Positions 1 through 64,000 of a stretch of 64,000 nucleotides of DNA are shown one piece after another; the first letter of the stretch is position 1; each line of letters opens with the position of its first letter. The notes under the pieces were generated by a model. It was not told where the DNA came from. It ran no database searches and was given only the letters and a program-made list of their open reading frames with translations. The position numbers and the translations under genes were made by a program. The stretch is from Marinobacter sp. SS13-12 (GTDB lineage Bacteria; Pseudomonadota; Gammaproteobacteria; Pseudomonadales; Oleiphilaceae). The DNA lies in NCBI RefSeq assembly GCF_030227115.1, contig NZ_JASSUA010000001.1, forward strand, positions 124,001 to 188,000, in the 5' to 3' direction.

Positions 1-49
1 TGCGCGACTTACCAGTGAAGACAAACAACAATCACTGGAGAACGACATT

Positions 50-871
50 ATGAAATACATGTTGATGCGCAAGGCCGACTCAGACACCGAGAAAGGTGTG
101 TTACCCAACGAAGACATCCTGCAGGCCATGGCGGACTTCAATGAACGTATGACTCAGGCCGGGGTTTTCATCGATGGTGATGGCTTGCGACCAACCAGCG
201 AAGGCTGCCGTATTCAGTTCCGCAATGGCGAGCCCACTGTGCTGCAGGGGCCATTCGAGCACACCAGCGAGCTGCTGGCTGGCTACAGCGTGCTGGAAGT
301 GGATTCGCTGGAAGACGCCATCGCATGGGCAAAACAGTGGCCCCGGGAAGATGCCGGCGGCAATGTCACCCTGGAGCTGCGCCGGTATTTCACGCTTGAG
401 GACTTCGAGCCCGGCGCTGCGCTTGAAAAACACCGCGCTCACGGAAAGCTGCCCCGTGAGATGAACGTGCACGTGGCATTTGGCGGTAACTGTCGGGAAG
501 CCATGGAGTTCTATGCGGAGGTGACCGCAGGCACTCTGGAAGCCATGATTACCTATGGGGAAACACCTGCAGCAGAGGATGTACCGGCAGAGATGCATGA
601 TCGCATTGTCCACTCCTCTCTCAACATCCGGGGCCGCCGGCTGATGGGAGCCGATATGGCTGGCGACTGCTATCAACCACCCCAGGGTGCCCAGGTTCAT
701 CTTGACTACGCGGACACTGAGCAGTCGGAGCGGGTTTTCCATGCACTGTCCGAAGAGGGCACAGTGATCATGCCGTTTGAACAGACCTTCTGGGCACACC
801 GTTTCGGAATGGTGCAGGACCGCTTCGGGGTTCAGTGGATGATCAGCGCCGACCTCGAGCAATGCCAGTAA
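50..871 (+). CDS. YCII domain / PhnB-like glyoxalase fusion protein
   Basis: This 273-residue cytoplasmic protein appears to join two small folds. Residues 1 to about 120 look like a YCII/DGPF-type domain: MKYMLM start, an FNERMTQAGVF helix, and a GPF then E-LLAGY segment. Residues about 135 to 268 look like a PhnB-type vicinal-oxygen-chelate (glyoxalase/bleomycin-resistance) domain: NVHVAFGGNCREAMEFY at its start and FWAHRFGMVQDRFGVQWMI at its end. YCII proteins and PhnB-like proteins are each often found near ECF sigma factors, but none is present here. The start has a GGAG motif upstream (positions 37 to 40). Substrate and reaction are unknown; the PhnB half need not be an enzyme. Domain assignment is by pattern recall. 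Confidence 0.8.
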   Translation: MKYMLMRKADSDTEKGVLPNEDILQAMADFNERMTQAGVFIDGDGLRPTSEGCRIQFRNGEPTVLQGPFEHTSELLAGYSVLEVDSLEDAIAWAKQWPREDAGGNVTLELRRYFTLEDFEPGAALEKHRAHGKLPREMNVHVAFGGNCREAMEFYAEVTAGTLEAMITYGETPAAEDVPAEMHDRIVHSSLNIRGRRLMGADMAGDCYQPPQGAQVHLDYADTEQSERVFHALSEEGTVIMPFEQTFWAHRFGMVQDRFGVQWMISADLEQCQ

Positions 872-959
872 GTGTGCAGGAGATGACCATGCGTTTTCCG
901 TGATGCTTGCCAAGTTCCTTGCGATCATCCTGCACCAGACTCCGAAACGCCTGCCATAT

Positions 960-987
960 AACCGGAGAGTCTCAGGGCTCTCCGGTT
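960..987. terminator. Perfect 10-bp hairpin downstream of the YCII/PhnB gene
   Basis: AACCGGAGAG at 960-969 pairs exactly with CTCTCCGGTT at 978-987 around an 8-base loop. It lies 88 bases past the stop of the YCII/PhnB gene and about 80 before the next start. No clear T-run follows on either strand, so factor-independent termination is plausible rather than shown. The remainder of the 198-base gap (872-1069) holds nothing else I can recognise. Confidence 0.5.
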
Positions 988-1069
988 GATGCAAAACTAA
1001 AGCTCTTCCTACCTCTGAGTCTGGTGATATATTGATCAAACCCCACCAACGTCATTGAGGAGTGCGCAC

Positions 1070-1852
1070 ATGAGAGCTGCTCTTTGTCTATCTCGCCCTA
1101 TCCGTTCCATTTGTTCTTTGGCACTTTTGAGCGTTACCAGCCTGGCCTTCGCGGCCGACCCATCGGTTTTCACCGGAACGCCCGTAGCGGTGGGGAATGG
1201 CAACGCGCGAGTGATGGTAATAACCAATGGGATGAACGAACCTGACTCCGTGTCTGTGGTTATGAGCAAGGATGCGCTCCAGGGCCTTCCGGAAGCTAAT
1301 GGCGACAAGATGGTCTGGGAGTTTACGTTGCCCATGCCGGGTGACGGCCCGCAGACGGGATATGATCACGTCGTTCTTGACTGGAATCCTGCCGGACACA
1401 TTCCTGAGGGTGTCTACTCTGTTCCCCATTTTGATGTGCATTTTTATCTGATCAGCCATGGAGAGCGTGAGGCAATTACCTTCCATGGCGAAGGCCGTGA
1501 AATGGCCATGGCGGCACCAGACCAACAACTCGTGCCCACCGGCTATGTCATCCCGCCCGATGCGGCGGTGGACAGGATGGGAATGCACGGCCTTGATCCG
1601 GCCGGGAGTGAATTCCATGGCAAACCCTTCAGCCACAATTTCATTTACGGCTATTACAAGGGCGAGCTGATATTTGTTGAGCCAATGGTGTCCCTGGCTT
1701 TCCTGCAGTCACTTCCGGAGATAGCGTCACCGGTCAAGAAACCGCAGAGATATAGCTACCCGGCATGGTACCCGGCGACTTACCGAGTCGGGTTTGATGC
1801 CGGCAAAGGCGAGTACACCATCGTGCTCCAGGGCCTGAAGAGATACGACTGA
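1070..1852 (+). CDS. Exported DUF5602/TTHB210-like protein
   Basis: The ATG at 1070 is chosen because GAGGAG lies just upstream (1057-1062); an in-frame TTG at 1055 lacks such a site. The 260-residue product starts with a Sec signal peptide (Arg-rich start, LALLSVTSLAFA core, likely cut after AFA near residue 22), so it should be periplasmic. The mature part is beta-rich. It has an HFDVHFY segment and a His/Met-containing GMHGLDP motif, and ends with YRVGFDAGKGEYTIVLQGL. From memory this fits DUF5602 (TTHB210-like) proteins of unknown function. The conserved histidines could bind metal, but that is inference. It appears to be monocistronic. Confidence 0.7.
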   Translation: MRAALCLSRPIRSICSLALLSVTSLAFAADPSVFTGTPVAVGNGNARVMVITNGMNEPDSVSVVMSKDALQGLPEANGDKMVWEFTLPMPGDGPQTGYDHVVLDWNPAGHIPEGVYSVPHFDVHFYLISHGEREAITFHGEGREMAMAAPDQQLVPTGYVIPPDAAVDRMGMHGLDPAGSEFHGKPFSHNFIYGYYKGELIFVEPMVSLAFLQSLPEIASPVKKPQRYSYPAWYPATYRVGFDAGKGEYTIVLQGLKRYD

Positions 1853-1946
1853 TTTCCTGAATACTGGCCAGGTCGTGTTTCATTCGCAAACCGTGGGATT
1901 GTCTATAGTGGTAGTAAGGGAATCTTACTGACGGGAGGTCAACGCC

Positions 1947-2972
1947 ATGAAACGCATCGCGATCTGCTTTGATGGCACCTGGAACCGGCCAGAAGTAAAC
2001 ATTGGCGAGGAATTCCCCACCAACGTGCTGCAGTTCGCCCGCGCCATTCGTCCATCGGATGGCAGCGGCGTCGAACAGGTTGTTTTTTATGACTGGGGTA
2101 TTGGCTCCTATCACGATGAGATCCTGGCCGGCGCCACCGGTCACGGTCTCGAAAAGAACGTGATGGACGGCTACCGCTTTCTGGTCCACAACTACGAACC
2201 CGGCGACAACATCTTCCTGTTCGGCTTCAGCCGTGGTGCCTACACAGCCCGCAGCCTGTGCGGCATGATCAACAACTGCAGTATTCTGCGAAAAGAAAAC
2301 GCCTACCTGATCCAGAACGCGTTCAGGCTCTACAAAACCAAGAAGCACAAGGCCAACAGCGACCACGCCATGAAGTGGAAGCAGCGGTTCGCCGTTGAAG
2401 AACGCACCCCGATCGAGTTCGTGGGCGTGTGGGACACCGTCGGCGCCCTGGGCCTGCCCTTTACCTTCTTCGGCCTGATCAAAGACCAGGACCTGTTTTA
2501 CGACCGGGAGATTGGCAGCAACATCAGGACAGCACGGCACGCCCTGTCCCTGGACGAACACCGGGAGGATTTCGAGCCGACTCTCTGGGAACCCCGCGCC
2601 GGAACGGACATCGAGCAGGTCTGGTTCGCGGGTGCCCATTCCGATGTCGGCGGCGGCTATGGCCCGGACAAACAGGGCCGCATTCTGGCCGACATTCCCT
2701 TGCTATGGATGGCCAATGAAGCGAAAAAACAAAAGCTGGTGTTCAACGATACCCTGCCAACCACTACCCACACCACCGCCGAGCAGCACAACGAATACAA
2801 GGGCAAATACCGGTTACTGGGGAAACTGGTGCGGGAGATCCCCCCACTGAACGAGATCCGAACCTGGGTGCATGCCAGCGTAAGAGCGCGATACAACAGC
2901 GGATACCAGAGTGAGCCAATCGAGCGGTTTGCGGAGCGCAACGGGGAATGGCCGCCCATCTGGCCTGACTGA
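1947..2972 (+). CDS. DUF2235 alpha/beta hydrolase (Tle1-like phospholipase fold)
   Basis: The 341-residue protein opens with KRIAICFDGTWNRP, the hallmark of the DUF2235 family that includes type VI secretion phospholipase effectors (Tle1). The nucleophile elbow GFSRGA places the catalytic Ser near residue 95; D163 (VWDTVGALG) and H231 (AHSDVGGG) fit the remaining triad. The protein has no signal peptide and no transmembrane anchor, and no secretion genes (VgrG, PAAR, immunity) lie nearby. It is therefore more likely a housekeeping cytoplasmic hydrolase than an effector. GGGAGG lies upstream of the start. The last codons form one arm of a 15-bp hairpin. Confidence 0.85.
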   Translation: MKRIAICFDGTWNRPEVNIGEEFPTNVLQFARAIRPSDGSGVEQVVFYDWGIGSYHDEILAGATGHGLEKNVMDGYRFLVHNYEPGDNIFLFGFSRGAYTARSLCGMINNCSILRKENAYLIQNAFRLYKTKKHKANSDHAMKWKQRFAVEERTPIEFVGVWDTVGALGLPFTFFGLIKDQDLFYDREIGSNIRTARHALSLDEHREDFEPTLWEPRAGTDIEQVWFAGAHSDVGGGYGPDKQGRILADIPLLWMANEAKKQKLVFNDTLPTTTHTTAEQHNEYKGKYRLLGKLVREIPPLNEIRTWVHASVRARYNSGYQSEPIERFAERNGEWPPIWPD

Positions 2973-2992
2973 TTTCGGGCCAGATGGGCGGC
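2951..2992. terminator. 15-bp perfect hairpin between convergent genes
   Basis: GCCGCCCATCTGGCC at 2951-2965 is exactly complementary to GGCCAGATGGGCGGC at 2978-2992, with a 12-base loop that contains the DUF2235 stop codon (2970-2972). The left arm encodes the last residues of that protein. The next gene converges from the right and ends at 3017, so the structure could end transcripts from both sides. No T-tract follows on either strand. Confidence 0.7.
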
Positions 2993-3016
2993 TGTCGGGC
3001 AGCCGGGTCCCCGCTG

Positions 3017-4681
3017 TTATGGCGCCAGCTTTCGCTTCAACGCCCTGGTAACTGACAGTGGCAGGCTCGGCAGCGCGCGCAGCATCCACGGCAGTATCCG
3101 GCGCTTCACGCCGCTCAATGACTCCGGAATCATCACTTCGATCAGGTGTGGCCCCGGCATGCTCAGGGCATACTCCATGGCTTTTGCCATGTCTTCGGCG
3201 GTATCGACTCTCACTCCGTGCACACCCATGCCCTGGGCCATTTCGGCGAAGTTGAGCACCGGGCCGCGCAGATCCAGTTGTGACTTGGCCTTGGCGCCCG
3301 CCTGTTCGGCCCCGACCCGATCCAGCTCGATGCTCAGCACCGAGTAGGACGCGTTGTTGAAGATGACGGTGGTGACGTTGAGATGCTCACGGGCCATGGT
3401 CCACAGGGCCTGGATGGTGTACATCGCGGTGCCGTCGCCGATCAGCGCCAGTACGGGCCGGTCGGGGCAGGCAACGGCGGCACCGACGGCATTGGGCAGG
3501 CCCTGGCCGATGGCACCACCGGTGAGGGTGATGAGATCGTGCCGCGGCGCTCCTTCGGTCATGACCGATAGCATAAGGCTGGAGGTAATGCCTTCGTCCA
3601 CAATGATGGCGTTGTCGGGCATCAGGTGGCCCACCGCTTTGCAGACCTTTTCTGCGGTGAGTTTCCCTCTTGGCCGGTCGGGTCTTTTTGCCGGTTGCAG
3701 CCTGGGTTCAGCCTGGCTGGCGCCGAGGGCTTCATTGAGTCTGTTCAGGCTCCCGGTTATGTCCTGATCCGGCGCCGCCAGGGTGTGGACCTCGCAGGTA
3801 TCGGGTACCAGGTAGCTTTGTTTGCCGGGGTAAGCGAAGAAGGAAACGGGTGCCTTGGCGTCTACCAGGATGAGGTGTTCAATGTCCGTCAGTTGCACCG
3901 TGGCCAGTTCTGCCAGGTACGCCAGGCGCTCTACCGGCGGCAGGCCCGCGCCCCTTTCCATACGCGTCGGGAAGGTTTCTGCCATCAATATCACCCCGCT
4001 GTGGGCGGCAAGCTTCGCTGCAGCCAGCAGGCTGGGTTCCCGTAATGAATGCCCCCCCATCAGCAGGGCGGTTTTCTTGCCGGAGCGAATGGCTGAGGCG
4101 ATGGCCTCAACCGTGGCATCGTCCGCTGGCGTTGGCGTGGGCGGTACCACAGGTGCGCTGGGCACGCCTCCCTCACCCCAGGACACGTCCGCCGGCAGAA
4201 TCAGCGTTGCGACCTGGCCGGGTGCGCTGCGGGCGGCCGCTATGGCCTCGGCGGCGTCCTGGCAGAGCGTTTCTGTGCTCCTGGCGGTGCGCACAAAACC
4301 CGGGGATACGTTGCGGGCGACGGTTTCGATATCAGACTGCAGCTGGGCATCGTATTTCACGTGGTAGGTGGCGTGGTCACCGACAATATTCACTACCGGC
4401 ACCTTGCCCTTACGGGCGTTGTGCAGGTTGGCCAGCCCGTTGCCCAGCCCACAACCCAGGTGCAGCAACGTGGCTGCAGGCTTGTCTGCCATGCGAGCAT
4501 AACCATCCGCTGCGCCGGTAGCCACGCCCTCGAACAGAGCCAGCACTGCTCGCATAAGGGGTTCGTCGTCCAGGGCTGCCACGAAATGCATTTCACTGGT
4601 ACCGGGGTTGCTGAAGCAGACTTCGACACCGGCATCCACCAGTGTTTTCATCAGAGCTTGTGCGCCGTTAGTCATTGTCAT
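3017..4681 (-). CDS. Thiamine-diphosphate enzyme, acetolactate synthase / benzoylformate decarboxylase-like
   Basis: The 554-residue protein has the three-domain layout of ThDP-dependent decarboxylases and carboligases. The N-terminal pyrimidine-binding domain carries the catalytic glutamate (E51 in ALFEGVATGAADGYAR). The C-terminal ThDP/Mg motif runs from GDG at 415-417 to NN at 442-443. GDGTAMYTIQALW recalls benzoylformate decarboxylase, while databases would probably name it acetolactate synthase large subunit. No small regulatory subunit accompanies it, so a role in branched-chain synthesis is unlikely. A basic tail of about 30 residues (SLSGVKRR to KLAP) extends past the fold. It overlaps the upstream FMN enzyme gene by four bases (ATGA at 4678-4681), implying translational coupling. 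Confidence 0.8.
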   Translation of the reverse strand: MTMTNGAQALMKTLVDAGVEVCFSNPGTSEMHFVAALDDEPLMRAVLALFEGVATGAADGYARMADKPAATLLHLGCGLGNGLANLHNARKGKVPVVNIVGDHATYHVKYDAQLQSDIETVARNVSPGFVRTARSTETLCQDAAEAIAAARSAPGQVATLILPADVSWGEGGVPSAPVVPPTPTPADDATVEAIASAIRSGKKTALLMGGHSLREPSLLAAAKLAAHSGVILMAETFPTRMERGAGLPPVERLAYLAELATVQLTDIEHLILVDAKAPVSFFAYPGKQSYLVPDTCEVHTLAAPDQDITGSLNRLNEALGASQAEPRLQPAKRPDRPRGKLTAEKVCKAVGHLMPDNAIIVDEGITSSLMLSVMTEGAPRHDLITLTGGAIGQGLPNAVGAAVACPDRPVLALIGDGTAMYTIQALWTMAREHLNVTTVIFNNASYSVLSIELDRVGAEQAGAKAKSQLDLRGPVLNFAEMAQGMGVHGVRVDTAEDMAKAMEYALSMPGPHLIEVMIPESLSGVKRRILPWMLRALPSLPLSVTRALKRKLAP

Positions 4682-5865
4682 TCTCCAGCCTTCGGGAGTT
4701 CAGGTTTATGGGGCCTGTCCAGATGGTCAGTGCCAATATTGGCAATGCGGGTAACGCCTGTCAGGGTCATGGCCAGCCGCAATTCCTGCTGCCAGCTTTT
4801 CAGTAGTCTGGTCAGCCCGGCCTCACCACCGCCGGCCAGTGCATACGCCCAGGGGCGGCCGATCATCACGCCCTGGGCGCCCAGGGCCAGGGCACGAAAC
4901 ACATCGGTACCGCTGCGAACGCCGCCATCCACGAGGATTTCGGTCTGTGAACCGACGGCGTTAACAATATCCGGCAGCTTGCCAGCGCCCGAGGCAACAC
5001 CGTCCAGCTGTCGGCCGCCGTGGTTGGACACGACAATTCCATCCGCCCCCACCTGCACTGCCTGGCGGGCGTCTTCCTCATCAAGGATGCCTTTGAGCAG
5101 CAACTTGCCCTGCCAGTGCTGCCGTATCCATTCAATGTCTGCCCAGGTGACGGTGGGATCGAACTGGGTATCGATCCAGTCTTTGAAGGCATCGAGATTG
5201 CTTGCATCCGGCAGGGCATCACTGAGGTTGCCAAAGCTGAGAGGGCCACCGCGCACGGCGACGTTCCATAACCAGCCCGGACGTGACAGCAGTTGCTGGA
5301 TTTTCAGTAGCTTGGAGCGCGGGCCGGTGCTGGCCAGGCCATTGCGAAAATCGCGATGGCGCATACCCGGCAGTGGCAGGTCGACGGTAAACACCAGCGT
5401 GCGGCATCCGGCTGACCAGGCTTTCTCCAGCAATGCTTCTACGCGGGCCCGGTCACGAATCATGTAGAGCTGGAACCAGGCGGCCTCCGTCGCGGCAGCC
5501 TGTACTTCTTCCACCGGACAGATGCCCACGGTGGACAGGGTGAAGGGGATGCCGGCGGCGTTGGCGGCGCGTACCGCCTGAACTTCGCCACGCTGTGCCA
5601 TCATGCCTGCCAGCCCCAGGGGTGCCAGCACCACCGGCATGGAGCAGGCCTGCCCTGCCAGGGTGGCCGTCGTATCCACTTGATCAACGTTGACCAGAAC
5701 CCGCTGGCGCAGGTGGATGTTGGCCCAGTCGGCTTCGTTGGCACGGACGGTTTGCTCGTTGGTCGCGCCGCCGTCCAGGTAATCAAACAGGAACCCGGGC
5801 AGGCGGGCGCGGGCCTTTTCACGGTAGTCGTCAGCGGTGGCCGGGTAGCCAAACTTCGGGGTCAT
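4678..5865 (-). CDS. FMN-dependent alpha-hydroxyacid dehydrogenase (LldD/MdlB family)
   Basis: The start at 5865 (MTPKFGYPATADDYR) is the only ATG that gives a normal family N-terminus; it lies five bases past the preceding gene's stop. The 395-residue TIM-barrel protein has FLFDYLDGG, the substrate/FMN segment VLAPLGLAGM, and SNHGGRQLDG, whose His is the family's catalytic base and whose Arg binds the carboxylate. GGVRSGTDVFRALALGA and MIGRPWAYALAGGGEAG complete the FMN phosphate site. The family oxidises L-lactate, glycolate or mandelate to 2-oxoacids. Next to a ThDP enzyme the arrangement resembles mandelate dehydrogenase plus benzoylformate decarboxylase, but the real substrate is unknown. 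Confidence 0.88.
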   Translation of the reverse strand: MTPKFGYPATADDYREKARARLPGFLFDYLDGGATNEQTVRANEADWANIHLRQRVLVNVDQVDTTATLAGQACSMPVVLAPLGLAGMMAQRGEVQAVRAANAAGIPFTLSTVGICPVEEVQAAATEAAWFQLYMIRDRARVEALLEKAWSAGCRTLVFTVDLPLPGMRHRDFRNGLASTGPRSKLLKIQQLLSRPGWLWNVAVRGGPLSFGNLSDALPDASNLDAFKDWIDTQFDPTVTWADIEWIRQHWQGKLLLKGILDEEDARQAVQVGADGIVVSNHGGRQLDGVASGAGKLPDIVNAVGSQTEILVDGGVRSGTDVFRALALGAQGVMIGRPWAYALAGGGEAGLTRLLKSWQQELRLAMTLTGVTRIANIGTDHLDRPHKPELPKAGE

Positions 5866-5870
5866 GGGCG

Positions 5871-7484
5871 TCAGCCTCCTGCAACAATGGATCGCACCGC
5901 TGCCCGGGCGGTCATGATGCAGCCGGGCAGGAAGGTGCCTTCGAGGGAACGTTTGCCGTTGGCGCCACCGCCACCAAAACCGGCGGCTTCTCCCACGCAG
6001 TACAGGCCCTCCACGGGAACACCACCGGCATCGAGCACGCGGCTTTGCAGGTCGGTTTGCAGGCCGCCCAGGCTTTTTCGGGTGATCAGCTGCATGCGGA
6101 TGGCAATGTAGGGCCCGGCGCCGGGCTTCTGCAGGGGCGCCGGTTTGCAGGTGCGCAGACGGTCCGGCTTCCATTCCCGGGCGTGCTGGATCAGACGGAT
6201 CTGGGGGTCGTTGTGCAGTTGGGTGCCCGCGGCAAAGTTGGCATCGAACGCATCCGCGGTGGCCTGGAGTGTGGCGGGCTCAATGTCATGGGAACAGGTC
6301 AGCGCGTTCATCTTGCCGGCCAGGTCATTCAGGCTGTCTGCCACCAGGAAGTCGCGGCTTTCCCGCTGCATCTGGCGAACCAGCGGATGGTTGCCCAGCA
6401 GCAGCTCTTTCACAAACAGGGGGAACTGTTTGTCCCGTATGCGGGCATTGTGCTCGGCGCCGGAGATGGCAAATTCTTTGGCGGCGATGCGCCAGTTAAG
6501 CAGGTGCCAGGTCCAGGGTTTTTCCTGTTCGGCGACGCGCTGGCACAACCAGTGAGTGTCAAACCCCGTCACCAGGGGCTCCGGGCCGATGCGTTCGCCC
6601 CGGTGATTCAGCCACAGGGCGGATTTGCAGGGAATGGTAGACAGACCGTGGCCGGGAAAGTGCGGGTAAGGATGCGGGAAGCCGGCCGCGTAGTTCCACA
6701 TTTCCCCGGCGTGGGTGATCCGGCCACCGAGGCTGTCTGCAACCCAGTGGTGCATGCGGCCATCCGCGTAGGGATGTGCGCCGTTCAGCATGCTGGCTGG
6801 CAGGGCGCGGTTGCCAGGCCAGTTCGCACGGCATTCTTCATGGCTGCCATTGATACCGCCAGTGGCCAGTACCACCGCAGACGCCGTCAGCCGGACTTCC
6901 ACGCTGTTGGCCTCGTTGATCGCCAGGGCGCCGCAGACTTTGCCGCCTTCATGGTCCAGTGCGACTATCCGATGCTGATGCAGAACAGTGAGCTTGCCGG
7001 CGCCGTTTTCACGATGCAGTGCTTCCAGCAGGCAACGCACCAGCTCCCGGGCGGTGCCCCAGATGACATGGTAGCGGGGCACACGGTTGCCATCGCCGAA
7101 GCGGCCACGCTCCACCCAGTTGACCGCCGGCAGAAATTTGATGCCTTCGTCGCTAAGCCAGTCATAAACCTCCGTGCGGGAGTGCTCGACGTAGTAGCGG
7201 GCCCATCGCAGCGGCCACTCATCACCGGAAGCCAGCTCACCGAAGCTGAGCCAGTCGGCAAGGGCAATCTCCGGTGAATCGGTGATCTTCATGCGCTTCT
7301 GAAGGGGGGTGTCCACCAGCATCATGCCGCCAAAGGCCCAGAGTGCCAGGCCGCCCATACGCTCAGCGGTATCCCGGTCCGCCAGGGTGACCGTCTTTCC
7401 GGCACGCAGGGCTTCGAGTGCCGTAACAATACCTGCCAGCCCTCCGCCAACCACCAGAACATCTGAATCAATCACCTTGACCAT
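5871..7484 (-). CDS. KstD-like FAD-binding dehydrogenase
   Basis: This protein of about 537 residues starts with a Rossmann FAD site (DVLVVGGGLAGIVTALEALRAGKTVTLAD). It belongs to the fumarate reductase / 3-ketosteroid dehydrogenase flavoprotein group; GGLALWAFGGMMLVDTP and HVIWGTARELV are typical of the FAD-binding dehydrogenases I recall as PRK12834. FGGGGANGKRSLEGTFLPGC near the end closes the FAD domain. It is the first gene of a leftward three-gene operon with the FMN dehydrogenase and ThDP enzyme. The start is uncertain: ATG at 7484 gives the usual N-terminus, while ATG at 7493 has an AGGT site only three bases away. Steroids, hydroxy acids or enoates could be substrates. Confidence 0.85.
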   Translation of the reverse strand: MVKVIDSDVLVVGGGLAGIVTALEALRAGKTVTLADRDTAERMGGLALWAFGGMMLVDTPLQKRMKITDSPEIALADWLSFGELASGDEWPLRWARYYVEHSRTEVYDWLSDEGIKFLPAVNWVERGRFGDGNRVPRYHVIWGTARELVRCLLEALHRENGAGKLTVLHQHRIVALDHEGGKVCGALAINEANSVEVRLTASAVVLATGGINGSHEECRANWPGNRALPASMLNGAHPYADGRMHHWVADSLGGRITHAGEMWNYAAGFPHPYPHFPGHGLSTIPCKSALWLNHRGERIGPEPLVTGFDTHWLCQRVAEQEKPWTWHLLNWRIAAKEFAISGAEHNARIRDKQFPLFVKELLLGNHPLVRQMQRESRDFLVADSLNDLAGKMNALTCSHDIEPATLQATADAFDANFAAGTQLHNDPQIRLIQHAREWKPDRLRTCKPAPLQKPGAGPYIAIRMQLITRKSLGGLQTDLQSRVLDAGGVPVEGLYCVGEAAGFGGGGANGKRSLEGTFLPGCIMTARAAVRSIVAGG

Positions 7485-7547
7485 AGTGCACATCCGACCT
7501 GATTGAGCTCTGTTGTCAGTTTCCAAGATATACCGGTACCATGGTTT

Positions 7548-7591
7548 AAAAATTGACTTCAGAGGCCACAAAAATTGACTTTAGAGGCCAC
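7548..7591. repeat. 22-bp tandem duplication at the AraC-type gene start
   Basis: Bases 7548-7569 and 7570-7591 are adjacent direct copies that differ at one position (C7560 versus T7582). Each copy holds AAAAATTGACTT followed by AGAGGCCAC. The GAGG of copy one (7562-7565) sits nine bases before the TTG of copy two (7575) that begins the AraC-type gene, so the duplication supplies its ribosome site and start. It lies between divergent promoters and could also be a double binding site for the regulator. Confidence 0.85.
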
Positions 7592-8579
7592 CGTTTCCCT
7601 GGGCTGGGTGAATACCGTCATTGCTGCGGCACAACGACTCTCCGTGGACGCAGACACCCTGCTGGCCACGGCCGGTATTCCGGCTGCTGCCCAGGAGCAT
7701 GAACGTTGGCCCATTGATGACATCACACGGCTCTGGCATGCGGCGGAGCGTTGCACCGGTGACCCCGGCTTTGGCCTGAAGGTGGGCGCGGAATTCACCC
7801 CGATGAGTATCAGTGGTGTGGGGTTTGCCCTGCAGTCCGCGGCAACCCTGCGTGAGGCGGTGGTGATGGTTCAGCGTTTCCAGCGGCTGATCTCTGATGG
7901 CGGGCGGTTCCAGATTCTTGCCGGCGATTCAGCCACATGGCTGGTTTATCATCCACGGCAGGGGAAGCTGGCATTCAGCCCTCACCAGATTGAAGCGGTT
8001 CTGGCGGCGGTAGTGGGCTTCGCCAGTTGGGTAACGGGAACCCGAATGGAGCCGATGCGGGTGCAGTTCAGCCAGCCCCGGCTGGGGCCGCTGCAGGGGT
8101 ACCAGGCGGCATTCCGTTGCGCGGTGGAATTCGAGCAGGCCTTCAGCGGTGTGCTGGTGGACAACGCCGTTCTGGATCAGCCCCTGCCCCAGGCAGATCC
8201 TCAACTGGCGCAGGTGCACAAACGCTACACAAAGGCCCGGCTGGCCGCCCTTTCCATGAACAGTGCATCCGTTCCGGAAATACGCCGATGGCTCGCTTCC
8301 CGGCTTGGCCCGGTTCTGCCGCGGCGGGCCGAAGCTGCGGAGGCACTGGGAATCAGTGAGCGCACGTTGGCACGAAAGCTCCGGGACCAGGGTCATACGT
8401 TCGATGGCTTGCTGGACGACGTACGCCGGGAAAAGGCGCTTCAGGCGGTGGCTGATACTGCAGCTACCCTACCCGAGATCGCGGAGTCACTGGGGTTCGC
8501 GGAGGTGAGCACGTTCTATCGTGCCTTCAGGCGCTGGACGGGCTTTCCGCCGGTGCGCTGGCGCAAGCAGCAAAGCTGA
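7575..8579 (+). CDS. AraC-family transcriptional regulator (arabinose-binding-like N-terminus)
   Basis: The 334-residue protein has a large N-terminal sensing domain of the OruR/ArgR-like type (residues about 1-200). A C-terminal AraC DNA-binding domain follows at about 245-330, with two helix-turn-helices: RAEAAEALGISERTLARKLRDQG and LPEIAESLGFAEVSTFYRAFRRWTGFPP. It is divergent from the FAD dehydrogenase / FMN dehydrogenase / ThDP enzyme operon and is the obvious candidate for controlling it. I use TTG at 7575, which has GAGG nine bases upstream. An in-frame GTG at 7608 is the alternative and would remove 11 residues. The ligand is probably the operon's substrate (inference). Confidence 0.88.
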   Translation: MTLEATVSLGWVNTVIAAAQRLSVDADTLLATAGIPAAAQEHERWPIDDITRLWHAAERCTGDPGFGLKVGAEFTPMSISGVGFALQSAATLREAVVMVQRFQRLISDGGRFQILAGDSATWLVYHPRQGKLAFSPHQIEAVLAAVVGFASWVTGTRMEPMRVQFSQPRLGPLQGYQAAFRCAVEFEQAFSGVLVDNAVLDQPLPQADPQLAQVHKRYTKARLAALSMNSASVPEIRRWLASRLGPVLPRRAEAAEALGISERTLARKLRDQGHTFDGLLDDVRREKALQAVADTAATLPEIAESLGFAEVSTFYRAFRRWTGFPPVRWRKQQS

Positions 8580-8669
8580 TTCTTTCGCGAGAGCAGCCTT
8601 TGCGGCTTGTTACATCCCGGTTTTCCCTCGACAATACACTGTCACACTTACCTGTCACGGAACTGAAAC

Positions 8670-9569
8670 ATGCTAGAGAGCCTGGCCATGGTACCTGAAA
8701 GTTTTACGCTGCCGGACTCCATGTTGAGGCTGCTGATCAGTACGGGGCTACTGATTCTGGCCATCATCATCCTGCGGACTCTGACTGCGCGCTTTATACG
8801 GCGAAACGTGACGTCTTCGGAGTTGCGGGGCCGGTTGCTGGTGAACTTCCGCAACGGCTTCCTGCTATTGGGGATACTGGGCCTGGCGTTGATCTGGGGT
8901 GACCAGATCCGTTCCCTGGCACTGTCTATCGTTGCCATTGCCGTTGCCTTTGTGGTCGCCACCAAGGAACTGATCCTGTGTGTATCCGGTGCAATCCTGA
9001 AAAGCGGCGCCGGCTCTTTCAATCTGGGAGACCGCATACAGGTGAAGGATTTCCGCGGTGATGTCATCGACCAGACCCTCCTGGCGACCACCATCCTTGA
9101 GGTTGGCCCCGGCAAGACGGGTCACCAGCGCACCGGGCGGATGATCGTGGTTCCCAACGCCCTGTTCGTGTCTGAACCGGTCATCAATGAGAGTTTTACT
9201 GACCATTGGGACTTCCATGTTTTCACGGTGCCTTTCAAACGGGAAGACGACTGGCATGCCGCCCAGAAAGCCCTGCTGGATGCCGCCAATCGCCATTGCG
9301 AGCCCTATCTTGAGGCGGTTCGCAAGCACATGAACAAGGTCGGCGTTTTGCGAGGCCTGGAAGTCCCCTCGGTAGACCCGCGGGTGACCATCCAGGCGCC
9401 GGTGGCCAGCGAAATCCACCTCACCGTGCGGCTGCCCGCCAAATCCGGACAGCGCAGTTACATCGAGCAATCCATCCTGTCAGAAGTCTTTGCCGACACC
9501 GATTTCTCCAGCAAGAAGCCACGCCCCTCTGATGACGAAAAAGAGGAGAAAAACAAACAGGACGACTAG
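8670..9569 (+). CDS. MscS-family mechanosensitive channel
   Basis: This 299-residue inner-membrane protein has three hydrophobic segments: about 18-40 (LLISTGLLILAIIIL), 65-80 and 85-110 (SLALSIVAIAVAFVVATKELI). The last leads into the pore-lining helix and the MscS beta domain (FNLGDRIQVKDFRGDVIDQTLLATTILE). RTGRMIVVPNALFVSEPVIN is the conserved MscS loop. The C-terminus ends in a charged Lys/Glu/Asp-rich tail (KKPRPSDDEKEEKNKQDD). It probably releases solutes on hypo-osmotic shock. A second ATG (8688) lies in frame but the longer start is kept. It appears to be monocistronic. Confidence 0.9.
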   Translation: MLESLAMVPESFTLPDSMLRLLISTGLLILAIIILRTLTARFIRRNVTSSELRGRLLVNFRNGFLLLGILGLALIWGDQIRSLALSIVAIAVAFVVATKELILCVSGAILKSGAGSFNLGDRIQVKDFRGDVIDQTLLATTILEVGPGKTGHQRTGRMIVVPNALFVSEPVINESFTDHWDFHVFTVPFKREDDWHAAQKALLDAANRHCEPYLEAVRKHMNKVGVLRGLEVPSVDPRVTIQAPVASEIHLTVRLPAKSGQRSYIEQSILSEVFADTDFSSKKPRPSDDEKEEKNKQDD

Positions 9570-9696
9570 GAGACGACGGACTTTTCGGAAATAGTTGCCC
9601 GTGCCTGCAACTTTGTGATCGCTCAGCCCGTAGTTGCTTGTAGCCCATCTGAATACAACCGAACGGATGGGAACTACAGACTGCAAGGAGAAGGCA

Positions 9697-10131
9697 ATGA
9701 ACAAGCACACAAAGATCGCAGCATTTCTGACCGCCACCCTGGTTTCCACCGCTTTGACTTCCGGCGTTGCACTGGCGGGCAACCATTCCAAAGTCGGCGT
9801 ATGGGGCGACGATCAATCCGTCTCTGAGGGTACCGTGACTGCAAAGAAAGTCATGGCCGAAAAGAACGGCTGGCTGGTGGTGCACCGCACTGACGAAGCC
9901 ATGAAGCCTGGCCCGGTAGTTGGCCACGCGCCGTTGAAAAAGGGCAAGAATATGGATGTGGCAGCCATACTCACCGAAGAAGTCGCCTCCGGTGACAGGC
10001 TGATGCTCATGCTGCACAGCGAAGACGGTGGCATGAAGACGGGCATCTTCGAATACACACTGGGAGCGAAAGAAGACGGCCCAATCCGTAAAGATGGAAA
10101 GCTGGTCATGGCTACGGTTACAGCCGAGTAA
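9697..10131 (+). CDS. Small exported DUF7282-like protein
   Basis: The ATG at 9697 is preceded by AAGGAG (9685-9690) and gives a 144-residue protein with a clear signal peptide (MNKHTKIAAFLTATLVSTAL, cut after ALA near residue 27). The mature domain of about 115 residues has the pattern DQSVSEGTVT...GWLVVHRTDE...GPVVGHAPLKKGKNMDV...GDRLMLMLHSEDG...GIFEY. I recall that pattern from DUF7282, a beta-sandwich family also abundant in haloarchaeal surface proteins. The function is unknown. It stands alone between the MscS gene and the TetR pair. Confidence 0.7.
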   Translation: MNKHTKIAAFLTATLVSTALTSGVALAGNHSKVGVWGDDQSVSEGTVTAKKVMAEKNGWLVVHRTDEAMKPGPVVGHAPLKKGKNMDVAAILTEEVASGDRLMLMLHSEDGGMKTGIFEYTLGAKEDGPIRKDGKLVMATVTAE

Positions 10132-10148
10132 CCGCTCAAATAATTCAT

Positions 10149-10178
10149 TTGACAACCCTCCCTCTCTCGTGATGTTAT
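10149..10178 (+). promoter_or_regulatory. Sigma-70-type promoter of the TetR/oxidoreductase operon
   Basis: A perfect -35 hexamer TTGACA (10149-10154) is followed after 18 bases by TGTTAT (10173-10178), four of six matches to the -10 consensus. The -10 overlaps the left arm of the palindromic operator, so bound repressor would block polymerase. Inferred from sequence only. Confidence 0.6.
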
Positions 10179-10206
10179 CACCGGTAACAATGTTACTGGT
10201 GATAAC
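10174..10206. promoter_or_regulatory. Palindromic TetR operator overlapping the ribosome binding site
   Basis: Two 15-bp arms, GTTATCACCGGTAAC (10174-10188) and GTTACTGGTGATAAC (10192-10206), are inverted repeats matching at 14 of 15 positions around a 3-base centre. The right arm contains GGTGAT (10198-10203), which can pair with the 16S tail and sits five bases before the TetR ATG at 10209. Size and symmetry suit a TetR dimer-of-dimers or extended operator. Confidence 0.8.
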
Positions 10207-10208
10207 TT

Positions 10209-10850
10209 ATGCCTGACACTCCAACCGCACTGAAAGCCAGCTACCACCATGGTGACCTGCCACAACAGGCGCATCAGCTAGCTCTGGAAACACTTCGCGA
10301 ACACGGCGACTCCGCCATCAGCCTGCGCGCCCTGGCCAAACAGATCGGGGTCAGTGCCCCGGCGTTATACCGGCACTTTATCGACCGGGAAAGCCTGCTG
10401 GCAGAACTGGCCGTTACCGGCTTTGAAGCCCTGCAAAAGCGCCTGCTGGCAGTGGATCAATCGAGCCCCAGGCTGGCGTTGGTAGATATTGGCCTGGTGT
10501 ACGTATCTTTTGCACAGGACGAGCCCAATCTTTACCGGCTGATGTTTGGCGGGCGGGTGTTGCCCAAGGGTGTTCACCCGCGCCTGGACTCGGCGGGCAA
10601 GAGCGCGTTCCAGGTGCTGGAAGACACCATTGCCCGGGCCCAGCAGGCGGGGTACGTAAAGCCCATTCCCCTTTCACTGATGACCGCTGCCGCCTGGTCG
10701 CTGGTGCATGGGCTTTCGCAACTGACCATTGATGGCCATCTACCCAGTGCCAAAGTGGAACCCCACCTGGCGGAAGGCGTTGTCACTCTGCTTCTGGACG
10801 GCTCGCGCGCGAACAATAATGATCAACCTCACAAGGACACCACCTCATGA
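10209..10850 (+). CDS. TetR/AcrR-family repressor
   Basis: This 213-residue regulator has an N-terminal helix-turn-helix (ISLRALAKQIGVSAPALYRHFIDRESLLAELA, residues about 36-67). Its C-terminal ligand domain is typical of TetR proteins that carry a WHG-like motif (AAWSLVHGLSQLTIDG). It probably autoregulates through the palindrome ending two bases before its start codon. It overlaps the following oxidoreductase gene by four bases (ATGA at 10847-10850), so the two are co-transcribed and co-regulated. The inducer is unknown; a hydrophobic isoprenoid-like substrate of the partner enzyme is a guess. Confidence 0.9.
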   Translation: MPDTPTALKASYHHGDLPQQAHQLALETLREHGDSAISLRALAKQIGVSAPALYRHFIDRESLLAELAVTGFEALQKRLLAVDQSSPRLALVDIGLVYVSFAQDEPNLYRLMFGGRVLPKGVHPRLDSAGKSAFQVLEDTIARAQQAGYVKPIPLSLMTAAAWSLVHGLSQLTIDGHLPSAKVEPHLAEGVVTLLLDGSRANNNDQPHKDTTS

Positions 10851-12472
10851 GCAGCCCCAAACCCAGCACCATTCGTATCGGCCATCGTTACCGCGCCAAT
10901 CGCCTGAACGGCCCCTACGACGCCATTGTTATAGGCTCCGGCATCGGCGGGCTGACCACCGCCGCCTGCATGAGCAAACTGGGCAAGAAAGTCGTGGTGT
11001 TCGAGCAGCATTACACCGCCGGCGGATTCACCCACAGTTACGACCGCAACGGCTACGAGTGGGATGTGGGCGTGCACTACATCGGCGACGTGGGCGCAGA
11101 CCACACGCTGACCAAGCGCCTGTTCGACCATATTACTGATGGTCAACTGAAGTGGGCGCCGATGGACAGCCACTTCGACCGCATCTTCATCGGCGACCGC
11201 CATGTGGACCTGGTAGCCGGGCCGGACAACTTCAAGGCCGAACTGAAGAAGGCCTTCCCTGGTGAAGAAAAAGCCATCGACACTTACCTGGGTTACCTGA
11301 AGCAGGTGGCCAAAGCCATGCCGGGGCTGGTGATTGGCAAAGTGCTGCCCGACCTGGCCGCCAGCCCCCTGCGCAAGCTGGTCAACCGCACGGCACCTTC
11401 ATTCCTGAACCGGCCCACCCGTGAAGTACTGGAAGGTCTGACCAGCAACCAGGAGCTGATTGCCGTGCTCACCGGTCAATGGGGCGACAACGGTCTGCCA
11501 CCCGCGGAATCCAGCTTCATCATCCATGCGCTGATTGCACGCCATTATCTCTACGGTGGCTACTACCCCATCGGCGGCGCGTCGGAAATGGCCAGGACGA
11601 TCATCCCGGTCATCCAGCAGAGCGGCGGTGAGGTGTTCACCTACGCCGATGTGAAGGAAATCCTGATCGAAAAGGGCAAGGCGGTTGGTGTGCGCATGGC
11701 GGATGGTGAAGAGGTCCGCGCCCCGCTGGTGATCAGCAACGCCGGCGTGTTCAACACCTTCGACACGCTACTGCCTGAATCCGCACCCCACCGGGACTAT
11801 TACCAGCAGAAGCTGAAAACCGTGGAACGCTCCATGGCCAGCAACTGCCTGTACATTGGTCTGCAGGACACTGCCGAGAACCTGAAGCTACCGAAAACCA
11901 ACTACTGGATCTACCCCGGCGCCGATTATGAAAAGCAGGTGAGCGATTTCATGGCTGCACCCGACGACACCGATATTCCGCTGACGTACATCTCTTTTCC
12001 TTCCGCCAAGGACCCGAGCTTTGCCGAACGCTACCCCGGCCGCGCCACCATCGAGATTGTCGCTCCCGGGCCCTACGACTGGTACGAAGACTGGGCCGAC
12101 AAAACCTGGGGCAAGCGCGGCGAAGAGTACGAAGCCAAGAAGGAAGCCTACGCCCAGCGCCTGTTGGCCAAGCTGTACGAGAAGTTCCCGCACCTGGAAG
12201 GCAAGGTGGACTACTACGAGCTGTCCACGCCCCTGTCCACCGACTACTTCTGCCGCTACAGCAAGGGCGAGATCTACGGCCTGAACCACACCCCGAGCCG
12301 ATTCGAACAGGATTGGCTGAAGCCCAAAACCCGCATCCCCGGCCTCTACCTCACCGGCCAGGATGTGATGACCTGCGGCGTGGCCGGAGCCATGATTGGC
12401 GGGCTACTGGCGACAGTTGCGGTTAGTGGCCTCAAGGGGTTGCCGTTGGCGAAGAAGATGTTTGTGGGTTAG
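10847..12472 (+). CDS. NAD(P)/FAD oxidoreductase, carotenoid isomerase / retinol saturase-like
   Basis: The 541-residue protein begins with a dinucleotide-binding site (DAIVIGSGIGGLTTAACMSKLG) and the continuation VVFEQHYTAGGFTHSYDRNGYEWDVGVHYIGDVG. That is typical of the phytoene desaturase-like group containing CrtISO and all-trans-retinol 13,14-reductase. The C-terminal FAD closure is PGLYLTGQDVMTCGVAGAMIGGLLATVAV. No carotenoid synthesis genes are nearby, so reduction or isomerisation of another polyene or lipid is possible. It is co-transcribed with, and probably repressed by, the overlapping TetR gene. There is no signal peptide. Confidence 0.85.
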   Translation: MSSPKPSTIRIGHRYRANRLNGPYDAIVIGSGIGGLTTAACMSKLGKKVVVFEQHYTAGGFTHSYDRNGYEWDVGVHYIGDVGADHTLTKRLFDHITDGQLKWAPMDSHFDRIFIGDRHVDLVAGPDNFKAELKKAFPGEEKAIDTYLGYLKQVAKAMPGLVIGKVLPDLAASPLRKLVNRTAPSFLNRPTREVLEGLTSNQELIAVLTGQWGDNGLPPAESSFIIHALIARHYLYGGYYPIGGASEMARTIIPVIQQSGGEVFTYADVKEILIEKGKAVGVRMADGEEVRAPLVISNAGVFNTFDTLLPESAPHRDYYQQKLKTVERSMASNCLYIGLQDTAENLKLPKTNYWIYPGADYEKQVSDFMAAPDDTDIPLTYISFPSAKDPSFAERYPGRATIEIVAPGPYDWYEDWADKTWGKRGEEYEAKKEAYAQRLLAKLYEKFPHLEGKVDYYELSTPLSTDYFCRYSKGEIYGLNHTPSRFEQDWLKPKTRIPGLYLTGQDVMTCGVAGAMIGGLLATVAVSGLKGLPLAKKMFVG

Positions 12473-12491
12473 TTAATACCAATCTACCGTG

Positions 12492-12520
12492 CAGCCCTCA
12501 TCCACAGAGGTGATGGGCTG
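12492..12520. terminator. Imperfect hairpin between convergent genes
   Basis: CAGCCC (12492-12497) pairs with GGGCTG (12515-12520), extended by TCA/TGA across a one-base bulge. It fills most of the 56-base gap between the oxidoreductase stop and the end of the leftward nucleotidyltransferase gene. The stem is short and no T-run follows, so this is a weak terminator candidate. Confidence 0.35.
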
Positions 12521-12528
12521 AAGGGTAA

Positions 12529-13233
12529 CTATCCCGTTACTTTTTCCAGTCGCTCAAATAGATATTGCTCGCTTGGGACATCGCCCCGGACAGTTGACTG
12601 CACAAGCCATTCGAATTCGGGAGCTGCTAATAAATCCCTCAACTCCCCTGCGACAAACTCAACAATATCGGGCTCCCCCCGAAGGATCTCATCAACCAAC
12701 TCCTCTCGCCCGAAAAACAGGAGCAGCATATCCTCCAGATCGTGGCTAGCGCTGATATCTCCTTTTCCACGCCCGAGAAACGCTTCCAGCTTCGTTGCGA
12801 CAAAGCTCAATGGACTCACGATTCTTATATCAAACCGTTGATCTCCCAGCGTTACTTCGTGCCAGTTAGCAGTTTTGAGTGCGTGGCCATACCAACGGTT
12901 GGTATGCCCAAGAATGCCAGGATCGTCTGGCATGAAATCGACCCGTAATTCATCCAGAAAAAGAGCACAGGTTGGCGCATCCATATCCATCCTTTCAGTA
13001 AACCCCCGCTGCCGTAGTTTATCTTTGAAGACACTCCAACTGTGCGGTCCTATAACATCGACGATCAGGTCAACGTCCTTGGTGTGCCGCACATCTTCCT
13101 GTGTGGCCTCATCGGTTAACAGGAAAGTTGTGGTGCACCCTCCGACAAAGACTACCTCCTGCAAAAGGTCAGCACCCAGCTTGCTGGCTACCCAGGCCAA
13201 CATCTCCCGAGTCTTTTCATACCCAGTCGTCAT
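12529..13233 (-). CDS. Nucleotidyltransferase, AbiEii/MNT-like
   Basis: This 234-residue protein has the minimal-nucleotidyltransferase pattern: FVGGCTT (G31, G32), then KDVDLIVD with D53 and D55, then a third acidic strand RVDF with D99. The latter half (ATKLEAFLGRGKGDISASHDLEDMLLL) matches the Lys and Arg/Asp segment seen in AbiEii-type toxins. Such enzymes transfer nucleotides to tRNA or protein, or act as toxins in AbiE and MenA-type systems. Its gene overlaps the upstream winged-helix gene by four bases (ATGA at 13230-13233). The pair therefore has toxin-antitoxin architecture, although toxicity is not shown. All three catalytic acids are present, so it looks active. GC content is visibly lower than in neighbours. 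Confidence 0.75.
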   Translation of the reverse strand: MTTGYEKTREMLAWVASKLGADLLQEVVFVGGCTTTFLLTDEATQEDVRHTKDVDLIVDVIGPHSWSVFKDKLRQRGFTERMDMDAPTCALFLDELRVDFMPDDPGILGHTNRWYGHALKTANWHEVTLGDQRFDIRIVSPLSFVATKLEAFLGRGKGDISASHDLEDMLLLFFGREELVDEILRGEPDIVEFVAGELRDLLAAPEFEWLVQSTVRGDVPSEQYLFERLEKVTG

Positions 13234-13916
13234 AAATCTTTTGTTTCCCTTCGTAGTTGCTCGGCCGCCAGAGTGGTTTCACGAACGCTGCCAATGCGTA
13301 TTGCATCAGTCAGCGCGAGAAGGCCATATAGAAAGGGATCCCGGCGCACGGCATGGGGGACGCTCTTGTAGAGAGGCTCAACGGCCTGGCCTTTGGTTTT
13401 TCCATATGGATCGGGCCACACTGGCACCAACTCGCCGGGAGAACTTAATTCTGAAGCGAGGATTGGCGCAGAAAATGCTGTGGGTATGCCCCTGGTAACG
13501 GTACCCATCTGTGCAGGGAAGACGTAGCGAACAGCATGAACAATTAGCTCAACCAGAGCTTTCGTATTCGCTTTCGGCATCCCTGTCTTTCGGTCTGATC
13601 TGACCAACCCTACCTGCTTCATACGCTTAATGGAGTTGTTCACCTCCGTCTTCCCAATACCTGTTGATGAAGCAAGCGAACGCACGGAGTACCGTTGGGC
13701 CGTCAACTCAGGACTGACATCAATAGCATTCAAATCTGTATCAAGCGACACACCCAGATCACCTTCAAGCAACATATAGTCTTCTTCAATACTGTCCCAG
13801 CCTTCCCAGGAAGACTTGAGATATTCTTGCCTGGGAGGAACCAAGGACCGAAATTGCTGCTCATCCTTACTCAGACTTACCAGCTTCAGCAGAATTAGTA
13901 GATCTTGACTTTTCAA
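13230..13916 (-). CDS. Winged-helix regulator, candidate antitoxin partner
   Basis: The 228-residue protein starts at TTG 13916, with GAGGT five to six bases upstream; an in-frame TAA lies just before, so no longer start exists. Residues 1-15 and 74-106 form a MarR-like winged helix (YSVRSLASSTGIGKTEVNNSIKRMKQVGLVR), interrupted by an acidic segment at 17-73. The C-terminal part has motifs I recall from an unnamed conserved family: VHAVRYVFPAQMGTVTRGIPTAFSAP, VPVWPDPYGKTKGQAVEPLYKSVP and RRDPFLYGLLALTDAIRIGSVRE. Members are annotated hypothetical or MarR-like. As the first gene before an AbiEii-like enzyme it is the likely antitoxin or autorepressor (inference). A 7-bp repeat leader precedes it. 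Confidence 0.65.
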   Translation of the reverse strand: MKSQDLLILLKLVSLSKDEQQFRSLVPPRQEYLKSSWEGWDSIEEDYMLLEGDLGVSLDTDLNAIDVSPELTAQRYSVRSLASSTGIGKTEVNNSIKRMKQVGLVRSDRKTGMPKANTKALVELIVHAVRYVFPAQMGTVTRGIPTAFSAPILASELSSPGELVPVWPDPYGKTKGQAVEPLYKSVPHAVRRDPFLYGLLALTDAIRIGSVRETTLAAEQLRRETKDL

Positions 13917-13935
13917 CGCCGACCTCGCTTATTTA

Positions 13936-14026
13936 TGTCCACCGTCCATCGTCCATCGTCCATCGTCCATCGTCCATCGTCCATCGTCCATCGTCCATCG
14001 TCCATCGTCCATCGTCCACTGTCCGC
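13936..14026. repeat. Heptanucleotide tandem repeat, ten perfect copies
   Basis: CGTCCAT occurs ten times without a break from 13943 to 14012. It is flanked by degenerate copies TGTCCAC (13936), CGTCCAC (14013) and TGTCCGC (14020). On the coding (minus) strand the unit reads ATGGACG, so every copy carries an ATG and successive ATGs cycle through all three frames. The array lies 20 bases before the winged-helix gene and downstream of its predicted promoter, so it would be transcribed as leader. A perfect GTCCGCGGAC palindrome closes it at 14021-14030. The 171-base gap holds nothing else but the promoter. Confidence 0.95.
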
Positions 14027-14039
14027 GGACTACGGACAC

Positions 14040-14067
14040 ATTCTCTTAAAAAACTGTCCATTGTCAA
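14040..14067 (-). promoter_or_regulatory. Predicted promoter of the winged-helix/nucleotidyltransferase operon
   Basis: On the minus strand a perfect -35 TTGACA (14067-14062) is followed after 16 bases by GAGAAT (14045-14040), four of six matches to the -10 consensus. Transcription would start near 14033, placing the whole heptamer array in the 5' leader. The prediction rests on these hexamers alone. Confidence 0.5.
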
Positions 14068-14087
14068 CTCCTGACTAGCCCTGACAG

Positions 14088-15044
14088 TTAGTCACAACAG
14101 GCCAGCAACCGGGTAGCGTGCTCCCGCAAGGCATCCTTCAGGCCCTCTGGTTTCAGGATGGTAAACCGGAACGGGAGCTGCGCCAGCCACCAGGCGAACC
14201 ACTCGAAGCTATCCGTTCGTGTGGTGAGTAGCAGCCCGTCATCACGCTGTTCGAATCCATCCGCACAGGATGAATGGAAATCAAACACGGTGGCGGCAGA
14301 CTCACGGTCTGTGTGCAGCAACAGCGACACCTCATGGGTTCGGCCCCAGGACAGGAAGCTCTCGCTCAGGAATTCCGCCGCATCAAAATCCGACGGCCGC
14401 TGGAAGGTGTCAGGCACCAGGTGAACGCTGCTGATGCGGTCCAGCCGAAATGACCGCATGGCGTTCCTGAGGTGGCAAAAGCCGGTGAGATACCAGCGCC
14501 CCTGGCGGAACACCAGGCCATAGGGATCAACGCTGCGGTCGATGCCTCCGCGATCCGGGGAATGATAGGTAAATCCAACTCTACGCATTGCTTCTGTGGC
14601 AACCGACAGCGTTTGCAGCGCGCGGTCGTCCAGACTGGGCTCTCCCCGGGGCAGGATTACCCGGGTGGTATCGCTGACACCACGCACCCGCTTTTTCAGG
14701 TTAGCCGGCATCACCCGTTCCAGCTTCGCCTGCACACTGGCGATGGCCGGCGCCGCATCCGTCAGCCCTAGCTGCCGGGCTGCCAGCAACCCCAGGGACA
14801 CTGCCAGGGTTTCTTCCTCGGTGAACATCATCGGTGGCAACTTGAAACCCGCCACCAACCGGTAACCGCCGTAACGCCCCTGCTCTGTCATTACCGGTAT
14901 GCCCAGTTCTTCCAGCACCGTGATGTAGCGCCTGATCGTTCGCCGGTCCACACCGAGGCGTTCTGCCAGCTCCGCCCCGCCTATCTGGCCATGGGTCTGC
15001 AATAATTCCAACACGGTTAGCACACGGGTTGTAGGACCAGACAT
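14088..15044 (-). CDS. YafY-type WYL-domain transcriptional regulator
   Basis: The 318-residue protein has an N-terminal HTH_11 winged helix (TRVLTVLELLQTHGQIGGAELAERLGVDRRTIRRYITVLEELG), a linker with MMFTEEETLAVSLGLLAARQ, and a WYL domain. The WYL region has VGFTYHSPDRGG, SVDPYGLVFRQGRWYLTGFCH and RSFRLDRI. WYL domains bind nucleic-acid or nucleotide ligands and couple them to DNA binding. The gene is divergent from the glutathione S-transferase gene (152-base gap), which it may control. This subclass is commonly found next to small stand-alone enzymes. Confidence 0.9.
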   Translation of the reverse strand: MSGPTTRVLTVLELLQTHGQIGGAELAERLGVDRRTIRRYITVLEELGIPVMTEQGRYGGYRLVAGFKLPPMMFTEEETLAVSLGLLAARQLGLTDAAPAIASVQAKLERVMPANLKKRVRGVSDTTRVILPRGEPSLDDRALQTLSVATEAMRRVGFTYHSPDRGGIDRSVDPYGLVFRQGRWYLTGFCHLRNAMRSFRLDRISSVHLVPDTFQRPSDFDAAEFLSESFLSWGRTHEVSLLLHTDRESAATVFDFHSSCADGFEQRDDGLLLTTRTDSFEWFAWWLAQLPFRFTILKPEGLKDALREHATRLLACCD

Positions 15045-15196
15045 CGTCGCCTTCCTCCTGGCAGCATTTTCCGGTTATTTACACGAATAATTGTATTGTC
15101 TGATTTATTTAGGACCGATTCTCACCTAGTTACAAATTAATCTGATCCCGCAGTACCTCACACCACCTGGAACACTGACTGGAAAAGGAGATCAAC

Positions 15197-15832
15197 ATGT
15201 CAGAACTCACGTTTTATACCCACCCCATGTCCCGCGGGCGCGTTGTACGCTGGATGCTGGAAGAAGTCGGCATTCCCTACACCGTTGAGACCATGGAATT
15301 CGGCCCGGACATGAAAACCCCGGAATACCTGGCCATCAACCCCATGGGCAAGGTGCCCGCCATCAAGCACGGCAACACCGTGGTGACCGAAGTGGCGGCC
15401 ATCTGCGCCTACCTGGCAGACCAGTTTCCGGACAGGAAGCTGGCGCCACCGCCGCAATCCCCTGAACGCGGCGCTTACTACCGCTGGCTGTTTTTCATGG
15501 CAGGCCCGTTTGAAATGGCAACGAGTGCACTGGCCTACGGCTGGAAAATCGATAGCGACAACGTACAGGCCGTCGGCTGTGGTCGCGTGGAAGATCCCAT
15601 CAATACCCTGGAGAAAGTACTGGGCCAGACGCCCTATATCTGTGGCGATCAGTTCACCGCTGCGGATGTGCTGGTCAGCAGCTATCTCTGGTGGGAAACG
15701 ATGCAGAAGAACATCCCGCCGAACGAGGTCTTCCAGGACTACATCAAGCGTACGGAAAGCAGACCGGCCGCCAGGCGTGCCAATGAACTGGACGATGCGC
15801 TGGCAGAAAAGATGAAACCTGAAACGGCGTGA
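15197..15832 (+). CDS. Glutathione S-transferase family protein
   Basis: The 211-residue soluble protein has a thioredoxin-like N-terminus (LTFYTHPMSRGRVVRWMLEEVGIPYTV). The Ser of PMSRGR is in the active-site position, and the cis-proline and glutathione motifs are NPMGKVPAIKHGNTVVTEVAAICAYLAD. A C-terminal helical domain holds the family N-capping motif as QFTAADVLVSSYLWW. It probably conjugates or reduces electrophiles with glutathione. AAGGAG lies just upstream of the ATG. Control by the divergent WYL regulator is likely from position. Confidence 0.92.
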   Translation: MSELTFYTHPMSRGRVVRWMLEEVGIPYTVETMEFGPDMKTPEYLAINPMGKVPAIKHGNTVVTEVAAICAYLADQFPDRKLAPPPQSPERGAYYRWLFFMAGPFEMATSALAYGWKIDSDNVQAVGCGRVEDPINTLEKVLGQTPYICGDQFTAADVLVSSYLWWETMQKNIPPNEVFQDYIKRTESRPAARRANELDDALAEKMKPETA

Positions 15833-15867
15833 TACCCTGATCGGGTAAATTCAGACAAGGAGGCGCA

Positions 15868-16374
15868 ATGCTCTGCTTCTGCTACGGCTCGAATATGTCA
15901 CAACGACGGCTTCAGGCCCGGGTTCCATCGGCACGATTCGTAGCCGTGGCAGAGCTCCCCACTCATCGGCTGCGTTTCCACAAGGCGGCGATGGACGGCT
16001 CCGCCAAATGCGACGCAGAAGAGACCGGTGATCCGGAAGATCGGGTCATGGGCGTGGTGTACGAGATCGCCGACAATGAAAAGCCGGACCTGGACCGACA
16101 TGAGGCGCTGGGGCGGGGATATGATGAAAAGCAGGTCAAGCTGACAACCGGGGAAGGTGCTCTTGGAGCCTGGATGTATTACGCCACCCGCATCAATGAC
16201 TCGCTGAAACCCTTCCACTGGTATAAGGACCACGTCCTCATCGGTGCCCGGGAAAACGGCCTTCCGGCCGACTACATTGCGCAGATTGAAGCCGTGATAT
16301 CCATCGACGATCCCAGGCCCGGTCGACATGAGCGGGAGTTGTCGATTTACGGTCAGCAGAAGAACGGCAACTGA
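15868..16374 (+). CDS. Gamma-glutamylcyclotransferase-like (AIG2-type) protein
   Basis: The 168-residue protein begins LCFCYGSNMSQRRLQARVPSARF, the YGSNM signature of the gamma-glutamylcyclotransferase fold. It continues with GVVYEIADNEKPDLDRHEALGRGYDEK, whose Glu (HEALG) matches the family's catalytic acid, and WMYYAT. The family splits gamma-glutamyl amino acids or amines to 5-oxoproline. It follows the GST gene by 35 bases with its own AAGGAGG, so both may be co-transcribed. A link to gamma-glutamylated polyamines of the next region is possible but unproven. Confidence 0.82.
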   Translation: MLCFCYGSNMSQRRLQARVPSARFVAVAELPTHRLRFHKAAMDGSAKCDAEETGDPEDRVMGVVYEIADNEKPDLDRHEALGRGYDEKQVKLTTGEGALGAWMYYATRINDSLKPFHWYKDHVLIGARENGLPADYIAQIEAVISIDDPRPGRHERELSIYGQQKNGN

Positions 16375-16378
16375 GCAA

Positions 16379-17662
16379 TTACACCCCCAACCGATCCCGC
16401 AACCCGTAATACCAGGCTCCCAATGCCGTTAACGGCACCCTGAATGCCCGCCCGCCCGGGAACGGGTAGTGCGGCAGGCTGGCGAAGGCGTCGAAGCATT
16501 CTGCCTGGCCCTGGACAGCCAGCGCCAGGGCTTTGCCCGCCACATGGGTGAAGGTAACGCCATGGCCAGAGCAGCCCTGGGAATAGAATACGTTGTCCTG
16601 TAGCCGGCCCATCTGTGGCAGGCGTGACAGGGTGAGCAGGAAGTTGCCGGTCCAGGCGTAGTCGATTTTTACTTGCGCCAGCTCCGGGAAGGTTTTCAGC
16701 ATGTTGGGGCGGATCAGCCGCTCGATGTTGGCCGGGTCGCGGGCACCGTAGACGACGCCACCGCCGTAGATCAGGCGCTTGTCGCCGGAGAGGCGGAAGT
16801 AATCCAGCAGGTAGTTGCAGTCCTCCACGCAGTTGTCTTCGGGCAAAAGTCGTTTTGCGGTGGCCTCATCAAGAGGCTCGGTGGCGATGATCTGCGAGCC
16901 GCAGGGCATGGACTTGGCGCCCAGCTCCGGCACCAGTCCGCCCAGGTAGGCATTACCGGCCAGAACAACGAACTGTGCCTTCACCTCTCCTTCCCTGGTT
17001 TTCACCGTTGCCGGCTGGCCGGGAAGAATCTGTAAGACTTCGGAATGTTCGTGGATGACTCCGCCCCGGGATTCCAGTGCTGCTGCCTCGCCCAGCGCCA
17101 GGTTCAGCGGATGGATATGCCCGCCCGTGTGGTCAATGGCGCCACCGACGTAACGGTCGGTGCCGACACGGGCGCGGATAGCTTCCTGGTCCAGCAGTTC
17201 CAGTTTGTCATAGCCGAACCGTCGCCACAGCGCCTGCTGTGCTTCCAGATGTTTGAGCTGGCGCGGGTTCAGGGCCGCGAAAATGCCACCCTCTTTCAAG
17301 TCGCACCGGATACGGTAATCCCTCACCCGCTGCCGGATGATCTGGCTGCCTTCAAAAGCCATGTCCGCCAGCAGTCGCAGATGGTCTGGCCTGGTCTGGC
17401 GTTCGATACTGTCCAGATCCCGGCTGAAACTGTTTACGATCTGGCCGCCGTTGCGGCCGGAAGCACCCCAGCCCACCGTTGCCGCTTCCAGCACCACCAC
17501 CCGGAAACCGGCCTCTGCCAGAAACAGCGCGGTGGATAAGCCGGTGTAACCGGCACCCACTACGCACACGTCCGCCTCGCATTGACCCTGCAATGCCGGG
17601 CGTCGGGGTGCCTTGTTCGCCGAGGCTGCGTAATAGGAAGGAACCGGGGGATACTGGGTCAT
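16379..17662 (-). CDS. puuB: Gamma-glutamylputrescine oxidase-like FAD enzyme
   Basis: The ATG at 17662 gives MTQYPPVPSYYAAS, the normal family N-terminus; the reading frame stays open further upstream but that stretch looks non-coding. The 427-residue DAO-type flavoprotein has ADVCVVGAGYTGLSTALFLAEAG and GWGASGRNGGQI, typical of PuuB. The C-terminal motif is FYSQGCSGHGVTFTHVAGKALA. It would oxidise gamma-glutamylputrescine to the gamma-glutamyl aldehyde with release of ammonia and H2O2. The neighbouring puuC- and puuA-like genes and potFGHI support that role. No strong ribosome site is visible, so the exact start is less certain. Confidence 0.85.
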   Translation of the reverse strand: MTQYPPVPSYYAASANKAPRRPALQGQCEADVCVVGAGYTGLSTALFLAEAGFRVVVLEAATVGWGASGRNGGQIVNSFSRDLDSIERQTRPDHLRLLADMAFEGSQIIRQRVRDYRIRCDLKEGGIFAALNPRQLKHLEAQQALWRRFGYDKLELLDQEAIRARVGTDRYVGGAIDHTGGHIHPLNLALGEAAALESRGGVIHEHSEVLQILPGQPATVKTREGEVKAQFVVLAGNAYLGGLVPELGAKSMPCGSQIIATEPLDEATAKRLLPEDNCVEDCNYLLDYFRLSGDKRLIYGGGVVYGARDPANIERLIRPNMLKTFPELAQVKIDYAWTGNFLLTLSRLPQMGRLQDNVFYSQGCSGHGVTFTHVAGKALALAVQGQAECFDAFASLPHYPFPGGRAFRVPLTALGAWYYGLRDRLGV

Positions 17663-17876
17663 AATGGGCGCCGTACAGGGTGACGAGCTGATCAGGGGTT
17701 GATCAGGGGGTAGAACAGAGAGCAATCCGGAGGCGGCCGGGAAAAGCGGACGCCGACACAAGTTTATGCCAGGACCCGACATTCGGGAAGACAGGTTCTT
17801 CTACCTATACCAGGGGCCGCGATTGTCCGCGAAAGTGCTGCTATGATTGACCAATTCCCTTGCCTGAGAGCCTGCC

Positions 17877-19406
17877 ATGAGCCATCCCGAACGTTCCACC
17901 GCGCCCTCCACAACACCCGCTGACCAGGCCGGCTGGCAGGCCATGGCAGATCAACTCAGCATTGAAAGCCGAGCCTATGTGAATGGTGCTTTTCAATGGG
18001 CTGTTAACGGAGAGACCTTTTCCTGCATCAGCCCGGTGGACGGGCGTGAGCTGACCCGGGTTGCCAGTTGCGACCAGGCCGATGCCGACCTTGCTGTAAC
18101 CGCCGCCAGGAAAGCTTTCGAAAGCGGCGACTGGAGCCAACTGGCACCCGCCAGACGCAAGTCCGTTCTCATTCGCTTCGCTGAACTGATCGAGGCCCAT
18201 GGCGACGAACTGGCCCTGCTGGAAACCCTCGACATGGGCAAACCGGTCAGCCACGCCCGTGCCGTGGATGTACCGGCAACCGCCCGCGCTATTCGCTGGA
18301 CTGCTGAAGCCATCGACAAGGTGTATGGCGAACTGGCTGCTACACCCCACGACCAGATTGGTATGATTTCCCGGGAGCCCATGGGTGTGGTGGCCGCCAT
18401 CGTGCCCTGGAACTTCCCGATGATCATGGCGTCCTGGAAGATTGCCCCGGCCCTCGCCACAGGAAACTCGGTCATCCTCAAGCCTTCCGAGAAATCCCCA
18501 CTCACGGCTATTCGCCTGGCTGCCCTGGCAGAGGAAGCCGGCATTCCCGCTGGCGTATTCAACGTGCTGCCCGGCTATGGCCACACTGCAGGCAAGGCCC
18601 TGGCCCTGCATATGGATGTGGACTGCCTGGTGTTCACGGGCTCCACCAACGTTGCCAAGCAACTGATGATCTACGCTGGTCAGTCCAACATGAAACGGGT
18701 GTGGCTGGAGGCCGGCGGCAAAAGCCCCAACATCGTCTTTGCGGATGCGCCGGATCTGAAAAAAGCCGCGGCAGAAGCGGCCACCGCCATTGCTTTTAAC
18801 CAGGGCGAAGTGTGCACTGCCGGCAGCCGGTTGTTGGTGGAAGAAAGCATTCGTGCCGAGTTCATCGGCCTGATTCGCGAAGCCCTGAAAACCTGGCACC
18901 CCGGCCATCCCCTGGACCCGGCAACGACCTGTGGTGCCATTGTCGATCGGGCCCAGCTCGACCGCATCATTGAATACATCGGCATCGGCCAGTCCGAAGG
19001 CGCAACACTGGTGGAGGGCGGCAAGCGAGTGATGGAAGAAACGGGCGGCCTTTTTGTTCAGCCCACGGTGTTTGATGGGGTGAATAATAAGATGCGGATC
19101 GCCTCGGAGGAAATCTTCGGGCCGGTGTTGTCAGTGATCGGTTTCAAGACGGCTGAGGAAGCCATTACCATTGCCAACGATTCGATCTACGGTCTGGCGG
19201 CGGCGGTGTGGACCTCCAACATCAACACCGCCCACAAAGTGGCCAAGGCGCTCAGGGCAGGCAGCGTGTGGATCAATCATTACGACGGCGGGGACATGAC
19301 CGCGCCCTTCGGTGGCTTCAAGCAGTCCGGCAACGGCCGCGACAAGTCCCTGCACGCCTTCGACAAGTACACCGAAATCAAGGCCACCTGGCTGGTGATT
19401 GAGTAG
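17877..19406 (+). CDS. puuC: Gamma-glutamyl-gamma-aminobutyraldehyde dehydrogenase-like ALDH
   Basis: The 509-residue NAD(P)-dependent aldehyde dehydrogenase shows VVAAIVPWNFPMIMASWKIAPALATGN, the catalytic glutamate motif LEAGGKSPNIVFADAP and the catalytic cysteine in NQGEVCTAGSRLLVEE. The length is normal, including the N-terminal extension typical of PuuC. It would oxidise gamma-glutamyl-aminobutyraldehyde, the product of the PuuB-like enzyme. The gene is divergent from puuB (214-base gap) and converges on puuA. Other aldehyde substrates cannot be excluded from sequence. Confidence 0.85.
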   Translation: MSHPERSTAPSTTPADQAGWQAMADQLSIESRAYVNGAFQWAVNGETFSCISPVDGRELTRVASCDQADADLAVTAARKAFESGDWSQLAPARRKSVLIRFAELIEAHGDELALLETLDMGKPVSHARAVDVPATARAIRWTAEAIDKVYGELAATPHDQIGMISREPMGVVAAIVPWNFPMIMASWKIAPALATGNSVILKPSEKSPLTAIRLAALAEEAGIPAGVFNVLPGYGHTAGKALALHMDVDCLVFTGSTNVAKQLMIYAGQSNMKRVWLEAGGKSPNIVFADAPDLKKAAAEAATAIAFNQGEVCTAGSRLLVEESIRAEFIGLIREALKTWHPGHPLDPATTCGAIVDRAQLDRIIEYIGIGQSEGATLVEGGKRVMEETGGLFVQPTVFDGVNNKMRIASEEIFGPVLSVIGFKTAEEAITIANDSIYGLAAAVWTSNINTAHKVAKALRAGSVWINHYDGGDMTAPFGGFKQSGNGRDKSLHAFDKYTEIKATWLVIE

Positions 19407-19414
19407 TCAAGGCT

Positions 19415-20779
19415 TTACACCGTGTGCAGATACCACAGGTATTCCAGGTCCGAGATGGTCATCTCGAACTCGTTCAGTTCGTGCTCCTTGCAGGCCACGA
19501 ACACATCCAGGAACTGGCTGCCCAGGTACTCAGCCATCACCGCTGACTGGCCAAGCTCCCGCAACGCATCCCGCAGGTTGTTCACCAGGCTGGCCTCGTG
19601 CTGCTCATGGGCGTTGCCCACTGTCACCGGCGGCGGCTCGATCCTGTTGGTAATGCCATAGTGAATGCCCGCCAGCACCGCTGCCATCAGCAGGTATGGG
19701 TTGGCGTCCGCACCAGCGACGCGGTGCTCAATGCGCAGTGCTTCGGGATCTCCACCAGGCAGGCGTAACGATGCGGTACGGTTATCCACACCCCAGGTCG
19801 CCGCGCTGGGCACGTAATACTCCGGGCTGAACCGGCGATACGAGTTGATGTTGGGGCAGAACAGCGCCATGGCATCGTTCATGGTGGCCACCAGCCCGCC
19901 GATTGCCCACCGCAGAATATCGTTTGGTTGCTCCGCATCGCCGGCGAACACGTTGCGCCCTTCCCCATCCACCAGGCTCACATGCAGGTGCATGCCGCTG
20001 CCCGCCTGGCTGTGGTAAGGCTTCGCCATGAAGGTGGTGTCCATCTCGTGGTCGTAGGCCATGTTCTTGATCAGGCGCTTGAGCAGGGTGGCGTGATCGC
20101 AGGCTCGCACGGCATCGTCCACGTAATGCAGGTTCACCTCGAACTGGCCGGGGGCGGATTCCGCCACCAGTGCATCCGCCGGCAATTCCTGCTCATGGGC
20201 CGCATCCAGCACATCCGCCAGGAATTCCGCGTACTCGTCCAGATCATCTATGGAATAGGCCTGGGTACCTGCCGGACGCTTACCGGAAATGGGCGACTTG
20301 GGCGGCTGGGGGCGGCCGGCCAGGTTCTCCTGGTCGATCAGGTAGAACTCCAGTTCATAGGCGGCAACCGGGGTCAGCCCCAGCTCCTCGAAACGCCTGA
20401 CGATGTTCTGCAGCACCACGCGAGGGTCCGCGAAGAACGGCGTTTCCCGATCCAGCTCGTACATGGTCAAAAGCAGCTGTGCAGTCGGCCGCTTCTGCCA
20501 GGGTTCCATGGTCAGGGTGGCGTCGATGGGCAGGCACACCCGGTCCGCCTCGCCAATGTCCAGGCCCAGGCCGGTTTCTTCGACGGTAGTGCCCTGGATG
20601 TTCAGGGCAAAGATCGAGGCCGGCATGGCCACACCCCGCTCAAACACTTTCGCAAGCGACGACGGGTCCACCCGCTTGCCGCGAACAATGCCATTCATAT
20701 CCGGAATCAGCAGGTCAACAAACTGCAGCTCGGGATGCGCCTGAAGAAATGCGTTAGCACTCGCAAAACCAGAACCCAT
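19415..20779 (-). CDS. puuA: Glutamine-synthetase-family gamma-glutamylputrescine synthetase
   Basis: The 454-residue protein has the GS fold without the adenylylation-site sequence of GlnA. An N-terminal part (FVDLLIPDMNGIVRGKRVDPSS) precedes catalytic motifs AYELEFYLID, QFEVNLHY, GSGMHLHVSLVDGEGRN and the C-terminal RIEHRVAGADANPYLLMAAVLAG. GS-like proteins of this type ligate glutamate to putrescine or other amines. Placement beside puuC/puuB and potFGHI supports putrescine. Its stop lies eight bases from the convergent puuC stop, with no clear hairpin between them. Confidence 0.87.
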   Translation of the reverse strand: MGSGFASANAFLQAHPELQFVDLLIPDMNGIVRGKRVDPSSLAKVFERGVAMPASIFALNIQGTTVEETGLGLDIGEADRVCLPIDATLTMEPWQKRPTAQLLLTMYELDRETPFFADPRVVLQNIVRRFEELGLTPVAAYELEFYLIDQENLAGRPQPPKSPISGKRPAGTQAYSIDDLDEYAEFLADVLDAAHEQELPADALVAESAPGQFEVNLHYVDDAVRACDHATLLKRLIKNMAYDHEMDTTFMAKPYHSQAGSGMHLHVSLVDGEGRNVFAGDAEQPNDILRWAIGGLVATMNDAMALFCPNINSYRRFSPEYYVPSAATWGVDNRTASLRLPGGDPEALRIEHRVAGADANPYLLMAAVLAGIHYGITNRIEPPPVTVGNAHEQHEASLVNNLRDALRELGQSAVMAEYLGSQFLDVFVACKEHELNEFEMTISDLEYLWYLHTV

Positions 20780-20973
20780 AAGGAAAGCCTTCCAGAACTC
20801 GAACAGGCCTGTGGCGAGGGGCCGGCACAGGGGGTTTCAAGGCTCCTTTATCCTGCTTTCCGGGGCATTTTGCAATATAGGGATAAACCACGCTCAATAC
20901 CTCGCCCTATTTCCCGGCGCATACTATGCTCAATGCATTACCAACCGCCGGCGGTCAGGGAGGGACACCGACC

Positions 20974-21639
20974 ATGAACTACATGCCAACCACCATTCTT
21001 GCTTTGGGCCTTTTGGCTCTTACCTCCTGGGCTCAGGCGGCCACCACGGGGGATGCCTCCCGTGGTGCCGAAGCTGCGGCCACCTGCACCGCTTGCCACC
21101 AGCCTGATGGCTCCGGCAAGAATAACGAACAGGGCGAATCCTGGCCTCGGCTGGCCGGCCTGAACGCCGAGTACATTGCCAAGCAGTTGCGTGACTACAA
21201 ATCCGGTGAGCGCGAGAACGCCACCATGAAATCCTTTGCCAACATGCTGTCGGACCAGCAGATTCTGGATGTTGCCCGGTACTACAGTGAGATGACCCCC
21301 ACGCACGGCCAGGAGAGCACAGATGCCAGCGAGGCGGTTCTCCAGCGGGGCCAGAAGCTGGCCGAAAGAGGTGACTGGTCGAAGTATATTGTTTCCTGCA
21401 AGAGTTGCCACGGCCCTGAGAACCAGGGCGCCGGCGCAGCATTTCCAGGCATTGCCGGGCAGCATGCCCGGTATATCGAGGCGCAACTGAAGGCCTGGCA
21501 GTCAGAGACCCGCAAGAACGACCCGCAGGACCTTATGGGCTCCATTGCCAGACGTCTGAACGACGAGGACATCCAGGCTGTCGCCGCCTGGCTTGCAGCC
21601 CAACCGCCCGTGCTTAATACAGAGGAGTCGCAGCCATGA
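20974..21639 (+). CDS. tsdB: Diheme cytochrome c4-type protein, TsdB-like
   Basis: The ATG at 20974 has a GGGAGGG site upstream and gives a 221-residue periplasmic protein with a signal peptide (LGLLALTSWAQA, cut near residue 22). Two heme-binding motifs are visible, CTACH (38-42) and CKSCH (142-146), one in each half of a duplicated cytochrome c4 fold. Each half has a later Met candidate for the sixth ligand. It overlaps the next gene by four bases (ATGA at 21636-21639). A c4-type diheme protein encoded directly before a TsdA-like enzyme is the TsdB arrangement, where it accepts electrons from thiosulfate oxidation. Confidence 0.8.
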   Translation: MNYMPTTILALGLLALTSWAQAATTGDASRGAEAAATCTACHQPDGSGKNNEQGESWPRLAGLNAEYIAKQLRDYKSGERENATMKSFANMLSDQQILDVARYYSEMTPTHGQESTDASEAVLQRGQKLAERGDWSKYIVSCKSCHGPENQGAGAAFPGIAGQHARYIEAQLKAWQSETRKNDPQDLMGSIARRLNDEDIQAVAAWLAAQPPVLNTEESQP

Positions 21640-22646
21640 AGTCACCATTTGCTTATGCCGTGCTGTCAGGTTCTCTTCTTTGTTCGACGGGGGTTGTTGC
21701 GAGCGACCACACAGAGGACTACATCAATACCCTGACCGAACTGGGTTTTCCAGCGCCGGAAGACAATGAACTGGTCCATATCCCGCCGACCCTGGAAGAT
21801 CTTGAGCAATCCGACATGCACCCGGAGCTCAAGCGGGTGATTCGCCGGGGCCACGACCTGTTCACCAATACACAGCAGCTTCGCGGCGAGAACGTTTTCA
21901 ATAATATGAACTGTTCCAACTGCCACCTTGGTGAAGGCCGTATGCCCTTCAGCGCCCCGGTCTGGCCGGCAGCGGTCACTTTGCCCGGCTACCGAGGCAA
22001 GAATGACCACGTCAATAACCTGGAGGAGCGTATTGCCGGCTGCTTTACGTACTCCATGAACGGCAGACCACCCGCGTATGGCAGCGACAATATGGTCGCC
22101 ATAACGGCGTATCATCAGTGGCTCGCCAAGGGCGTGGAAATGTACCCGGAAAAACCGATCTATGGTCGCGGTTTCCCGGCACCGGAGCGCCCGGAGCAAC
22201 TGAGTTACGCGAACGGTGAGCAGCTGTTCAATGACAAATGCGCCGCATGTCACGGGGAAGACGGCCAGGGCCTTCGCGTTGATGGGCAGACGGTGTTTCC
22301 TGCGCCCTGGGGTGACGGCTCCAATAACTGGGGTGCCGGCATCGTGCGATTGGTTACCGCAGCCGGTTTTATCAAGAACAACATGCCGTTGGGTCAACCG
22401 TTATCCCTGACGGACCAGGAAGCCTGGAATATCGCCTACTATATGAACAGCCAGGAGCGCCCTCAGGACCCCCGCTACACCGGCGATATAGAGGAAACCC
22501 TCGAGAAATACGGCCCGACCTTCCACAAGCATTCACTGTACGGCCAGACCCGGGAATCCGACGGCAAGGTGCTGGGTGACCATTCCAATACAGGCGATAA
22601 GGACTTCCTGCAGCCGGAATCGGTTCATCCACGAACGTTTGAATAA
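21636..22646 (+). CDS. tsdA: Thiosulfate dehydrogenase (tetrathionate-forming), TsdA-like
   Basis: The 336-residue exported diheme cytochrome has a signal peptide (to about residue 23), CSNCH at 93-97 and CAACH at 202-206. Cys136 in RIAGCFTYSMNG fits the unusual cysteine heme ligand of TsdA, and NNM (M250) fits the second-heme methionine. WGAGIVRL...AAGFIKNNMP and YYMNSQERP are family-like. TsdA interconverts thiosulfate and tetrathionate in the periplasm. It is coupled to the TsdB-like gene. Assignment by motif recall; direction of the reaction in vivo is unknown. Confidence 0.85.
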   Translation: MKSPFAYAVLSGSLLCSTGVVASDHTEDYINTLTELGFPAPEDNELVHIPPTLEDLEQSDMHPELKRVIRRGHDLFTNTQQLRGENVFNNMNCSNCHLGEGRMPFSAPVWPAAVTLPGYRGKNDHVNNLEERIAGCFTYSMNGRPPAYGSDNMVAITAYHQWLAKGVEMYPEKPIYGRGFPAPERPEQLSYANGEQLFNDKCAACHGEDGQGLRVDGQTVFPAPWGDGSNNWGAGIVRLVTAAGFIKNNMPLGQPLSLTDQEAWNIAYYMNSQERPQDPRYTGDIEETLEKYGPTFHKHSLYGQTRESDGKVLGDHSNTGDKDFLQPESVHPRTFE

Positions 22647-22760
22647 AATTATGTAGCGTACCTTGCGTTCTCGTGATAAATATCGCGCGAAAGACCTGCA
22701 AAATACTGCGTGCGTCCTGCACGCTTTGTATCCATCCCTTTTCTACGAGGGACACTACCG

Positions 22761-23867
22761 ATGTTGAAGTTGTATAAGCCAGCGGCCCTTGCCGCCGCTA
22801 TTGCTGTGTCATTGGGTGCGCCGTCTGCCTTCGCGGCAGAAGAAGTGCGTGTGTACAACTGGTCCGATTACATTGCCGAAGACACGCTGGAGAAGTTCAC
22901 CGCGGAAACCGGCATCAAGGTGATCTACGACGTTTACGACAGTAACGAGATCCTGGAGGCGGCACTGCTTTCCGGCCGTTCCGGCTATGATCTGGTGGTG
23001 CCCTCCAACCATTATGTGGCCAAGCAGATTTCTGCCCAGGCGTTTGTGCCGCTGGACCAGGACAAGTTGCCGAACATGGCCAATCTGAACCCGGACCTGA
23101 TGGACGACCTGGAAAAGGTCGATCCGGGCAGCCAATTCTCCCTGCCTTATCTGTGGGGTACTAATGGCTATGGCTACAACGAAGGCCGCATTCAGGAAAT
23201 CCTGGGTGACGACGCGCCCACGGACTCCTGGGCCCTGGTGTTTGATCCCGAGGTGACCGGCAAACTGGCCGCCGGCGGCTGTGGCATTGCCATGCTGGAT
23301 TCCGGTGAGGAAATGGTACGTGCAGCCATGGCCTACATTGGCCTGGACCCGAACAGCATCAACGCCGAGGACATCAAAAAAGGCGGCGAGGTGATCAGGG
23401 CCATCCGCCCGAACGTGACCTACTTCCACTCGTCCCGTTATATCGCCGACCTGGCAAACGGTGATCTGTGCGTCGCCGCCGGCTATTCCGGTGACATACT
23501 GCAGGCCGCTGCCCGCGCTGAAGAAGCCGGCAATGGTAACGTGATCCGTTACACCATCCCCAAGGAAGGTGCGGTGCTGTGGTTTGACATGATGACCATT
23601 CCGGCGGGCGCTCCCAACGTGGAAAACGCCCACAAGCTGATGGACTTCCTGATGCGCCCGGAAATCATCGCGGACGTGACCAATTACGTGTGGTACGCCA
23701 ACCCGAACAAGCCGGCGAACGAGTTTGTTGATCCGGAGATCCTCAATGACACCAGCATCTACCCCACCGATGAGGTGATGAAGAAGCTGTACATCATGGA
23801 AGGTCGGCCTCAGAACATCCAACGCCTGATGACCCGCACCTGGACCAACGTGAAGTCTGGTCGTTAA
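22761..23867 (+). CDS. potF: Putrescine ABC transporter periplasmic binding protein
   Basis: The ATG at 22761, preceded by GAGG, gives a 368-residue protein with a signal peptide (AAIAVSLGAPSAFA). The mature start EEVRVYNWSDYI is typical of PotD/PotF/SpuD, where the Trp and Asp stack on and bind the polyamine. Further binding-site segments are YDVYDSNEILEA, PYLWGTNGYGYN and AAGYSGDI. It is followed by ATPase and two permease genes in the order F-G-H-I. The neighbouring puu genes make putrescine the most likely ligand. The 114-base upstream gap has no convincing hexamer pair that I can name. Confidence 0.92.
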   Translation: MLKLYKPAALAAAIAVSLGAPSAFAAEEVRVYNWSDYIAEDTLEKFTAETGIKVIYDVYDSNEILEAALLSGRSGYDLVVPSNHYVAKQISAQAFVPLDQDKLPNMANLNPDLMDDLEKVDPGSQFSLPYLWGTNGYGYNEGRIQEILGDDAPTDSWALVFDPEVTGKLAAGGCGIAMLDSGEEMVRAAMAYIGLDPNSINAEDIKKGGEVIRAIRPNVTYFHSSRYIADLANGDLCVAAGYSGDILQAAARAEEAGNGNVIRYTIPKEGAVLWFDMMTIPAGAPNVENAHKLMDFLMRPEIIADVTNYVWYANPNKPANEFVDPEILNDTSIYPTDEVMKKLYIMEGRPQNIQRLMTRTWTNVKSGR

Positions 23868-23870
23868 GGG

Positions 23871-24980
23871 GTGGAAAACGATAACAACATCTCCGCGCAA
23901 GCGGAGGTGTTACTCAAAATTCAGGGCATTTCCAAAAGCTTTGATGGCACCCTGGCCGTGGACAACGTAAGCCTGGACATCCAGAAGGGAGAGATTTTCG
24001 CGCTGCTGGGTGGTTCCGGCTCCGGCAAGTCCACGTTGCTACGCATGCTGGCAGGTTTTGAGGCGCCCAACACCGGTCGCGTGGTGCTGGATGGCCAGGA
24101 CATTACCGACCTTCCGCCGTACCTGCGCCCAACCAACATGATGTTCCAGTCTTACGCGCTGTTCCCCCACATGACGGTCGAGCAGAACATCGCCATGGGG
24201 CTGAAACAGGACAAACTGCCAAGGAGCGAGATTCGCGACCGGGTAGAGGCCATGTTGAAACTGGTCAAGATGGAGGCCTTTGCCAAGCGCAAACCGCAGC
24301 AGTTATCCGGCGGCCAGCAGCAGCGCGTGGCCCTGGCCCGTTCACTGGCCAAGCGCCCGAAACTGCTGTTACTGGACGAACCCATGGGCGCGCTGGACAA
24401 GAAACTGCGCACGGAAATGCAGCTGGAGCTGGTGGAAATCCTTGAACAGGTAGGCGCCACCTGCCTGATGGTTACCCACGATCAGGAAGAGGCCATGACC
24501 ATGGCCAGCCGCATCGCCATCATGGCCCAGGGACGCATTGCCCAGGTGGGTTCGCCCATCGATATCTACGAAAGCCGGATGACGGCCGAGTTCATCGGCT
24601 CCGTTAATATCTTTGAGGCCAGCATCCGCGACGACGAAGCCCATAGCATCACGCTCATCAGTGAGGCGCTGGATGTCCCGGTATTCATCGACCGGGGTGT
24701 GACCACGCCTGCGGAATCCACCGACACGCTGATTGCCCTTCGTCCGGAAAAAATCTACCTCACGACCGACAAACCGGACGGCGATAACAACTGGAGCCGC
24801 GGCACCGTGGACAACATCGCGTACCTGGGAGACATCACTTCCTATTACGTGAAACTGGACAGCGGCAAGCGCGTTCAGGCCACCATGGCTAACGTGGAAC
24901 GCCGGGGTGAGCGGCCAGCATGGGGCGATACGGTGTTTGTGTCCTGGGAAGCTTCCAGTCCAATGCTGTTGTGGAACTGA
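23871..24980 (+). CDS. potG: Putrescine ABC transporter ATPase
   Basis: The 369-residue protein has Walker A GGSGSGKST, signature LSGGQQQRVALARSL, Walker B LLLLDEPMGALD and a C-terminal TOBE/OB regulatory region. PYLRPTNMMFQSYALFPHMTVEQNIAMGL is characteristic of polyamine-type ATPases. The GTG at 23871 is taken as start and gives a PotG-like N-terminus, though AAGGG abuts it directly. A second in-frame GTG at 23907 is an alternative. It begins three bases after potF and drives the PotHI permease. Confidence 0.92.
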   Translation: MENDNNISAQAEVLLKIQGISKSFDGTLAVDNVSLDIQKGEIFALLGGSGSGKSTLLRMLAGFEAPNTGRVVLDGQDITDLPPYLRPTNMMFQSYALFPHMTVEQNIAMGLKQDKLPRSEIRDRVEAMLKLVKMEAFAKRKPQQLSGGQQQRVALARSLAKRPKLLLLDEPMGALDKKLRTEMQLELVEILEQVGATCLMVTHDQEEAMTMASRIAIMAQGRIAQVGSPIDIYESRMTAEFIGSVNIFEASIRDDEAHSITLISEALDVPVFIDRGVTTPAESTDTLIALRPEKIYLTTDKPDGDNNWSRGTVDNIAYLGDITSYYVKLDSGKRVQATMANVERRGERPAWGDTVFVSWEASSPMLLWN

Positions 24981-24984
24981 TGCC

Positions 24985-25914
24985 ATGGCCAACAAGCTGA
25001 TGCCCAACCCTTTGATGGAGCGGCTACGTGCCGTTCTGTTTCATCGCCGGGTAGTGTTTGGCATTCCCTTTGTGTGGTTGCTGCTGTTCTTCCTGCTGCC
25101 ATTCGCGCTGGTGCTGAAGATCAGCTTTTCCTCGGCGGTGATGGCCATCCCGCCTTACGAGCCGGTGTTCACCTTCGTGGACAACACCTTTTCGGTGGTG
25201 GTGAATTTCAGCAACTACCTGTTCCTGTTGTCCGACAGCCTGTACATCGCCGCCTACTGGGGCTCGGTCAAGATCGCCTTCATATCCACACTGGCTTGCC
25301 TGTTGATCGGCTATCCGATGGCCTATGCGATGGCCCGCGCCTCGGCCCGAATGCAGCTGGTCTTGCTGTTAATGGTGATGTTGCCGTCGTGGACCTCGTT
25401 CCTGATCCGGGTGTACGCGTGGATGGGTATACTCGGCAACCAGGGCCTGCTGAACAACCTGCTGACGGGGCTGGGGGTCATCGACAGCCCCCTGAAAATG
25501 CTGAATACCAACTTTGCGGTGGTCCTGGGCATTGCCTACGCCTATCTGCCGTTCATGGTGCTGCCGATATACACCAATCTGGTGAAGCTCGATGTGCGAT
25601 TGCTTGAGGCCGCGTCGGACCTTGGCTGCCGCAGCCTGACCACCTTCTGGGCCATCACCCTGCCACTATCAAAAGCCGGCATTATCGCGGGCTCCATGTT
25701 GGTGTTCATTCCGGCGGTGGGTGAGTTCGTGATCCCGGAGCTGCTGGGTGGGCCGGATACATTGATGATCGGCAAAGTGCTGTGGGAGGAATTCTTCAAT
25801 AACCGTGACTGGCCGGTGGCGTCGTCGCTCGCCATTGTGATGCTGGCGCTGCTGTTGATACCCATCATCCTGTTCCATCGCTTCCAGGCCAGGGAGATGG
25901 AAAAGCATGGTTAA
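24985..25914 (+). CDS. potH: Putrescine ABC transporter permease
   Basis: The 309-residue inner-membrane protein has six hydrophobic segments and the EAA loop (EAASDLGCRSLTTFWAITLPLSKAGIIAGSM) that docks on PotG. VWLLLFFLLPFALVLKISFS is the first membrane segment. ATG 24985 is used; the open frame upstream overlaps potG and has no family-like residues. It overlaps potI by eight bases, so translation is coupled. It forms a heterodimeric channel with PotI. Confidence 0.92.
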   Translation: MANKLMPNPLMERLRAVLFHRRVVFGIPFVWLLLFFLLPFALVLKISFSSAVMAIPPYEPVFTFVDNTFSVVVNFSNYLFLLSDSLYIAAYWGSVKIAFISTLACLLIGYPMAYAMARASARMQLVLLLMVMLPSWTSFLIRVYAWMGILGNQGLLNNLLTGLGVIDSPLKMLNTNFAVVLGIAYAYLPFMVLPIYTNLVKLDVRLLEAASDLGCRSLTTFWAITLPLSKAGIIAGSMLVFIPAVGEFVIPELLGGPDTLMIGKVLWEEFFNNRDWPVASSLAIVMLALLLIPIILFHRFQAREMEKHG

Positions 25915-26728
25915 CGCCCGCTCCGTCAGTTTTTCCAAAGTCATGCTGATATTAGGGCTGCTGTTCCTGTACCTGCCGATGGTCGTGCTGATTGTCTACT
26001 CGTTCAATGCCTCCAGACTGGTGTCGGTGTGGGCGGGCTTTTCCACGCACTGGTATGGCGAACTGTTCCGCGACCAGCAGATTCTTTCGGCGGTGTGGAT
26101 GAGCCTGAAGATTGCTTTCTACTCCGCCAGCATGGCGGTGTGCCTGGGCACCCTGTGTGCGTTCGTGATGACCCGCTTCAAGCGCATTCGCGGGCGCACC
26201 CTGTTGTCCAGCATGATCAGTGCACCGCTGGTAATGCCAGAGGTTATTACTGGACTGTCGCTGTTGCTACTGTTCGTACAGATGGCGCAAACCATCGGCT
26301 GGCCGGCAGACCGGGGCATGGCGACGATATGGATTGCCCACACCACCTTCTGCAGTGCCTATGTGGCTGTCGTGGTCAGTGCCCGCCTGCGTGAAGTGGA
26401 CCGTTCCATTGAGGAAGCGGCCATGGATCTGGGCTGCACGCCCCTGAAGACATTCTTTGTGATCACCCTGCCGGTGATTGCCCCGGCGCTGGTGTCGGGC
26501 TGGCTGCTGGCGTTCACGCTGTCGCTGGATGACCTCGTAATTGCCAGTTTTGTGTCAGGGCCTGGGGCCACCACCCTGCCCATGGTGGTGTTCTCATCGG
26601 TGCGGATGGGGGTGTCGCCCAAGATCAACGCATTGGCCGCACTGATCATCCTGGCGGTGTCGTTGATCGCCTTTATTGCATGGTATCTGATGCTGCGGGC
26701 GGACCATAAACGACGACGGGAAGCCTGA
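25907..26728 (+). CDS. potI: Putrescine ABC transporter permease
   Basis: The 273-residue membrane protein has six predicted helices, an early LFLYLPMVVLIVYSFNASR segment and the EAA loop EEAAMDLGCTPLKTFFVITLPVIAPALVSGWLL. DDLVIASFVSGPGATTLPM is typical of PotI. It is the last gene of potFGHI and is followed by a bulged hairpin terminator. Confidence 0.92.
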   Translation: MVNARSVSFSKVMLILGLLFLYLPMVVLIVYSFNASRLVSVWAGFSTHWYGELFRDQQILSAVWMSLKIAFYSASMAVCLGTLCAFVMTRFKRIRGRTLLSSMISAPLVMPEVITGLSLLLLFVQMAQTIGWPADRGMATIWIAHTTFCSAYVAVVVSARLREVDRSIEEAAMDLGCTPLKTFFVITLPVIAPALVSGWLLAFTLSLDDLVIASFVSGPGATTLPMVVFSSVRMGVSPKINALAALIILAVSLIAFIAWYLMLRADHKRRREA

Positions 26729-26749
26729 CCCCTTCTTCGGTTAACGGCA

Positions 26750-26776
26750 CAGGAGCCCGGCCCAAACCGGCTCCTG
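26750..26776. terminator. Hairpin terminator between potI and the methyltransferase gene
   Basis: CAGGAGCCCGG (26750-26760) pairs with CCGGCTCCTG (26767-26776), with one bulged C and a six-base loop. It lies in the 59-base gap between two converging genes and so may serve both. No T-run is present. Confidence 0.6.
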
Positions 26777-26787
26777 CACCCGCAAAT

Positions 26788-27675
26788 TCACGAGGCATTC
26801 GCTGGATTACGGGCTGTAATGCACCAGGAACTGGAAGGCATGACAATCTGCCCGGACTTATCCTGGTAGGGCGTCAGCGCCTCTCGCAGAGCGTCTTCAA
26901 TTTCCGGGCGTTGTCGCTCCGCCAGTTCCCCGGCCTCGCGGAAAACCTCCCCTGCGGGCCCGATGGCCAGTTGGAAGTTAATGGCGTCCTGCAGCGAATC
27001 CCCCACAGTCACCGGTCCGTCAACCTGTTCGAAATTCACGTCCCGGAACCCGGCAATTTCAAGCTGCTGTGACACCACCTCGGTGTTGGCCATGGAGAAT
27101 GGCCCCGGGCCACAGGAGCGGGCTCCCTCTCCGGGTTCCGGCAGGAAACGCAGGACCACCTCTTTCGCCATACCCAGCCAGGGGTTGTACTCGCTACTGC
27201 GCCATACAATGAACATCAACTCACCTCCCGACCTCAACGCCCGGCGGATGTTCTTCATAGCCCGTACCGGATTTTCGAAGAACATCATGCCAAACCGTGA
27301 AAAGCACAGGTCGAAATCCGGATCAAAGGGGTAACGCTCGACGTCTTCGGTAATAAACCGGATATTGTCCAGGCCGGCCTTGCGGGCATCCGCCCGGCCC
27401 CTGGTTAAAAACTGGTCCACGCAGTCCACGCCAAGCACATAGCCCTCGGGGCCGGTTTTGCGCGCCAACTGGATGGTGGTATCTCCCCAGCCACACCCTA
27501 CATCCAGAATGCGGCTACCGGGCGTTATGGTCAGCCGTTCCAGTGGCACCCGGCTGTGGTAGCTGAGACCTTCCATCAGGATGTGGCGGAAGCGGTCAAA
27601 CTTGTCCGCCAGGGTGTCGTTCCAGAACTGCACGTATTCGGTGGGTTCGGTCAGTTTGGTTGCAAGCTCGTTCAT
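26788..27675 (-). CDS. Class I SAM-dependent methyltransferase
   Basis: The 295-residue cytoplasmic protein has the SAM-binding motif ILDVGCGWGDTTIQLA near residues 56-71, then GVDCVDQFL (acidic ribose ligand) and DVERYPFDPDFDLCFSRFGMMFFENP (motifs II/III region). It is of the UbiE/Methyltransf_25 type. The acceptor is unknown. The latter half has no zinc or other recognisable domain. A GAGGGC site precedes the ATG. It is divergent from the large unknown gene at 27867 (191-base gap, no certain promoter seen). Confidence 0.85.
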   Translation of the reverse strand: MNELATKLTEPTEYVQFWNDTLADKFDRFRHILMEGLSYHSRVPLERLTITPGSRILDVGCGWGDTTIQLARKTGPEGYVLGVDCVDQFLTRGRADARKAGLDNIRFITEDVERYPFDPDFDLCFSRFGMMFFENPVRAMKNIRRALRSGGELMFIVWRSSEYNPWLGMAKEVVLRFLPEPGEGARSCGPGPFSMANTEVVSQQLEIAGFRDVNFEQVDGPVTVGDSLQDAINFQLAIGPAGEVFREAGELAERQRPEIEDALREALTPYQDKSGQIVMPSSSWCITARNPANAS

Positions 27676-27866
27676 GGTGCCCTCCCATGTGGTGTGTGGT
27701 GGCGCAAGGACGCATGAACCGGCAGTCTTGTTCCCGGATTTTTGCAGCCGTTTGCAAAGATTCGGTAGCCAGCGGCTTCGTTTCTGGCCCCGGTGGAACT
27801 ACACTGCCAATGTTGGCGCTCTCGCCTGTCCAGAAAAATGCGGAATAACACAACAGGAGCTGACTA

Positions 27867-29816
27867 TTGAATATCGCCAAGGCCTCCATGCAATTTGATG
27901 CGGCCCTCGCGGATTTTGCCCGCGCCCGGCGCGTTTCTTCACAGGCGTCCAGCCTCAACCTGCTGGAGCGGGCACGACTGCTGATGACAATGCCGGACGG
28001 CTTTGATGTGCTGTACCGTCGGGTTGGTGCGTTGGAATCAGCAGGCATTTTCGGCACCAGCGACTGGTCTACACCGGCCATCCTCCAGCCCGCCCTGGCG
28101 AAGCATTCATTGCGCGAAGCAGGCGCTGTAACCACGGTTGTGGAGGCGATCAGCGAAATCCGCTTGCTGGCGGTGGTTCGTGGCGACTACTTTCACCGCG
28201 GCATTTCCTCGGAGCAGGCCCGGCACTTCCTCACCCAGGTCATGGCCCTGAACCTGGATCTGCTTTCCGGCACGCTCACCGAAGCTGACCGTGAGCGGCC
28301 GAAGGAGCTCGGCACCGTCGTACAGGGCCTTTACCAGTACCTGATTTCCCACCTTGGCTACGAAAGTCTGCTGGACAGCCTGGTAGCTGAAGTATGGCGG
28401 CTCCTGGAGCAGGGGCCGGTACAGGTGGACAGCATCTGCGACATGATCGGCCAGATCGCCAAATGCCTGTACGACCCGGACCTTGAGACCACCGGCACTG
28501 CGGCTGCCACCCGCCTGGTACGAGCCCTGTTCGCCCCCACTCCCGGCAGCAAGGAAGACCCCGGCCTGGATGTTTACCAACTACGCCTGGCCAAGATGGA
28601 GGACGAAGCGCTTTCGGTGGAGGCCAAGGAATTCGCCCGTAATATGCACGACACCGGGCTGGCATCGCCCTATCATGCCGTTTTTCTGCGGTTTCTTCGC
28701 ACCAGTAATGAAGACGAATTGATCCCCAAAGCCCTGGGGCTGACCATGACTGGTCTGGATGACCTCTATTGTTACAGCCAGCTGGTTCATTCCCTGATCG
28801 ACGAAGCCATCTACCCGGATACCTGCCAGGCGGTCTACGGCCTCACCATGATGCTGGAACGTGGTTCACTGTTTACCCCGGCGGTTGCCCAGGCGCTCTG
28901 GCGACAGATCAAGCTCAAACTCTCGGTGGAAACCGAACAGGCCCTGACAGAAGTGTTCGGCGATGCCGTACCTCCCCGGGTGTTCCTGCTGGCCGGTGTG
29001 CTGAACCTGCTTGGACAGCCACTGGGCGTGGGCCAGGGCAACAATCCCAGTTGCCAGTCGGCCATCGGGTTGTCCATGTGGGCGGCCAACGAGGCAGATT
29101 ACCTGCTCCAGGTGCTGGCCTGGGCCGCCCGGGACAATGAAGTACTGGGTCGATTCGAGGGCTGGGAAGTGTCGTCCAGGAACCTGGAGCCGGGGCTGGT
29201 CAAGGAAGCACCGGTGGATGTAGACCCGGTTTCCCTGATTCTGATTCCCCACCTGGACCGCATCTACGGCGAGATGTGGCGCCGTTGTGAGGACCGGGAC
29301 GATGACGCCCACCGCTGGATCAACCCGGAATTCTATGGCTGGTGGGTCAGCCATGGTTTCAAGGTAGTGGCGGACATCCATACCGGTGAAGTGAAGGACT
29401 ATGACGACTTTGTTCGCCACTTTTATGCCGGCTACCACCCCTACTACAACGGTAACCTGCCGATCGTTCACCCCCAGCCAGCTGGAATTGCCGTAACCGA
29501 CAGCGCCGCCCGCTTTGTCGGGCGCCACGCCATTACCATACAGCGGGTAGCCCTAAGCCCAACCAACGAGATGCGGGTGTACTTTTTTAACCCCAACAAC
29601 GACAGCGGCCAGGACTGGGGCCAGGGCATTACCTGCGCAACACGGGGAAACGGTGAAATTCGCGGTGAGGCCTCCTTGCCCATCGCGGAATTCACCTCAC
29701 GGCTGTATGCCTTCCACTACGACACCCTGGAGCTGGGTGATCTCGCTGCCATACCGGAGGAGGAAGTGGCCAGGGTTATGGAGCTGGGGTATGGCAGTTG
29801 GGCGGCTGAGGAGTAA
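27867..29816 (+). CDS. Large unrecognised protein with a papain-like residue pattern
   Basis: I do not recognise this 649-residue protein. It has no signal peptide or membrane segment. The TTG at 27867 has AGGAG seven bases upstream; an ATG at 27888 with AAGG five bases before it is equally possible. Residues 1-380 look mostly helical. The C-terminal third has GQGNNPSCQSAIGLSMWA (Q390, C396), GRHAITI (H554) and VYFFNPNNDSGQDWG (N575, W584). The order Gln-Cys-His-Asn and a Trp-Gly after the Asn echo papain-fold cysteine peptidases or transglutaminase-like enzymes. That is inference; a purely structural role is possible. The gene stands alone, ending at a hairpin shared with livM. Confidence 0.7.
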   Translation: MNIAKASMQFDAALADFARARRVSSQASSLNLLERARLLMTMPDGFDVLYRRVGALESAGIFGTSDWSTPAILQPALAKHSLREAGAVTTVVEAISEIRLLAVVRGDYFHRGISSEQARHFLTQVMALNLDLLSGTLTEADRERPKELGTVVQGLYQYLISHLGYESLLDSLVAEVWRLLEQGPVQVDSICDMIGQIAKCLYDPDLETTGTAAATRLVRALFAPTPGSKEDPGLDVYQLRLAKMEDEALSVEAKEFARNMHDTGLASPYHAVFLRFLRTSNEDELIPKALGLTMTGLDDLYCYSQLVHSLIDEAIYPDTCQAVYGLTMMLERGSLFTPAVAQALWRQIKLKLSVETEQALTEVFGDAVPPRVFLLAGVLNLLGQPLGVGQGNNPSCQSAIGLSMWAANEADYLLQVLAWAARDNEVLGRFEGWEVSSRNLEPGLVKEAPVDVDPVSLILIPHLDRIYGEMWRRCEDRDDDAHRWINPEFYGWWVSHGFKVVADIHTGEVKDYDDFVRHFYAGYHPYYNGNLPIVHPQPAGIAVTDSAARFVGRHAITIQRVALSPTNEMRVYFFNPNNDSGQDWGQGITCATRGNGEIRGEASLPIAEFTSRLYAFHYDTLELGDLAAIPEEEVARVMELGYGSWAAEE

Positions 29817-29821
29817 AGGTC

Positions 29822-29841
29822 ACCGGGGGCAGAGCCCCGGT
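29822..29841. terminator. Bidirectional hairpin terminator
   Basis: ACCGGGG (29822-29828) pairs exactly with CCCCGGT (29835-29841) around a six-base loop, in the 24-base gap between the converging 649-residue gene and livM. It touches the livM stop codon. No T-run is seen. Confidence 0.6.
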
Positions 29842-30836
29842 CAACTCATATTCTTCCGCATAAAGTTCTGGATCTCCCCCACAATACCGGAGCGGAAAGC
29901 CATTACCGTCAATACGAAGATGGCGCCCAGAATGGGATCAACCCAGTCGCCCAGCGGCCCTTGGGAAAGCTGGTACTCCAGCGTCACCACGAAGCCAGCG
30001 CCCACCACCGGACCCAGGAGGGTGCCAGTGCCGCCCAACAGTGTCATGAGGATGACCTCGCCGGACATGTGCCAGTGGGCGTCGTTAAGGGATGCCAGCT
30101 GGAATACCACGGTTTTCACCGAACCGGCCAGGCCGGCAAGGCCGGCGGAAAGCACGAAGGCCAGCAGTTTGTAGCGGTCCACATTGTATCCCAGGGATAC
30201 CGCCCTTGGTTCGTTCTGCTTGATCGCCTTGAGCACCTGGCCGAACGGCGAGCCAACGATGCGCTGAACCAGCAGGTAACCGGCCAGAAACACCGCCAGC
30301 ACAAAGTAGTACATGGCGTTGTTGTCACTCAGGTCCACCATGCCGAACAGGTAGCCTCGGGGAACCCCGTGCATACCGTCCTCGCCACCGGTGAAGGGGG
30401 CCTGCACGAAGAAGAAATAGACCAGTTGCGCCAGGGCCAGGGTGATCATCGCGAAGTAGATGCCCTGTCGACGTATGGCCACAAGACCAAACCCCAGGCC
30501 AAGCAACAATGACGCCGCTGTGCCCACGACAATGCCCATTTCCGTGGTCAGCGCGGGGAAGCTCGATAGCAGGTAGCCGGTGGTGTAAGAGCCGGCCGCC
30601 AGGAACGCGGCGTGCCCGAAAGACAACAGGCCGGTATAACCAAGCAGAAGGTTCAATGCCACCGCGAACAGGGCGAAGCACAGGATTTTCATCAGGAACA
30701 CCGGGTACAGGACCGCCGGTGCCAGCAGGAGCAGTACCAGCAACACCAGATTGAGGATCTGCTTCTTGCGTTGTTCTGATTTCTGTTGTTTGACAATACT
30801 TTGCTGAATATCAGTCTGGGTAGTTGTGGTCGCCAT
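29841..30836 (-). CDS. livM: Branched-chain amino-acid-type ABC permease (LivM)
   Basis: The 331-residue inner-membrane protein has about eight to nine hydrophobic helices and the LivM signatures LLLGYTGLLSFGHAAFLAAGSYTTGYL, IRRQGIYFAMITLALAQLVYFFF and the coupling segment KAIKQNEPRAVSLGYNVDRYK. It is the last gene of livG-livF-livK-livH-livM and starts two bases after livH ends. It forms the channel with LivH. The substrate may be a branched-chain amino acid, an amide or a related compound. Confidence 0.9.
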   Translation of the reverse strand: MATTTTQTDIQQSIVKQQKSEQRKKQILNLVLLVLLLLAPAVLYPVFLMKILCFALFAVALNLLLGYTGLLSFGHAAFLAAGSYTTGYLLSSFPALTTEMGIVVGTAASLLLGLGFGLVAIRRQGIYFAMITLALAQLVYFFFVQAPFTGGEDGMHGVPRGYLFGMVDLSDNNAMYYFVLAVFLAGYLLVQRIVGSPFGQVLKAIKQNEPRAVSLGYNVDRYKLLAFVLSAGLAGLAGSVKTVVFQLASLNDAHWHMSGEVILMTLLGGTGTLLGPVVGAGFVVTLEYQLSQGPLGDWVDPILGAIFVLTVMAFRSGIVGEIQNFMRKNMS

Positions 30837-30838
30837 GA

Positions 30839-31726
30839 TTACGCCTCCTTACCGAACAGGCCCGATGGCCGAATCAAAAGAACAACCACCATCACCAGGA
30901 AGATCACGGCTGCTGACCCTTCCGGGTAGAACACTTTGGTAAAGCCTTCCACAACCCCCATCATCAGGCCGGTGATCACGGCACCGGCAATGGAGCCCAT
31001 GCCACCGATCACCACCACGGCGAACACCACGATGAGTATGTTGGAACCCATCACCGGGGATACCGAGTAGATGGGCGCCGCGAGGGCACCGGCAAAGGCG
31101 GCCAGCATAACGCCGAAGCCATAGGTCAGGCTGATCAGCAGTGGCACGTTGATGCCGAACCCCTGCATCAGTTGGGAATCTTCCGTGCCGGCCCGCAGGT
31201 AGGAGCCAAGCCGGGTTTTTTCAATCATGAACCAGGTACCGAAACACACCAGCAGGGCGGCCACGATCACCCAGGCACGATAGTAGGGAAGGAACATGAA
31301 CCCGAGGTTCATGCCGCCCCTGAACACTTCCGGCATGGAGTAACGCAGGCCGGAAACGCCGTAAATATTGGTCAGCACACCCTGGAGAATAAGGGCAATA
31401 CCGAAAGTCAGAAGCAGGCTGTAGATATGGTCCTGGCCGGCAATGCGCCGCAACAGGAAATACTCCAGCACGATACCAAAGCAGCCAACTATCACCGGTG
31501 CCAGGAACAGGGCAACCCAGTAGTTGACCCCGAAGGCATCAAACAGGAGCACTGTGCCCATGGCGCCGAGCATGTACATGGCGCCATGGGCAAAATTGAT
31601 GATTTTCAGCAGGCCGAATATGACCGCCAGCCCCAGACTCAACAGGGCGTAGAAGGAACCATTGATAATCCCGAGCATTAACTGGCCAGACAGCACAGCC
31701 ACGGGGACTCCCAGAATCTCGGTCAT
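30839..31726 (-). CDS. livH: Branched-chain amino-acid-type ABC permease (LivH)
   Basis: The 295-residue membrane protein shows LivH features: GIINGSFYALLSLGLAVIFGLLKIINFAHG near the start, and the coupling loop LRAGTEDSQLMQGFGIN before ISLTYGFGVMLAAFAGALAAPI. The usual eight or so helices are apparent. It pairs with LivM. A strong stem-loop (31793-31825) lies between the binding-protein gene and this one. Confidence 0.9.
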   Translation of the reverse strand: MTEILGVPVAVLSGQLMLGIINGSFYALLSLGLAVIFGLLKIINFAHGAMYMLGAMGTVLLFDAFGVNYWVALFLAPVIVGCFGIVLEYFLLRRIAGQDHIYSLLLTFGIALILQGVLTNIYGVSGLRYSMPEVFRGGMNLGFMFLPYYRAWVIVAALLVCFGTWFMIEKTRLGSYLRAGTEDSQLMQGFGINVPLLISLTYGFGVMLAAFAGALAAPIYSVSPVMGSNILIVVFAVVVIGGMGSIAGAVITGLMMGVVEGFTKVFYPEGSAAVIFLVMVVVLLIRPSGLFGKEA

Positions 31727-31792
31727 GTTACAAACTCCAAAAGCAGCGCAATGCTCAACTTACACAGGCGAATTGCGTGGCTGCAGGTCAGT

Positions 31793-31825
31793 GGCCGCCC
31801 CGCAGGAACTGCGTGCGGGACGGCC
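31793..31825 (-). promoter_or_regulatory. Intercistronic stem-loop between livK and livH
   Basis: GGCCGCCCCGCA (31793-31804) and TGCGGGACGGCC (31814-31825) form a 12-bp stem with one mismatch and a nine-base loop in the 114-base livK-livH gap. No U-run follows on the minus strand. This suits partial attenuation or protection of the binding-protein mRNA end, a common way to keep a binding protein more abundant than its permeases. The role is inferred. Confidence 0.65.
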
Positions 31826-31840
31826 CAGTCGGTCAGTACA

Positions 31841-33055
31841 TCAGTTTTGAGTGACGAGCTTGCACTTGCTCTCGGACAGCGGACGATAAGCCTCGTCCCC
31901 CGGAATGGTACGCACGATCTTGTAAAGGTCCCATTCGTTCTCGGATTCCTCAGGGGTCTTTACTTCCGCCAGGTACATGTCATGCACCATGCGGCCGTCC
32001 TCACGAATGACGCCATTCTTGGCAAACATGTCGTTGATGGGTGTATCCATCATCTGCTTGCGTACGGTCTGGGAATCGTCGGATCCGGTGGCCTTGACGG
32101 CGTTCAGATACTGGATGGTGCTGGAGTAGATACCTGCATGGACCATGGTCGGGCGAACGCCGGTTTCGTCCATGAAACGGTCAGACCATTCACGGGTTTC
32201 GTCGTTCATATCCCAGTACCAGCCGGTAGTCAGCTGGATACCCTGAGCACTCTGGGCGCCCAGTGCATGCACGTCAGTCAGGAACAGCAACAGGGCTGCA
32301 AGGGTCTGGCCGGATTGGGTCAGGCCGAATTCACCGGCGGTGGTGATGGCATTGGTGGTATCTGCACCGGCGTTAGCCAGGGCAACCACATCAGCACCGG
32401 ATGACTGCGCCTGCAGGATAAAGGACGAGAAGTCGGATGTCGGGAACGGATGACGAACAGTCTGGATGACTTCGCCGCCGTTTTCTTCCACCACGCGGGT
32501 TACGTCACCTTCCAGGGCATGGCCGAAGGCGTAATCAGCGGTCAGGATAAACCAGGTTTTGCCACCTTCTTTCACCACAGCGCTGGCGGTACCGTTGGCC
32601 AGCGGATAGGTGTCATACACATAATGGATGTGGTTGGGGGTACAGTGCTCGTTGGTGATGCTGGAAGCAGCAGAGCCGGAAACGATACCCAGCTTGTTGT
32701 TTTCTTCCAGGATGTTGCTTACGGCGATAGTGACCGAGGATGCAACCAGGCCTGCCACCAGGTCCACGTCTTCGTTCTCAACCCAGCGGCGAACCGTGCT
32801 TGAAGACGAGTCCGGGCTGTTGCGGTCATCGGCACTGACAACCTCAATTTTTGCGCCGTTAACACTGCCACCAAAATCGGCAATGGCCATTTCAAGTGCT
32901 TTCAGGCCATTCGGGCCGGCCAGGTCACGGTAGGTACCGGACATATCGGCCAGGTAGCCGATCTTTACGGTGTTATCGGATATCTCAGCCTGGGCACCGC
33001 CCACAAGAAGGGCTGAGGCAACCGCTGAGGTCAGAAGCTTTTTGGTAATTGTCAT
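31841..33055 (-). CDS. livK: Branched-chain amino-acid-type periplasmic binding protein
   Basis: The ATG at 33055 (GGAGAA site upstream) gives a 404-residue protein with a signal peptide (MTITKKLLTSAVASALLVGGAQA). The mature start EISDNTVKIGYLADMSGTYRDLAGPNGLKALEMAIADFGG is typical of Peripla_BP_6 proteins that bind amino acids, amides or aromatic acids. It sits between livF and livH, an unusual internal position. The nearby acyl-CoA ligase, thioesterase and hydrolase suggest a carboxylic ligand rather than an ordinary amino acid, but this is only context. Confidence 0.88.
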   Translation of the reverse strand: MTITKKLLTSAVASALLVGGAQAEISDNTVKIGYLADMSGTYRDLAGPNGLKALEMAIADFGGSVNGAKIEVVSADDRNSPDSSSSTVRRWVENEDVDLVAGLVASSVTIAVSNILEENNKLGIVSGSAASSITNEHCTPNHIHYVYDTYPLANGTASAVVKEGGKTWFILTADYAFGHALEGDVTRVVEENGGEVIQTVRHPFPTSDFSSFILQAQSSGADVVALANAGADTTNAITTAGEFGLTQSGQTLAALLLFLTDVHALGAQSAQGIQLTTGWYWDMNDETREWSDRFMDETGVRPTMVHAGIYSSTIQYLNAVKATGSDDSQTVRKQMMDTPINDMFAKNGVIREDGRMVHDMYLAEVKTPEESENEWDLYKIVRTIPGDEAYRPLSESKCKLVTQN

Positions 33056-33135
33056 TGTTGTTTCTCCGCTACTGTCTTTGCGTTGGTTTTCGGGATTCTT
33101 TCTTGTTGCTTTTGTTGCACTCTCGAACCCGGACA

Positions 33136-33858
33136 TTAAACGCCCAGGTATCTATCCAGCATCGACTGCTTGCTCTCAAGCTCGTCGGCGCTGATCTCCT
33201 CCACAATCTGGCCGTGTTCCATCACGTAATGACGGTCCGCCAGGGGTGCGGCGAAATGAAAATTCTGTTCTACCAGGACAATCGTCAGACCCTTCTCCTT
33301 GAGATGAATCAGCACCTCGCCCAACTTCTCGACGATGACCGGGGCCAGGCCCTCGGTAATCTCATCAAGCAGCAGCATGTTGGCGCCGGTTCTCAGTATC
33401 CGGGCCATCGCCAGCATCTGCTGCTCTCCACCAGAGAGCTTGGAACCCTGGCTGGTGCGGCGCTCGTAAAGGTTCGGGAACATGGAGAAGATTTCTTCCA
33501 GCCCCATACCGCCGCTTCTTACTACCGGAGGGAGTGTCAGGTTCTCCATGACATTAAGCCCGGAAAAAATGCCCCGGTGTTCGGGGCAATACCCGACTCC
33601 CAACCTTGCTATGTGGTGAGGCGCACAGGACATGGTCTCCTCACCGTTGATCATGATGGAGCCGGTGCGCCGGCCCACCATATTCATGATGGCTTTCAGG
33701 GTTGTACTGCGGCCGGCACCGTTACGGCCCAGCAGGGTCACCAGCTCGCCACGCTTAACCTCCAGATCAATGCCATGGAGGATGTGGGACTCGCCATAAA
33801 ACGCGTGAAGCCCGGAGATGCGTAGCTGTTCGTATTCTTTGTGGGGGGTCGGGCTCAT
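33136..33858 (-). CDS. livF: Branched-chain-type ABC transporter ATPase LivF with Arg in Walker A
   Basis: The 240-residue ATPase has the LivF layout: GLHAFYGESHILHGIDLEV, signature SGGEQQMLAMARIL, Walker B MLLLDEITEGLAPVI and switch His VLVEQNFHFA. The Walker A reads GRNGAGRST, with Arg in place of the usual Lys (codon CGC read directly). I recall GRNGAGR-type variants among LivF relatives, so it is probably functional. It overlaps livG by four bases (ATGA at 33855-33858). It pairs with LivG to power LivHM. Confidence 0.9.
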   Translation of the reverse strand: MSPTPHKEYEQLRISGLHAFYGESHILHGIDLEVKRGELVTLLGRNGAGRSTTLKAIMNMVGRRTGSIMINGEETMSCAPHHIARLGVGYCPEHRGIFSGLNVMENLTLPPVVRSGGMGLEEIFSMFPNLYERRTSQGSKLSGGEQQMLAMARILRTGANMLLLDEITEGLAPVIVEKLGEVLIHLKEKGLTIVLVEQNFHFAAPLADRHYVMEHGQIVEEISADELESKQSMLDRYLGV

Positions 33859-34631
33859 TCCGCTGTCTCCTGCTTCTTGGTCGCGGTACCACCCATGTAC
33901 ACCTCACGGACCCGGGGATCGTCGGACACGTCCTGGTAATCGCCTTCGGTCAGCACCGAGCCCTGGGCCAGCACGGTGACCCGGTCACAGAGTTTGCTGA
34001 CCACCCCCAGGTTGTGCTCTACCATCAGCACCGTGCGGCCCTGGGCGGCCTTGCGCACCAGTTCCACCACCTGCTCCACGTCTTCGCTACCCATGCCCTG
34101 GGTGGGCTCGTCCAGCAGCATCAGTTCCGGCTCCATGGCCAGCGTCGTCGCCAGCTCAAGCGCGCGCTTGCGGCCATAGGCCAGCTCTACGGTAGTGGTG
34201 TTGGCAAATTCGGTCAGGCCCACGCTGTCCAGCAGTTCCATGCAGCGGTCATTGAGTTTGTTCAGGGACTCGCCGGACTTCCAGAACCGGAAGGAGTGTC
34301 CTTCGAAGCTCTGCAGAGCCACACGAATGTTTTCCAGTGCGGTCATGTGGGGGAACACGGCGGAAATCTGGAAGGAACGCACCACACCCTCGCGGGCAAT
34401 GGCAGCGGACTTCATGGACGTGATATCCATCCCCTTGAACAGGATCTTGCCGCGGGTAGGAATAAGGAACTTGGTGAGGAGATTGAATACGGTGGTCTTG
34501 CCCGCACCGTTGGGTCCGATAAGCGCATGGATGTGGCCACGCTGCACCTTCAGGTTGACGTCATTGACCGCAACAAAGCCCTTGAACTCTTTGACGAGGT
34601 TTTGGGTCTCCAGAACGAACGGGTCACTCAT
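33855..34631 (-). CDS. livG: Branched-chain-type ABC transporter ATPase LivG
   Basis: The 258-residue protein has a normal Walker A GPNGAGKTT, Q-loop region, signature-type segment ELAYGRKRALELATTLA, Walker B LMLLDEPTQGMG and switch His VEHNLGVV. The LivG insertion FQISAVFPHMTALENI is present. It is the first gene of the liv operon. A palindromic site with a TACGTAAA core lies 54 bases upstream and probably controls the operon. Confidence 0.92.
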   Translation of the reverse strand: MSDPFVLETQNLVKEFKGFVAVNDVNLKVQRGHIHALIGPNGAGKTTVFNLLTKFLIPTRGKILFKGMDITSMKSAAIAREGVVRSFQISAVFPHMTALENIRVALQSFEGHSFRFWKSGESLNKLNDRCMELLDSVGLTEFANTTTVELAYGRKRALELATTLAMEPELMLLDEPTQGMGSEDVEQVVELVRKAAQGRTVLMVEHNLGVVSKLCDRVTVLAQGSVLTEGDYQDVSDDPRVREVYMGGTATKKQETAE

Positions 34632-34684
34632 GAGCCATTCTACCTTTTGTTATTGTTGTGCATTTATACTAACTACAGAGTAGA

Positions 34685-34706
34685 TTGACGTCTACGTAAA
34701 CGTCAA
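34685..34706. promoter_or_regulatory. Candidate LiuR-type operator before livG
   Basis: TTGACGT (34685-34691) and ACGTCAA (34700-34706) are a perfect inverted repeat around CTACGTAA. The central TACGTAAACGT closely matches the site at 37640-37655 before the acyl-CoA ligase. I recall this core as that of LiuR, a MerR-type regulator of branched-chain acid catabolism. The site overlaps the stop codon of the hydrolase gene. Confidence 0.65.
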
Positions 34707-35512
34707 CCGTAAATCGCACTTTTTTGGTCAATCTCTATTCGCAAAAAGTCGCATATCAGCGACAGCACCCGGTCGGGCTGCTGCAAATGCGGAGAGTGAC
34801 CGGTTTCGGGCATGAAAACCGGGGTTGCCCCGCTTCCAATGCCCTCCACGATGCGGGTCACCTGCTCGGGAACCCCATATTCGTCGTCATCCCCCTGAAT
34901 GATCATAGCCGGGCATTGGATGGCGTCCAGCCAGGGCGCAAAATTCAGTGATTGTTGAAAGCCCTCATCCAGCCACACCTCCTGCCAGGCGTTGAAGAGC
35001 GAATCCGTGCGTTCGCCATGGTGGCGCATCAGTTTTTCGCGAATGCCCTCTTCCCTATAACGCTGCCCCATGTCGCGAATGCCCGCCAGGGTCAGGTGAT
35101 CCGCCCAGGTATGGGCGGCCATGGTGATCAACCCTTTTACTCTTGTGCCCAGCTCTGCCGCCGCAATCAGGGCTATGGAACCACCGTCGCTGTGACCCAC
35201 CAGAATGACCTTGTCGATTTCCAGCGCATCCAGCAGCCGGGGCAGCCACACGGCGCCTTCCTGCTCCAGGTAGTCGTAGGGGCGTGGCAATGGCTCGTCA
35301 CTGGAGGCGCCATAGCCCTGGCGCTCATAGACCAGCGCGTCCAGGCCTGTGGCCTCCGCGAGCCGGCGGGGGAACTGTTTCCACAGGGCGATATTGCCCA
35401 GGGATTCGTGCAGGAAAACCAGTACCGGTCCGGAGCTGTTTTCGTGGCTCAGCCGCTGCACCTGAACCCTGGCCCCATCCCCCAGCGGGACAGAGATGTC
35501 ACTGACATTCAT
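34703..35512 (-). CDS. Alpha/beta hydrolase
   Basis: The ATG at 35512 (MNVSDISVPLGDGARVQ) is chosen; longer in-frame extensions run into the upstream thioesterase gene. The 269-residue protein has an HESLGN oxyanion region, nucleophile elbow VGHSDGGSIAL and catalytic His in METGHSPHLQ, with an Asp in GDDDEYGVP. The family cleaves esters or thioesters, including some aromatic or lactone substrates. It starts four bases after the thioesterase stop and belongs to a ligase-thioesterase-hydrolase set, suggesting a role in acyl-CoA or ester catabolism (inference). Confidence 0.85.
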   Translation of the reverse strand: MNVSDISVPLGDGARVQVQRLSHENSSGPVLVFLHESLGNIALWKQFPRRLAEATGLDALVYERQGYGASSDEPLPRPYDYLEQEGAVWLPRLLDALEIDKVILVGHSDGGSIALIAAAELGTRVKGLITMAAHTWADHLTLAGIRDMGQRYREEGIREKLMRHHGERTDSLFNAWQEVWLDEGFQQSLNFAPWLDAIQCPAMIIQGDDDEYGVPEQVTRIVEGIGSGATPVFMPETGHSPHLQQPDRVLSLICDFLRIEIDQKSAIYG

Positions 35513-35516
35513 GCCA

Positions 35517-35933
35517 TCACCGCTTGGCCGGAATGGCATAGGTGATGGTGGCATGGGCCACCGGGTCTTCCAGGCCATCTGAGTAGATATAAACCTCGCC
35601 CACGCCGCTGGCCTTGCCAATTCTCAGCATTCTTGCCTGCGCCCGAATGGGGCTATGGGCCACCGGCTTGCGCAGGAAATTGATATTCAGGTTGCTGGTC
35701 ACCGCCAATGGCACCAGGCCTATTTTTCCCAGCAGAGCGGCGTAAAGGGCGACGTCTGCCAGCCCCATCATCGCGGGGCCGGCAACGGTGCCACCGGGGC
35801 GCAGGTGCTCGTCGTCCACATCCAGCTTCATTTCGGCCCAGCCGTCGCCCAGCTTCTCCAGGCTGCCGTAACGGGCACCCTGGGGAAACTGGTCGGCGAG
35901 GAAGGCCTGCAGCTCCTCGAAGGTAACAATCAT
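35517..35933 (-). CDS. PaaI-type hotdog thioesterase
   Basis: The 138-residue protein is a single hotdog domain: RPGGTVAGPAMMGLADVALYAALLGKIGLVPLAVTSNLNINFLRKP carries the PaaI motif region (with the Asp of GLAD) and the substrate-channel strands. It would hydrolyse short or aromatic acyl-CoAs. It overlaps the ligase stop by one base (TGATG at 35931-35935), so translation is coupled. A thioesterase beside an acyl-CoA ligase may clear dead-end CoA esters. Confidence 0.85.
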   Translation of the reverse strand: MIVTFEELQAFLADQFPQGARYGSLEKLGDGWAEMKLDVDDEHLRPGGTVAGPAMMGLADVALYAALLGKIGLVPLAVTSNLNINFLRKPVAHSPIRAQARMLRIGKASGVGEVYIYSDGLEDPVAHATITYAIPAKR

Positions 35934-37579
35934 CAGTGCTTCTCTTCTTTCGCCTGGTTACGCAGAACAAAGCGCTGGATCTTGCCACTGGGGGTCTTCG
36001 GCAGCTCATCCACGAATTCGATTTCCCGCGGGTAGGCGTGGGCGGACAGTCGGTGGCGCACCAGCTCCTGCAGCTCATCCTTCAGGGCGTCTTCGTTCTC
36101 CGGCTGCTGGTCACCTTTGATGACCACATAGGCCTTGATGATGGAGCCCCGCTTTTCATCAGGCTTGGCCACCACACCGGATTCGGCAACCGCCTTGTGC
36201 TCCAGCAGTGTGCTTTCCACGTCTGCCGGGCCGACGCGGTAACCGGCGGTGGTGATGATGTCATCATCGCGGCCGCTGAAGGAGAAACAGCCACCCCCGT
36301 GATTCACCACCATATCGCCGGTGAGGTAATAGCCGTTCACAAACGGGTCTTTCTCGCCCCACGTGTAGCCATCGAAGTGGAACAGAGGGGAAGCTTTCAC
36401 ATCCACCGCCAACTGGCCGATTTCACCCTCGCCCACTTCCTGGTTCTTCTCGTTCAGGGCGACGACTTTGTGGCCGGGTGAGGAATAGCCCATGGAGCCC
36501 GGGCGCACCGGATGCTCAAGGCCATGGAAGTTGCAACAGGTCATACCGGTTTCAGTCTGGCCGTAGTGGTCTTTGACCGGGCAGAAGTGGCGCCGCTCGA
36601 TCCAGTTCACTACTTCCGGGTTCAGCGGCTCGCCGGCACTGCTGGCCACCCTCAGGCCGAGGTTTTCACCCTCGGGCAGCACATGGTCATTGGCCTTCAG
36701 CAGCCGGTAGGCGGTGGGTGCCGCCGCCAGGTTGGTAATCTTGTACTTGCGGATCATGTCGTAGGTCGTTTCCGGGGTAAAAGCACCCGGATTGAAGTGG
36801 GTCGCGTGCCCCATCAGCAGCGGACCAATCACCGCGTAATAAAGGCCGTAAGCCCAGCCCGGATCAGCCACGTTCCAGAACACGTCATCGTCCCGCAAAT
36901 CGATGGCGTACTTCATGTACACATAGAACGCCAAAAGCGCCTTGGCCGGCACCGCCACACCCTTGGACTTGCCCACGGTGCCCGAGGTGAACATTTGCAG
37001 GAACGGATCACTGCCCTTGATCAGTACTGGCTCAAACTCCGCTGACTGGTCTGCCAGAGTCTTGTCAAAGTCCGGGATGTCACCACTCACTTCGGCGGCG
37101 TTGACACATACCACCGGTGCACAGTCCTTCACTTCAATCAGTTTGGGGTAGTTGACGGGATCAGTGACCACCAGCTTTGTGCTGGCCCGCTCGAAGCGGT
37201 ATTCAATAGCGCCGGGGCCAAAGGCGGTGAACAGAGGCTGGTAGACAGCGCCGGCCCTCAGGGTACCGGCGATGACGATGAGCAGCTCCGGGCTGCGGGG
37301 CAACAGGGCAGCAACCCGGTCGCCTTTGCCGATGCCCCGGGACGTCAGGTAATTCGCAAACCGGGCGGATTGTTCTTTCAGCTCGGCAAAGGTGAGCTTG
37401 CCCGAGCCGCCGTCCGCTTTTTCGTAATACAGGGCAACGCGCTGGGGGTCGTCCGCCCACTTGTCACAGATCTCCGTGCAGACGTTCAGGCCGGCATCCA
37501 GGCTGCCCTCCAGGATCTCCGCTTCAAGACTGGCGGGATCGAAATTGTCATAGACTGATTGGTATTCCGGGAGGCTCAT
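35933..37579 (-). CDS. AMP-binding acyl-CoA synthetase
   Basis: The 548-residue ANL-superfamily ligase has the phosphate motif MFTSGTVGKSKGVAVP, the adenine/Gly motif VKDHYGQTETGM, YYLTGDMV, GRDDDIITTAGYRVGP and the C-terminal catalytic Lys in PKTPSGKIQRFVLRN. The overall style is that of short-chain (acetyl- or medium-chain) and benzoate-type CoA ligases. It heads a leftward set with the thioesterase, hydrolase and liv genes. A candidate operator sits in its promoter. It would activate a carboxylic acid, perhaps one imported by the Liv system. Confidence 0.88.
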   Translation of the reverse strand: MSLPEYQSVYDNFDPASLEAEILEGSLDAGLNVCTEICDKWADDPQRVALYYEKADGGSGKLTFAELKEQSARFANYLTSRGIGKGDRVAALLPRSPELLIVIAGTLRAGAVYQPLFTAFGPGAIEYRFERASTKLVVTDPVNYPKLIEVKDCAPVVCVNAAEVSGDIPDFDKTLADQSAEFEPVLIKGSDPFLQMFTSGTVGKSKGVAVPAKALLAFYVYMKYAIDLRDDDVFWNVADPGWAYGLYYAVIGPLLMGHATHFNPGAFTPETTYDMIRKYKITNLAAAPTAYRLLKANDHVLPEGENLGLRVASSAGEPLNPEVVNWIERRHFCPVKDHYGQTETGMTCCNFHGLEHPVRPGSMGYSSPGHKVVALNEKNQEVGEGEIGQLAVDVKASPLFHFDGYTWGEKDPFVNGYYLTGDMVVNHGGGCFSFSGRDDDIITTAGYRVGPADVESTLLEHKAVAESGVVAKPDEKRGSIIKAYVVIKGDQQPENEDALKDELQELVRHRLSAHAYPREIEFVDELPKTPSGKIQRFVLRNQAKEEKH

Positions 37580-37632
37580 AGTCCAGTCCTTTTATTGTTG
37601 TGGACGATTTCTGTTCTCAATGTTTAGCACAG

Positions 37633-37661
37633 GCTATAGTTTACGTAAAGGTAAACTTTAA
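37633..37661 (-). promoter_or_regulatory. Promoter and candidate LiuR-type operator of the ligase operon
   Basis: On the minus strand TTAAAG (37661-37656) and TATAGC (37638-37633) are separated by 17 bases. An inverted repeat TTTAC-GTAAAG-GTAAA lies at 37640-37655 on the plus strand, exactly between them. This placement between -35 and -10 is typical of MerR-family sites. The TACGTAAA core matches the livG site. The -35 is weak. Confidence 0.6.
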
Positions 37662-37673
37662 GCTGGAAATAAA

Positions 37674-37730
37674 CGCCTTCAGAACCTGACGGCATGGGCG
37701 AAAACCCCCGCTCCTCAGATTCCGAAGGCG
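37674..37730 (-). terminator. Terminator of the valine-degradation operon
   Basis: CGCCTTCAGAACCTGA (37674-37689) and TCAGATTCCGAAGGCG (37715-37730) form a 16-bp stem with two mismatches and a 25-base loop. On the minus strand the stem is followed by TTTATTT. It lies just past the mmsB stop (37739) and just before the ligase promoter, insulating the two operons. Confidence 0.65.
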
Positions 37731-37738
37731 CTGCCTGC

Positions 37739-38632
37739 TCAGCTTTGCCCGCGGTAATAGAATTTCTGGATGCTGGAGAAATCCAGCCCACCGTTACCCT
37801 CACCGGCATGCAGCTCAAACAGGTTACGGGCCAGCGAACCCATGGGAATGGGCGCGTGATTCTTGACGGCGTTGTCGAAGGCCAGGCCCAGATCCTTGTT
37901 CATCAGGTCAACCAGGAAACCACCTTCGTAATTGCGTGAAGCCGGTACGCCTTCCATCACACCCGGCCAGGGATTGTAGACGTTCAACGCCCAGTTGCCG
38001 CCAGAGCTCTGCTTCATGATTTCCGAGAGCACGGCAGGGTCCAGCCCGTTCTTGACACCCAGGGCCAGGGCCTCGCTGGTGCCGCTCATCAGGATGGCCA
38101 GCAGCATGTTGTTGCAGATCTTGGCAATCTGGCCGGCGCCGTGAGGGCCGGCATGAAAGATGTTCTTGGCCATGCCATCAAGAATGGGCCTGGCACGCTC
38201 GAAGGCATCTGCCTCGCCACCGCAGATAAACGTCAAAGTACCGGCTTTGGCACCACCGACACCCCCGGACACCGGTGCGTCCATAAAGGTAATGCCAGCG
38301 GCAACGGCGGCTTCGGCCACGCCCTTTGCGGTTTCCGGCGCGATGGTCGACGAGTCGATCACCAGCGTGCTGGACGGCAGGATTTTCAGCAGGCCATTGT
38401 CACCCAGGTAAACCGATTCCACGTGCTGGCCGGCTGGCAGCATGGAAATCACCACCTCGGCGCCTTCCACCGCTTCCTGGATGGTCGCCGCGGATTTCGC
38501 GCCTTCGCTGGTGAGTGCCTTGACCGCCTCTGAGGACAGATCAAACACCGTCAGGTTGTGGCCTGCCTTGACGAGATTGGAGGCCATGGGTCCGCCCATG
38601 TTGCCAAGACCGATAAACGTGATAGTCGCCAT
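37739..38632 (-). CDS. mmsB: 3-hydroxyisobutyrate dehydrogenase
   Basis: The 297-residue protein has the NAD site TITFIGLGNMGGPMASNLVKAGH, the substrate motif DAPVSGGVGGAKAGTL and the catalytic Lys in GAGQIAKICNNMLL. The family oxidises 3-hydroxyisobutyrate to methylmalonate semialdehyde in valine breakdown. It is the last gene of the leftward mmsA-to-mmsB operon and is followed by a hairpin terminator. Confidence 0.93.
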   Translation of the reverse strand: MATITFIGLGNMGGPMASNLVKAGHNLTVFDLSSEAVKALTSEGAKSAATIQEAVEGAEVVISMLPAGQHVESVYLGDNGLLKILPSSTLVIDSSTIAPETAKGVAEAAVAAGITFMDAPVSGGVGGAKAGTLTFICGGEADAFERARPILDGMAKNIFHAGPHGAGQIAKICNNMLLAILMSGTSEALALGVKNGLDPAVLSEIMKQSSGGNWALNVYNPWPGVMEGVPASRNYEGGFLVDLMNKDLGLAFDNAVKNHAPIPMGSLARNLFELHAGEGNGGLDFSSIQKFYYRGQS

Positions 38633-38678
38633 ATTATTGTTCTCCGTTTTTGATCAGGTTTGGTCTGTTCGGTGTCAG

Positions 38679-39764
38679 TCAGGACTCTATAAAGAACCGG
38701 TCGATCCACTCAGGGTCCACGCTTTCCAGTGTGGGGAAATGCCAGCGTGGCTTGAGATCCTTGTCGATCAGCAATGCCCGTACGCCTTCTGCAAATTCAC
38801 CCATTTTCAGGCTGCGCTTTGATATCCGAAGCTCCTTGTCGAAAACCTGGGACAGGCTGTCATGCAAGGTGTTGTGATAGTGCAGCCAGGTCAGTGTCAT
38901 GGAAGCCGGTGACGCCGCCACAACGGTCTTGACCGCCTTGATCAGCCACGGGTCTTCGCCGGCGTACTGGCCCAGGTTATCCACCACTTCCATTAACGAA
39001 TCGCCATCGGTAAGCGCCTGGATCACATCAAAGTGCTCGCGCACCACGGATTGCGGCACTGCCTCGCGGGAGCCTGCCTCGAACCGTCGCAATACCTTAC
39101 TGACAGCACCATGGGCTTCGTCGCCAAAGTCGGACTGTTGCAGCGCCTGCTTGACCTCGTCGCGCATGTCATGGCGAATAAAACGGTCCGCAAGCCCGGT
39201 GAAGATGGCATCTGCGCCGTTCATACGGGCGCCGGTCAGCCCCAGGAACAACCCGGTGCGCCCCGGCATTTTATTGAGGAACCAGCCTGCGCCCACATCC
39301 GGATACAGGCCAATGCTCACTTCCGGCATTGCCACGCGGGTATGTTCTGTTACCACCCGGTGAGAGCCGCCTGACATCAGGCCCAGGCCACCGCCAATGA
39401 CAAGGCCGTTACCCCAGACGATAAACGGCTTGGGGTAGGTGTGTATCTGGTAGTCCAGTTCGTACTCGTCGGTAAAGAACGTATCCCCTTCACTGGCGGC
39501 ACGACTGTCGGACCGGGGTTCGGTCATATCCCGGTACAGCGCCACAATGTCGCCACCGGCACACAGGGCCTTGTCGCCCTCGCCTTCCAGCCAGACTGCG
39601 CCAACGGCGTCGTCCGCGGCCCACTGGTCCAGCCTGGGCTTCAGCAGATGGATCATTTCCAGCGACAGTGCGTTCATGGAACGAGGTGTGTTCAGCCGCG
39701 CAACACCGATGCGTTTGCCGCCGGCAGCTTCCAGTTCTTCAAAAATGACTGCTTGATTGCTCAT
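38679..39764 (-). CDS. 3-hydroxyisobutyryl-CoA hydrolase
   Basis: The 361-residue crotonase-fold protein is longer than enoyl-CoA hydratases and has GNGLVIGGGLGLMSGGSHRVVTEHT plus MPEVSIGLYPDVGAGWFLN, whose Glu and Asp are typical of 3-hydroxyisobutyryl-CoA hydrolase. The oxyanion segment is KALCAGGDIVALY. It would release 3-hydroxyisobutyrate for MmsB. Position between the hydratase and mmsB supports this over a generic hydratase. Confidence 0.9.
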   Translation of the reverse strand: MSNQAVIFEELEAAGGKRIGVARLNTPRSMNALSLEMIHLLKPRLDQWAADDAVGAVWLEGEGDKALCAGGDIVALYRDMTEPRSDSRAASEGDTFFTDEYELDYQIHTYPKPFIVWGNGLVIGGGLGLMSGGSHRVVTEHTRVAMPEVSIGLYPDVGAGWFLNKMPGRTGLFLGLTGARMNGADAIFTGLADRFIRHDMRDEVKQALQQSDFGDEAHGAVSKVLRRFEAGSREAVPQSVVREHFDVIQALTDGDSLMEVVDNLGQYAGEDPWLIKAVKTVVAASPASMTLTWLHYHNTLHDSLSQVFDKELRISKRSLKMGEFAEGVRALLIDKDLKPRWHFPTLESVDPEWIDRFFIES

Positions 39765-39804
39765 ACCATTAACTCAGTAGTCCGGCCCGGTTTATCGGTG
39801 CTTC

Positions 39805-40584
39805 TTATCGGTTTTTCCATTCAGGCGTGCGCTTTTCAAGGAACGCATTCACTCCTTCACGCTGGTCTTCGGTGCGGAACAGATCCACAAACAATTCCCG
39901 CTCCATGCGCCAGCCGTCGTCGTGGCTGCGGCCATCGCGGGCGCTCATCACCAGGGTTTTGCAGCGGGCGACAGACGAGGGGCTCTGCTTGCTGGCCATC
40001 TGCGCCAGCTCCAGAGCCTTGTCCAGAGCTGCGCCAGCTGGCACCACTTCTTCCACCAAGCCAATGCTCAGCGCCTTGTCGGCCTTGATGCGTTCGCCGC
40101 AGAGAATCATTCGCTTGGCCCAGCCCTCGCCCACCAGCCAGGGCAGGTTCTGGGTGCCACCGGCACAGGGCAGCAGCCCCACGGTGGCTTCCGGCAGGGC
40201 CATCTGGGCGTGTTCTTCGGCGATGCGGATATCGCAGGCCATGGCACATTCCAGGCCACCACCCATGGCGTAACCGTTGACTGCCGCGATGGACACACCA
40301 CGGAAACGGCTCAGGGCACTGAAGGCCCGGCCGAAGGCCTTGCCCATCAGATCGGCATTGGCGATATCACCGTCAGCGAAGCTCTTGAGATCGGCGCCGG
40401 CCGAGAAAAACTTCTCGCCCTGGCCGGTCACCACCAGTGCGAAAATATTGAGGTCTTCGTTCAGCGCTGCGATGGTCTCTTCCAGCGCCTTCAGGGACTC
40501 CAGCGTCCAGGTATTGGCCGGTGGATTGTTGATGGTGATAATCGCGGTGTGATCGCGTTTTTCCAGCTGAATCAGTTCGCTCAT
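39805..40584 (-). CDS. Enoyl-CoA hydratase (methacrylyl-CoA type)
   Basis: ATG 40584 is used; the open frame upstream overlaps the dehydrogenase end. The 259-residue crotonase has the oxyanion segment FFSAGADLKSFA, GYAMGGGLECAMACDIRIAEE and ALPEATVGLLPCAGGTQNLP, with both family glutamates. In this operon it would hydrate methacrylyl-CoA to 3-hydroxyisobutyryl-CoA. Confidence 0.9.
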   Translation of the reverse strand: MSELIQLEKRDHTAIITINNPPANTWTLESLKALEETIAALNEDLNIFALVVTGQGEKFFSAGADLKSFADGDIANADLMGKAFGRAFSALSRFRGVSIAAVNGYAMGGGLECAMACDIRIAEEHAQMALPEATVGLLPCAGGTQNLPWLVGEGWAKRMILCGERIKADKALSIGLVEEVVPAGAALDKALELAQMASKQSPSSVARCKTLVMSARDGRSHDDGWRMERELFVDLFRTEDQREGVNAFLEKRTPEWKNR

Positions 40585-40597
40585 GAGAGTTTCCTTG

Positions 40598-41764
40598 TTA
40601 TTGGATGGCCTCGGCCACACCGGGCTCAAGTAGCCGGCGGGCCACGATCAGCCGCATGATTTCGTTGGTGCCTTCCAGGATCTGGTGCACCCGCAGGTCA
40701 CGGACATAACGCTCCAGCGGGTATTCACGGATGTAGCCGTACCCACCATGAAGCTGAAGCGCCTCGTTGCAGACATCAAAGCAGGCATCGGTGGCAAAGC
40801 GTTTGGCCATGGCGCAATGGAGGGTGGCTTCATTGTCACCCTGATCCAGCCGGTAGGCCGCCAGACGGACCATCTGCCGGGCGGCGACCAGGTTGGTGGC
40901 CATGTCCGCCAGCTTGAACTGCAGCGCCTGGAAGCCCGCCAGGGCCTGGCCGAACTGCTCACGCTCGTGCATGTAATTACGGGCACGGAGCAAGGCTGCG
41001 TGAGCGCCACCGATAGAGCAGGTGGCAATGTTCAGGCGGCCGCCGTCCAGCCCTTTCATGGCGATCATGAAGCCCTGGCCTTCCTCACCGAGCCGGTTGT
41101 TGGCCGGCACGCGAACGTTCTCGAAGGTAATCTGGCGGGTGGGCTGACTGTTCCAGCCCATCTTTTCCTCGGCCTTGCCGTAGTGGATACCGTCACTGTC
41201 GGCAGGCACCACGAAGGCACTGATGCCCCTGGGGCCACTGTCCGGCGCGCCGGTGCGGGCCATGACCACCAGCATCTGGGTGGCGCCGGCGCCAGAGATA
41301 AACACCTTGCTGCCGTTAAGCAGATAGCTGTCGCCGTCCAGGGTGGCCTTGGTGCGCAAGTTTCCGGCATCGGAGCCGGCACCCGGTTCGGTCAGGCAGT
41401 AGGAGCCCAGCCATTCACCACTGGCCATTCTCGGGGCGATCTGTTTCTGGATGTCGGCGCTGCCGAATTGCGCCACCATCCAGGTGGCCATGTTGTGAAT
41501 GGTGATATAGGCGGCAGTGGAAGGGCAGGCGGCAGCCAGCTCCTCCACGATGACGCTGGTATCCAGCCGTGACAGCCCCATGCCGCCCTGGGCTTCCGGG
41601 GTGTAGATACCACAGAAGCCCATTTCGCCCGCTTCGCGGATCACCTCTACCGGAAACACATGGTCCGCATCCCATTTCGCCGCGTGGGGCGCCATGGCCT
41701 TTTCCGCAAAGGCTTTGGCAGCCTCACGGAAGGCCAGTTGATCTTCCGTCAGATCAAAGTTCAT
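40598..41764 (-). CDS. Acyl-CoA dehydrogenase (isobutyryl-CoA type)
   Basis: The 388-residue flavoprotein has the signatures YCLTEPGAGSDAGNLRT, GGRLNIATCSIGGAHAALLRARNYMHEREQFG and the C-terminal QLHGGYGYIREYPLERYVRDLRVHQILEGTNEIMRLIV. The family oxidises acyl-CoA to enoyl-CoA with electron transfer flavoprotein. Position between mmsA and the hydratase indicates isobutyryl-CoA as substrate. It starts nine bases after the mmsA stop. Confidence 0.92.
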   Translation of the reverse strand: MNFDLTEDQLAFREAAKAFAEKAMAPHAAKWDADHVFPVEVIREAGEMGFCGIYTPEAQGGMGLSRLDTSVIVEELAAACPSTAAYITIHNMATWMVAQFGSADIQKQIAPRMASGEWLGSYCLTEPGAGSDAGNLRTKATLDGDSYLLNGSKVFISGAGATQMLVVMARTGAPDSGPRGISAFVVPADSDGIHYGKAEEKMGWNSQPTRQITFENVRVPANNRLGEEGQGFMIAMKGLDGGRLNIATCSIGGAHAALLRARNYMHEREQFGQALAGFQALQFKLADMATNLVAARQMVRLAAYRLDQGDNEATLHCAMAKRFATDACFDVCNEALQLHGGYGYIREYPLERYVRDLRVHQILEGTNEIMRLIVARRLLEPGVAEAIQ

Positions 41765-41773
41765 GACTTCCCC

Positions 41774-43264
41774 TTACTGCATGCGGATGGAGAAGTTGGT
41801 TTCGGCTACTGCATCGCTATGGAACCAACGCGCCGTGATGGTCTTGGTTTCGGTGTAGAACTTCACCGCCTGCTTGCCATAGGCATGCTGGTCACCGTAG
41901 AAGGAGCCTTTCCAGCCGGTGAAGGAGAAGAACGGCAGAGGTACCGGAATGGGTACGTTGATACCCACCTGGCCCACTTCGATTTCATGCTGGTAGTGGC
42001 GTGCCGCACCACCGGAGTTGGTAAAGATGGAGGTGCCATTACCGTAAGGGTTGTCGTTTACCAGGGCGATGGCATCCGCCAGGGTATCCACTTCCATGCA
42101 GGTCAGCACCGGGCCAAAGATTTCTTCCTTGTAGATATCCATATCCGCCTTGACGCCCGAGAACAGCGTAGGGCCAACCCAGTTGCCGTCCGGCAGGCCG
42201 TCGACGGTGCAGTTGCGGCCATCCAGCAGCAGGTTGGCGCCTTCTTGCTCACCGCGGGTAATCAGCGACTCAACGCGCTCTTTCGCCTTTTGGCTGATGA
42301 TGGGGCCGTAGCTCGCCGACTTATCGTTCCAGGCGCCGGGCTTGGCTGCGGCCAGAGCTTCCTTCACTTCCGGGATCCACTCCTGGGCTTCGCCCACAAA
42401 GACCGCCACGGAAATGGCCATGCAACGCTGGCCGGCGGCACCAACCGACGCGCCCACCAGGGCCTTGACCACCTGATCCTTGTCCGCATCCGGCAGAACG
42501 ACCATGTGGTTCTTGGCACCAGCGAAGCTTTGTACACGCTTCATGTTGCGGGTACCCGTTTCATAGATATAACGGCCCACCGGTACGGAACCGACGAAGG
42601 ACACCGCCTTGATGGCCGGATCGGTCAGCAGCACATCCACCTGTTCCTTGCCACCATGTACTACCTGCAGCACACCCTTGGGTGCACCGGCCTGCTCAAA
42701 CAGTTCAGCCAGGCGCATCGGGGTCAGCGGGTCCTGCTCGGACGGCTTGAGGATAAACGTGTTGCCGCTGGCGATGGCCATGGGGAACATCCACAGCGGA
42801 ATCATCGCCGGGAAGTTGAACGGGGTGATACCGGCGCAGACGCCCAGGGGCTGGGTGTAGGAATAGGTGTCGACTCCACGGGCCACGTTCTCAACAGTCT
42901 CACCCATCATCAGGGACGGAATGTTGGCCGCGTGCTCGACAACCTCAATGCCACGCCATACGTCGCCTTTGGCATCCTCGAAGGTCTTACCGGTTTCACT
43001 GGACAGAATCTCGGCGATTTCGTCGTGGTGTTCTTTCAGCAGTGCCTGGTAACGCATCATCACCCGGGCACGCTCGGAAACCGGGGTTTCTTTCCAGGCC
43101 TTGAACACCTCACCGGCATTATCGATGGCACGGCGCATTTCGTCGGCAGTGGTGCACGGCGCGCGGGCAATTACTTCGTTGGTGGCTGGATCAGTAACGT
43201 CAATCCACTGGTCAGTCTGGCTTTCTACGAACTCACCAGCGATATAAAGGGGTACGTTTTTCAT
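41774..43264 (-). CDS. mmsA: CoA-acylating methylmalonate-semialdehyde dehydrogenase
   Basis: ATG 43264 ([15 protein letters not shown]) has AGGG nine bases upstream; an ATG at 43282 lacks a site. The 496-residue enzyme has [36 protein letters not shown] in place of the usual ALDH glutamate motif (typical of MmsA), and catalytic Cys in [11 protein letters not shown]. It converts methylmalonate semialdehyde to propionyl-CoA. It is the first gene of the valine operon and is divergent from an AraC-type regulator. Confidence 0.94.
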
Positions 43265-43352
43265 AGCGATGTTCCCTGTCATTGTTGTAGGTATTGGGGT
43301 CTTTACCCTCAGGTTGTCATCGATCCTAGCACAGCCCTCTGTCGCTTCATGA

Positions 43353-43381
43353 TTGACTAAGTTTCGACCATGATGGATTAT
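43353..43381 (+). promoter_or_regulatory. Predicted promoter of the AraC-type regulator gene
   Basis: TTGACT (43353-43358) and GATTAT (43376-43381) are 17 bases apart, matching five and four of six consensus positions. Transcription would begin near 43388, only about 11 bases before the first ATG (43399), so the leader is very short. Confidence 0.45.
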
Positions 43382-43398
43382 CTTTCGTTACACTAGGA

Positions 43399-44289
43399 AT
43401 GCAGCCAACGAATATGACCAGAACCTCCCAATGGCCGGTGCCACCAGACAGTATCCGTTATGTCATCCCGGACCCGGTTATACGTAGCCTGTCGCGGCAC
43501 CCCCTGACCCGTGACCTGTACCCGCTGGCTTTTGGCCACTACCGCCGCGCCGCGGGCCATCACATGCACCGGGAACACCATAACGACGATCTTTTGATCC
43601 ACTGCACGGAGGGCGAGGCCTACCTCAGTGTCGAAGACGAACCCTGCGTGGTCCGGGCCGGCGACCTGGTACTGATTCCTGCAGGAGCCGCCCACCGATA
43701 TACCGCCGCGCCGGAGAACCCATGGACAATCCATTGGGTGCACTACGCTGGCCCGCTGGCGGAAAATTTCCGTCAGCATATGGGGTTTACCGATGACATC
43801 CGCATCCAGCATATCGGGCGGCAGCCGAGGTTGCTGGTGGACTTCAATGGTTTGTTATCGGTGAGGCAAACCGGCTTCCGTACCCCCGGCCTCGTCCACG
43901 TGGCCAACCGCTTGCGGCAATTACTGGCAGCGGTTCCCCTGAGCGTTGGCGAGGCCAGTCACGCCCAGCAGCCGGACCTGGACATCATCCACAACTTCAT
44001 GCGGGAACACCTGGACGAACGCATTACCCTCGGCCAGCTGGCGGACCTGACCGGTCTCTCGCCCGCCCACTTCGCCACCCGTTACCGGGCCCTGACCGGA
44101 GTGTCTCCCATCCAGCATTTCCTGCACCTGAAGGTGGAGCAGGCCTGCCAGATGCTGGACACCACGGACCATTCCTTCACCCAGATCAGCAATATGCTGG
44201 GGTACGACGACAACTATTATTTCTCCCGCCTGTTCAAGAAAGTCATGGGCCAGTCTCCGACAGACTACCGCCACACCCACCGCCATTAA
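43399..44289 (+). CDS. AraC-family regulator, probable MmsR-like activator
   Basis: The 296-residue protein has an N-terminal cupin-type sensing domain (AAGHHMHREHHNDDLLIHCTEGEAYLSV, then VRAGDLVLIPAGAAHRYTA). A C-terminal AraC domain (about 190-290) follows, with ITLGQLADLTGLSPAHFATRYRALTG and FTQISNMLGYDDNYYFSRLFKKVMGQSPTDYR. It is divergent from mmsA, 134 bases away, the position of the mmsR activator in Pseudomonas, so control of valine degradation is likely. An in-frame ATG at 43414 is an alternative start; neither has a strong ribosome site. Confidence 0.88.
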   Translation: MQPTNMTRTSQWPVPPDSIRYVIPDPVIRSLSRHPLTRDLYPLAFGHYRRAAGHHMHREHHNDDLLIHCTEGEAYLSVEDEPCVVRAGDLVLIPAGAAHRYTAAPENPWTIHWVHYAGPLAENFRQHMGFTDDIRIQHIGRQPRLLVDFNGLLSVRQTGFRTPGLVHVANRLRQLLAAVPLSVGEASHAQQPDLDIIHNFMREHLDERITLGQLADLTGLSPAHFATRYRALTGVSPIQHFLHLKVEQACQMLDTTDHSFTQISNMLGYDDNYYFSRLFKKVMGQSPTDYRHTHRH

Positions 44290-44400
44290 TGTTCGTGATA
44301 TTCCTTTAATGAAAAGGGCTTACGGTTGAAATACTGAATCAAACCCGAATTCATTACGTATACGCTCGAACATTAACTGGCAAAGAAGGACACACTGACC

Positions 44401-45456
44401 ATGGCGAATACAAAAGCCTACGCGGCGAAATCCGCAGACTCGAAGCTGGCCCCGTTCAGTTTCGACCGTCGCGAGCCGCGCCCGGACGATGTCTCCATAG
44501 AGATCGACTACTGCGGTGTCTGCCACACCGACATCCACTTTGCCCAGAACGACTGGGGCATGACCGAATTCCCCTTGGTACCAGGCCATGAGATTATCGG
44601 CCGGGTGACCGCTGTCGGGCCCGAGGTGAAGAGCTACAAGGTGGGTGACATGGTAGGTGTCGGCTGCATGGTGGATTCCTGCCGCAGCTGTTCGGCCTGT
44701 GAATCCGGCCTTGAACAGTATTGCCTGGACGGCATGACCGGCACCTACAACGGCGTGGATCGTCACGACGGTTCCATTACCTATGGCGGCTATTCCGACA
44801 AGGTGGTCGTCAGCGAGCGCTTCGTGGTCAAGGTACCGGAAAAACTGGACCCGGCCTCCGCCGCTCCCATCCTCTGCGCCGGCATCACCACCTATTCCCC
44901 CCTTCGCCACTACGGTGTAAAAGCCGGCGACAAGGTCGGCGTGATCGGCATGGGCGGCCTTGGCCATATGGGCGTGAAATTCGCCAAGGCGCTGGGCGCG
45001 GAAGTGACGATCTTTACCCGCTCCGAAGCCAAGGTGTCCGAAGCGAAGAAACAGGGCGCTGACCATGTCATCATCTCCACCGATGACCGTCAGATGGAGG
45101 CGGCCGCGGAGACCTTCGACTTCATGCTGGACACGGTACCCGTCCAGCACGACCTGAATCCGTACCTGAACTGCCTGAAGTACGATGGCACCCACATCCT
45201 GGTTGGTCTGCTGGAGCCCGTCGACCCGGCACTGCAGGCCGGCGCCCTGGTGATGAAACGCCGGGTGCTGGGCGGCTCACTGATTGGCGGCATGCCGGAA
45301 ACCCAGGAAGTGCTGGATTTCTGCGCCGAGCACGGCATCACCTGTGACGTGGAGATGCTCGATATCAAAAACATCAACGAAGCCTACGAGCGCATGAAGA
45401 AAGGCGATGTGAAGTATCGCTTCGTGATTGACATGAAAACCCTGAAAGCCGCCTGA
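44401..45456 (+). CDS. Zinc-dependent alcohol dehydrogenase (YahK-like)
   Basis: The 351-residue MDR enzyme has the catalytic-zinc motifs CGVCHTDIHFAQNDWG and VPGHEIIGRV, and a structural-zinc set of four cysteines in DSCRSCSACESGLEQYC. The NAD(P) site is VGVIGMGGLGHMGVKFAKALG. The pattern is of cinnamyl-alcohol-type, NADPH-preferring reductases such as YahK, which act on many aldehydes. It is monocistronic with a strong hairpin at its end. Substrate is unknown. Confidence 0.9.
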   Translation: MANTKAYAAKSADSKLAPFSFDRREPRPDDVSIEIDYCGVCHTDIHFAQNDWGMTEFPLVPGHEIIGRVTAVGPEVKSYKVGDMVGVGCMVDSCRSCSACESGLEQYCLDGMTGTYNGVDRHDGSITYGGYSDKVVVSERFVVKVPEKLDPASAAPILCAGITTYSPLRHYGVKAGDKVGVIGMGGLGHMGVKFAKALGAEVTIFTRSEAKVSEAKKQGADHVIISTDDRQMEAAAETFDFMLDTVPVQHDLNPYLNCLKYDGTHILVGLLEPVDPALQAGALVMKRRVLGGSLIGGMPETQEVLDFCAEHGITCDVEMLDIKNINEAYERMKKGDVKYRFVIDMKTLKAA

Positions 45457-45464
45457 CGAAACAT

Positions 45465-45485
45465 GCCGCCAGCCCCGCTGGCGGC
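45465..45485 (+). terminator. Hairpin terminator after the alcohol dehydrogenase gene
   Basis: GCCGCCAGC (45465-45473) and GCTGGCGGC (45477-45485) form a perfect nine-bp stem with a three-base loop, nine bases past the stop codon. A short TTGCC follows rather than a true T-run. Confidence 0.7.
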
Positions 45486-45578
45486 TTGCCTACCCGGCCT
45501 GGTGTCGTTATCTTGCAGAGTACACAGTAGTAACTCCGGTTGTCAGACCCGATAACAATAACCACCAGGAGGCCCCCT

Positions 45579-46385
45579 GTGACACGCCCCCCCGTTTACA
45601 CTGAAACCACTGGCGCTGTTGTTACCATTGTTATAAACCGCCCCGAGAAACGTAACGCCGTTGACCGCAAAACCGCGAACGCCCTGCACAAGGCCTTCAC
45701 CGATTTTGAACAGAACGATGGGCTGAAAGTGGCCGTGCTTTGGGGCGAAGGCGGCAACTTCTGCGCGGGTGCCGACCTGGAAGCCGTCGGCGACCCGGAA
45801 CGGCGCAACGACATTGAGGCCACAGGGACAGCGGCTGGCCCCATGGGCCCGTCCCGCATGAAACTGTCGAAGCCCGTCATTGCAGCGGTGACCGGATATG
45901 CGGTGGCCGGCGGCCTGGAACTGGCGCTTATGTGCGACCTGAGAGTGGCGGAGAAAACGGCGACGTTCGGTGTCTTTTGCCGCCGTTGGGGCGTGCCGCT
46001 GATTGATGGTGGAACGGTACGGCTACCGCGAATTGTCGGCCATGGCCATGCCATGGACATGATCCTCACCGGGCGGCCGGTCAACGCCGAAGAAGCCAAA
46101 GCCATGGGGCTGGCGAACCGGGTTGTACCCGATGGACAGGCCCGATCCGCCGCGGAGGCCCTGGCAGCGGACATTGCCGCATTTCCCCAGACATGCCTGC
46201 GTGCCGATCGCCACTCAGCCATTCATCAGTGGGACATGAAACTGCCGGAAGCGTTGGCTGCCGAGGGTGCGGGGGGCTATCCTGTGGTGTTCGAAGAAGC
46301 TATCGAAGGTGCCGGCCGGTTTGCCGGCGGCGCCGGGCGCCATGGCGCTTTCAACAACCACGACAAACCCGGCGAGACTTCATGA
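45579..46385 (+). CDS. Crotonase/enoyl-CoA hydratase-family protein
   Basis: GTG 45579 is the likely start: AGGAGG (45567-45572) lies six bases before it, whereas the longer frame from 45540 has none. The 268-residue protein has the oxyanion segment NFCAGADLEAVG, GYAVAGGLELALMCDLRVAEK and FGVFCRRWGVPLIDGGTVRLPRIVG. An Asp replaces the Glu usual in hydratases in the last part, so isomerase or hydrolase activity is possible. It overlaps the phosphoesterase gene by four bases (ATGA at 46382-46385). Confidence 0.85.
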   Translation: MTRPPVYTETTGAVVTIVINRPEKRNAVDRKTANALHKAFTDFEQNDGLKVAVLWGEGGNFCAGADLEAVGDPERRNDIEATGTAAGPMGPSRMKLSKPVIAAVTGYAVAGGLELALMCDLRVAEKTATFGVFCRRWGVPLIDGGTVRLPRIVGHGHAMDMILTGRPVNAEEAKAMGLANRVVPDGQARSAAEALAADIAAFPQTCLRADRHSAIHQWDMKLPEALAAEGAGGYPVVFEEAIEGAGRFAGGAGRHGAFNNHDKPGETS

Positions 46386-47011
46386 GACTGGTCTGTATCT
46401 CGGACACTCACAGCATGCACCGCCAGATAACGGTGCCCGATGGCGACATCCTGATCCACGCCGGTGACTGCCTGGGCGTTGGCACCCTTGAGGAGCTGGA
46501 AGACCTGGACAACTGGTTTGCCGAACAGCCCCACCGCCACAAGATCCTGATTGCCGGCAACCACGACTGGTGCCTGCAGGATGAGCCGGCAGAGGCCGAA
46601 GCGTTGATCAGTAACGCGATTTACCTGCGGGATACTGGCACTGACATTGAGGGCCTGAAGTTCTGGGGCAGTCCCTGGACGCCGGTGTTCTTCGACTGGG
46701 CCTTCAACCTCTCGCGCGGCCCGGTCATCGCGGAGCGATGGGAACAGATTCCCGCCGATACCGATATCCTGATCACCCACGGCCCACCGGCGGGCATTCT
46801 CGACCAGGTGATCACAGCCACCCACTCCCAGTCCGTGGGCTGCGACGACCTGACACAGGAACTGGAGCGGTTACGGCTGAAAATGCACGTGTTCGGACAT
46901 ATTCACGAAAGCCATGGTCAACTCAATCGGAATGACTGCCTGTTCGTTAATGCCAGCACCTGCGACGGCAGTTTCAAACCGCTGAATCCACCAATCGTCG
47001 TGGACCTGTGA
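46382..47011 (+). CDS. Calcineurin-like metallophosphoesterase
   Basis: ATG 46382 gives a 209-residue protein that starts MRLVCISDTHSMH; the upstream open frame lies inside the crotonase gene. All metal motifs are present: SDTH, HAGD, GNHDW, THGPP and FGHIHESHG. This short type is typical of phosphodiesterases related to human MPPED. It is coupled to the crotonase gene. Substrate unknown. Confidence 0.9.
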   Translation: MRLVCISDTHSMHRQITVPDGDILIHAGDCLGVGTLEELEDLDNWFAEQPHRHKILIAGNHDWCLQDEPAEAEALISNAIYLRDTGTDIEGLKFWGSPWTPVFFDWAFNLSRGPVIAERWEQIPADTDILITHGPPAGILDQVITATHSQSVGCDDLTQELERLRLKMHVFGHIHESHGQLNRNDCLFVNASTCDGSFKPLNPPIVVDL

Positions 47012-47021
47012 GGGTTCCGGC

Positions 47022-47561
47022 TCAGCGGTCCGCAACTACCCGCTCAACCGCACTGCGAAGTTCAGGGGCATCCGGTTTTACACGACTGGGAAACGCCTCC
47101 ACAACCTCGCCCCGGGCATTCAGCACATACTTGTGGAAATTCCAGCGGGGCTGACTGCTCTGGCTGTTGATGGCCCGGAATACCGGATTGGCTTCGCCTC
47201 CGGTCACCGCCGAGGGCGCAATCATGGTGAAGCTGACGCCAAAATTAACGAAGCAGACGTTGGCAGCCTCTTCCTCGGTCGCCGCCTCCTGGCGGAAATC
47301 ATCACTGGCAAAGCCAACGACCACCAGGCCCTTGTCGCTGTACTCCTTGTGCAGCGCTTCGAGCCCCTCAAACTGCCCGGTGTAGCCGCAGCGGCTGGCG
47401 GTATTGACCACCAGCATGGGTTTACCGGCGGCGATGTCGCACAGGTTGACGGAATCCGACGAATGCAGCTTTCGCAGGTCATGATTGAGGAAGGCCGGAC
47501 ACTCAGCGGCCATCACCGACGCTGAGGACAAGATGAAAATCACGGCAATCAGGGCTCGCAT
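47022..47561 (-). CDS. Exported glutathione-peroxidase-like thiol peroxidase
   Basis: ATG 47561 has GGAG eight bases upstream and gives a 179-residue protein with a signal peptide (MRALIAVIFILSSASVMAA). The GPx motif NTASRCGYTGQFEGLEALHKEY carries the peroxidatic Cys, VVGFASDDF stands in place of the usual Gln motif GFPCNQF, and WNFHKYVLNARGEVV supplies the Trp and Asn. The Gln of the catalytic tetrad is replaced (SDDF), a variation from classical GPx. It probably reduces periplasmic peroxides with thioredoxin-like partners. Confidence 0.85.
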   Translation of the reverse strand: MRALIAVIFILSSASVMAAECPAFLNHDLRKLHSSDSVNLCDIAAGKPMLVVNTASRCGYTGQFEGLEALHKEYSDKGLVVVGFASDDFRQEAATEEEAANVCFVNFGVSFTMIAPSAVTGGEANPVFRAINSQSSQPRWNFHKYVLNARGEVVEAFPSRVKPDAPELRSAVERVVADR

Positions 47562-47630
47562 ATCGGCTTCTCCATAGGGCATCATCATTGATCATTCTAT
47601 GCTTACGCTCTGGCCAGCAAAACAGTTTCT

Positions 47631-49337
47631 ATGACGCCCGTATCAACCCCACATTCCTCCATTCCCGGCACCGCCGACCTGGACAATCCGCTGTACTATC
47701 TCGAAAACTTCGAGACGGTGGTACGCTGGGTACGCCGGCACCACAGTGATTTGCTGACCGCAGAGGAAACCGGGCACATAGACAGCCTGCTGGCGCTGAA
47801 CCAGCCGGAGCGGGCACTGGTGGCGCGGCTGGTGATGCGCACGGGCGAGCTGTTCCGGGTGGAAAAGCTTAACTACCCCGAGTTTGGCATCCCGGTGGCT
47901 GACGCTGCCAGCGGATTGTCGCGCAGCGGCTGGATTGATGACGCCCCGGACATCCTCCTGGCTGAGGTCTTTCGACTGTTCACCCTTGCTGAACTTCGCC
48001 CTGCCCTGGCCGACCGGATCTCCGCGACTGGCTTGCCGGCCGCTGCCGCCAAGGGACTGCTGAAAGACACACTGATCCCCCTGCATCCAGATCCCGCTCC
48101 CGTGGAACACTGGCTGCCAAACCTGCCCACCCGGGTAATCCGACTGAACCACATGCCCCTGTTTGATTGCCTGAGGCTGATGTTCTTCGGCAATCTGCGC
48201 CAGAGCTGGTCCGATTTCGTGCTGGTGGAACTGGGTCACCAACAATACGAACAGGTCCCCCTCTCTGCTGAATCCCGCGCCTTTGACGAACGCGACGATG
48301 TGGATCGCTACCTGGTCATGCATCACTGCCGCGAACGCCTGGACAACGGCGAATCACCGGAAACCGTATGGCAGGAGGTGCCGGCCGCCTCCGACAATTC
48401 CTGGCTGGAAAGTCGGCGTGGCCGCTTATTGTTTGAACTGGGCAAGCTGGCAGAACGTGGCCGGAACACAGAGCTGGCACTGGCCGCCTATGAGCAAAGT
48501 GGCCACCGTGAAGCCCGCCTGCGGCAATTGCGCCTGCTGGAACGGCTGAAGCGATACCGCGAAGCCTGGCAGCTAATCATGGCCGCCGGTGAGGAGCCAA
48601 GGTTTGGCGCGGAAGAACGAGGGCTTGAACGCATCGAGTCACGCCTGGCCAAAAAACTGGGTAAAACCCCGCCTCCGCCATCCGCACGCCCGGCGCTAAC
48701 AGCCTTTACCCTGGAGCTGGACAATCCGGAGGGCCACTCGGTGGAATGGGTGGCCATGGAACACCTGTCCCAGCCGGAAGCGCCGGTTGCCTACGTGGAA
48801 AACACCCTGATCAACGGCCTGTTTGGCCTGCTGTGCTGGCCGGCCCTGTTCGCCCCTGTTCCCGGCGCCTTCTTCCATCCCTTCCACACCGGGCCGGTGG
48901 ATCTGTATCGGGAGGATTTTGTGGAGCGCCGGCAAGCACTGTTTGACGACTGCCTGGGCGCCCTTGCCACCAACGATTATAAATCCCGGATCCGTAACAC
49001 CTGGCGGCAGAAGCAGGGCACTGCTTCGCCCTTCGTAATCTGGCCGGTGCTCTCTGAGGACCTGTTAAACCTGGCGCTGGAATGCATCCCCACCCACCAC
49101 CTGGAGCCGATGTTCCGGCGCCTGCTGGATAACCTGCGGGAACACCGCAGCGGTTTTCCCGACCTGATCCGCTTTCAACCCGGCCATTCCGACCCGAACC
49201 GGCGCTATGAGATGATCGAAGTAAAAGGCCCCGGTGATCGTCTGCAGGATCACCAGACCCGCTGGCTGGAGTTCTGCGTTGAACAGGATATTCCGGTGTC
49301 CGTCTGCTACGTCCGCTGGACCGGGACTGGCGAATGA
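47631..49337 (+). CDS. FAN1-like VRR-NUC nuclease
   Basis: The 568-residue protein ends in a VRR-NUC domain: FPDLIRFQPGH, then EMIEVKGPGDRLQDHQTRWLEF, with the Asp, Glu-Val-Lys and Gln typical of the PD-(D/E)XK nuclease fold. The N-terminal and middle parts (SAP-like and helical TPR-like segments, for example ALAAYEQSGHREARLRQL) match bacterial FAN1 in arrangement. FAN1 cleaves 5' flaps and interstrand crosslinks. It overlaps the helicase gene by four bases (ATGA at 49334-49337), implying joint function in repair. Confidence 0.88.
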   Translation: MTPVSTPHSSIPGTADLDNPLYYLENFETVVRWVRRHHSDLLTAEETGHIDSLLALNQPERALVARLVMRTGELFRVEKLNYPEFGIPVADAASGLSRSGWIDDAPDILLAEVFRLFTLAELRPALADRISATGLPAAAAKGLLKDTLIPLHPDPAPVEHWLPNLPTRVIRLNHMPLFDCLRLMFFGNLRQSWSDFVLVELGHQQYEQVPLSAESRAFDERDDVDRYLVMHHCRERLDNGESPETVWQEVPAASDNSWLESRRGRLLFELGKLAERGRNTELALAAYEQSGHREARLRQLRLLERLKRYREAWQLIMAAGEEPRFGAEERGLERIESRLAKKLGKTPPPPSARPALTAFTLELDNPEGHSVEWVAMEHLSQPEAPVAYVENTLINGLFGLLCWPALFAPVPGAFFHPFHTGPVDLYREDFVERRQALFDDCLGALATNDYKSRIRNTWRQKQGTASPFVIWPVLSEDLLNLALECIPTHHLEPMFRRLLDNLREHRSGFPDLIRFQPGHSDPNRRYEMIEVKGPGDRLQDHQTRWLEFCVEQDIPVSVCYVRWTGTGE

Positions 49338-51613
49338 GCGAACTCAAGGTGGCGGTGCGCACTCTCTGCGAGTTCGCCGCCCGCAAGGGTGACCTGGACT
49401 TGCGCTACACGCCGGCACCCACGTCGGAAGAAGGCATTGCCGGCCATGGCGCCGTGCAGGCACGTCGCGGGCCAAGGTATCAAAGCGAGGTTGCACTGGC
49501 CGGCCAGTGCGGCAAACTGATGGTCAGTGGCCGGGCCGACGGGTACGACCCGATCGCCGGCCGGCTGGAAGAAATCAAGACTCACCGTGGCGACCTGTCC
49601 CGGGTGCGGGAGGCCCAGCGCAACCTGCACCGGGCGCAGCTGAGGGTTTACGGGGCGCTGCTGTGCCGTCAGGAAACGCTGAAAACGATCGATCTGGCGC
49701 TGATCTACTACGATGTGGGCAAGGACAAAGAGACGCCCATCACCGAAACCGCCAGCGCCGACGAACTCTGGCAGGAACTGGAACAACTCTGTGCCATCTA
49801 CAGCGACTGGGCGGAACAGGAGGCCAGTCACCGGCAGGAAAGGGACGGGGCGCTGGCACGGCTGACATTTCCCTTCCCTGACTTCCGCCCTCAGCAACGC
49901 GCTCTGGCGGAAACCGTTTACAAGAGCACCCTTCGCCACCGAACGTTGCTGCTGGAAGCCCCCACAGGTCTCGGCAAGACTCTGGGCACTCTATTCCCGG
50001 CCCTTATGGCAATGCCTGCGGCCAAACAGGACAGGCTGTTCTACCTCACCAGCCGCAACACCGCTCGCCACCTGGCGGTGGATGCCGTTCATCTTTTGCG
50101 GGAGAAGCAACCGGGCGCGCTGCCCTTACGAACCCTGGAACTGGTCGCCAAGGACCACGCCTGCGAACACCCGGACAAGGCCTGCCACGGCGACGCCTGC
50201 CCGCTGGCCAAGGGCTTCTTCGACCGGCTTCCAGAGGCTCGGGCAGACGCCGCCAATCACACCGGCGCCCTGACCCAGCCGGTACTGGCTGACATCGCCA
50301 GCCAGCACGGCATCTGCCCCTACTTCCTGGCCCAGGAAATGGCCCGCTGGTGTGATGTCGTCGTTGCCGATGTTAACCGGATGTTCGACCAGTCCGCCCT
50401 GCTCCACGCGCTGGTCCGGCAGAATGACTGGAAAGCCAGCTTGCTGATCGACGAGGCTCACAACCTGGTGGACCGGGCCAGGGGCATGTACTCGGTGGAA
50501 CTGAGCCAGACCCGCCTGCTGCGGATTCGGCGGCAGGCACCCAGGGCACTGAAGCCCAGCCTGGACGGGGTGTCCCGGGCCTGGCAATCGGTGATCCGGG
50601 ATCATGCCCCTGATATCAGGCGTGAACCGGTGATTCTGGATAACCTGCCCGGCTCACTGACCGGCGCGCTGAACCGCCTGGTTTCGGCCATTACCGACTA
50701 CCTGGCCGACCATCCACCGGACCTGGCGCTGCAGGAACTGATGTTCGAAAGCCTGGCCTTTACCAAACTGGCGGAGGTGTTCGGCGACCACTCCCTGTGC
50801 GAACTGGTCAGGCCCGGTCGTGGCAAGGCGCAACTGGCCATCCGTAACCTCATCCCGGCAGACTTCCTCAGGCCTCGCTTCGAGGCTGCTGACAGCACCC
50901 TGCTGTTCTCCGCCACCCTGTCACCCGGCATCTATTACCGTGACTTGCTGGGCATGCCGGAAGACACCTGCTTCCAGTCGCTGCCCGGTCCGTTTTCTGC
51001 CGACCAGCTCAGCGTGCATTTCACCCCAAGCATCAGCACCCGCCAGGCCCATCGCGAACGCTCACTGGTACCCATTGCAGAACTCATTGCCCGCCAATAC
51101 CACGAGAGGCCCGGCAACTACCTGGCCTTTTTCAGCAGTTTTGCCTACCTCAACCGCGTACGCAATGCCCTGGCTGACCTAGCGCCTGACATCCCCCTGC
51201 GAGCCCAGCAACCAGGCATGTCCGGCGAGGAACGCAGGGCATTCCTGGACGGTTTCCGGGAAGACAATTCCGGCGTTGCCTTTGCCGTACTCGGCGGCGT
51301 ATTCAGCGAAGGCATCGACCTGCCCGGCGACCGCCTGATCGGCGCCTTTGTCGCCACCCTGGGCCTGCCACCGTTTGATGCCTGGCACGAGATCCTGCGC
51401 CAGCGACTGCAACAGCGCTTCGGCGCCGGCCAGGCCTACACCTACCTGATCCCCGGTCTGCAGAAAGTCGCCCAGGCCGCAGGCCGGGTAATCCGCACAC
51501 CAGAGGACCAGGGCGTGATCTGGCTCATCGACGACCGCTTTCTTCAGCCCGACATCCGTCAGCTGTTGCCGGGTTGGTGGATGTCGGACAGCAATACCGG
51601 CCACCCCCTATAG
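49334..51613 (+). CDS. XPD/DinG-type helicase with N-terminal PD-(D/E)XK nuclease domain
   Basis: The 759-residue protein begins with a Cas4/RecB-like nuclease segment: H38 (GIAGHGAVQ), D69 (SGRADGYD), E80-I-K82 (LEEIKTHRG) and the Q102...Y106 motif ([10 protein letters not shown]). An SF2 helicase follows: Walker [10 protein letters not shown] (208-216), DEAH (373-376), and four cysteines 277, 284, 289 and 328 positioned for an iron-sulfur cluster. The later half has SATLSPG and the motif VI region [16 protein letters not shown]/DinG helicases unwind 5'-to-3'. It is coupled to the FAN1-like nuclease, so they probably act on the same lesions. Confidence 0.9.
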
Positions 51614-51669
51614 CGGCATACCCGCCGCTTTTTGTTATGCTGCGGGATAGTTCAAAACCGGAGCATTCA

Positions 51670-52686
51670 ATGTCGCAGTCTTCCAACGCCCAATTTTCCG
51701 CACAATCCCCGGCTTACTCGCTTCTCGAGCTGGCATCGGTACGCGAAGGTGATTCTGTTGGCCAGACCCTGGCCAACAGCGTGGCCTATGCGCAGCATGC
51801 GGAGAGCCTCGGTTTTCAGCGCTTCTGGCTGGCCGAACATCACAACATGGAAGGCATCAGCAGTTCCGCAACGGCCGTTCTGGTGGGACACATCGCCGGC
51901 GCCACCAAAACCCTCCGCGTGGGTTCGGGCGGCGTCATGCTGCCCAATCACCCTCCCCTGGTGATCGCCGAGCAGTTCGGCACCCTGGAAAGCCTTTATC
52001 CCGGCCGCATCGACCTGGGCCTGGGCCGGGCACCGGGAACCGACCCCATTACCAGCCGCGCCCTGCGCCGGGAAGGCCTGGGGGCGGAGCAGTTCCCCGA
52101 GGATGTTGCACGACTGCAGACCCTGCTTGGCCCGCTTCAGCCAGGCCAACAGGTAAAGGCCATCCCCGGTGCCGGCACCAACGTGCCCATCTGGCTGCTC
52201 GGCTCCAGCCTTTACACCGCCCAGCTCGCCGCCATGCGGGGCCTGCCCTACGCCTTTGCCGGCCACTTTGCGCCACGGCTCTACCGCGAGGCGATCCAGA
52301 CCTACAGGGATAACTTCCAGCCCTCGGAGCAGCTGGACAAGCCCTACGTGATACTGGCTGTTCCGGCGGTGCCGGCGGATACCGACGAGGAGGCCCAGTT
52401 CCTCGCCACCACCAGTTACCAGCGTATTCTGTCCCTGTTCCGGGGCCAGCCTTTGTGGATGCGTCCGCCGGTGAAATCCATGGACGGACTGTGGAACAGT
52501 GGCGAGAAAGCCGGCGTGAAGGATTTCCTGTCGCTGCAATTGCTGGGCAGCGAGAACAGCATTCGCGAGCAGCTGGAGCGTTTACTGCAGACCGTAGAGG
52601 TGAACGAATTGATGTTCACCGTGGACCTCTACGATCCGGAGAAACGCCGGCACGCGCTGGACATTCTCGCGGCAACCCGACACTGA
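51670..52686 (+). CDS. LLM-class flavin-dependent oxidoreductase
   Basis: ATG 51670 ([28 protein letters not shown]) fits the family; the open frame before it overlaps the helicase end. The 338-residue luciferase-like protein has [33 protein letters not shown] and [43 protein letters not shown], the usual MsnO8-type segments. It is an FMN-dependent monooxygenase or oxidoreductase of unknown substrate. Confidence 0.92.
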
Positions 52687-52707
52687 CCCCGCTCACCGGA
52701 GGTGATC

Positions 52708-53238
52708 ATGGCGACATCTGACATTCACGTATTCCTGTCCCACGGACTGGAGAGCGGCCCCGGAGGTACCAAGGTGCAGGCCCTGAAAGCGGAAGCGGAA
52801 ACCTTCCCCGGGGTCACCGCAATCGCGCTGGACCATCGCAACACGAAAGTCCCCATGGAGCGCCTGCAGCAAATGAAAGAGGCCATGGCAGAGGCGGGGG
52901 CCAGTCCGGAGCGCACCGTCCTGGTCGGTTCCAGCATGGGGGGCTGGGTGTGCGCCCGTACCAGTGCCGAAACCCCGGTGCTGGGGTGTTTCCTGCTGGC
53001 ACCCGCGCTGGCAATGTCCGCCTATCCCCAGTCCAGCCCGCGGATTCAGGCCCGGCATACCCAGATCATTCACGGCTGGGACGATGATGTGGTGCTACCC
53101 ATGCCGGTGATGGAACTGGCCCGGGAACAGAAGCTGCCATTGCTGGTGCTGCCGGACGGGCATCGGCTGGAAAACAGCCTGGAGCGGCTGGTGAGTGAAT
53201 TCAGGATTTTCATGACCGGCTGCCTGGCGACAAACTGA
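52708..53238 (+). CDS. YqiA-like alpha/beta hydrolase
   Basis: ATG 52708 is preceded by a near-complete ribosome site (GGAGGTGATC). The 176-residue protein has the nucleophile GSSMGGW, the Asp in HGWDDDVV and the His in PDGHRLEN. It resembles the YqiA/YcfP group of small esterases. It lies 21 bases after the LLM gene and may be co-transcribed. Substrate unknown. Confidence 0.85.
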   Translation: MATSDIHVFLSHGLESGPGGTKVQALKAEAETFPGVTAIALDHRNTKVPMERLQQMKEAMAEAGASPERTVLVGSSMGGWVCARTSAETPVLGCFLLAPALAMSAYPQSSPRIQARHTQIIHGWDDDVVLPMPVMELAREQKLPLLVLPDGHRLENSLERLVSEFRIFMTGCLATN

Positions 53239-53252
53239 CAGGCGGGCTGGTC

Positions 53253-53711
53253 CTATCTCATCCGCGAGGCCTCGAATACCGCCAGCTCTTCTCCGGCCTC
53301 ACCCAGCAACCTTAACTCGATACCGTCCAGGTTAACGCCCACGGTCTTGGCGAATGCCGCGAACAGCAATTCTTCCGTCAGGTTATCCGGGCACGCCCGG
53401 AGGGTGCTGCTCATGGAATCAAACAGCAGGTTTTCGCCCGTTACCCGGTAGTCGCCCATATACTGGTTGCAGCCACTGAAGCCGCTCACCCGGCCATCAT
53501 CCAGGAACAGAATATGGGCTTTCTGCTCACGGTCGGTTTCCGGCACAGGTTCACCGGCAACACTCACCAGCTGCCAGTAGGTATTGGTCAGCGGCATCGC
53601 GACCACATCGCCGCCCGAGCCATGCCTGGCCGGCGAGCTTGTGCAACCGGCCAGCCATAGCACAGCGAACAGTGTTACCAGATACCCCGGTATCCGCATG
53701 GTTCCTTTCAT
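53253..53711 (-). CDS. META-domain (HslJ-like) lipoprotein
   Basis: ATG 53711 has GGAGG six bases upstream. The 152-residue protein has a lipoprotein signal with lipobox LAGC (Cys near residue 23), then a META domain: NTYWQLVSVAGEPVP, ILFLDDGRVSGFSGCNQYMGDYRV and STLRACPDNLTEELLFAAF. The residue after the lipid Cys is Thr, so sorting to the outer membrane is likely. META/HslJ proteins are linked to motility and novobiocin resistance in other bacteria; the role here is unknown. Confidence 0.87.
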   Translation of the reverse strand: MKGTMRIPGYLVTLFAVLWLAGCTSSPARHGSGGDVVAMPLTNTYWQLVSVAGEPVPETDREQKAHILFLDDGRVSGFSGCNQYMGDYRVTGENLLFDSMSSTLRACPDNLTEELLFAAFAKTVGVNLDGIELRLLGEAGEELAVFEASRMR

Positions 53712-53750
53712 TCCATTCCTCCCTGCTGCAGGTTAGTAATGGCCGGCAAG

Positions 53751-55937
53751 TCACGACAACAATCTTGCCAGTCCTGATGCCCTGATCACCCCGCGGCCCA
53801 CGGCCTCTTTGAGTACACCTTGCTGGCTCACCACCAGGCTTAGCCAGTGACGGGCACGGGTGATGCCGGTGTAGACCAGCTCCCGGGTCAGCACCGGGGT
53901 CAGGCGGTCCGGAATCACCAGGCAGGCGTGGGTAAACTCGGAGCCCTGGGACTTGTGCACCGTCATGGCGTAGACGGTCTCCACTGACTGCAACCGGCTT
54001 GGGGATATCCACCGGATGGTTCCACTGCCGTCACTGGACGGAAAGGCCACCCGCAGGGTATCGACCGACTCGCCGGCGTCGTTGCGATCCCAGGGCACAC
54101 TCAGGGTGACACCAATATCGCCGTTCATCAGGCCCAGATTATAGTCGTTTCCGGTGATCAGTACCGGACGGCCCTCGTACCAGCCCTCGGTTCGATCGAC
54201 AAGGCCGGCACTGCACAGGCGCCCGGCGATTTCCCGGTTAAGCCCTTCCACCCCGAATGGGCCCTGGCGCAGCGCACACAGCACCTTGAAGTGGTTAAAC
54301 CCTTCGAGCACCTGGGTGGCCCAGTGGTCCCATTGTTCGCGCCCTTCGGTTTCACCGGCGGCGCCGGGTTTCTGGTCGCGGATGATACGCAGGTAATGGC
54401 CATAACCCACGGGCGGGTCGACCGGCTCGTTATTGACCAGACGCCCCTCACCATTGTTCCGGAAACGTTCCCGGCTGCCTGTGAGGGCGTGGTTCGCCAA
54501 CAGCTCCGTGCCCGGTGCGTTTTCGCCAGCGCGGGCAGAACCACTATCCGCCGTGAGCCAGGCCACGTCTTCAAAGGCCTGTTCCCGGCACTGGCTGATC
54601 AGCTGCCTGTCCAGTTTGCCTGCGTTGGTGGCTGTGGCCAGCACGCCGATACCGCTGTGTTCGTCAAAGCGATAGCTCTTGCGGAGCATGGCAACCGCCT
54701 GGTCCAGGGGCAGGCCTTCGGTATCCGTCAACGGCGATGGCAACTGGCATCCGGTGACCGATTCCAGCCATTGCGCCGTTTCCGGCAGGTAGTGGGCAGC
54801 CTCGGCACGCTGACAGAGCTCCCCCAGCACCGCGCCGGCATCCACCGAGGCCAGCTGGTCCTTGTCGCCCAACATGATCAGCCGGGCCTTATGGGGCAAC
54901 GCCGCGAACACCGAGGCCATCAGGTCCACATCGACCATCGAGGCTTCATCGATGACCAGAATATCCAGCGGCAGAGGGTGATCCTCGTTATGACGAAACG
55001 TCCGCGAACCTGGCCGGCTACCCAGTAACCGGTGCAGTGTGGTGACCTGGGTGGGAATAGCGCTCCTGTCGGGCCGGCCCGGCAGCCGGTCCAGGGGCAG
55101 GCGATCCACCGCACCACCGATGGACTCGCTCAGCCTTGCAGCGGCCTTGCCCGTAGGTGCCGACAGGCGAATACGCAGGTAGGGGCTGACACCATCAGCG
55201 CCAGCCGACTCACGGGCCACCGACTGCAGGGCCGCCAGCAGGTTCACCACCGTGGTGGTCTTGCCAGTACCGGGGCCGCCGGTGATCACGCTGAACCGGT
55301 TCCGGGCTGCAAGAGCACAGGCGATTTTCTGATAATCCGGCTCCTGGCCAGTCCCGAACAGGGTATCCAGCGCACGGGCCAACAGGCTTGAATCCACCAA
55401 CTCCGTGCGGTCTGCCAGACGCACCCGTATGCCGGCGGCAATGGCCTGCTCGTAGCGCCAGAACCGGCGCAGGTATAACCGGGAGCCATCCAGTATCAGT
55501 GGAGTCGCCTGCTCGCCGTCACCCACTGCACTGCTTTGCCCGAGCAGCGCGACAAGTTCGCCCGGGCTGACGTCGGCAAACAGGTCAGAAGGCCGCAGGC
55601 TATCAGCCGGAAGTGCGCCCGCGCCTTCCGGGGGCAGCACCAGCGTGGGCTCGGTGTCGCGGCAAAGGTGGTTTATATCCAGGCAGACATGTCCACGCCC
55701 CACCTGGTGAGAAACCATGGCGGCCAGCAATGCCAGCATGGCCGACGGTTGCTCACCCTGTTCACTGACAATGTCGCAGACAAAAGCCGCAAAAGCATGA
55801 TCCAGGGCACGGATCCAGTCGCGCTCGACCCAGACGTCCAACAGAGTCAGCGCGTCAGGAGCACTGCCAGGCAAGGGTGCCGTGTGCGCCGGCACTTCGT
55901 CGAACAGGTCCTGGATGTATCCGCTTTCCCCCGTCAT
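53751..55937 (-). CDS. recD: Exonuclease V subunit RecD
   Basis: The 728-residue SF1 helicase has Walker A GGPGTGKTT (220-228), a DEASMVD Walker B and GDKDQLASVDAGAVLG, followed by C-terminal VYAMTVHKSQGSEF and VYTGITRARHWL. It is the fast 5'-to-3' motor of RecBCD. It overlaps recB by four bases (ATGA at 55934-55937) and closes the recC-recB-recD operon. Confidence 0.95.
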   Translation of the reverse strand: MTGESGYIQDLFDEVPAHTAPLPGSAPDALTLLDVWVERDWIRALDHAFAAFVCDIVSEQGEQPSAMLALLAAMVSHQVGRGHVCLDINHLCRDTEPTLVLPPEGAGALPADSLRPSDLFADVSPGELVALLGQSSAVGDGEQATPLILDGSRLYLRRFWRYEQAIAAGIRVRLADRTELVDSSLLARALDTLFGTGQEPDYQKIACALAARNRFSVITGGPGTGKTTTVVNLLAALQSVARESAGADGVSPYLRIRLSAPTGKAAARLSESIGGAVDRLPLDRLPGRPDRSAIPTQVTTLHRLLGSRPGSRTFRHNEDHPLPLDILVIDEASMVDVDLMASVFAALPHKARLIMLGDKDQLASVDAGAVLGELCQRAEAAHYLPETAQWLESVTGCQLPSPLTDTEGLPLDQAVAMLRKSYRFDEHSGIGVLATATNAGKLDRQLISQCREQAFEDVAWLTADSGSARAGENAPGTELLANHALTGSRERFRNNGEGRLVNNEPVDPPVGYGHYLRIIRDQKPGAAGETEGREQWDHWATQVLEGFNHFKVLCALRQGPFGVEGLNREIAGRLCSAGLVDRTEGWYEGRPVLITGNDYNLGLMNGDIGVTLSVPWDRNDAGESVDTLRVAFPSSDGSGTIRWISPSRLQSVETVYAMTVHKSQGSEFTHACLVIPDRLTPVLTRELVYTGITRARHWLSLVVSQQGVLKEAVGRGVIRASGLARLLS

Positions 55938-58900
55938 GCTGCCTTCTCCTGTTGGCCACGAAACAGCCGGTCCAGTTGCTCGATCAGTTCACGGGGCGGC
56001 CGCTCAGTGAAGGCGCCGGCGCCAGGTGCGTCACATCCTCGCAGGAACAGGTAGACCGCGCCGCCAACGTGGGTGTCGTAGTCATAGTCCGGCAGTCGCG
56101 ACTTCAGCAGGCGATGCAGTGCCAGCAGGTAAATGACGTACTGCAGGTCATATCGATGTTCGAGGATTTTCTCTCTCATCACGTCGTTCGTATAAGCCTG
56201 GTCATCCTCCCCCAGGACGTTGGACTTGTAGTCCAGCACGTAGTAGCGGCCCCCATATTCGAACACCAGGTCAATAAAGCCCTTGAGCATGCCGTTAAAA
56301 GTGGTTTCGTGGGCTTCCGGCCGGTTCTCGCCATTCAGGGTGTGCTGGCGAACCAGTTTGTCCATGGTGCGGGTATTCACCTGGTGGCTTTCGAACCAGA
56401 ATTCCAGCTCCGGTCGGAAAGTTTCCAGACCTGCCAGGGAGCAGGTCCCCCCGCTATCCGGCAGGGGAATGTCCGTCGTGACCAGCGTGTGGACCCAGGT
56501 TTTCAGGGTCTCCGCCCAGTCGCTCCAGTTGCGCAGCTTGCAGCGACGTTCCAGCAGTTCATGGAGGTCATCCGGTGTGTCGGCTACCTTTCGGAATCCC
56601 TGGGTGGCGCACCACTCCAGAATATCGTGAAGGAAGGTGCCCGGGCCTGCCCCCCTGGGGAAGCTGTGCTGGTTGAAGGGCAGCGGGCCTTTGGCCAATG
56701 CCTCGGTTGAGGCGGCGATATCGGTGCCTGTGTTTTCATATTCCTCCCGCAGGTTCTCCTGTTCCGGGTCCTCACTGGCGGGGGCAAAATCGTCACCAAT
56801 ACGACTGCGGGCGCCATAGGTGATAGCGGAGTAGCTGGCAATCCACCAGTTTTCCTTCGCTTCACGCACGGGCTCCAGAGCCTTACCAAGCTCTGGCTCC
56901 GCTTCACCGGGATAAACATCGTCCCCGGGCTCAGGCACCGGCGCCACCTTGATCGCGGGCTCACCGGCGGCCATAGTCTGCAGGAAGGGCATCAGATCAG
57001 TGTCGTCCTCACTGGCCTCACGGCCCACCAGGTGCCCCAGGCCGCTCTGGCGCCAGCCTTTGATACCGGCGGCGCCTACCCAGGTGGCGTGGCGGGAGCG
57101 GGTCAGGGCGACATAGAATTTGCGGATATCCTCACCCAGTCGTTCACGGTCAGCCCGGGCGAGAGTGTCGTCATCCGGTTCCAGGGAAATACGGAGTTTG
57201 CCCTCATCGTCGTGGTACTTGATGAAGGCCTGGTTCGGTTTCTCCTCACGGAATTCGGTGGCGAACGGCAGGAACACCAGCGGATATTCCAGACCTTTGG
57301 ACTTGTGCACGGTGACCACCTTGACCAGCCCGGCGTCACTTTCCAGGCGCATGGTGCGGTGTTCGTCCTCGTCGTCGGATTGCCGCAGCATCTCGGTGTA
57401 GTGATGGATCAGGGCATGTTCACCGTCCAGCTGCTGGCTGTCCTGCTGCAGCAGTTCGGCAATATGCAGGATGTCAGTCAACCCGCGCTCACCGTCCGGC
57501 CCCGCCAGCAATTTGGCCGGCACTTCGTAGTCCATGAGCAGGCGTCGCAGCATCGGCAGCACGCCCTGCTGTTGCCAGAGTTCCCGGTAGCCCTGGAAGC
57601 GGTTGATCTCCCTGTCCAGCGCGTTCTCGTCGCTGAGCAGCCGGTCCAGGTCCTGGTAGGCCAGGCCCATGGTGGGTGTGGCCAGCGCCGCGCGAATCAG
57701 TGACAGCTGGCCGGGCTCGGCGCAGGCCTGCAGCCATTGCAATAACTCCATCGCCTGCGCCGATTGCAGCACCGAATTGCGGTCTGACAGGTACACACTA
57801 CGAATGCCCCGTGCACTCAATGCCCGCCTGACGGCATCCGCCTCATCACGCTTGTTCACCAGGATGGCAATGTGTTCTGGTCGCAACTGCTCCAGCGGCT
57901 TGCCGTCAGCCCCGAACCCGGCCTCACTGGCCTGCCCCATATTCAGCAGGCGGGCAATCTCCGCCGAGCAGGCATCCGACATCGCCTCCCTGCCCGCTTC
58001 CTTGGCAATAGGTCGGTCATCCGCCAGGGTCCAGAACGTCAGTGGTGGTTGTGGCTGGCCCCGCACGCACCACTGCTGGTCCGTGCCCCTGGCATTCACC
58101 GGGCTGAACGGCAGCGGGTTGTCTTCACCGGTACGGAACAGGAATGCCCCTTCCGGCAGCGACTGGTCCGCCCGGGCAAACACTCGGTTGACGCCATCCA
58201 CCATGGCAACAGCGGAGCGGAAGTTGGTGCCCAGGGTGTAGGTGCGGCTGCTGACGGCACGGCGGGCGTCCAGGTAGGTATGGATATCCGCACCCCGGAA
58301 ACCATAAATGGCCTGTTTGGGGTCGCCGATCATCAGCAGGCTGGTGTCCTGATCATTACTGGCCACCCGGTAGATGCGATCAAAGATCCGGTACTGGACC
58401 GGGTCGGTGTCCTGGAATTCGTCAATCATCGCCACCGGAAACTGGCGGCGAATGGTCTCGGCCAGTCGCCCGCCCTGGGGGCCGCCAAGGGCTTCATCCA
58501 GGCGGGTGAGCAGGTCGTCAAAGCCCATACTGGCGAGACGCTGTTTTTCACTGTCCAGACGTTTGGCAATCCAGCAGGCAGCGTGGTTTAGGATGTCCGG
58601 TTTTGCCACCGGCATGGCTTTCAGGGCCGGTTTGAGCTCGGCGATGGCGTCCATGGCCGGATGATGGGGCGGCTCGTCATCGCCGGTCCATTTTTCCGCG
58701 AAGGCGTCGGCTTCCAGGGTGTCGAAGCCTTTGGGGCGACTTCTGGACAGGAAATCATGGGGTTCGGCAGCGTCGGTGGTGGCCCATTCCCGCAGGCAGT
58801 CCACGGCCTTCTGGATGGAATTTTTAGTGCCGCCGTGCAATGGCTTTGGTTTGCGCTTTGCGGTTTCCACCAGTAACTCATCCAGCTCATCACACCACGC

Positions 58901-59641
58901 GGGCCAGGGGGCTTTCAGCTCCTTGAGTCTCTGCTCACGCCGGGTTTTCGCGTGCTCCGCGGCCGCCACCGGATCACGCTCTGGCACAGGCAGGGCATCG
59001 ACATGAGGCAACAGGTTACGAACGGACTGGCGCAGGCTTTCCGGGGTTTTCCAGTTGTCCAGCACCTCGCTCATCAACTCAGGCGGCAGCGGATACACGA
59101 AGGTGCGCCAGTAATCCCGCACCACGTTGTCCAGCAGATCGGTCTGGCTGGTTTCCAGGGTCTGGCGAAACAGGCTGCCGCTGTCGAAGGCGTGTTCGCT
59201 GAGCATGCGGTTGCACCAGCCATGGATGGTGGAAACAGCCGCTTCGTCCATCCATTCCGCGGCCAGCAGCAATTTGCGACGACAGGCCGGCCAGTCCGCC
59301 GGTGGACACGCATTGCGTAGGTTGACCAGCGGGTCTTTCGCCGTTGCGGCGGTATCCACGGTATCCGGTTGCACTGCAAACAGGGCGGCGGCTTCAGTCA
59401 GGCGCGCGCGGATACGGTCCCGCAGTTCCTTGGTGGCGGCTTCGGTAAAGGTGACCACCAGCAGGTTGGGGGGCATGATGCCCTCTGCCAGGGGCTCTTC
59501 GGCAGTGCGGTGCCCGAGCACCAGGCGCACATAGAGCAGCGCCAGGGTAAAGGTCTTGCCGGTGCCGGCGCTTGCTTCGATCAGCTGGCTGCCGCGCAGT
59601 GGTAGTGTCAGGGGGTCGAGTTTGCGAACGCTTCCGGTCAT
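55934..59641 (-). CDS. recB: Exonuclease V subunit RecB
   Basis: The 1235-residue protein starts with a UvrD-type helicase (Walker A ASAGTGKT, residues 24-31; MIDEFQDTDPVQYRIF; VVTVHKSKGLEYPLVF). It ends with a nuclease domain bearing GFIDLVFEYGGRYYVLDYKSN (D1124, D1137, K1139) and the Q-motif LQYVIYLLAL. Length and order are normal. RecB supplies the 3'-to-5' helicase and the nuclease that responds to Chi. It overlaps recC and recD by four bases each. Confidence 0.96.
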   Translation of the reverse strand: MTGSVRKLDPLTLPLRGSQLIEASAGTGKTFTLALLYVRLVLGHRTAEEPLAEGIMPPNLLVVTFTEAATKELRDRIRARLTEAAALFAVQPDTVDTAATAKDPLVNLRNACPPADWPACRRKLLLAAEWMDEAAVSTIHGWCNRMLSEHAFDSGSLFRQTLETSQTDLLDNVVRDYWRTFVYPLPPELMSEVLDNWKTPESLRQSVRNLLPHVDALPVPERDPVAAAEHAKTRREQRLKELKAPWPAWCDELDELLVETAKRKPKPLHGGTKNSIQKAVDCLREWATTDAAEPHDFLSRSRPKGFDTLEADAFAEKWTGDDEPPHHPAMDAIAELKPALKAMPVAKPDILNHAACWIAKRLDSEKQRLASMGFDDLLTRLDEALGGPQGGRLAETIRRQFPVAMIDEFQDTDPVQYRIFDRIYRVASNDQDTSLLMIGDPKQAIYGFRGADIHTYLDARRAVSSRTYTLGTNFRSAVAMVDGVNRVFARADQSLPEGAFLFRTGEDNPLPFSPVNARGTDQQWCVRGQPQPPLTFWTLADDRPIAKEAGREAMSDACSAEIARLLNMGQASEAGFGADGKPLEQLRPEHIAILVNKRDEADAVRRALSARGIRSVYLSDRNSVLQSAQAMELLQWLQACAEPGQLSLIRAALATPTMGLAYQDLDRLLSDENALDREINRFQGYRELWQQQGVLPMLRRLLMDYEVPAKLLAGPDGERGLTDILHIAELLQQDSQQLDGEHALIHHYTEMLRQSDDEDEHRTMRLESDAGLVKVVTVHKSKGLEYPLVFLPFATEFREEKPNQAFIKYHDDEGKLRISLEPDDDTLARADRERLGEDIRKFYVALTRSRHATWVGAAGIKGWRQSGLGHLVGREASEDDTDLMPFLQTMAAGEPAIKVAPVPEPGDDVYPGEAEPELGKALEPVREAKENWWIASYSAITYGARSRIGDDFAPASEDPEQENLREEYENTGTDIAASTEALAKGPLPFNQHSFPRGAGPGTFLHDILEWCATQGFRKVADTPDDLHELLERRCKLRNWSDWAETLKTWVHTLVTTDIPLPDSGGTCSLAGLETFRPELEFWFESHQVNTRTMDKLVRQHTLNGENRPEAHETTFNGMLKGFIDLVFEYGGRYYVLDYKSNVLGEDDQAYTNDVMREKILEHRYDLQYVIYLLALHRLLKSRLPDYDYDTHVGGAVYLFLRGCDAPGAGAFTERPPRELIEQLDRLFRGQQEKAA

Positions 59642-62600
59642 GACGCTTTCTCCCTGTTAGCGCCGCTGGTCTTTGCCCGACCCGCCTGCTCCGCATGCCA
59701 GAACGGTTCGTACAACGTCGACACCAGTTGCACGAACTGCTCACTGGCAAGCAACTGTTCGAACTCCGGGTAAGCCCTGTGCAGGTAGCCGCGATCCCGG
59801 GCAAGGGCTTTGTTATAGGCCTCCTCGGCTTTTTGTAGCGCTTTGTCTTCATTGCCCTCGCCCCTGGCGGGATACAGAGCCCGCAGATAGGCGAAGGCTG
59901 CCCCGGACTCCACCGGCAGCGGCCGTGTCTGGCCCTGCATCCAGGCATCCAGTATCCTCGCCAGGCATTCCCCGGCGGCAGCACTGTCCATGGGCAACAG
60001 GTTGACGACCCGTTGTTCTTCTTTGGCGATGACCAGGGTATGGAAAGCCTCAAAGCGCAGGTTGCCCGCCAGGTGCGTCACCCAGTGGTCGAGCAGGGCC
60101 GGGAATCGCAGCTGGCGAGAGCCCCCGGACCCTTCCAGAAGGTTGCTGCTGGCAATCACTACCCTGCACACCGCGCCATCCGGCCGGGTGCGCAGATCGC
60201 CAAGACGGTCGCTGACAGCCACGGAATCTTCACCACGCTGATGGTGGTAGTCGAAGCCCGTCTCGTCTTCAATGGCTTCAGGCCAGAGCGCCAGGGCTTC
60301 CTGGTAGCGCCGGTGCAGGTCAGGCATTCGGCTTTCCAGCTGCCGGGTCAGAGCGTACTCCGTCAGTCCCATGCCCAGCTCGCCCCGGCGGGCCATGCTG
60401 GCAAGGGAGCTGTCCAGACGTTGCTGCAGTTCATCTTCGTTATCGGCTTTCATCACTGCCTGACGAATCAGCTCATCCTCCAGGCGCCAGTGTTGCAAGC
60501 CATCCATGGCGAACGCTTCGTTGTCGGTATCCAGGCTCTCCACATCGGTAAAACGTACCTGTAGTCGACGCTGATAAAAGATCTCTACCGGCCGTTTAAG
60601 GAAGGCCCCTATCTCACTCAGGGTGATCGGGTCTGCCGGCACCAGATAGCTCAGCACCGGCTGTTCCGACTCAGTTGCCCGGGACTGGTGCGCACTGAGC
60701 CATTCGCTGTCGTAGGTGAACAGCCGACGCGCGGACGGAACGTCGTTCACATCAGGAAAGTACTCGCGGCTGAAGGGCTGCAGCGGGTGTTCAATGGTCA
60801 GGGCAACGGAGGCCGACTCGTCGGATGCCGCCACCTGCCAGACCGCATCAAGGTGATCCCGGAGCTGGCTGACCAGTACCGATGGCGGACGTTCCGAGTC
60901 ATCGCGAATACTGCGCCCTACCCAGCTGATATAAAGCTGCTCCCTTGCGGACAGCAGGGCTTCCAGAAACAGGTAACGGTCGTCTTCCCGGCGGGAACGG
61001 TCGCCGGGCCGGTAATCCAGGGCCATCAGGTCAAAATCCACTGGCGGGCGGGAGCGGGGGTAATCGCCATCGTTCATGCCCAGCAGGCACACGTGCCGGA
61101 ACGGGATGGCCCGCATCGGCATCAGCGTGGCAAAATTGACCTTGCCGGCGAGGAAGCGCTGGTTGAGACCACCCTCCTCCAACCCTTCCAGCAGGATTTC
61201 GCGAACGATATTCAGGGGCAGCTCTACCTCTCCCATGCCGGCGCTGTCGCAGTCCTGAAGCCACTGCTCCGCCTGCCGGAGCAAACGGTTCACCAGCAGC
61301 AGCTCGTCGTCCGACAGGTCATCGAAGAAACGTTCCAGTATCGATTGCAGCAGGTCCAGCCAGCCTACCGGTGTTGCGGTAGCCCGGAGTTCGCGCCAGA
61401 GATCTTCCAGCCGGTCGATGAAGCGGCACAGATTGCCGGCCACACTGGCCTGCAGGCCGCCAATTTCCTCGAAGGGCTCAATGCCCTGCCAGGGGTCGTC
61501 GCGGCCGGTGCCATAGCCCAGCAACATCCGCCGCAGGCCGGCCTGCCAGGTGTTGCGCTCCAGACCATCGGGCAGGTCGAGGCTACTGCGGTGGTCACTG
61601 TGCAGGCCCCAGCGGATATTGGCGCCCTCCACCCACTGACGCACCAGGGGCAGGTCGCTTTCGGCAATGCCGAACCGGCTCCTGACCGCCGGCACTTCCA
61701 GCAGGCTGATGATCTCGCTGACGCCAAAACGGCTTTCCGGCAGGGCCATCAGGGTATCCAGCGCAATCAATACCGGCTGACGGTGACGCTGACCCTGGTC
61801 GGAAATGGTGAATGGGATATAGCGGCGGGACGACGACGGGTAGCGGCCAAAGACTGCCTGGATGTGGGGTGCGTAGGTATCCACATCCGGCACCATGACA
61901 ATCACATCCCGGGGCCGAAGTTCCGGGTTGCTGTTGAACGCCGCCAGCAACTGATCATGGAGAATTTCCACTTCCCGCTGCGGGCTGTGGGCGTTGTGGA
62001 ACACCACGGAATCGTCCCGGAACGGATCCAGGCTGCGCTTCTGGTCCAGCATTTCCTGTTGCGATGTGAGCGTGCGTATATCGTTCTGGATCTGGTGCAG
62101 CAGCACTGGCTGTTCCGGTTCGCCGTGAGGCGTGAAGATATCAATCCGGCCGTCGGGCGTGGCGATGCGGCTTTTGTACGCCTCCGGGTTATCAAACTCG
62201 TCCAGCAAGCGAATGTAGTCCCGCCCCTGCTTGCCCCAGGCGGCCAAAAGCGGGTTGGCGTGCTGGTGCAGATCATCAGGGTCGGTCAGTTGTGCCAGTT
62301 TCGGGTGGGCCAGCCCGCGCTTGCGATCGGCATTCAGCAGGTCACGATCACTGATAATGTCCGCCCAGTAGAATTCACTCGGATTGTGGACGCAGAGCAC
62401 CACCTGGCTGACCCGACTGAGGATCGATAAAGCCTCCAGTGCCTGTTTCGGCAGCGAAGAGACACCAAAAACCACAATACGTTGGGGCAGGTCAGACGGC
62501 CGATCAGCCGCGGTGAGCCTCTGTCCCTCCTCCATGAACCGGGTGTGGATGCGAGAGCGGCTGGTACCCGCAAGTTCGCCAACATCCTCCACCAGTTTTC

Positions 62601-63201
62601 GCCACAGCACTGGCTGCCAACGCAACTCTTCACCCAGCTCGCGGTGCTCACCCCGCGCCATTTGCAGTCGGTCGTGCCCCGCTTCCCAGTCCGCCAGCCA
62701 GTCGGCACGGAACACCTGGTACTGGTCGAACAGGTCGGCAATCTTGCCCGCCAACTGGTAGCGGCGTGTTTCGGTATCCGCGCCGGCCATGAATCGCTGC
62801 AGCGGGGCAAACACGTCGTCCTCGGCAATCAGATCCGGCAGCAACCGGAACAGGCGCCAGACCAGGCGGGACTTGTCGAAAGGCGACTGTTCCGGCACCC
62901 CGGCAGACGTCAACACTGCCCGATAGGCCTGCCAGATAAAGCGGGCAGGAAACAGGAAATCCATACCTGCGGCAATGCCCATGCCACCGCCATCGCCGCT
63001 TTTGCCAGGGTCAGACGAATCTTCCGCCAGGGCAAGCTTCAGCCACTGGGCAATGCCGTTGCTCTGCACCAGAAAGGTTTCACTTTCCAGGGGTGGCAAG
63101 GGGCTGTTCCGACAGATCCAGACCACGGCCCGACGCAGGTCTTCGAGGTGGTTCGCATGGATGGCGTGAAAGCCGGGCTCGATGGTTGGCGCTGCTGGCA
63201 T
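59638..63201 (-). CDS. recC: Exonuclease V subunit RecC
   Basis: ATG 63201 (MPAAPTIEPGFHAIHANHLE) is chosen; a longer frame begins with TTG at 63237 but lacks a better ribosome site. The 1187-residue protein starts with the RecC helicase-like fold (ETFLVQSNGIAQWLKLALAE) and retains FRHVCLLGMNDGDYPRSRPPVDFDLM in the middle. RecC is a degenerate helicase/nuclease that recognises Chi and holds the complex together. It is the first gene of recCBD, with ATGA overlap with recB. Confidence 0.94.
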   Translation of the reverse strand: MPAAPTIEPGFHAIHANHLEDLRRAVVWICRNSPLPPLESETFLVQSNGIAQWLKLALAEDSSDPGKSGDGGGMGIAAGMDFLFPARFIWQAYRAVLTSAGVPEQSPFDKSRLVWRLFRLLPDLIAEDDVFAPLQRFMAGADTETRRYQLAGKIADLFDQYQVFRADWLADWEAGHDRLQMARGEHRELGEELRWQPVLWRKLVEDVGELAGTSRSRIHTRFMEEGQRLTAADRPSDLPQRIVVFGVSSLPKQALEALSILSRVSQVVLCVHNPSEFYWADIISDRDLLNADRKRGLAHPKLAQLTDPDDLHQHANPLLAAWGKQGRDYIRLLDEFDNPEAYKSRIATPDGRIDIFTPHGEPEQPVLLHQIQNDIRTLTSQQEMLDQKRSLDPFRDDSVVFHNAHSPQREVEILHDQLLAAFNSNPELRPRDVIVMVPDVDTYAPHIQAVFGRYPSSSRRYIPFTISDQGQRHRQPVLIALDTLMALPESRFGVSEIISLLEVPAVRSRFGIAESDLPLVRQWVEGANIRWGLHSDHRSSLDLPDGLERNTWQAGLRRMLLGYGTGRDDPWQGIEPFEEIGGLQASVAGNLCRFIDRLEDLWRELRATATPVGWLDLLQSILERFFDDLSDDELLLVNRLLRQAEQWLQDCDSAGMGEVELPLNIVREILLEGLEEGGLNQRFLAGKVNFATLMPMRAIPFRHVCLLGMNDGDYPRSRPPVDFDLMALDYRPGDRSRREDDRYLFLEALLSAREQLYISWVGRSIRDDSERPPSVLVSQLRDHLDAVWQVAASDESASVALTIEHPLQPFSREYFPDVNDVPSARRLFTYDSEWLSAHQSRATESEQPVLSYLVPADPITLSEIGAFLKRPVEIFYQRRLQVRFTDVESLDTDNEAFAMDGLQHWRLEDELIRQAVMKADNEDELQQRLDSSLASMARRGELGMGLTEYALTRQLESRMPDLHRRYQEALALWPEAIEDETGFDYHHQRGEDSVAVSDRLGDLRTRPDGAVCRVVIASSNLLEGSGGSRQLRFPALLDHWVTHLAGNLRFEAFHTLVIAKEEQRVVNLLPMDSAAAGECLARILDAWMQGQTRPLPVESGAAFAYLRALYPARGEGNEDKALQKAEEAYNKALARDRGYLHRAYPEFEQLLASEQFVQLVSTLYEPFWHAEQAGRAKTSGANREKAS

Positions 63202-63411
63202 ACCTGCTCTGTGTCGTCGTCCGGGGTAAGAAAGCAAAGCCTATCACAAGTCTGGACGGATTCCGGCCGGGGCCCTGAAACCAAATCCCGCACCGTTTCG
63301 GGGCAGCTCTCAGCCATTAGTTCTTTTATTCCGAATATTTACCGTATTCTGCCCAAAGCTGGCGATTCATGAAAATCTATTCACTCAATTTCTTGCGAAA
63401 ACAGCATTGTT

Positions 63412-63440
63412 TTGCCAGTCTTTATTAATGTAACAATAAT
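63412..63440 (+). promoter_or_regulatory. Sigma-70-type promoter of the TRAP gene
   Basis: TTGCCA (63412-63417) and AATAAT (63435-63440) are separated by exactly 17 bases, five of six matches each. An inverted repeat AAAACA-GCAT-TGTTTT (63398-63413) overlaps the upstream edge and could be an operator. The start would be near 63447. The rest of the 269-base recC-TRAP gap shows no other feature I can name. Confidence 0.65.
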
Positions 63441-63470
63441 TTGCAGCGAAAAATAAACGGAGACGACACG

Positions 63471-64000
63471 ATGAGTAGCTTGAGCAAGTTCAAGAAAGTG
63501 GCAGGAATTTCTGCGTTTGCCTTTGCAGCAATGACGGCGGCGAATTCGGTAAATGCCGCCAACTGGCGCTATGCGCACGAAGAGTACGAAGGTGACGTTC
63601 AGGACGTATTCGCTTACGACTTCAAGGAATACATCGAAGACAACTCTGACCACACCGTTCAGGTTTTCCGGTTTGGTGAGCTGGGCGAATCCGACGACAT
63701 CATGGAGCAGACCCAGGCTGGCATCCTCAACTTTGTAAACCAGTCCCCTGGCTTCACCGGCTCCCTGATTCCGGAGGCGCAGATTTTCTTCATTCCCTAC
63801 CTGCTGCCTACGGATTTCGAAACCGTGATCGAGTTTTTCAATACGAGTGAAGCCATCAACGAGGATTTCCCGGAGCTTTACGCCAAAAATGGTCTTGAAT
63901 TGTTGAAGATGTACCCTGAGGGCGAAATGGTTGTGACTCTGGATGAGAAAGCCACCAGCCCTGAAGACTTCAATAACAAAAAAATCCGGGTTATGACCAA
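63471..64000 (+). CDS. TRAP transporter periplasmic binding protein, DctP family (partial)
   Basis: The ATG at 63471 has CGGAG upstream. At least 176 residues are visible before the window ends inside the gene. A signal peptide (FKKVAGISAFAFAAMTAANSVNA) precedes ANWRYAHEEYEGDVQDVFAYDFKEYIEDNS, and VNQSPGFTGSLIPEAQIFFIPYLLP is characteristic of DctP-type proteins that bind C4-dicarboxylates or related carboxylic acids. The DctQ and DctM membrane genes would be expected beyond the right edge. Substrate cannot be told from this part. Confidence 0.9.
   Translation, partial: MSSLSKFKKVAGISAFAFAAMTAANSVNAANWRYAHEEYEGDVQDVFAYDFKEYIEDNSDHTVQVFRFGELGESDDIMEQTQAGILNFVNQSPGFTGSLIPEAQIFFIPYLLPTDFETVIEFFNTSEAINEDFPELYAKNGLELLKMYPEGEMVVTLDEKATSPEDFNNKKIRVMT

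What the first reader, a model, noticed from the sequence alone, without database searches (positions are those of the whole stretch)
12529..13916. Two-gene winged-helix / AbiEii-like nucleotidyltransferase module, candidate toxin-antitoxin or defence system
Seen: a winged-helix gene (13230-13916) overlaps by ATGA a gene whose product has the minimal-nucleotidyltransferase acids D53, D55 and D99 and AbiEii-like C-terminal motifs. GC content is lower than in neighbours and the pair sits between unrelated housekeeping genes. Known: AbiEi/AbiEii and MenA-type systems pair a winged-helix antitoxin with such an enzyme. The regulator here is not an AbiEi that I recognise; it belongs to an unnamed conserved family with VPVWPDP and PLYKSVP motifs. 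Inference: it may be a distinct nucleotidyltransferase-based toxin-antitoxin or phage-defence type.
Basis: partly seen in the sequence, partly recalled or inferred. Interest (0 to 1): 0.72.

Follow-up and report, generated by a model that had tools for sequence, protein, structure and literature searches.

The report
Nucleotidyltransferase toxin-antitoxin module with conserved operator
A horizontally acquired pair of bacterial genes looks like a self-regulating toxin and antitoxin of the tRNA-modifying MenT/AbiE kind, and many of its relatives carry a third gene, a phosphatase, that could be the missing switch that turns such toxins back on.

The parts
12529..13233 (-). gene B: MenT/AbiEii-like nucleotidyltransferase, PADLOC PDC-M21B; T51, D53, D55, D99, K148, D165 invariant in the alignments made
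13230..13916 (-). gene A: winged-helix protein with C-terminal domain, PADLOC PDC-M21A; proposed autorepressor and antitoxin
14014..14037 (.). operator, 4 of 4 half-sites; minus strand GTCCGTAGTCCGCGGACAGTGGAC; only copy in the genome at up to 1 mismatch
   Evidence: conserved upstream of A; binding not tested
13937..14024 (-). 13 GGAC half-sites every 7 nt in register: the operator's right arm (first two) plus 11 extra heptads in the leader; TRF array 13937-14018
14062..14067 (-). TTGACA, candidate -35 box, starting 30 nt before the operator as in many relatives; no convincing -10 hexamer seen
   Evidence: a promoter by position only
12473..14087 (.). whole inserted stretch between the two flanking genes; relatives G003, G020, G023 have about 11-19 nt here

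Best explanation
An autoregulated toxin-antitoxin pair of the nucleotidyltransferase kind. B is a MenT/AbiEii-like enzyme (fold and catalytic residues shown) that most likely adds nucleotides to tRNA 3' ends and stops translation (inferred from MenT). A is repressor and antitoxin: its winged helix binds the heptad-phased GTCC/GGAC operator just downstream of the promoter (operator shown by conservation; binding inferred), and its C-terminal domain silences B, by binding or by inducing phosphorylation of T51 (inferred). In about two thirds of the fetched relatives a PP2C gene in the same operon might rearm the toxin (inferred); the window copy lacks it and would depend on loss of A or another phosphatase. 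The benefit is probably phage defence by growth arrest, or upkeep of mobile DNA (inferred).
Against: No toxicity, binding or phosphorylation data. A is broken with B intact in 2 loci (L041, L056), so decay (8:2) is not clearly one-sided, and some breaks may be assembly errors. Partial B stretches without a listed A exist (G132:C28, G464). A stands alone in six genomes (G062, G066, G367, G394, G443, G466). B fails Pfam's AbiEii cut-off (16.9 against 22.5 bits). No convincing -10 box in the window.
Confidence: 0.6

Rival explanations
1. A more specific form: phospho-switch. A makes B phosphorylate its own T51 (off) and the operon's PP2C enzyme C removes the phosphate (on); the window's two-gene form has lost or never had the eraser.
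For: MenA1 induces MenT1 auto-phosphorylation at T39 (PMC11375011, abstract and passages); the profile of B aligns T51-x-D53-x-D55 with MenT1's T-x-D-x-D; for MenT3/TglT reversal is said to need an unknown phosphatase, PstP acting only slightly (PMC7205606, passages); C follows B in 53 of 80 loci and in 54 sequences of 200 aa or more keeps D27, D44, D119, D188 at 1.00 (that these are the metal-site residues is recalled).
Against: T51 is as invariant without C as with it (28 AB rows), so it may be kept for catalysis; the MenT1 alignment is weak (E 0.087); C is absent from 27 of 80 loci and the window; C's substrate is unknown.
Confidence: 0.25
2. Not a toxin: B nucleotidylates a small molecule or a protein and A merely regulates it.
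Against: MenT1 stands well above them (14.4); overlapping two- or three-gene form, mobility and sporadic spread resemble toxin-antitoxin modules.
Confidence: 0.15
3. An addiction module kept by mobile DNA, with no role against phages.
For: 116 plasmid records, 46 predicted conjugative; the window copy is alone between ordinary genes.
Against: Listed by PADLOC among defence candidates; known defence families occur nearby in relatives, though that test is weak (see Tried and rejected). It does not exclude the best explanation's first half.
Confidence: 0.35

Closest known systems
PADLOC-DB PDC-M21 (phage-defence candidate M21, proteins A, B, C)
   Same: Full-length matches of both proteins (E 5e-77 and 1.2e-81), same order and overlap
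   Different: No C gene in the window (nearest gene 57 bases after B; only a general PP2C elsewhere, E 7.9e-4); operator's right half-site amplified
MenAT1 and MenAT3 (TglT-TakA), nucleotidyltransferase toxin-antitoxin systems
   Different: MenA1 is a small protein without a winged helix; MenA3 has winged helix plus C-terminal domain (PMC11375011, passages) but no family match links it to A; no operon phosphatase is mentioned in the passages seen
AbiEi/AbiEii (type IV, COG5340/DUF1814)
   Same: Winged-helix partner upstream, overlapping genes, autorepression (described for AbiE in PMC7205606, passages)
   Different: B is below Pfam's AbiEii cut-off; no AbiEi family matched A
SanaTA (Shewanella sp. 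ANA-3; locus identity recalled)
   Same: AbiEii-type enzyme with a small upstream partner
   Different: No profile similarity to A or B by hhalign (probability 0.5 and 0.9 percent)

Membership tests
PDC-M21 | A matches PDC-M21A and B matches PDC-M21B over full length | tested here: met
   E 5e-77 (1-224 of 228 aa) and 1.2e-81 (1-233 of 234 aa)
PDC-M21 | C (PDC-M21C, PP2C-like) in the operon; whether PADLOC's rule requires it was not visible | tested here: not met
   none beside B, none specific in the genome; hence described as the AB-only form
AbiEii/MenT nucleotidyltransferase toxins | nucleotidyltransferase fold like MenT | tested here: met
   [not shown]
AbiEii/MenT nucleotidyltransferase toxins | active-site residues equivalent to MenT1 T39, D41, D43 (and K137, D152) | tested here: met
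   T51, D53, D55 by alignment; K148 and D165 paired with K137 and D152 by order and conservation only
AbiEii/MenT nucleotidyltransferase toxins | Pfam PF08843 gathering score | tested here: not met
   16.9 bits, cut-off 22.5; so not filed as a PF08843 member
AbiEii/MenT nucleotidyltransferase toxins | growth arrest by tRNA modification, relieved by the partner | not testable with these tools
   needs expression tests
AbiEi/COG5340 antitoxins | winged helix-turn-helix | tested here: met
   [not shown]
AbiEi/COG5340 antitoxins | sequence match to an AbiEi family | tested here: not met
   no AbiEi family at E<=1
AbiEi/COG5340 antitoxins | C-terminal antitoxin domain of the same fold | tested here: inconclusive
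   rows span mainly residues 1-171 and match the winged helix; domain not modelled alone
AbiEi/COG5340 antitoxins | autorepression of the operon | tested here: inconclusive
   operator conserved at the promoter; binding not tested
SanaTA | homology of both proteins | tested here: not met
   (locus identity recalled)

The most novel reading that the evidence does not exclude
The wHTH-NTase-PP2C operon is a self-contained phospho-switch: the antitoxin makes the toxin phosphorylate its own active-site threonine (T51) and the co-encoded phosphatase erases the mark, for example on phage infection. It would be an NTase toxin with a dedicated reactivating phosphatase, of which none was found in print. 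The window's two-gene copy, with a 13-heptad operator array, would be a form that relies on transcriptional control instead, tuned by slippage of the array.
Probability: 0.22. Interest if true: 0.82.

Novelty: new variant of a known kind. Interest (0 to 1): 0.6.

Why it matters
Work on TglT/MenT3 left open which phosphatase rearms a phosphorylated nucleotidyltransferase toxin (PMC7205606, passages). An operon that encodes such an enzyme, a partner and a PP2C phosphatase together makes that question directly testable in a harmless laboratory host. The conserved operator gives an untested defence candidate a concrete regulatory model and a first experiment, and the window is a natural operator expansion with which to ask how half-site number tunes a toxin-antitoxin operon.

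Tried and rejected
SanaTA as the same system: rejected. Phage origin: no B match among 50,697 phage records; in viral contigs 14 stretches held a B pattern and none encodes a relative. 114 viral stretches hold the operator pattern but a profile search found no A, B or C in them (0 of 114); probably chance. E. coli genomes: no DNA match.

Operator as a wider regulon: one place in the genome at up to 1 mismatch. Limits of the operator: of 299 phylum genomes only 4 hold the exact pattern, three carriers (G000, G099, G320) and one non-carrier (G151; no A among its ORFs there), although 27 genomes of that sample have A and B. Many of those belong to other A clades (f45), which show different repeats (ATTCC/GGAAT or TTCGCGAA-like, read by eye), or have imperfect sites. 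The 85 loci were chosen by similarity to the window's B, so the frequency holds for this clade.

Defence-island enrichment: 149 proteins near the module matched 93 PADLOC families at E<=1e-10, 149 at 4.5 kb or more 86, 146 from other places of 20 carrier genomes 20. I give this little weight: families, not proteins, are counted, only 25 were shown, and one housekeeping RecB matches 45 families at E<=1e-5. 149 of 172 and 149 of 161 candidate proteins were scanned; nine near-copy loci and proteins over 700 aa were dropped; ORFs were picked by length.

Decay: first counted 7:0 with p 0.016; after checking L041, L056 and L064 it is 8:2, so I no longer call it significant. L056 has two N. G164 and G181 were left out (cut by contig ends). 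Strain variation of the heptamer array could not be tested: no close relative with the module was available as DNA. The search for SanaTA papers returned unrelated papers. Passages of PMC7159879, PMC13092281 and PMC12629846 did not bear on M21; the 10 papers were seen as a listing only.

Full report

It is already catalogued. PADLOC-DB v2 holds both as PDC-M21A and PDC-M21B (E 5e-77, 1.2e-81). Pfam gives B only a sub-threshold AbiEii match and NCBIfam nothing. No paper in the library contains 'PDC-M21'; PDC means 'phage defence candidate' (PMC11514479, passages). A preprint that I recall as the likely source was seen only in a reference list.

Distribution and third gene. A scan of genome contigs found 410 stretches encoding a relative of B; the best 80 were fetched. 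An A ORF is directly upstream in 80 of 80, reduced to its C-terminal half in L041 and interrupted at two N in L056. A gene matching C (PDC-M21C) follows B in 53 of 80; three of these matches are short or split (L060, L065, L068). In 54 C sequences of 200 aa or more (80 genome plus 4 plasmid loci) D27, D44, D119 and D188 are 1.00 and D214, D215 0.98; that these are PP2C metal ligands is recalled. In the 27 loci without C the next gene differs from locus to locus among those with room to see it, apart from close relatives; several contigs end soon after B. On a tree of 83 B proteins the AB/ABC state changes 13 times at the fewest, 8 forced by well-supported branches; the window sits on a long branch. 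So AB is the core and C an accessory.

Co-occurrence by genome. Phylum sample (299 genomes): B in 28, A in 30, both side by side in 27; B only in G162 (marginal, E 4e-6); A only in G062, G066 and, marginally, G198; G132 has a second, partial B with no A match beside it. Order sample (293): 18 of 18 full-length B have A beside them; A without B in G367, G394, G443 and G466, one family, where A sits among rluB-, scpA/B- and rluA-like genes (names are my reading); a partial B without A in G464; four genomes (G399, G428's second place, G470, G565) have only marginal, probably unrelated, B matches at that place.

Mobility. 4 of 124 genomes of the genus, the window's included, have a homologue; the other three are 47-52% identical. 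Of four same-genus genomes with the WYL gene, three (G003, G020, G023) have it 11-19 nt from the FAD gene and one (G017) on another contig, so the 1.6 kb module is a clean insertion. G016, closest at the flank (93.8%), lacks window 12471-15795 altogether. B matches lie on 116 plasmid records, 46 predicted conjugative, and on no phage record.

The operator. Upstream of A lies GTCC-N3-GTCC-N2-GGAC-N3-GGAC. Of 85 loci (80 genome, 4 plasmid, the window) 65 have four half-sites, 17 three, and three fewer (L041, L062, L088); it ends a median 18 nt before A's start. A 7-spaced half-site pair occurs upstream in 81 of 85, against a mean of 0.76 (max 3) in shuffles and 0.85 (max 5) at random places. TTGAC lies 25-40 nt before the operator in 51 of 82, all 51 at 28-31 nt (shuffles 1.4, max 5). 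In the window TTGACA starts 30 nt before it. The simplest reading is an operator over the transcription start, bound by A. The genome has no other copy at up to one mismatch. It is a feature of this clade: other A clades show other repeats.

The heptamer array. The repeat at 13937-14018 is the operator's right half-site repeated in register: 13 GGAC after two GTCC. 63 of 82 loci have 2+2; in that count only the window (2+13) and L077 (2+3) have more, though L084 shows five GGAC by eye. The 97 nt from operator to start equal 20 nt plus 11 heptads.

Mechanism. MenT1 is silenced when MenA1 makes it phosphorylate T39, two residues before D41 (PMC11375011, abstract and passages). The profile of B aligns T51, D53 and D55 with MenT1's T-x-D-x-D (E 0.087); these and K148, D165 do not vary among 28 AB and 57 ABC rows except for a gap in one row. 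MenT1 adds CMP to tRNA 3' ends (PMC10435456, passages). For TglT the authors say that reversal needs an unknown phosphatase and that PstP had only a slight effect (PMC7205606, passages). A phosphatase in the same operon is an obvious candidate. This is inference: T51 may be kept for catalysis (MenT1 T39A is less active), and the window has no C.

Antitoxin role. B is broken with A intact in eight loci (G556, G320, G156, G148, G050, G636, L100, L064), the reverse in two (L041, L056). The direction is that of a toxin but not significant alone. In L041 the C-terminal half of A survives beside an intact B while winged helix and operator are gone, as expected if that half is the antitoxin.

Verdict. 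The gene pair itself is a listed candidate; the operator, its amplification and the possible phospho-switch are what is new.

Noticed in passing
L131-L134 (genomes G367, G466, G394, G443): A stands alone, without B or C, in a conserved setting among rluB-, scpA/B- and rluA-like genes in one family (gene names are my reading): perhaps a domesticated regulator.
   Followed up: partly
L139-L141, L145-L149 (upstream of A): Other A clades have other phased repeats before the start (ATTCC/GGAAT or TTCGCGAA-like), suggesting that operator specificity changes with the clade. Read by eye.
   Followed up: no
L032 11460-12404: A Lit-like peptidase (PADLOC Lit E 1e-19, Pfam Peptidase_U49) follows the A-B-C operon on an Agrobacterium plasmid.
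   Followed up: no
L041 7625-7975: Only the C-terminal half of A is kept beside an intact B, with winged helix and operator gone.
   Followed up: partly
[not shown]
   Followed up: no
window 53751-63237, minus: A recC-, recB- and recD-like gene set (Exonuc_V_gamma/RecC_C; UvrD plus PDDEXK; RecD_N) near the right end of the window.
   Followed up: no
L120 (genome G016): The relative closest at the flank lacks window 12471-15795, so the stretch beyond the module is variable too.
   Followed up: no
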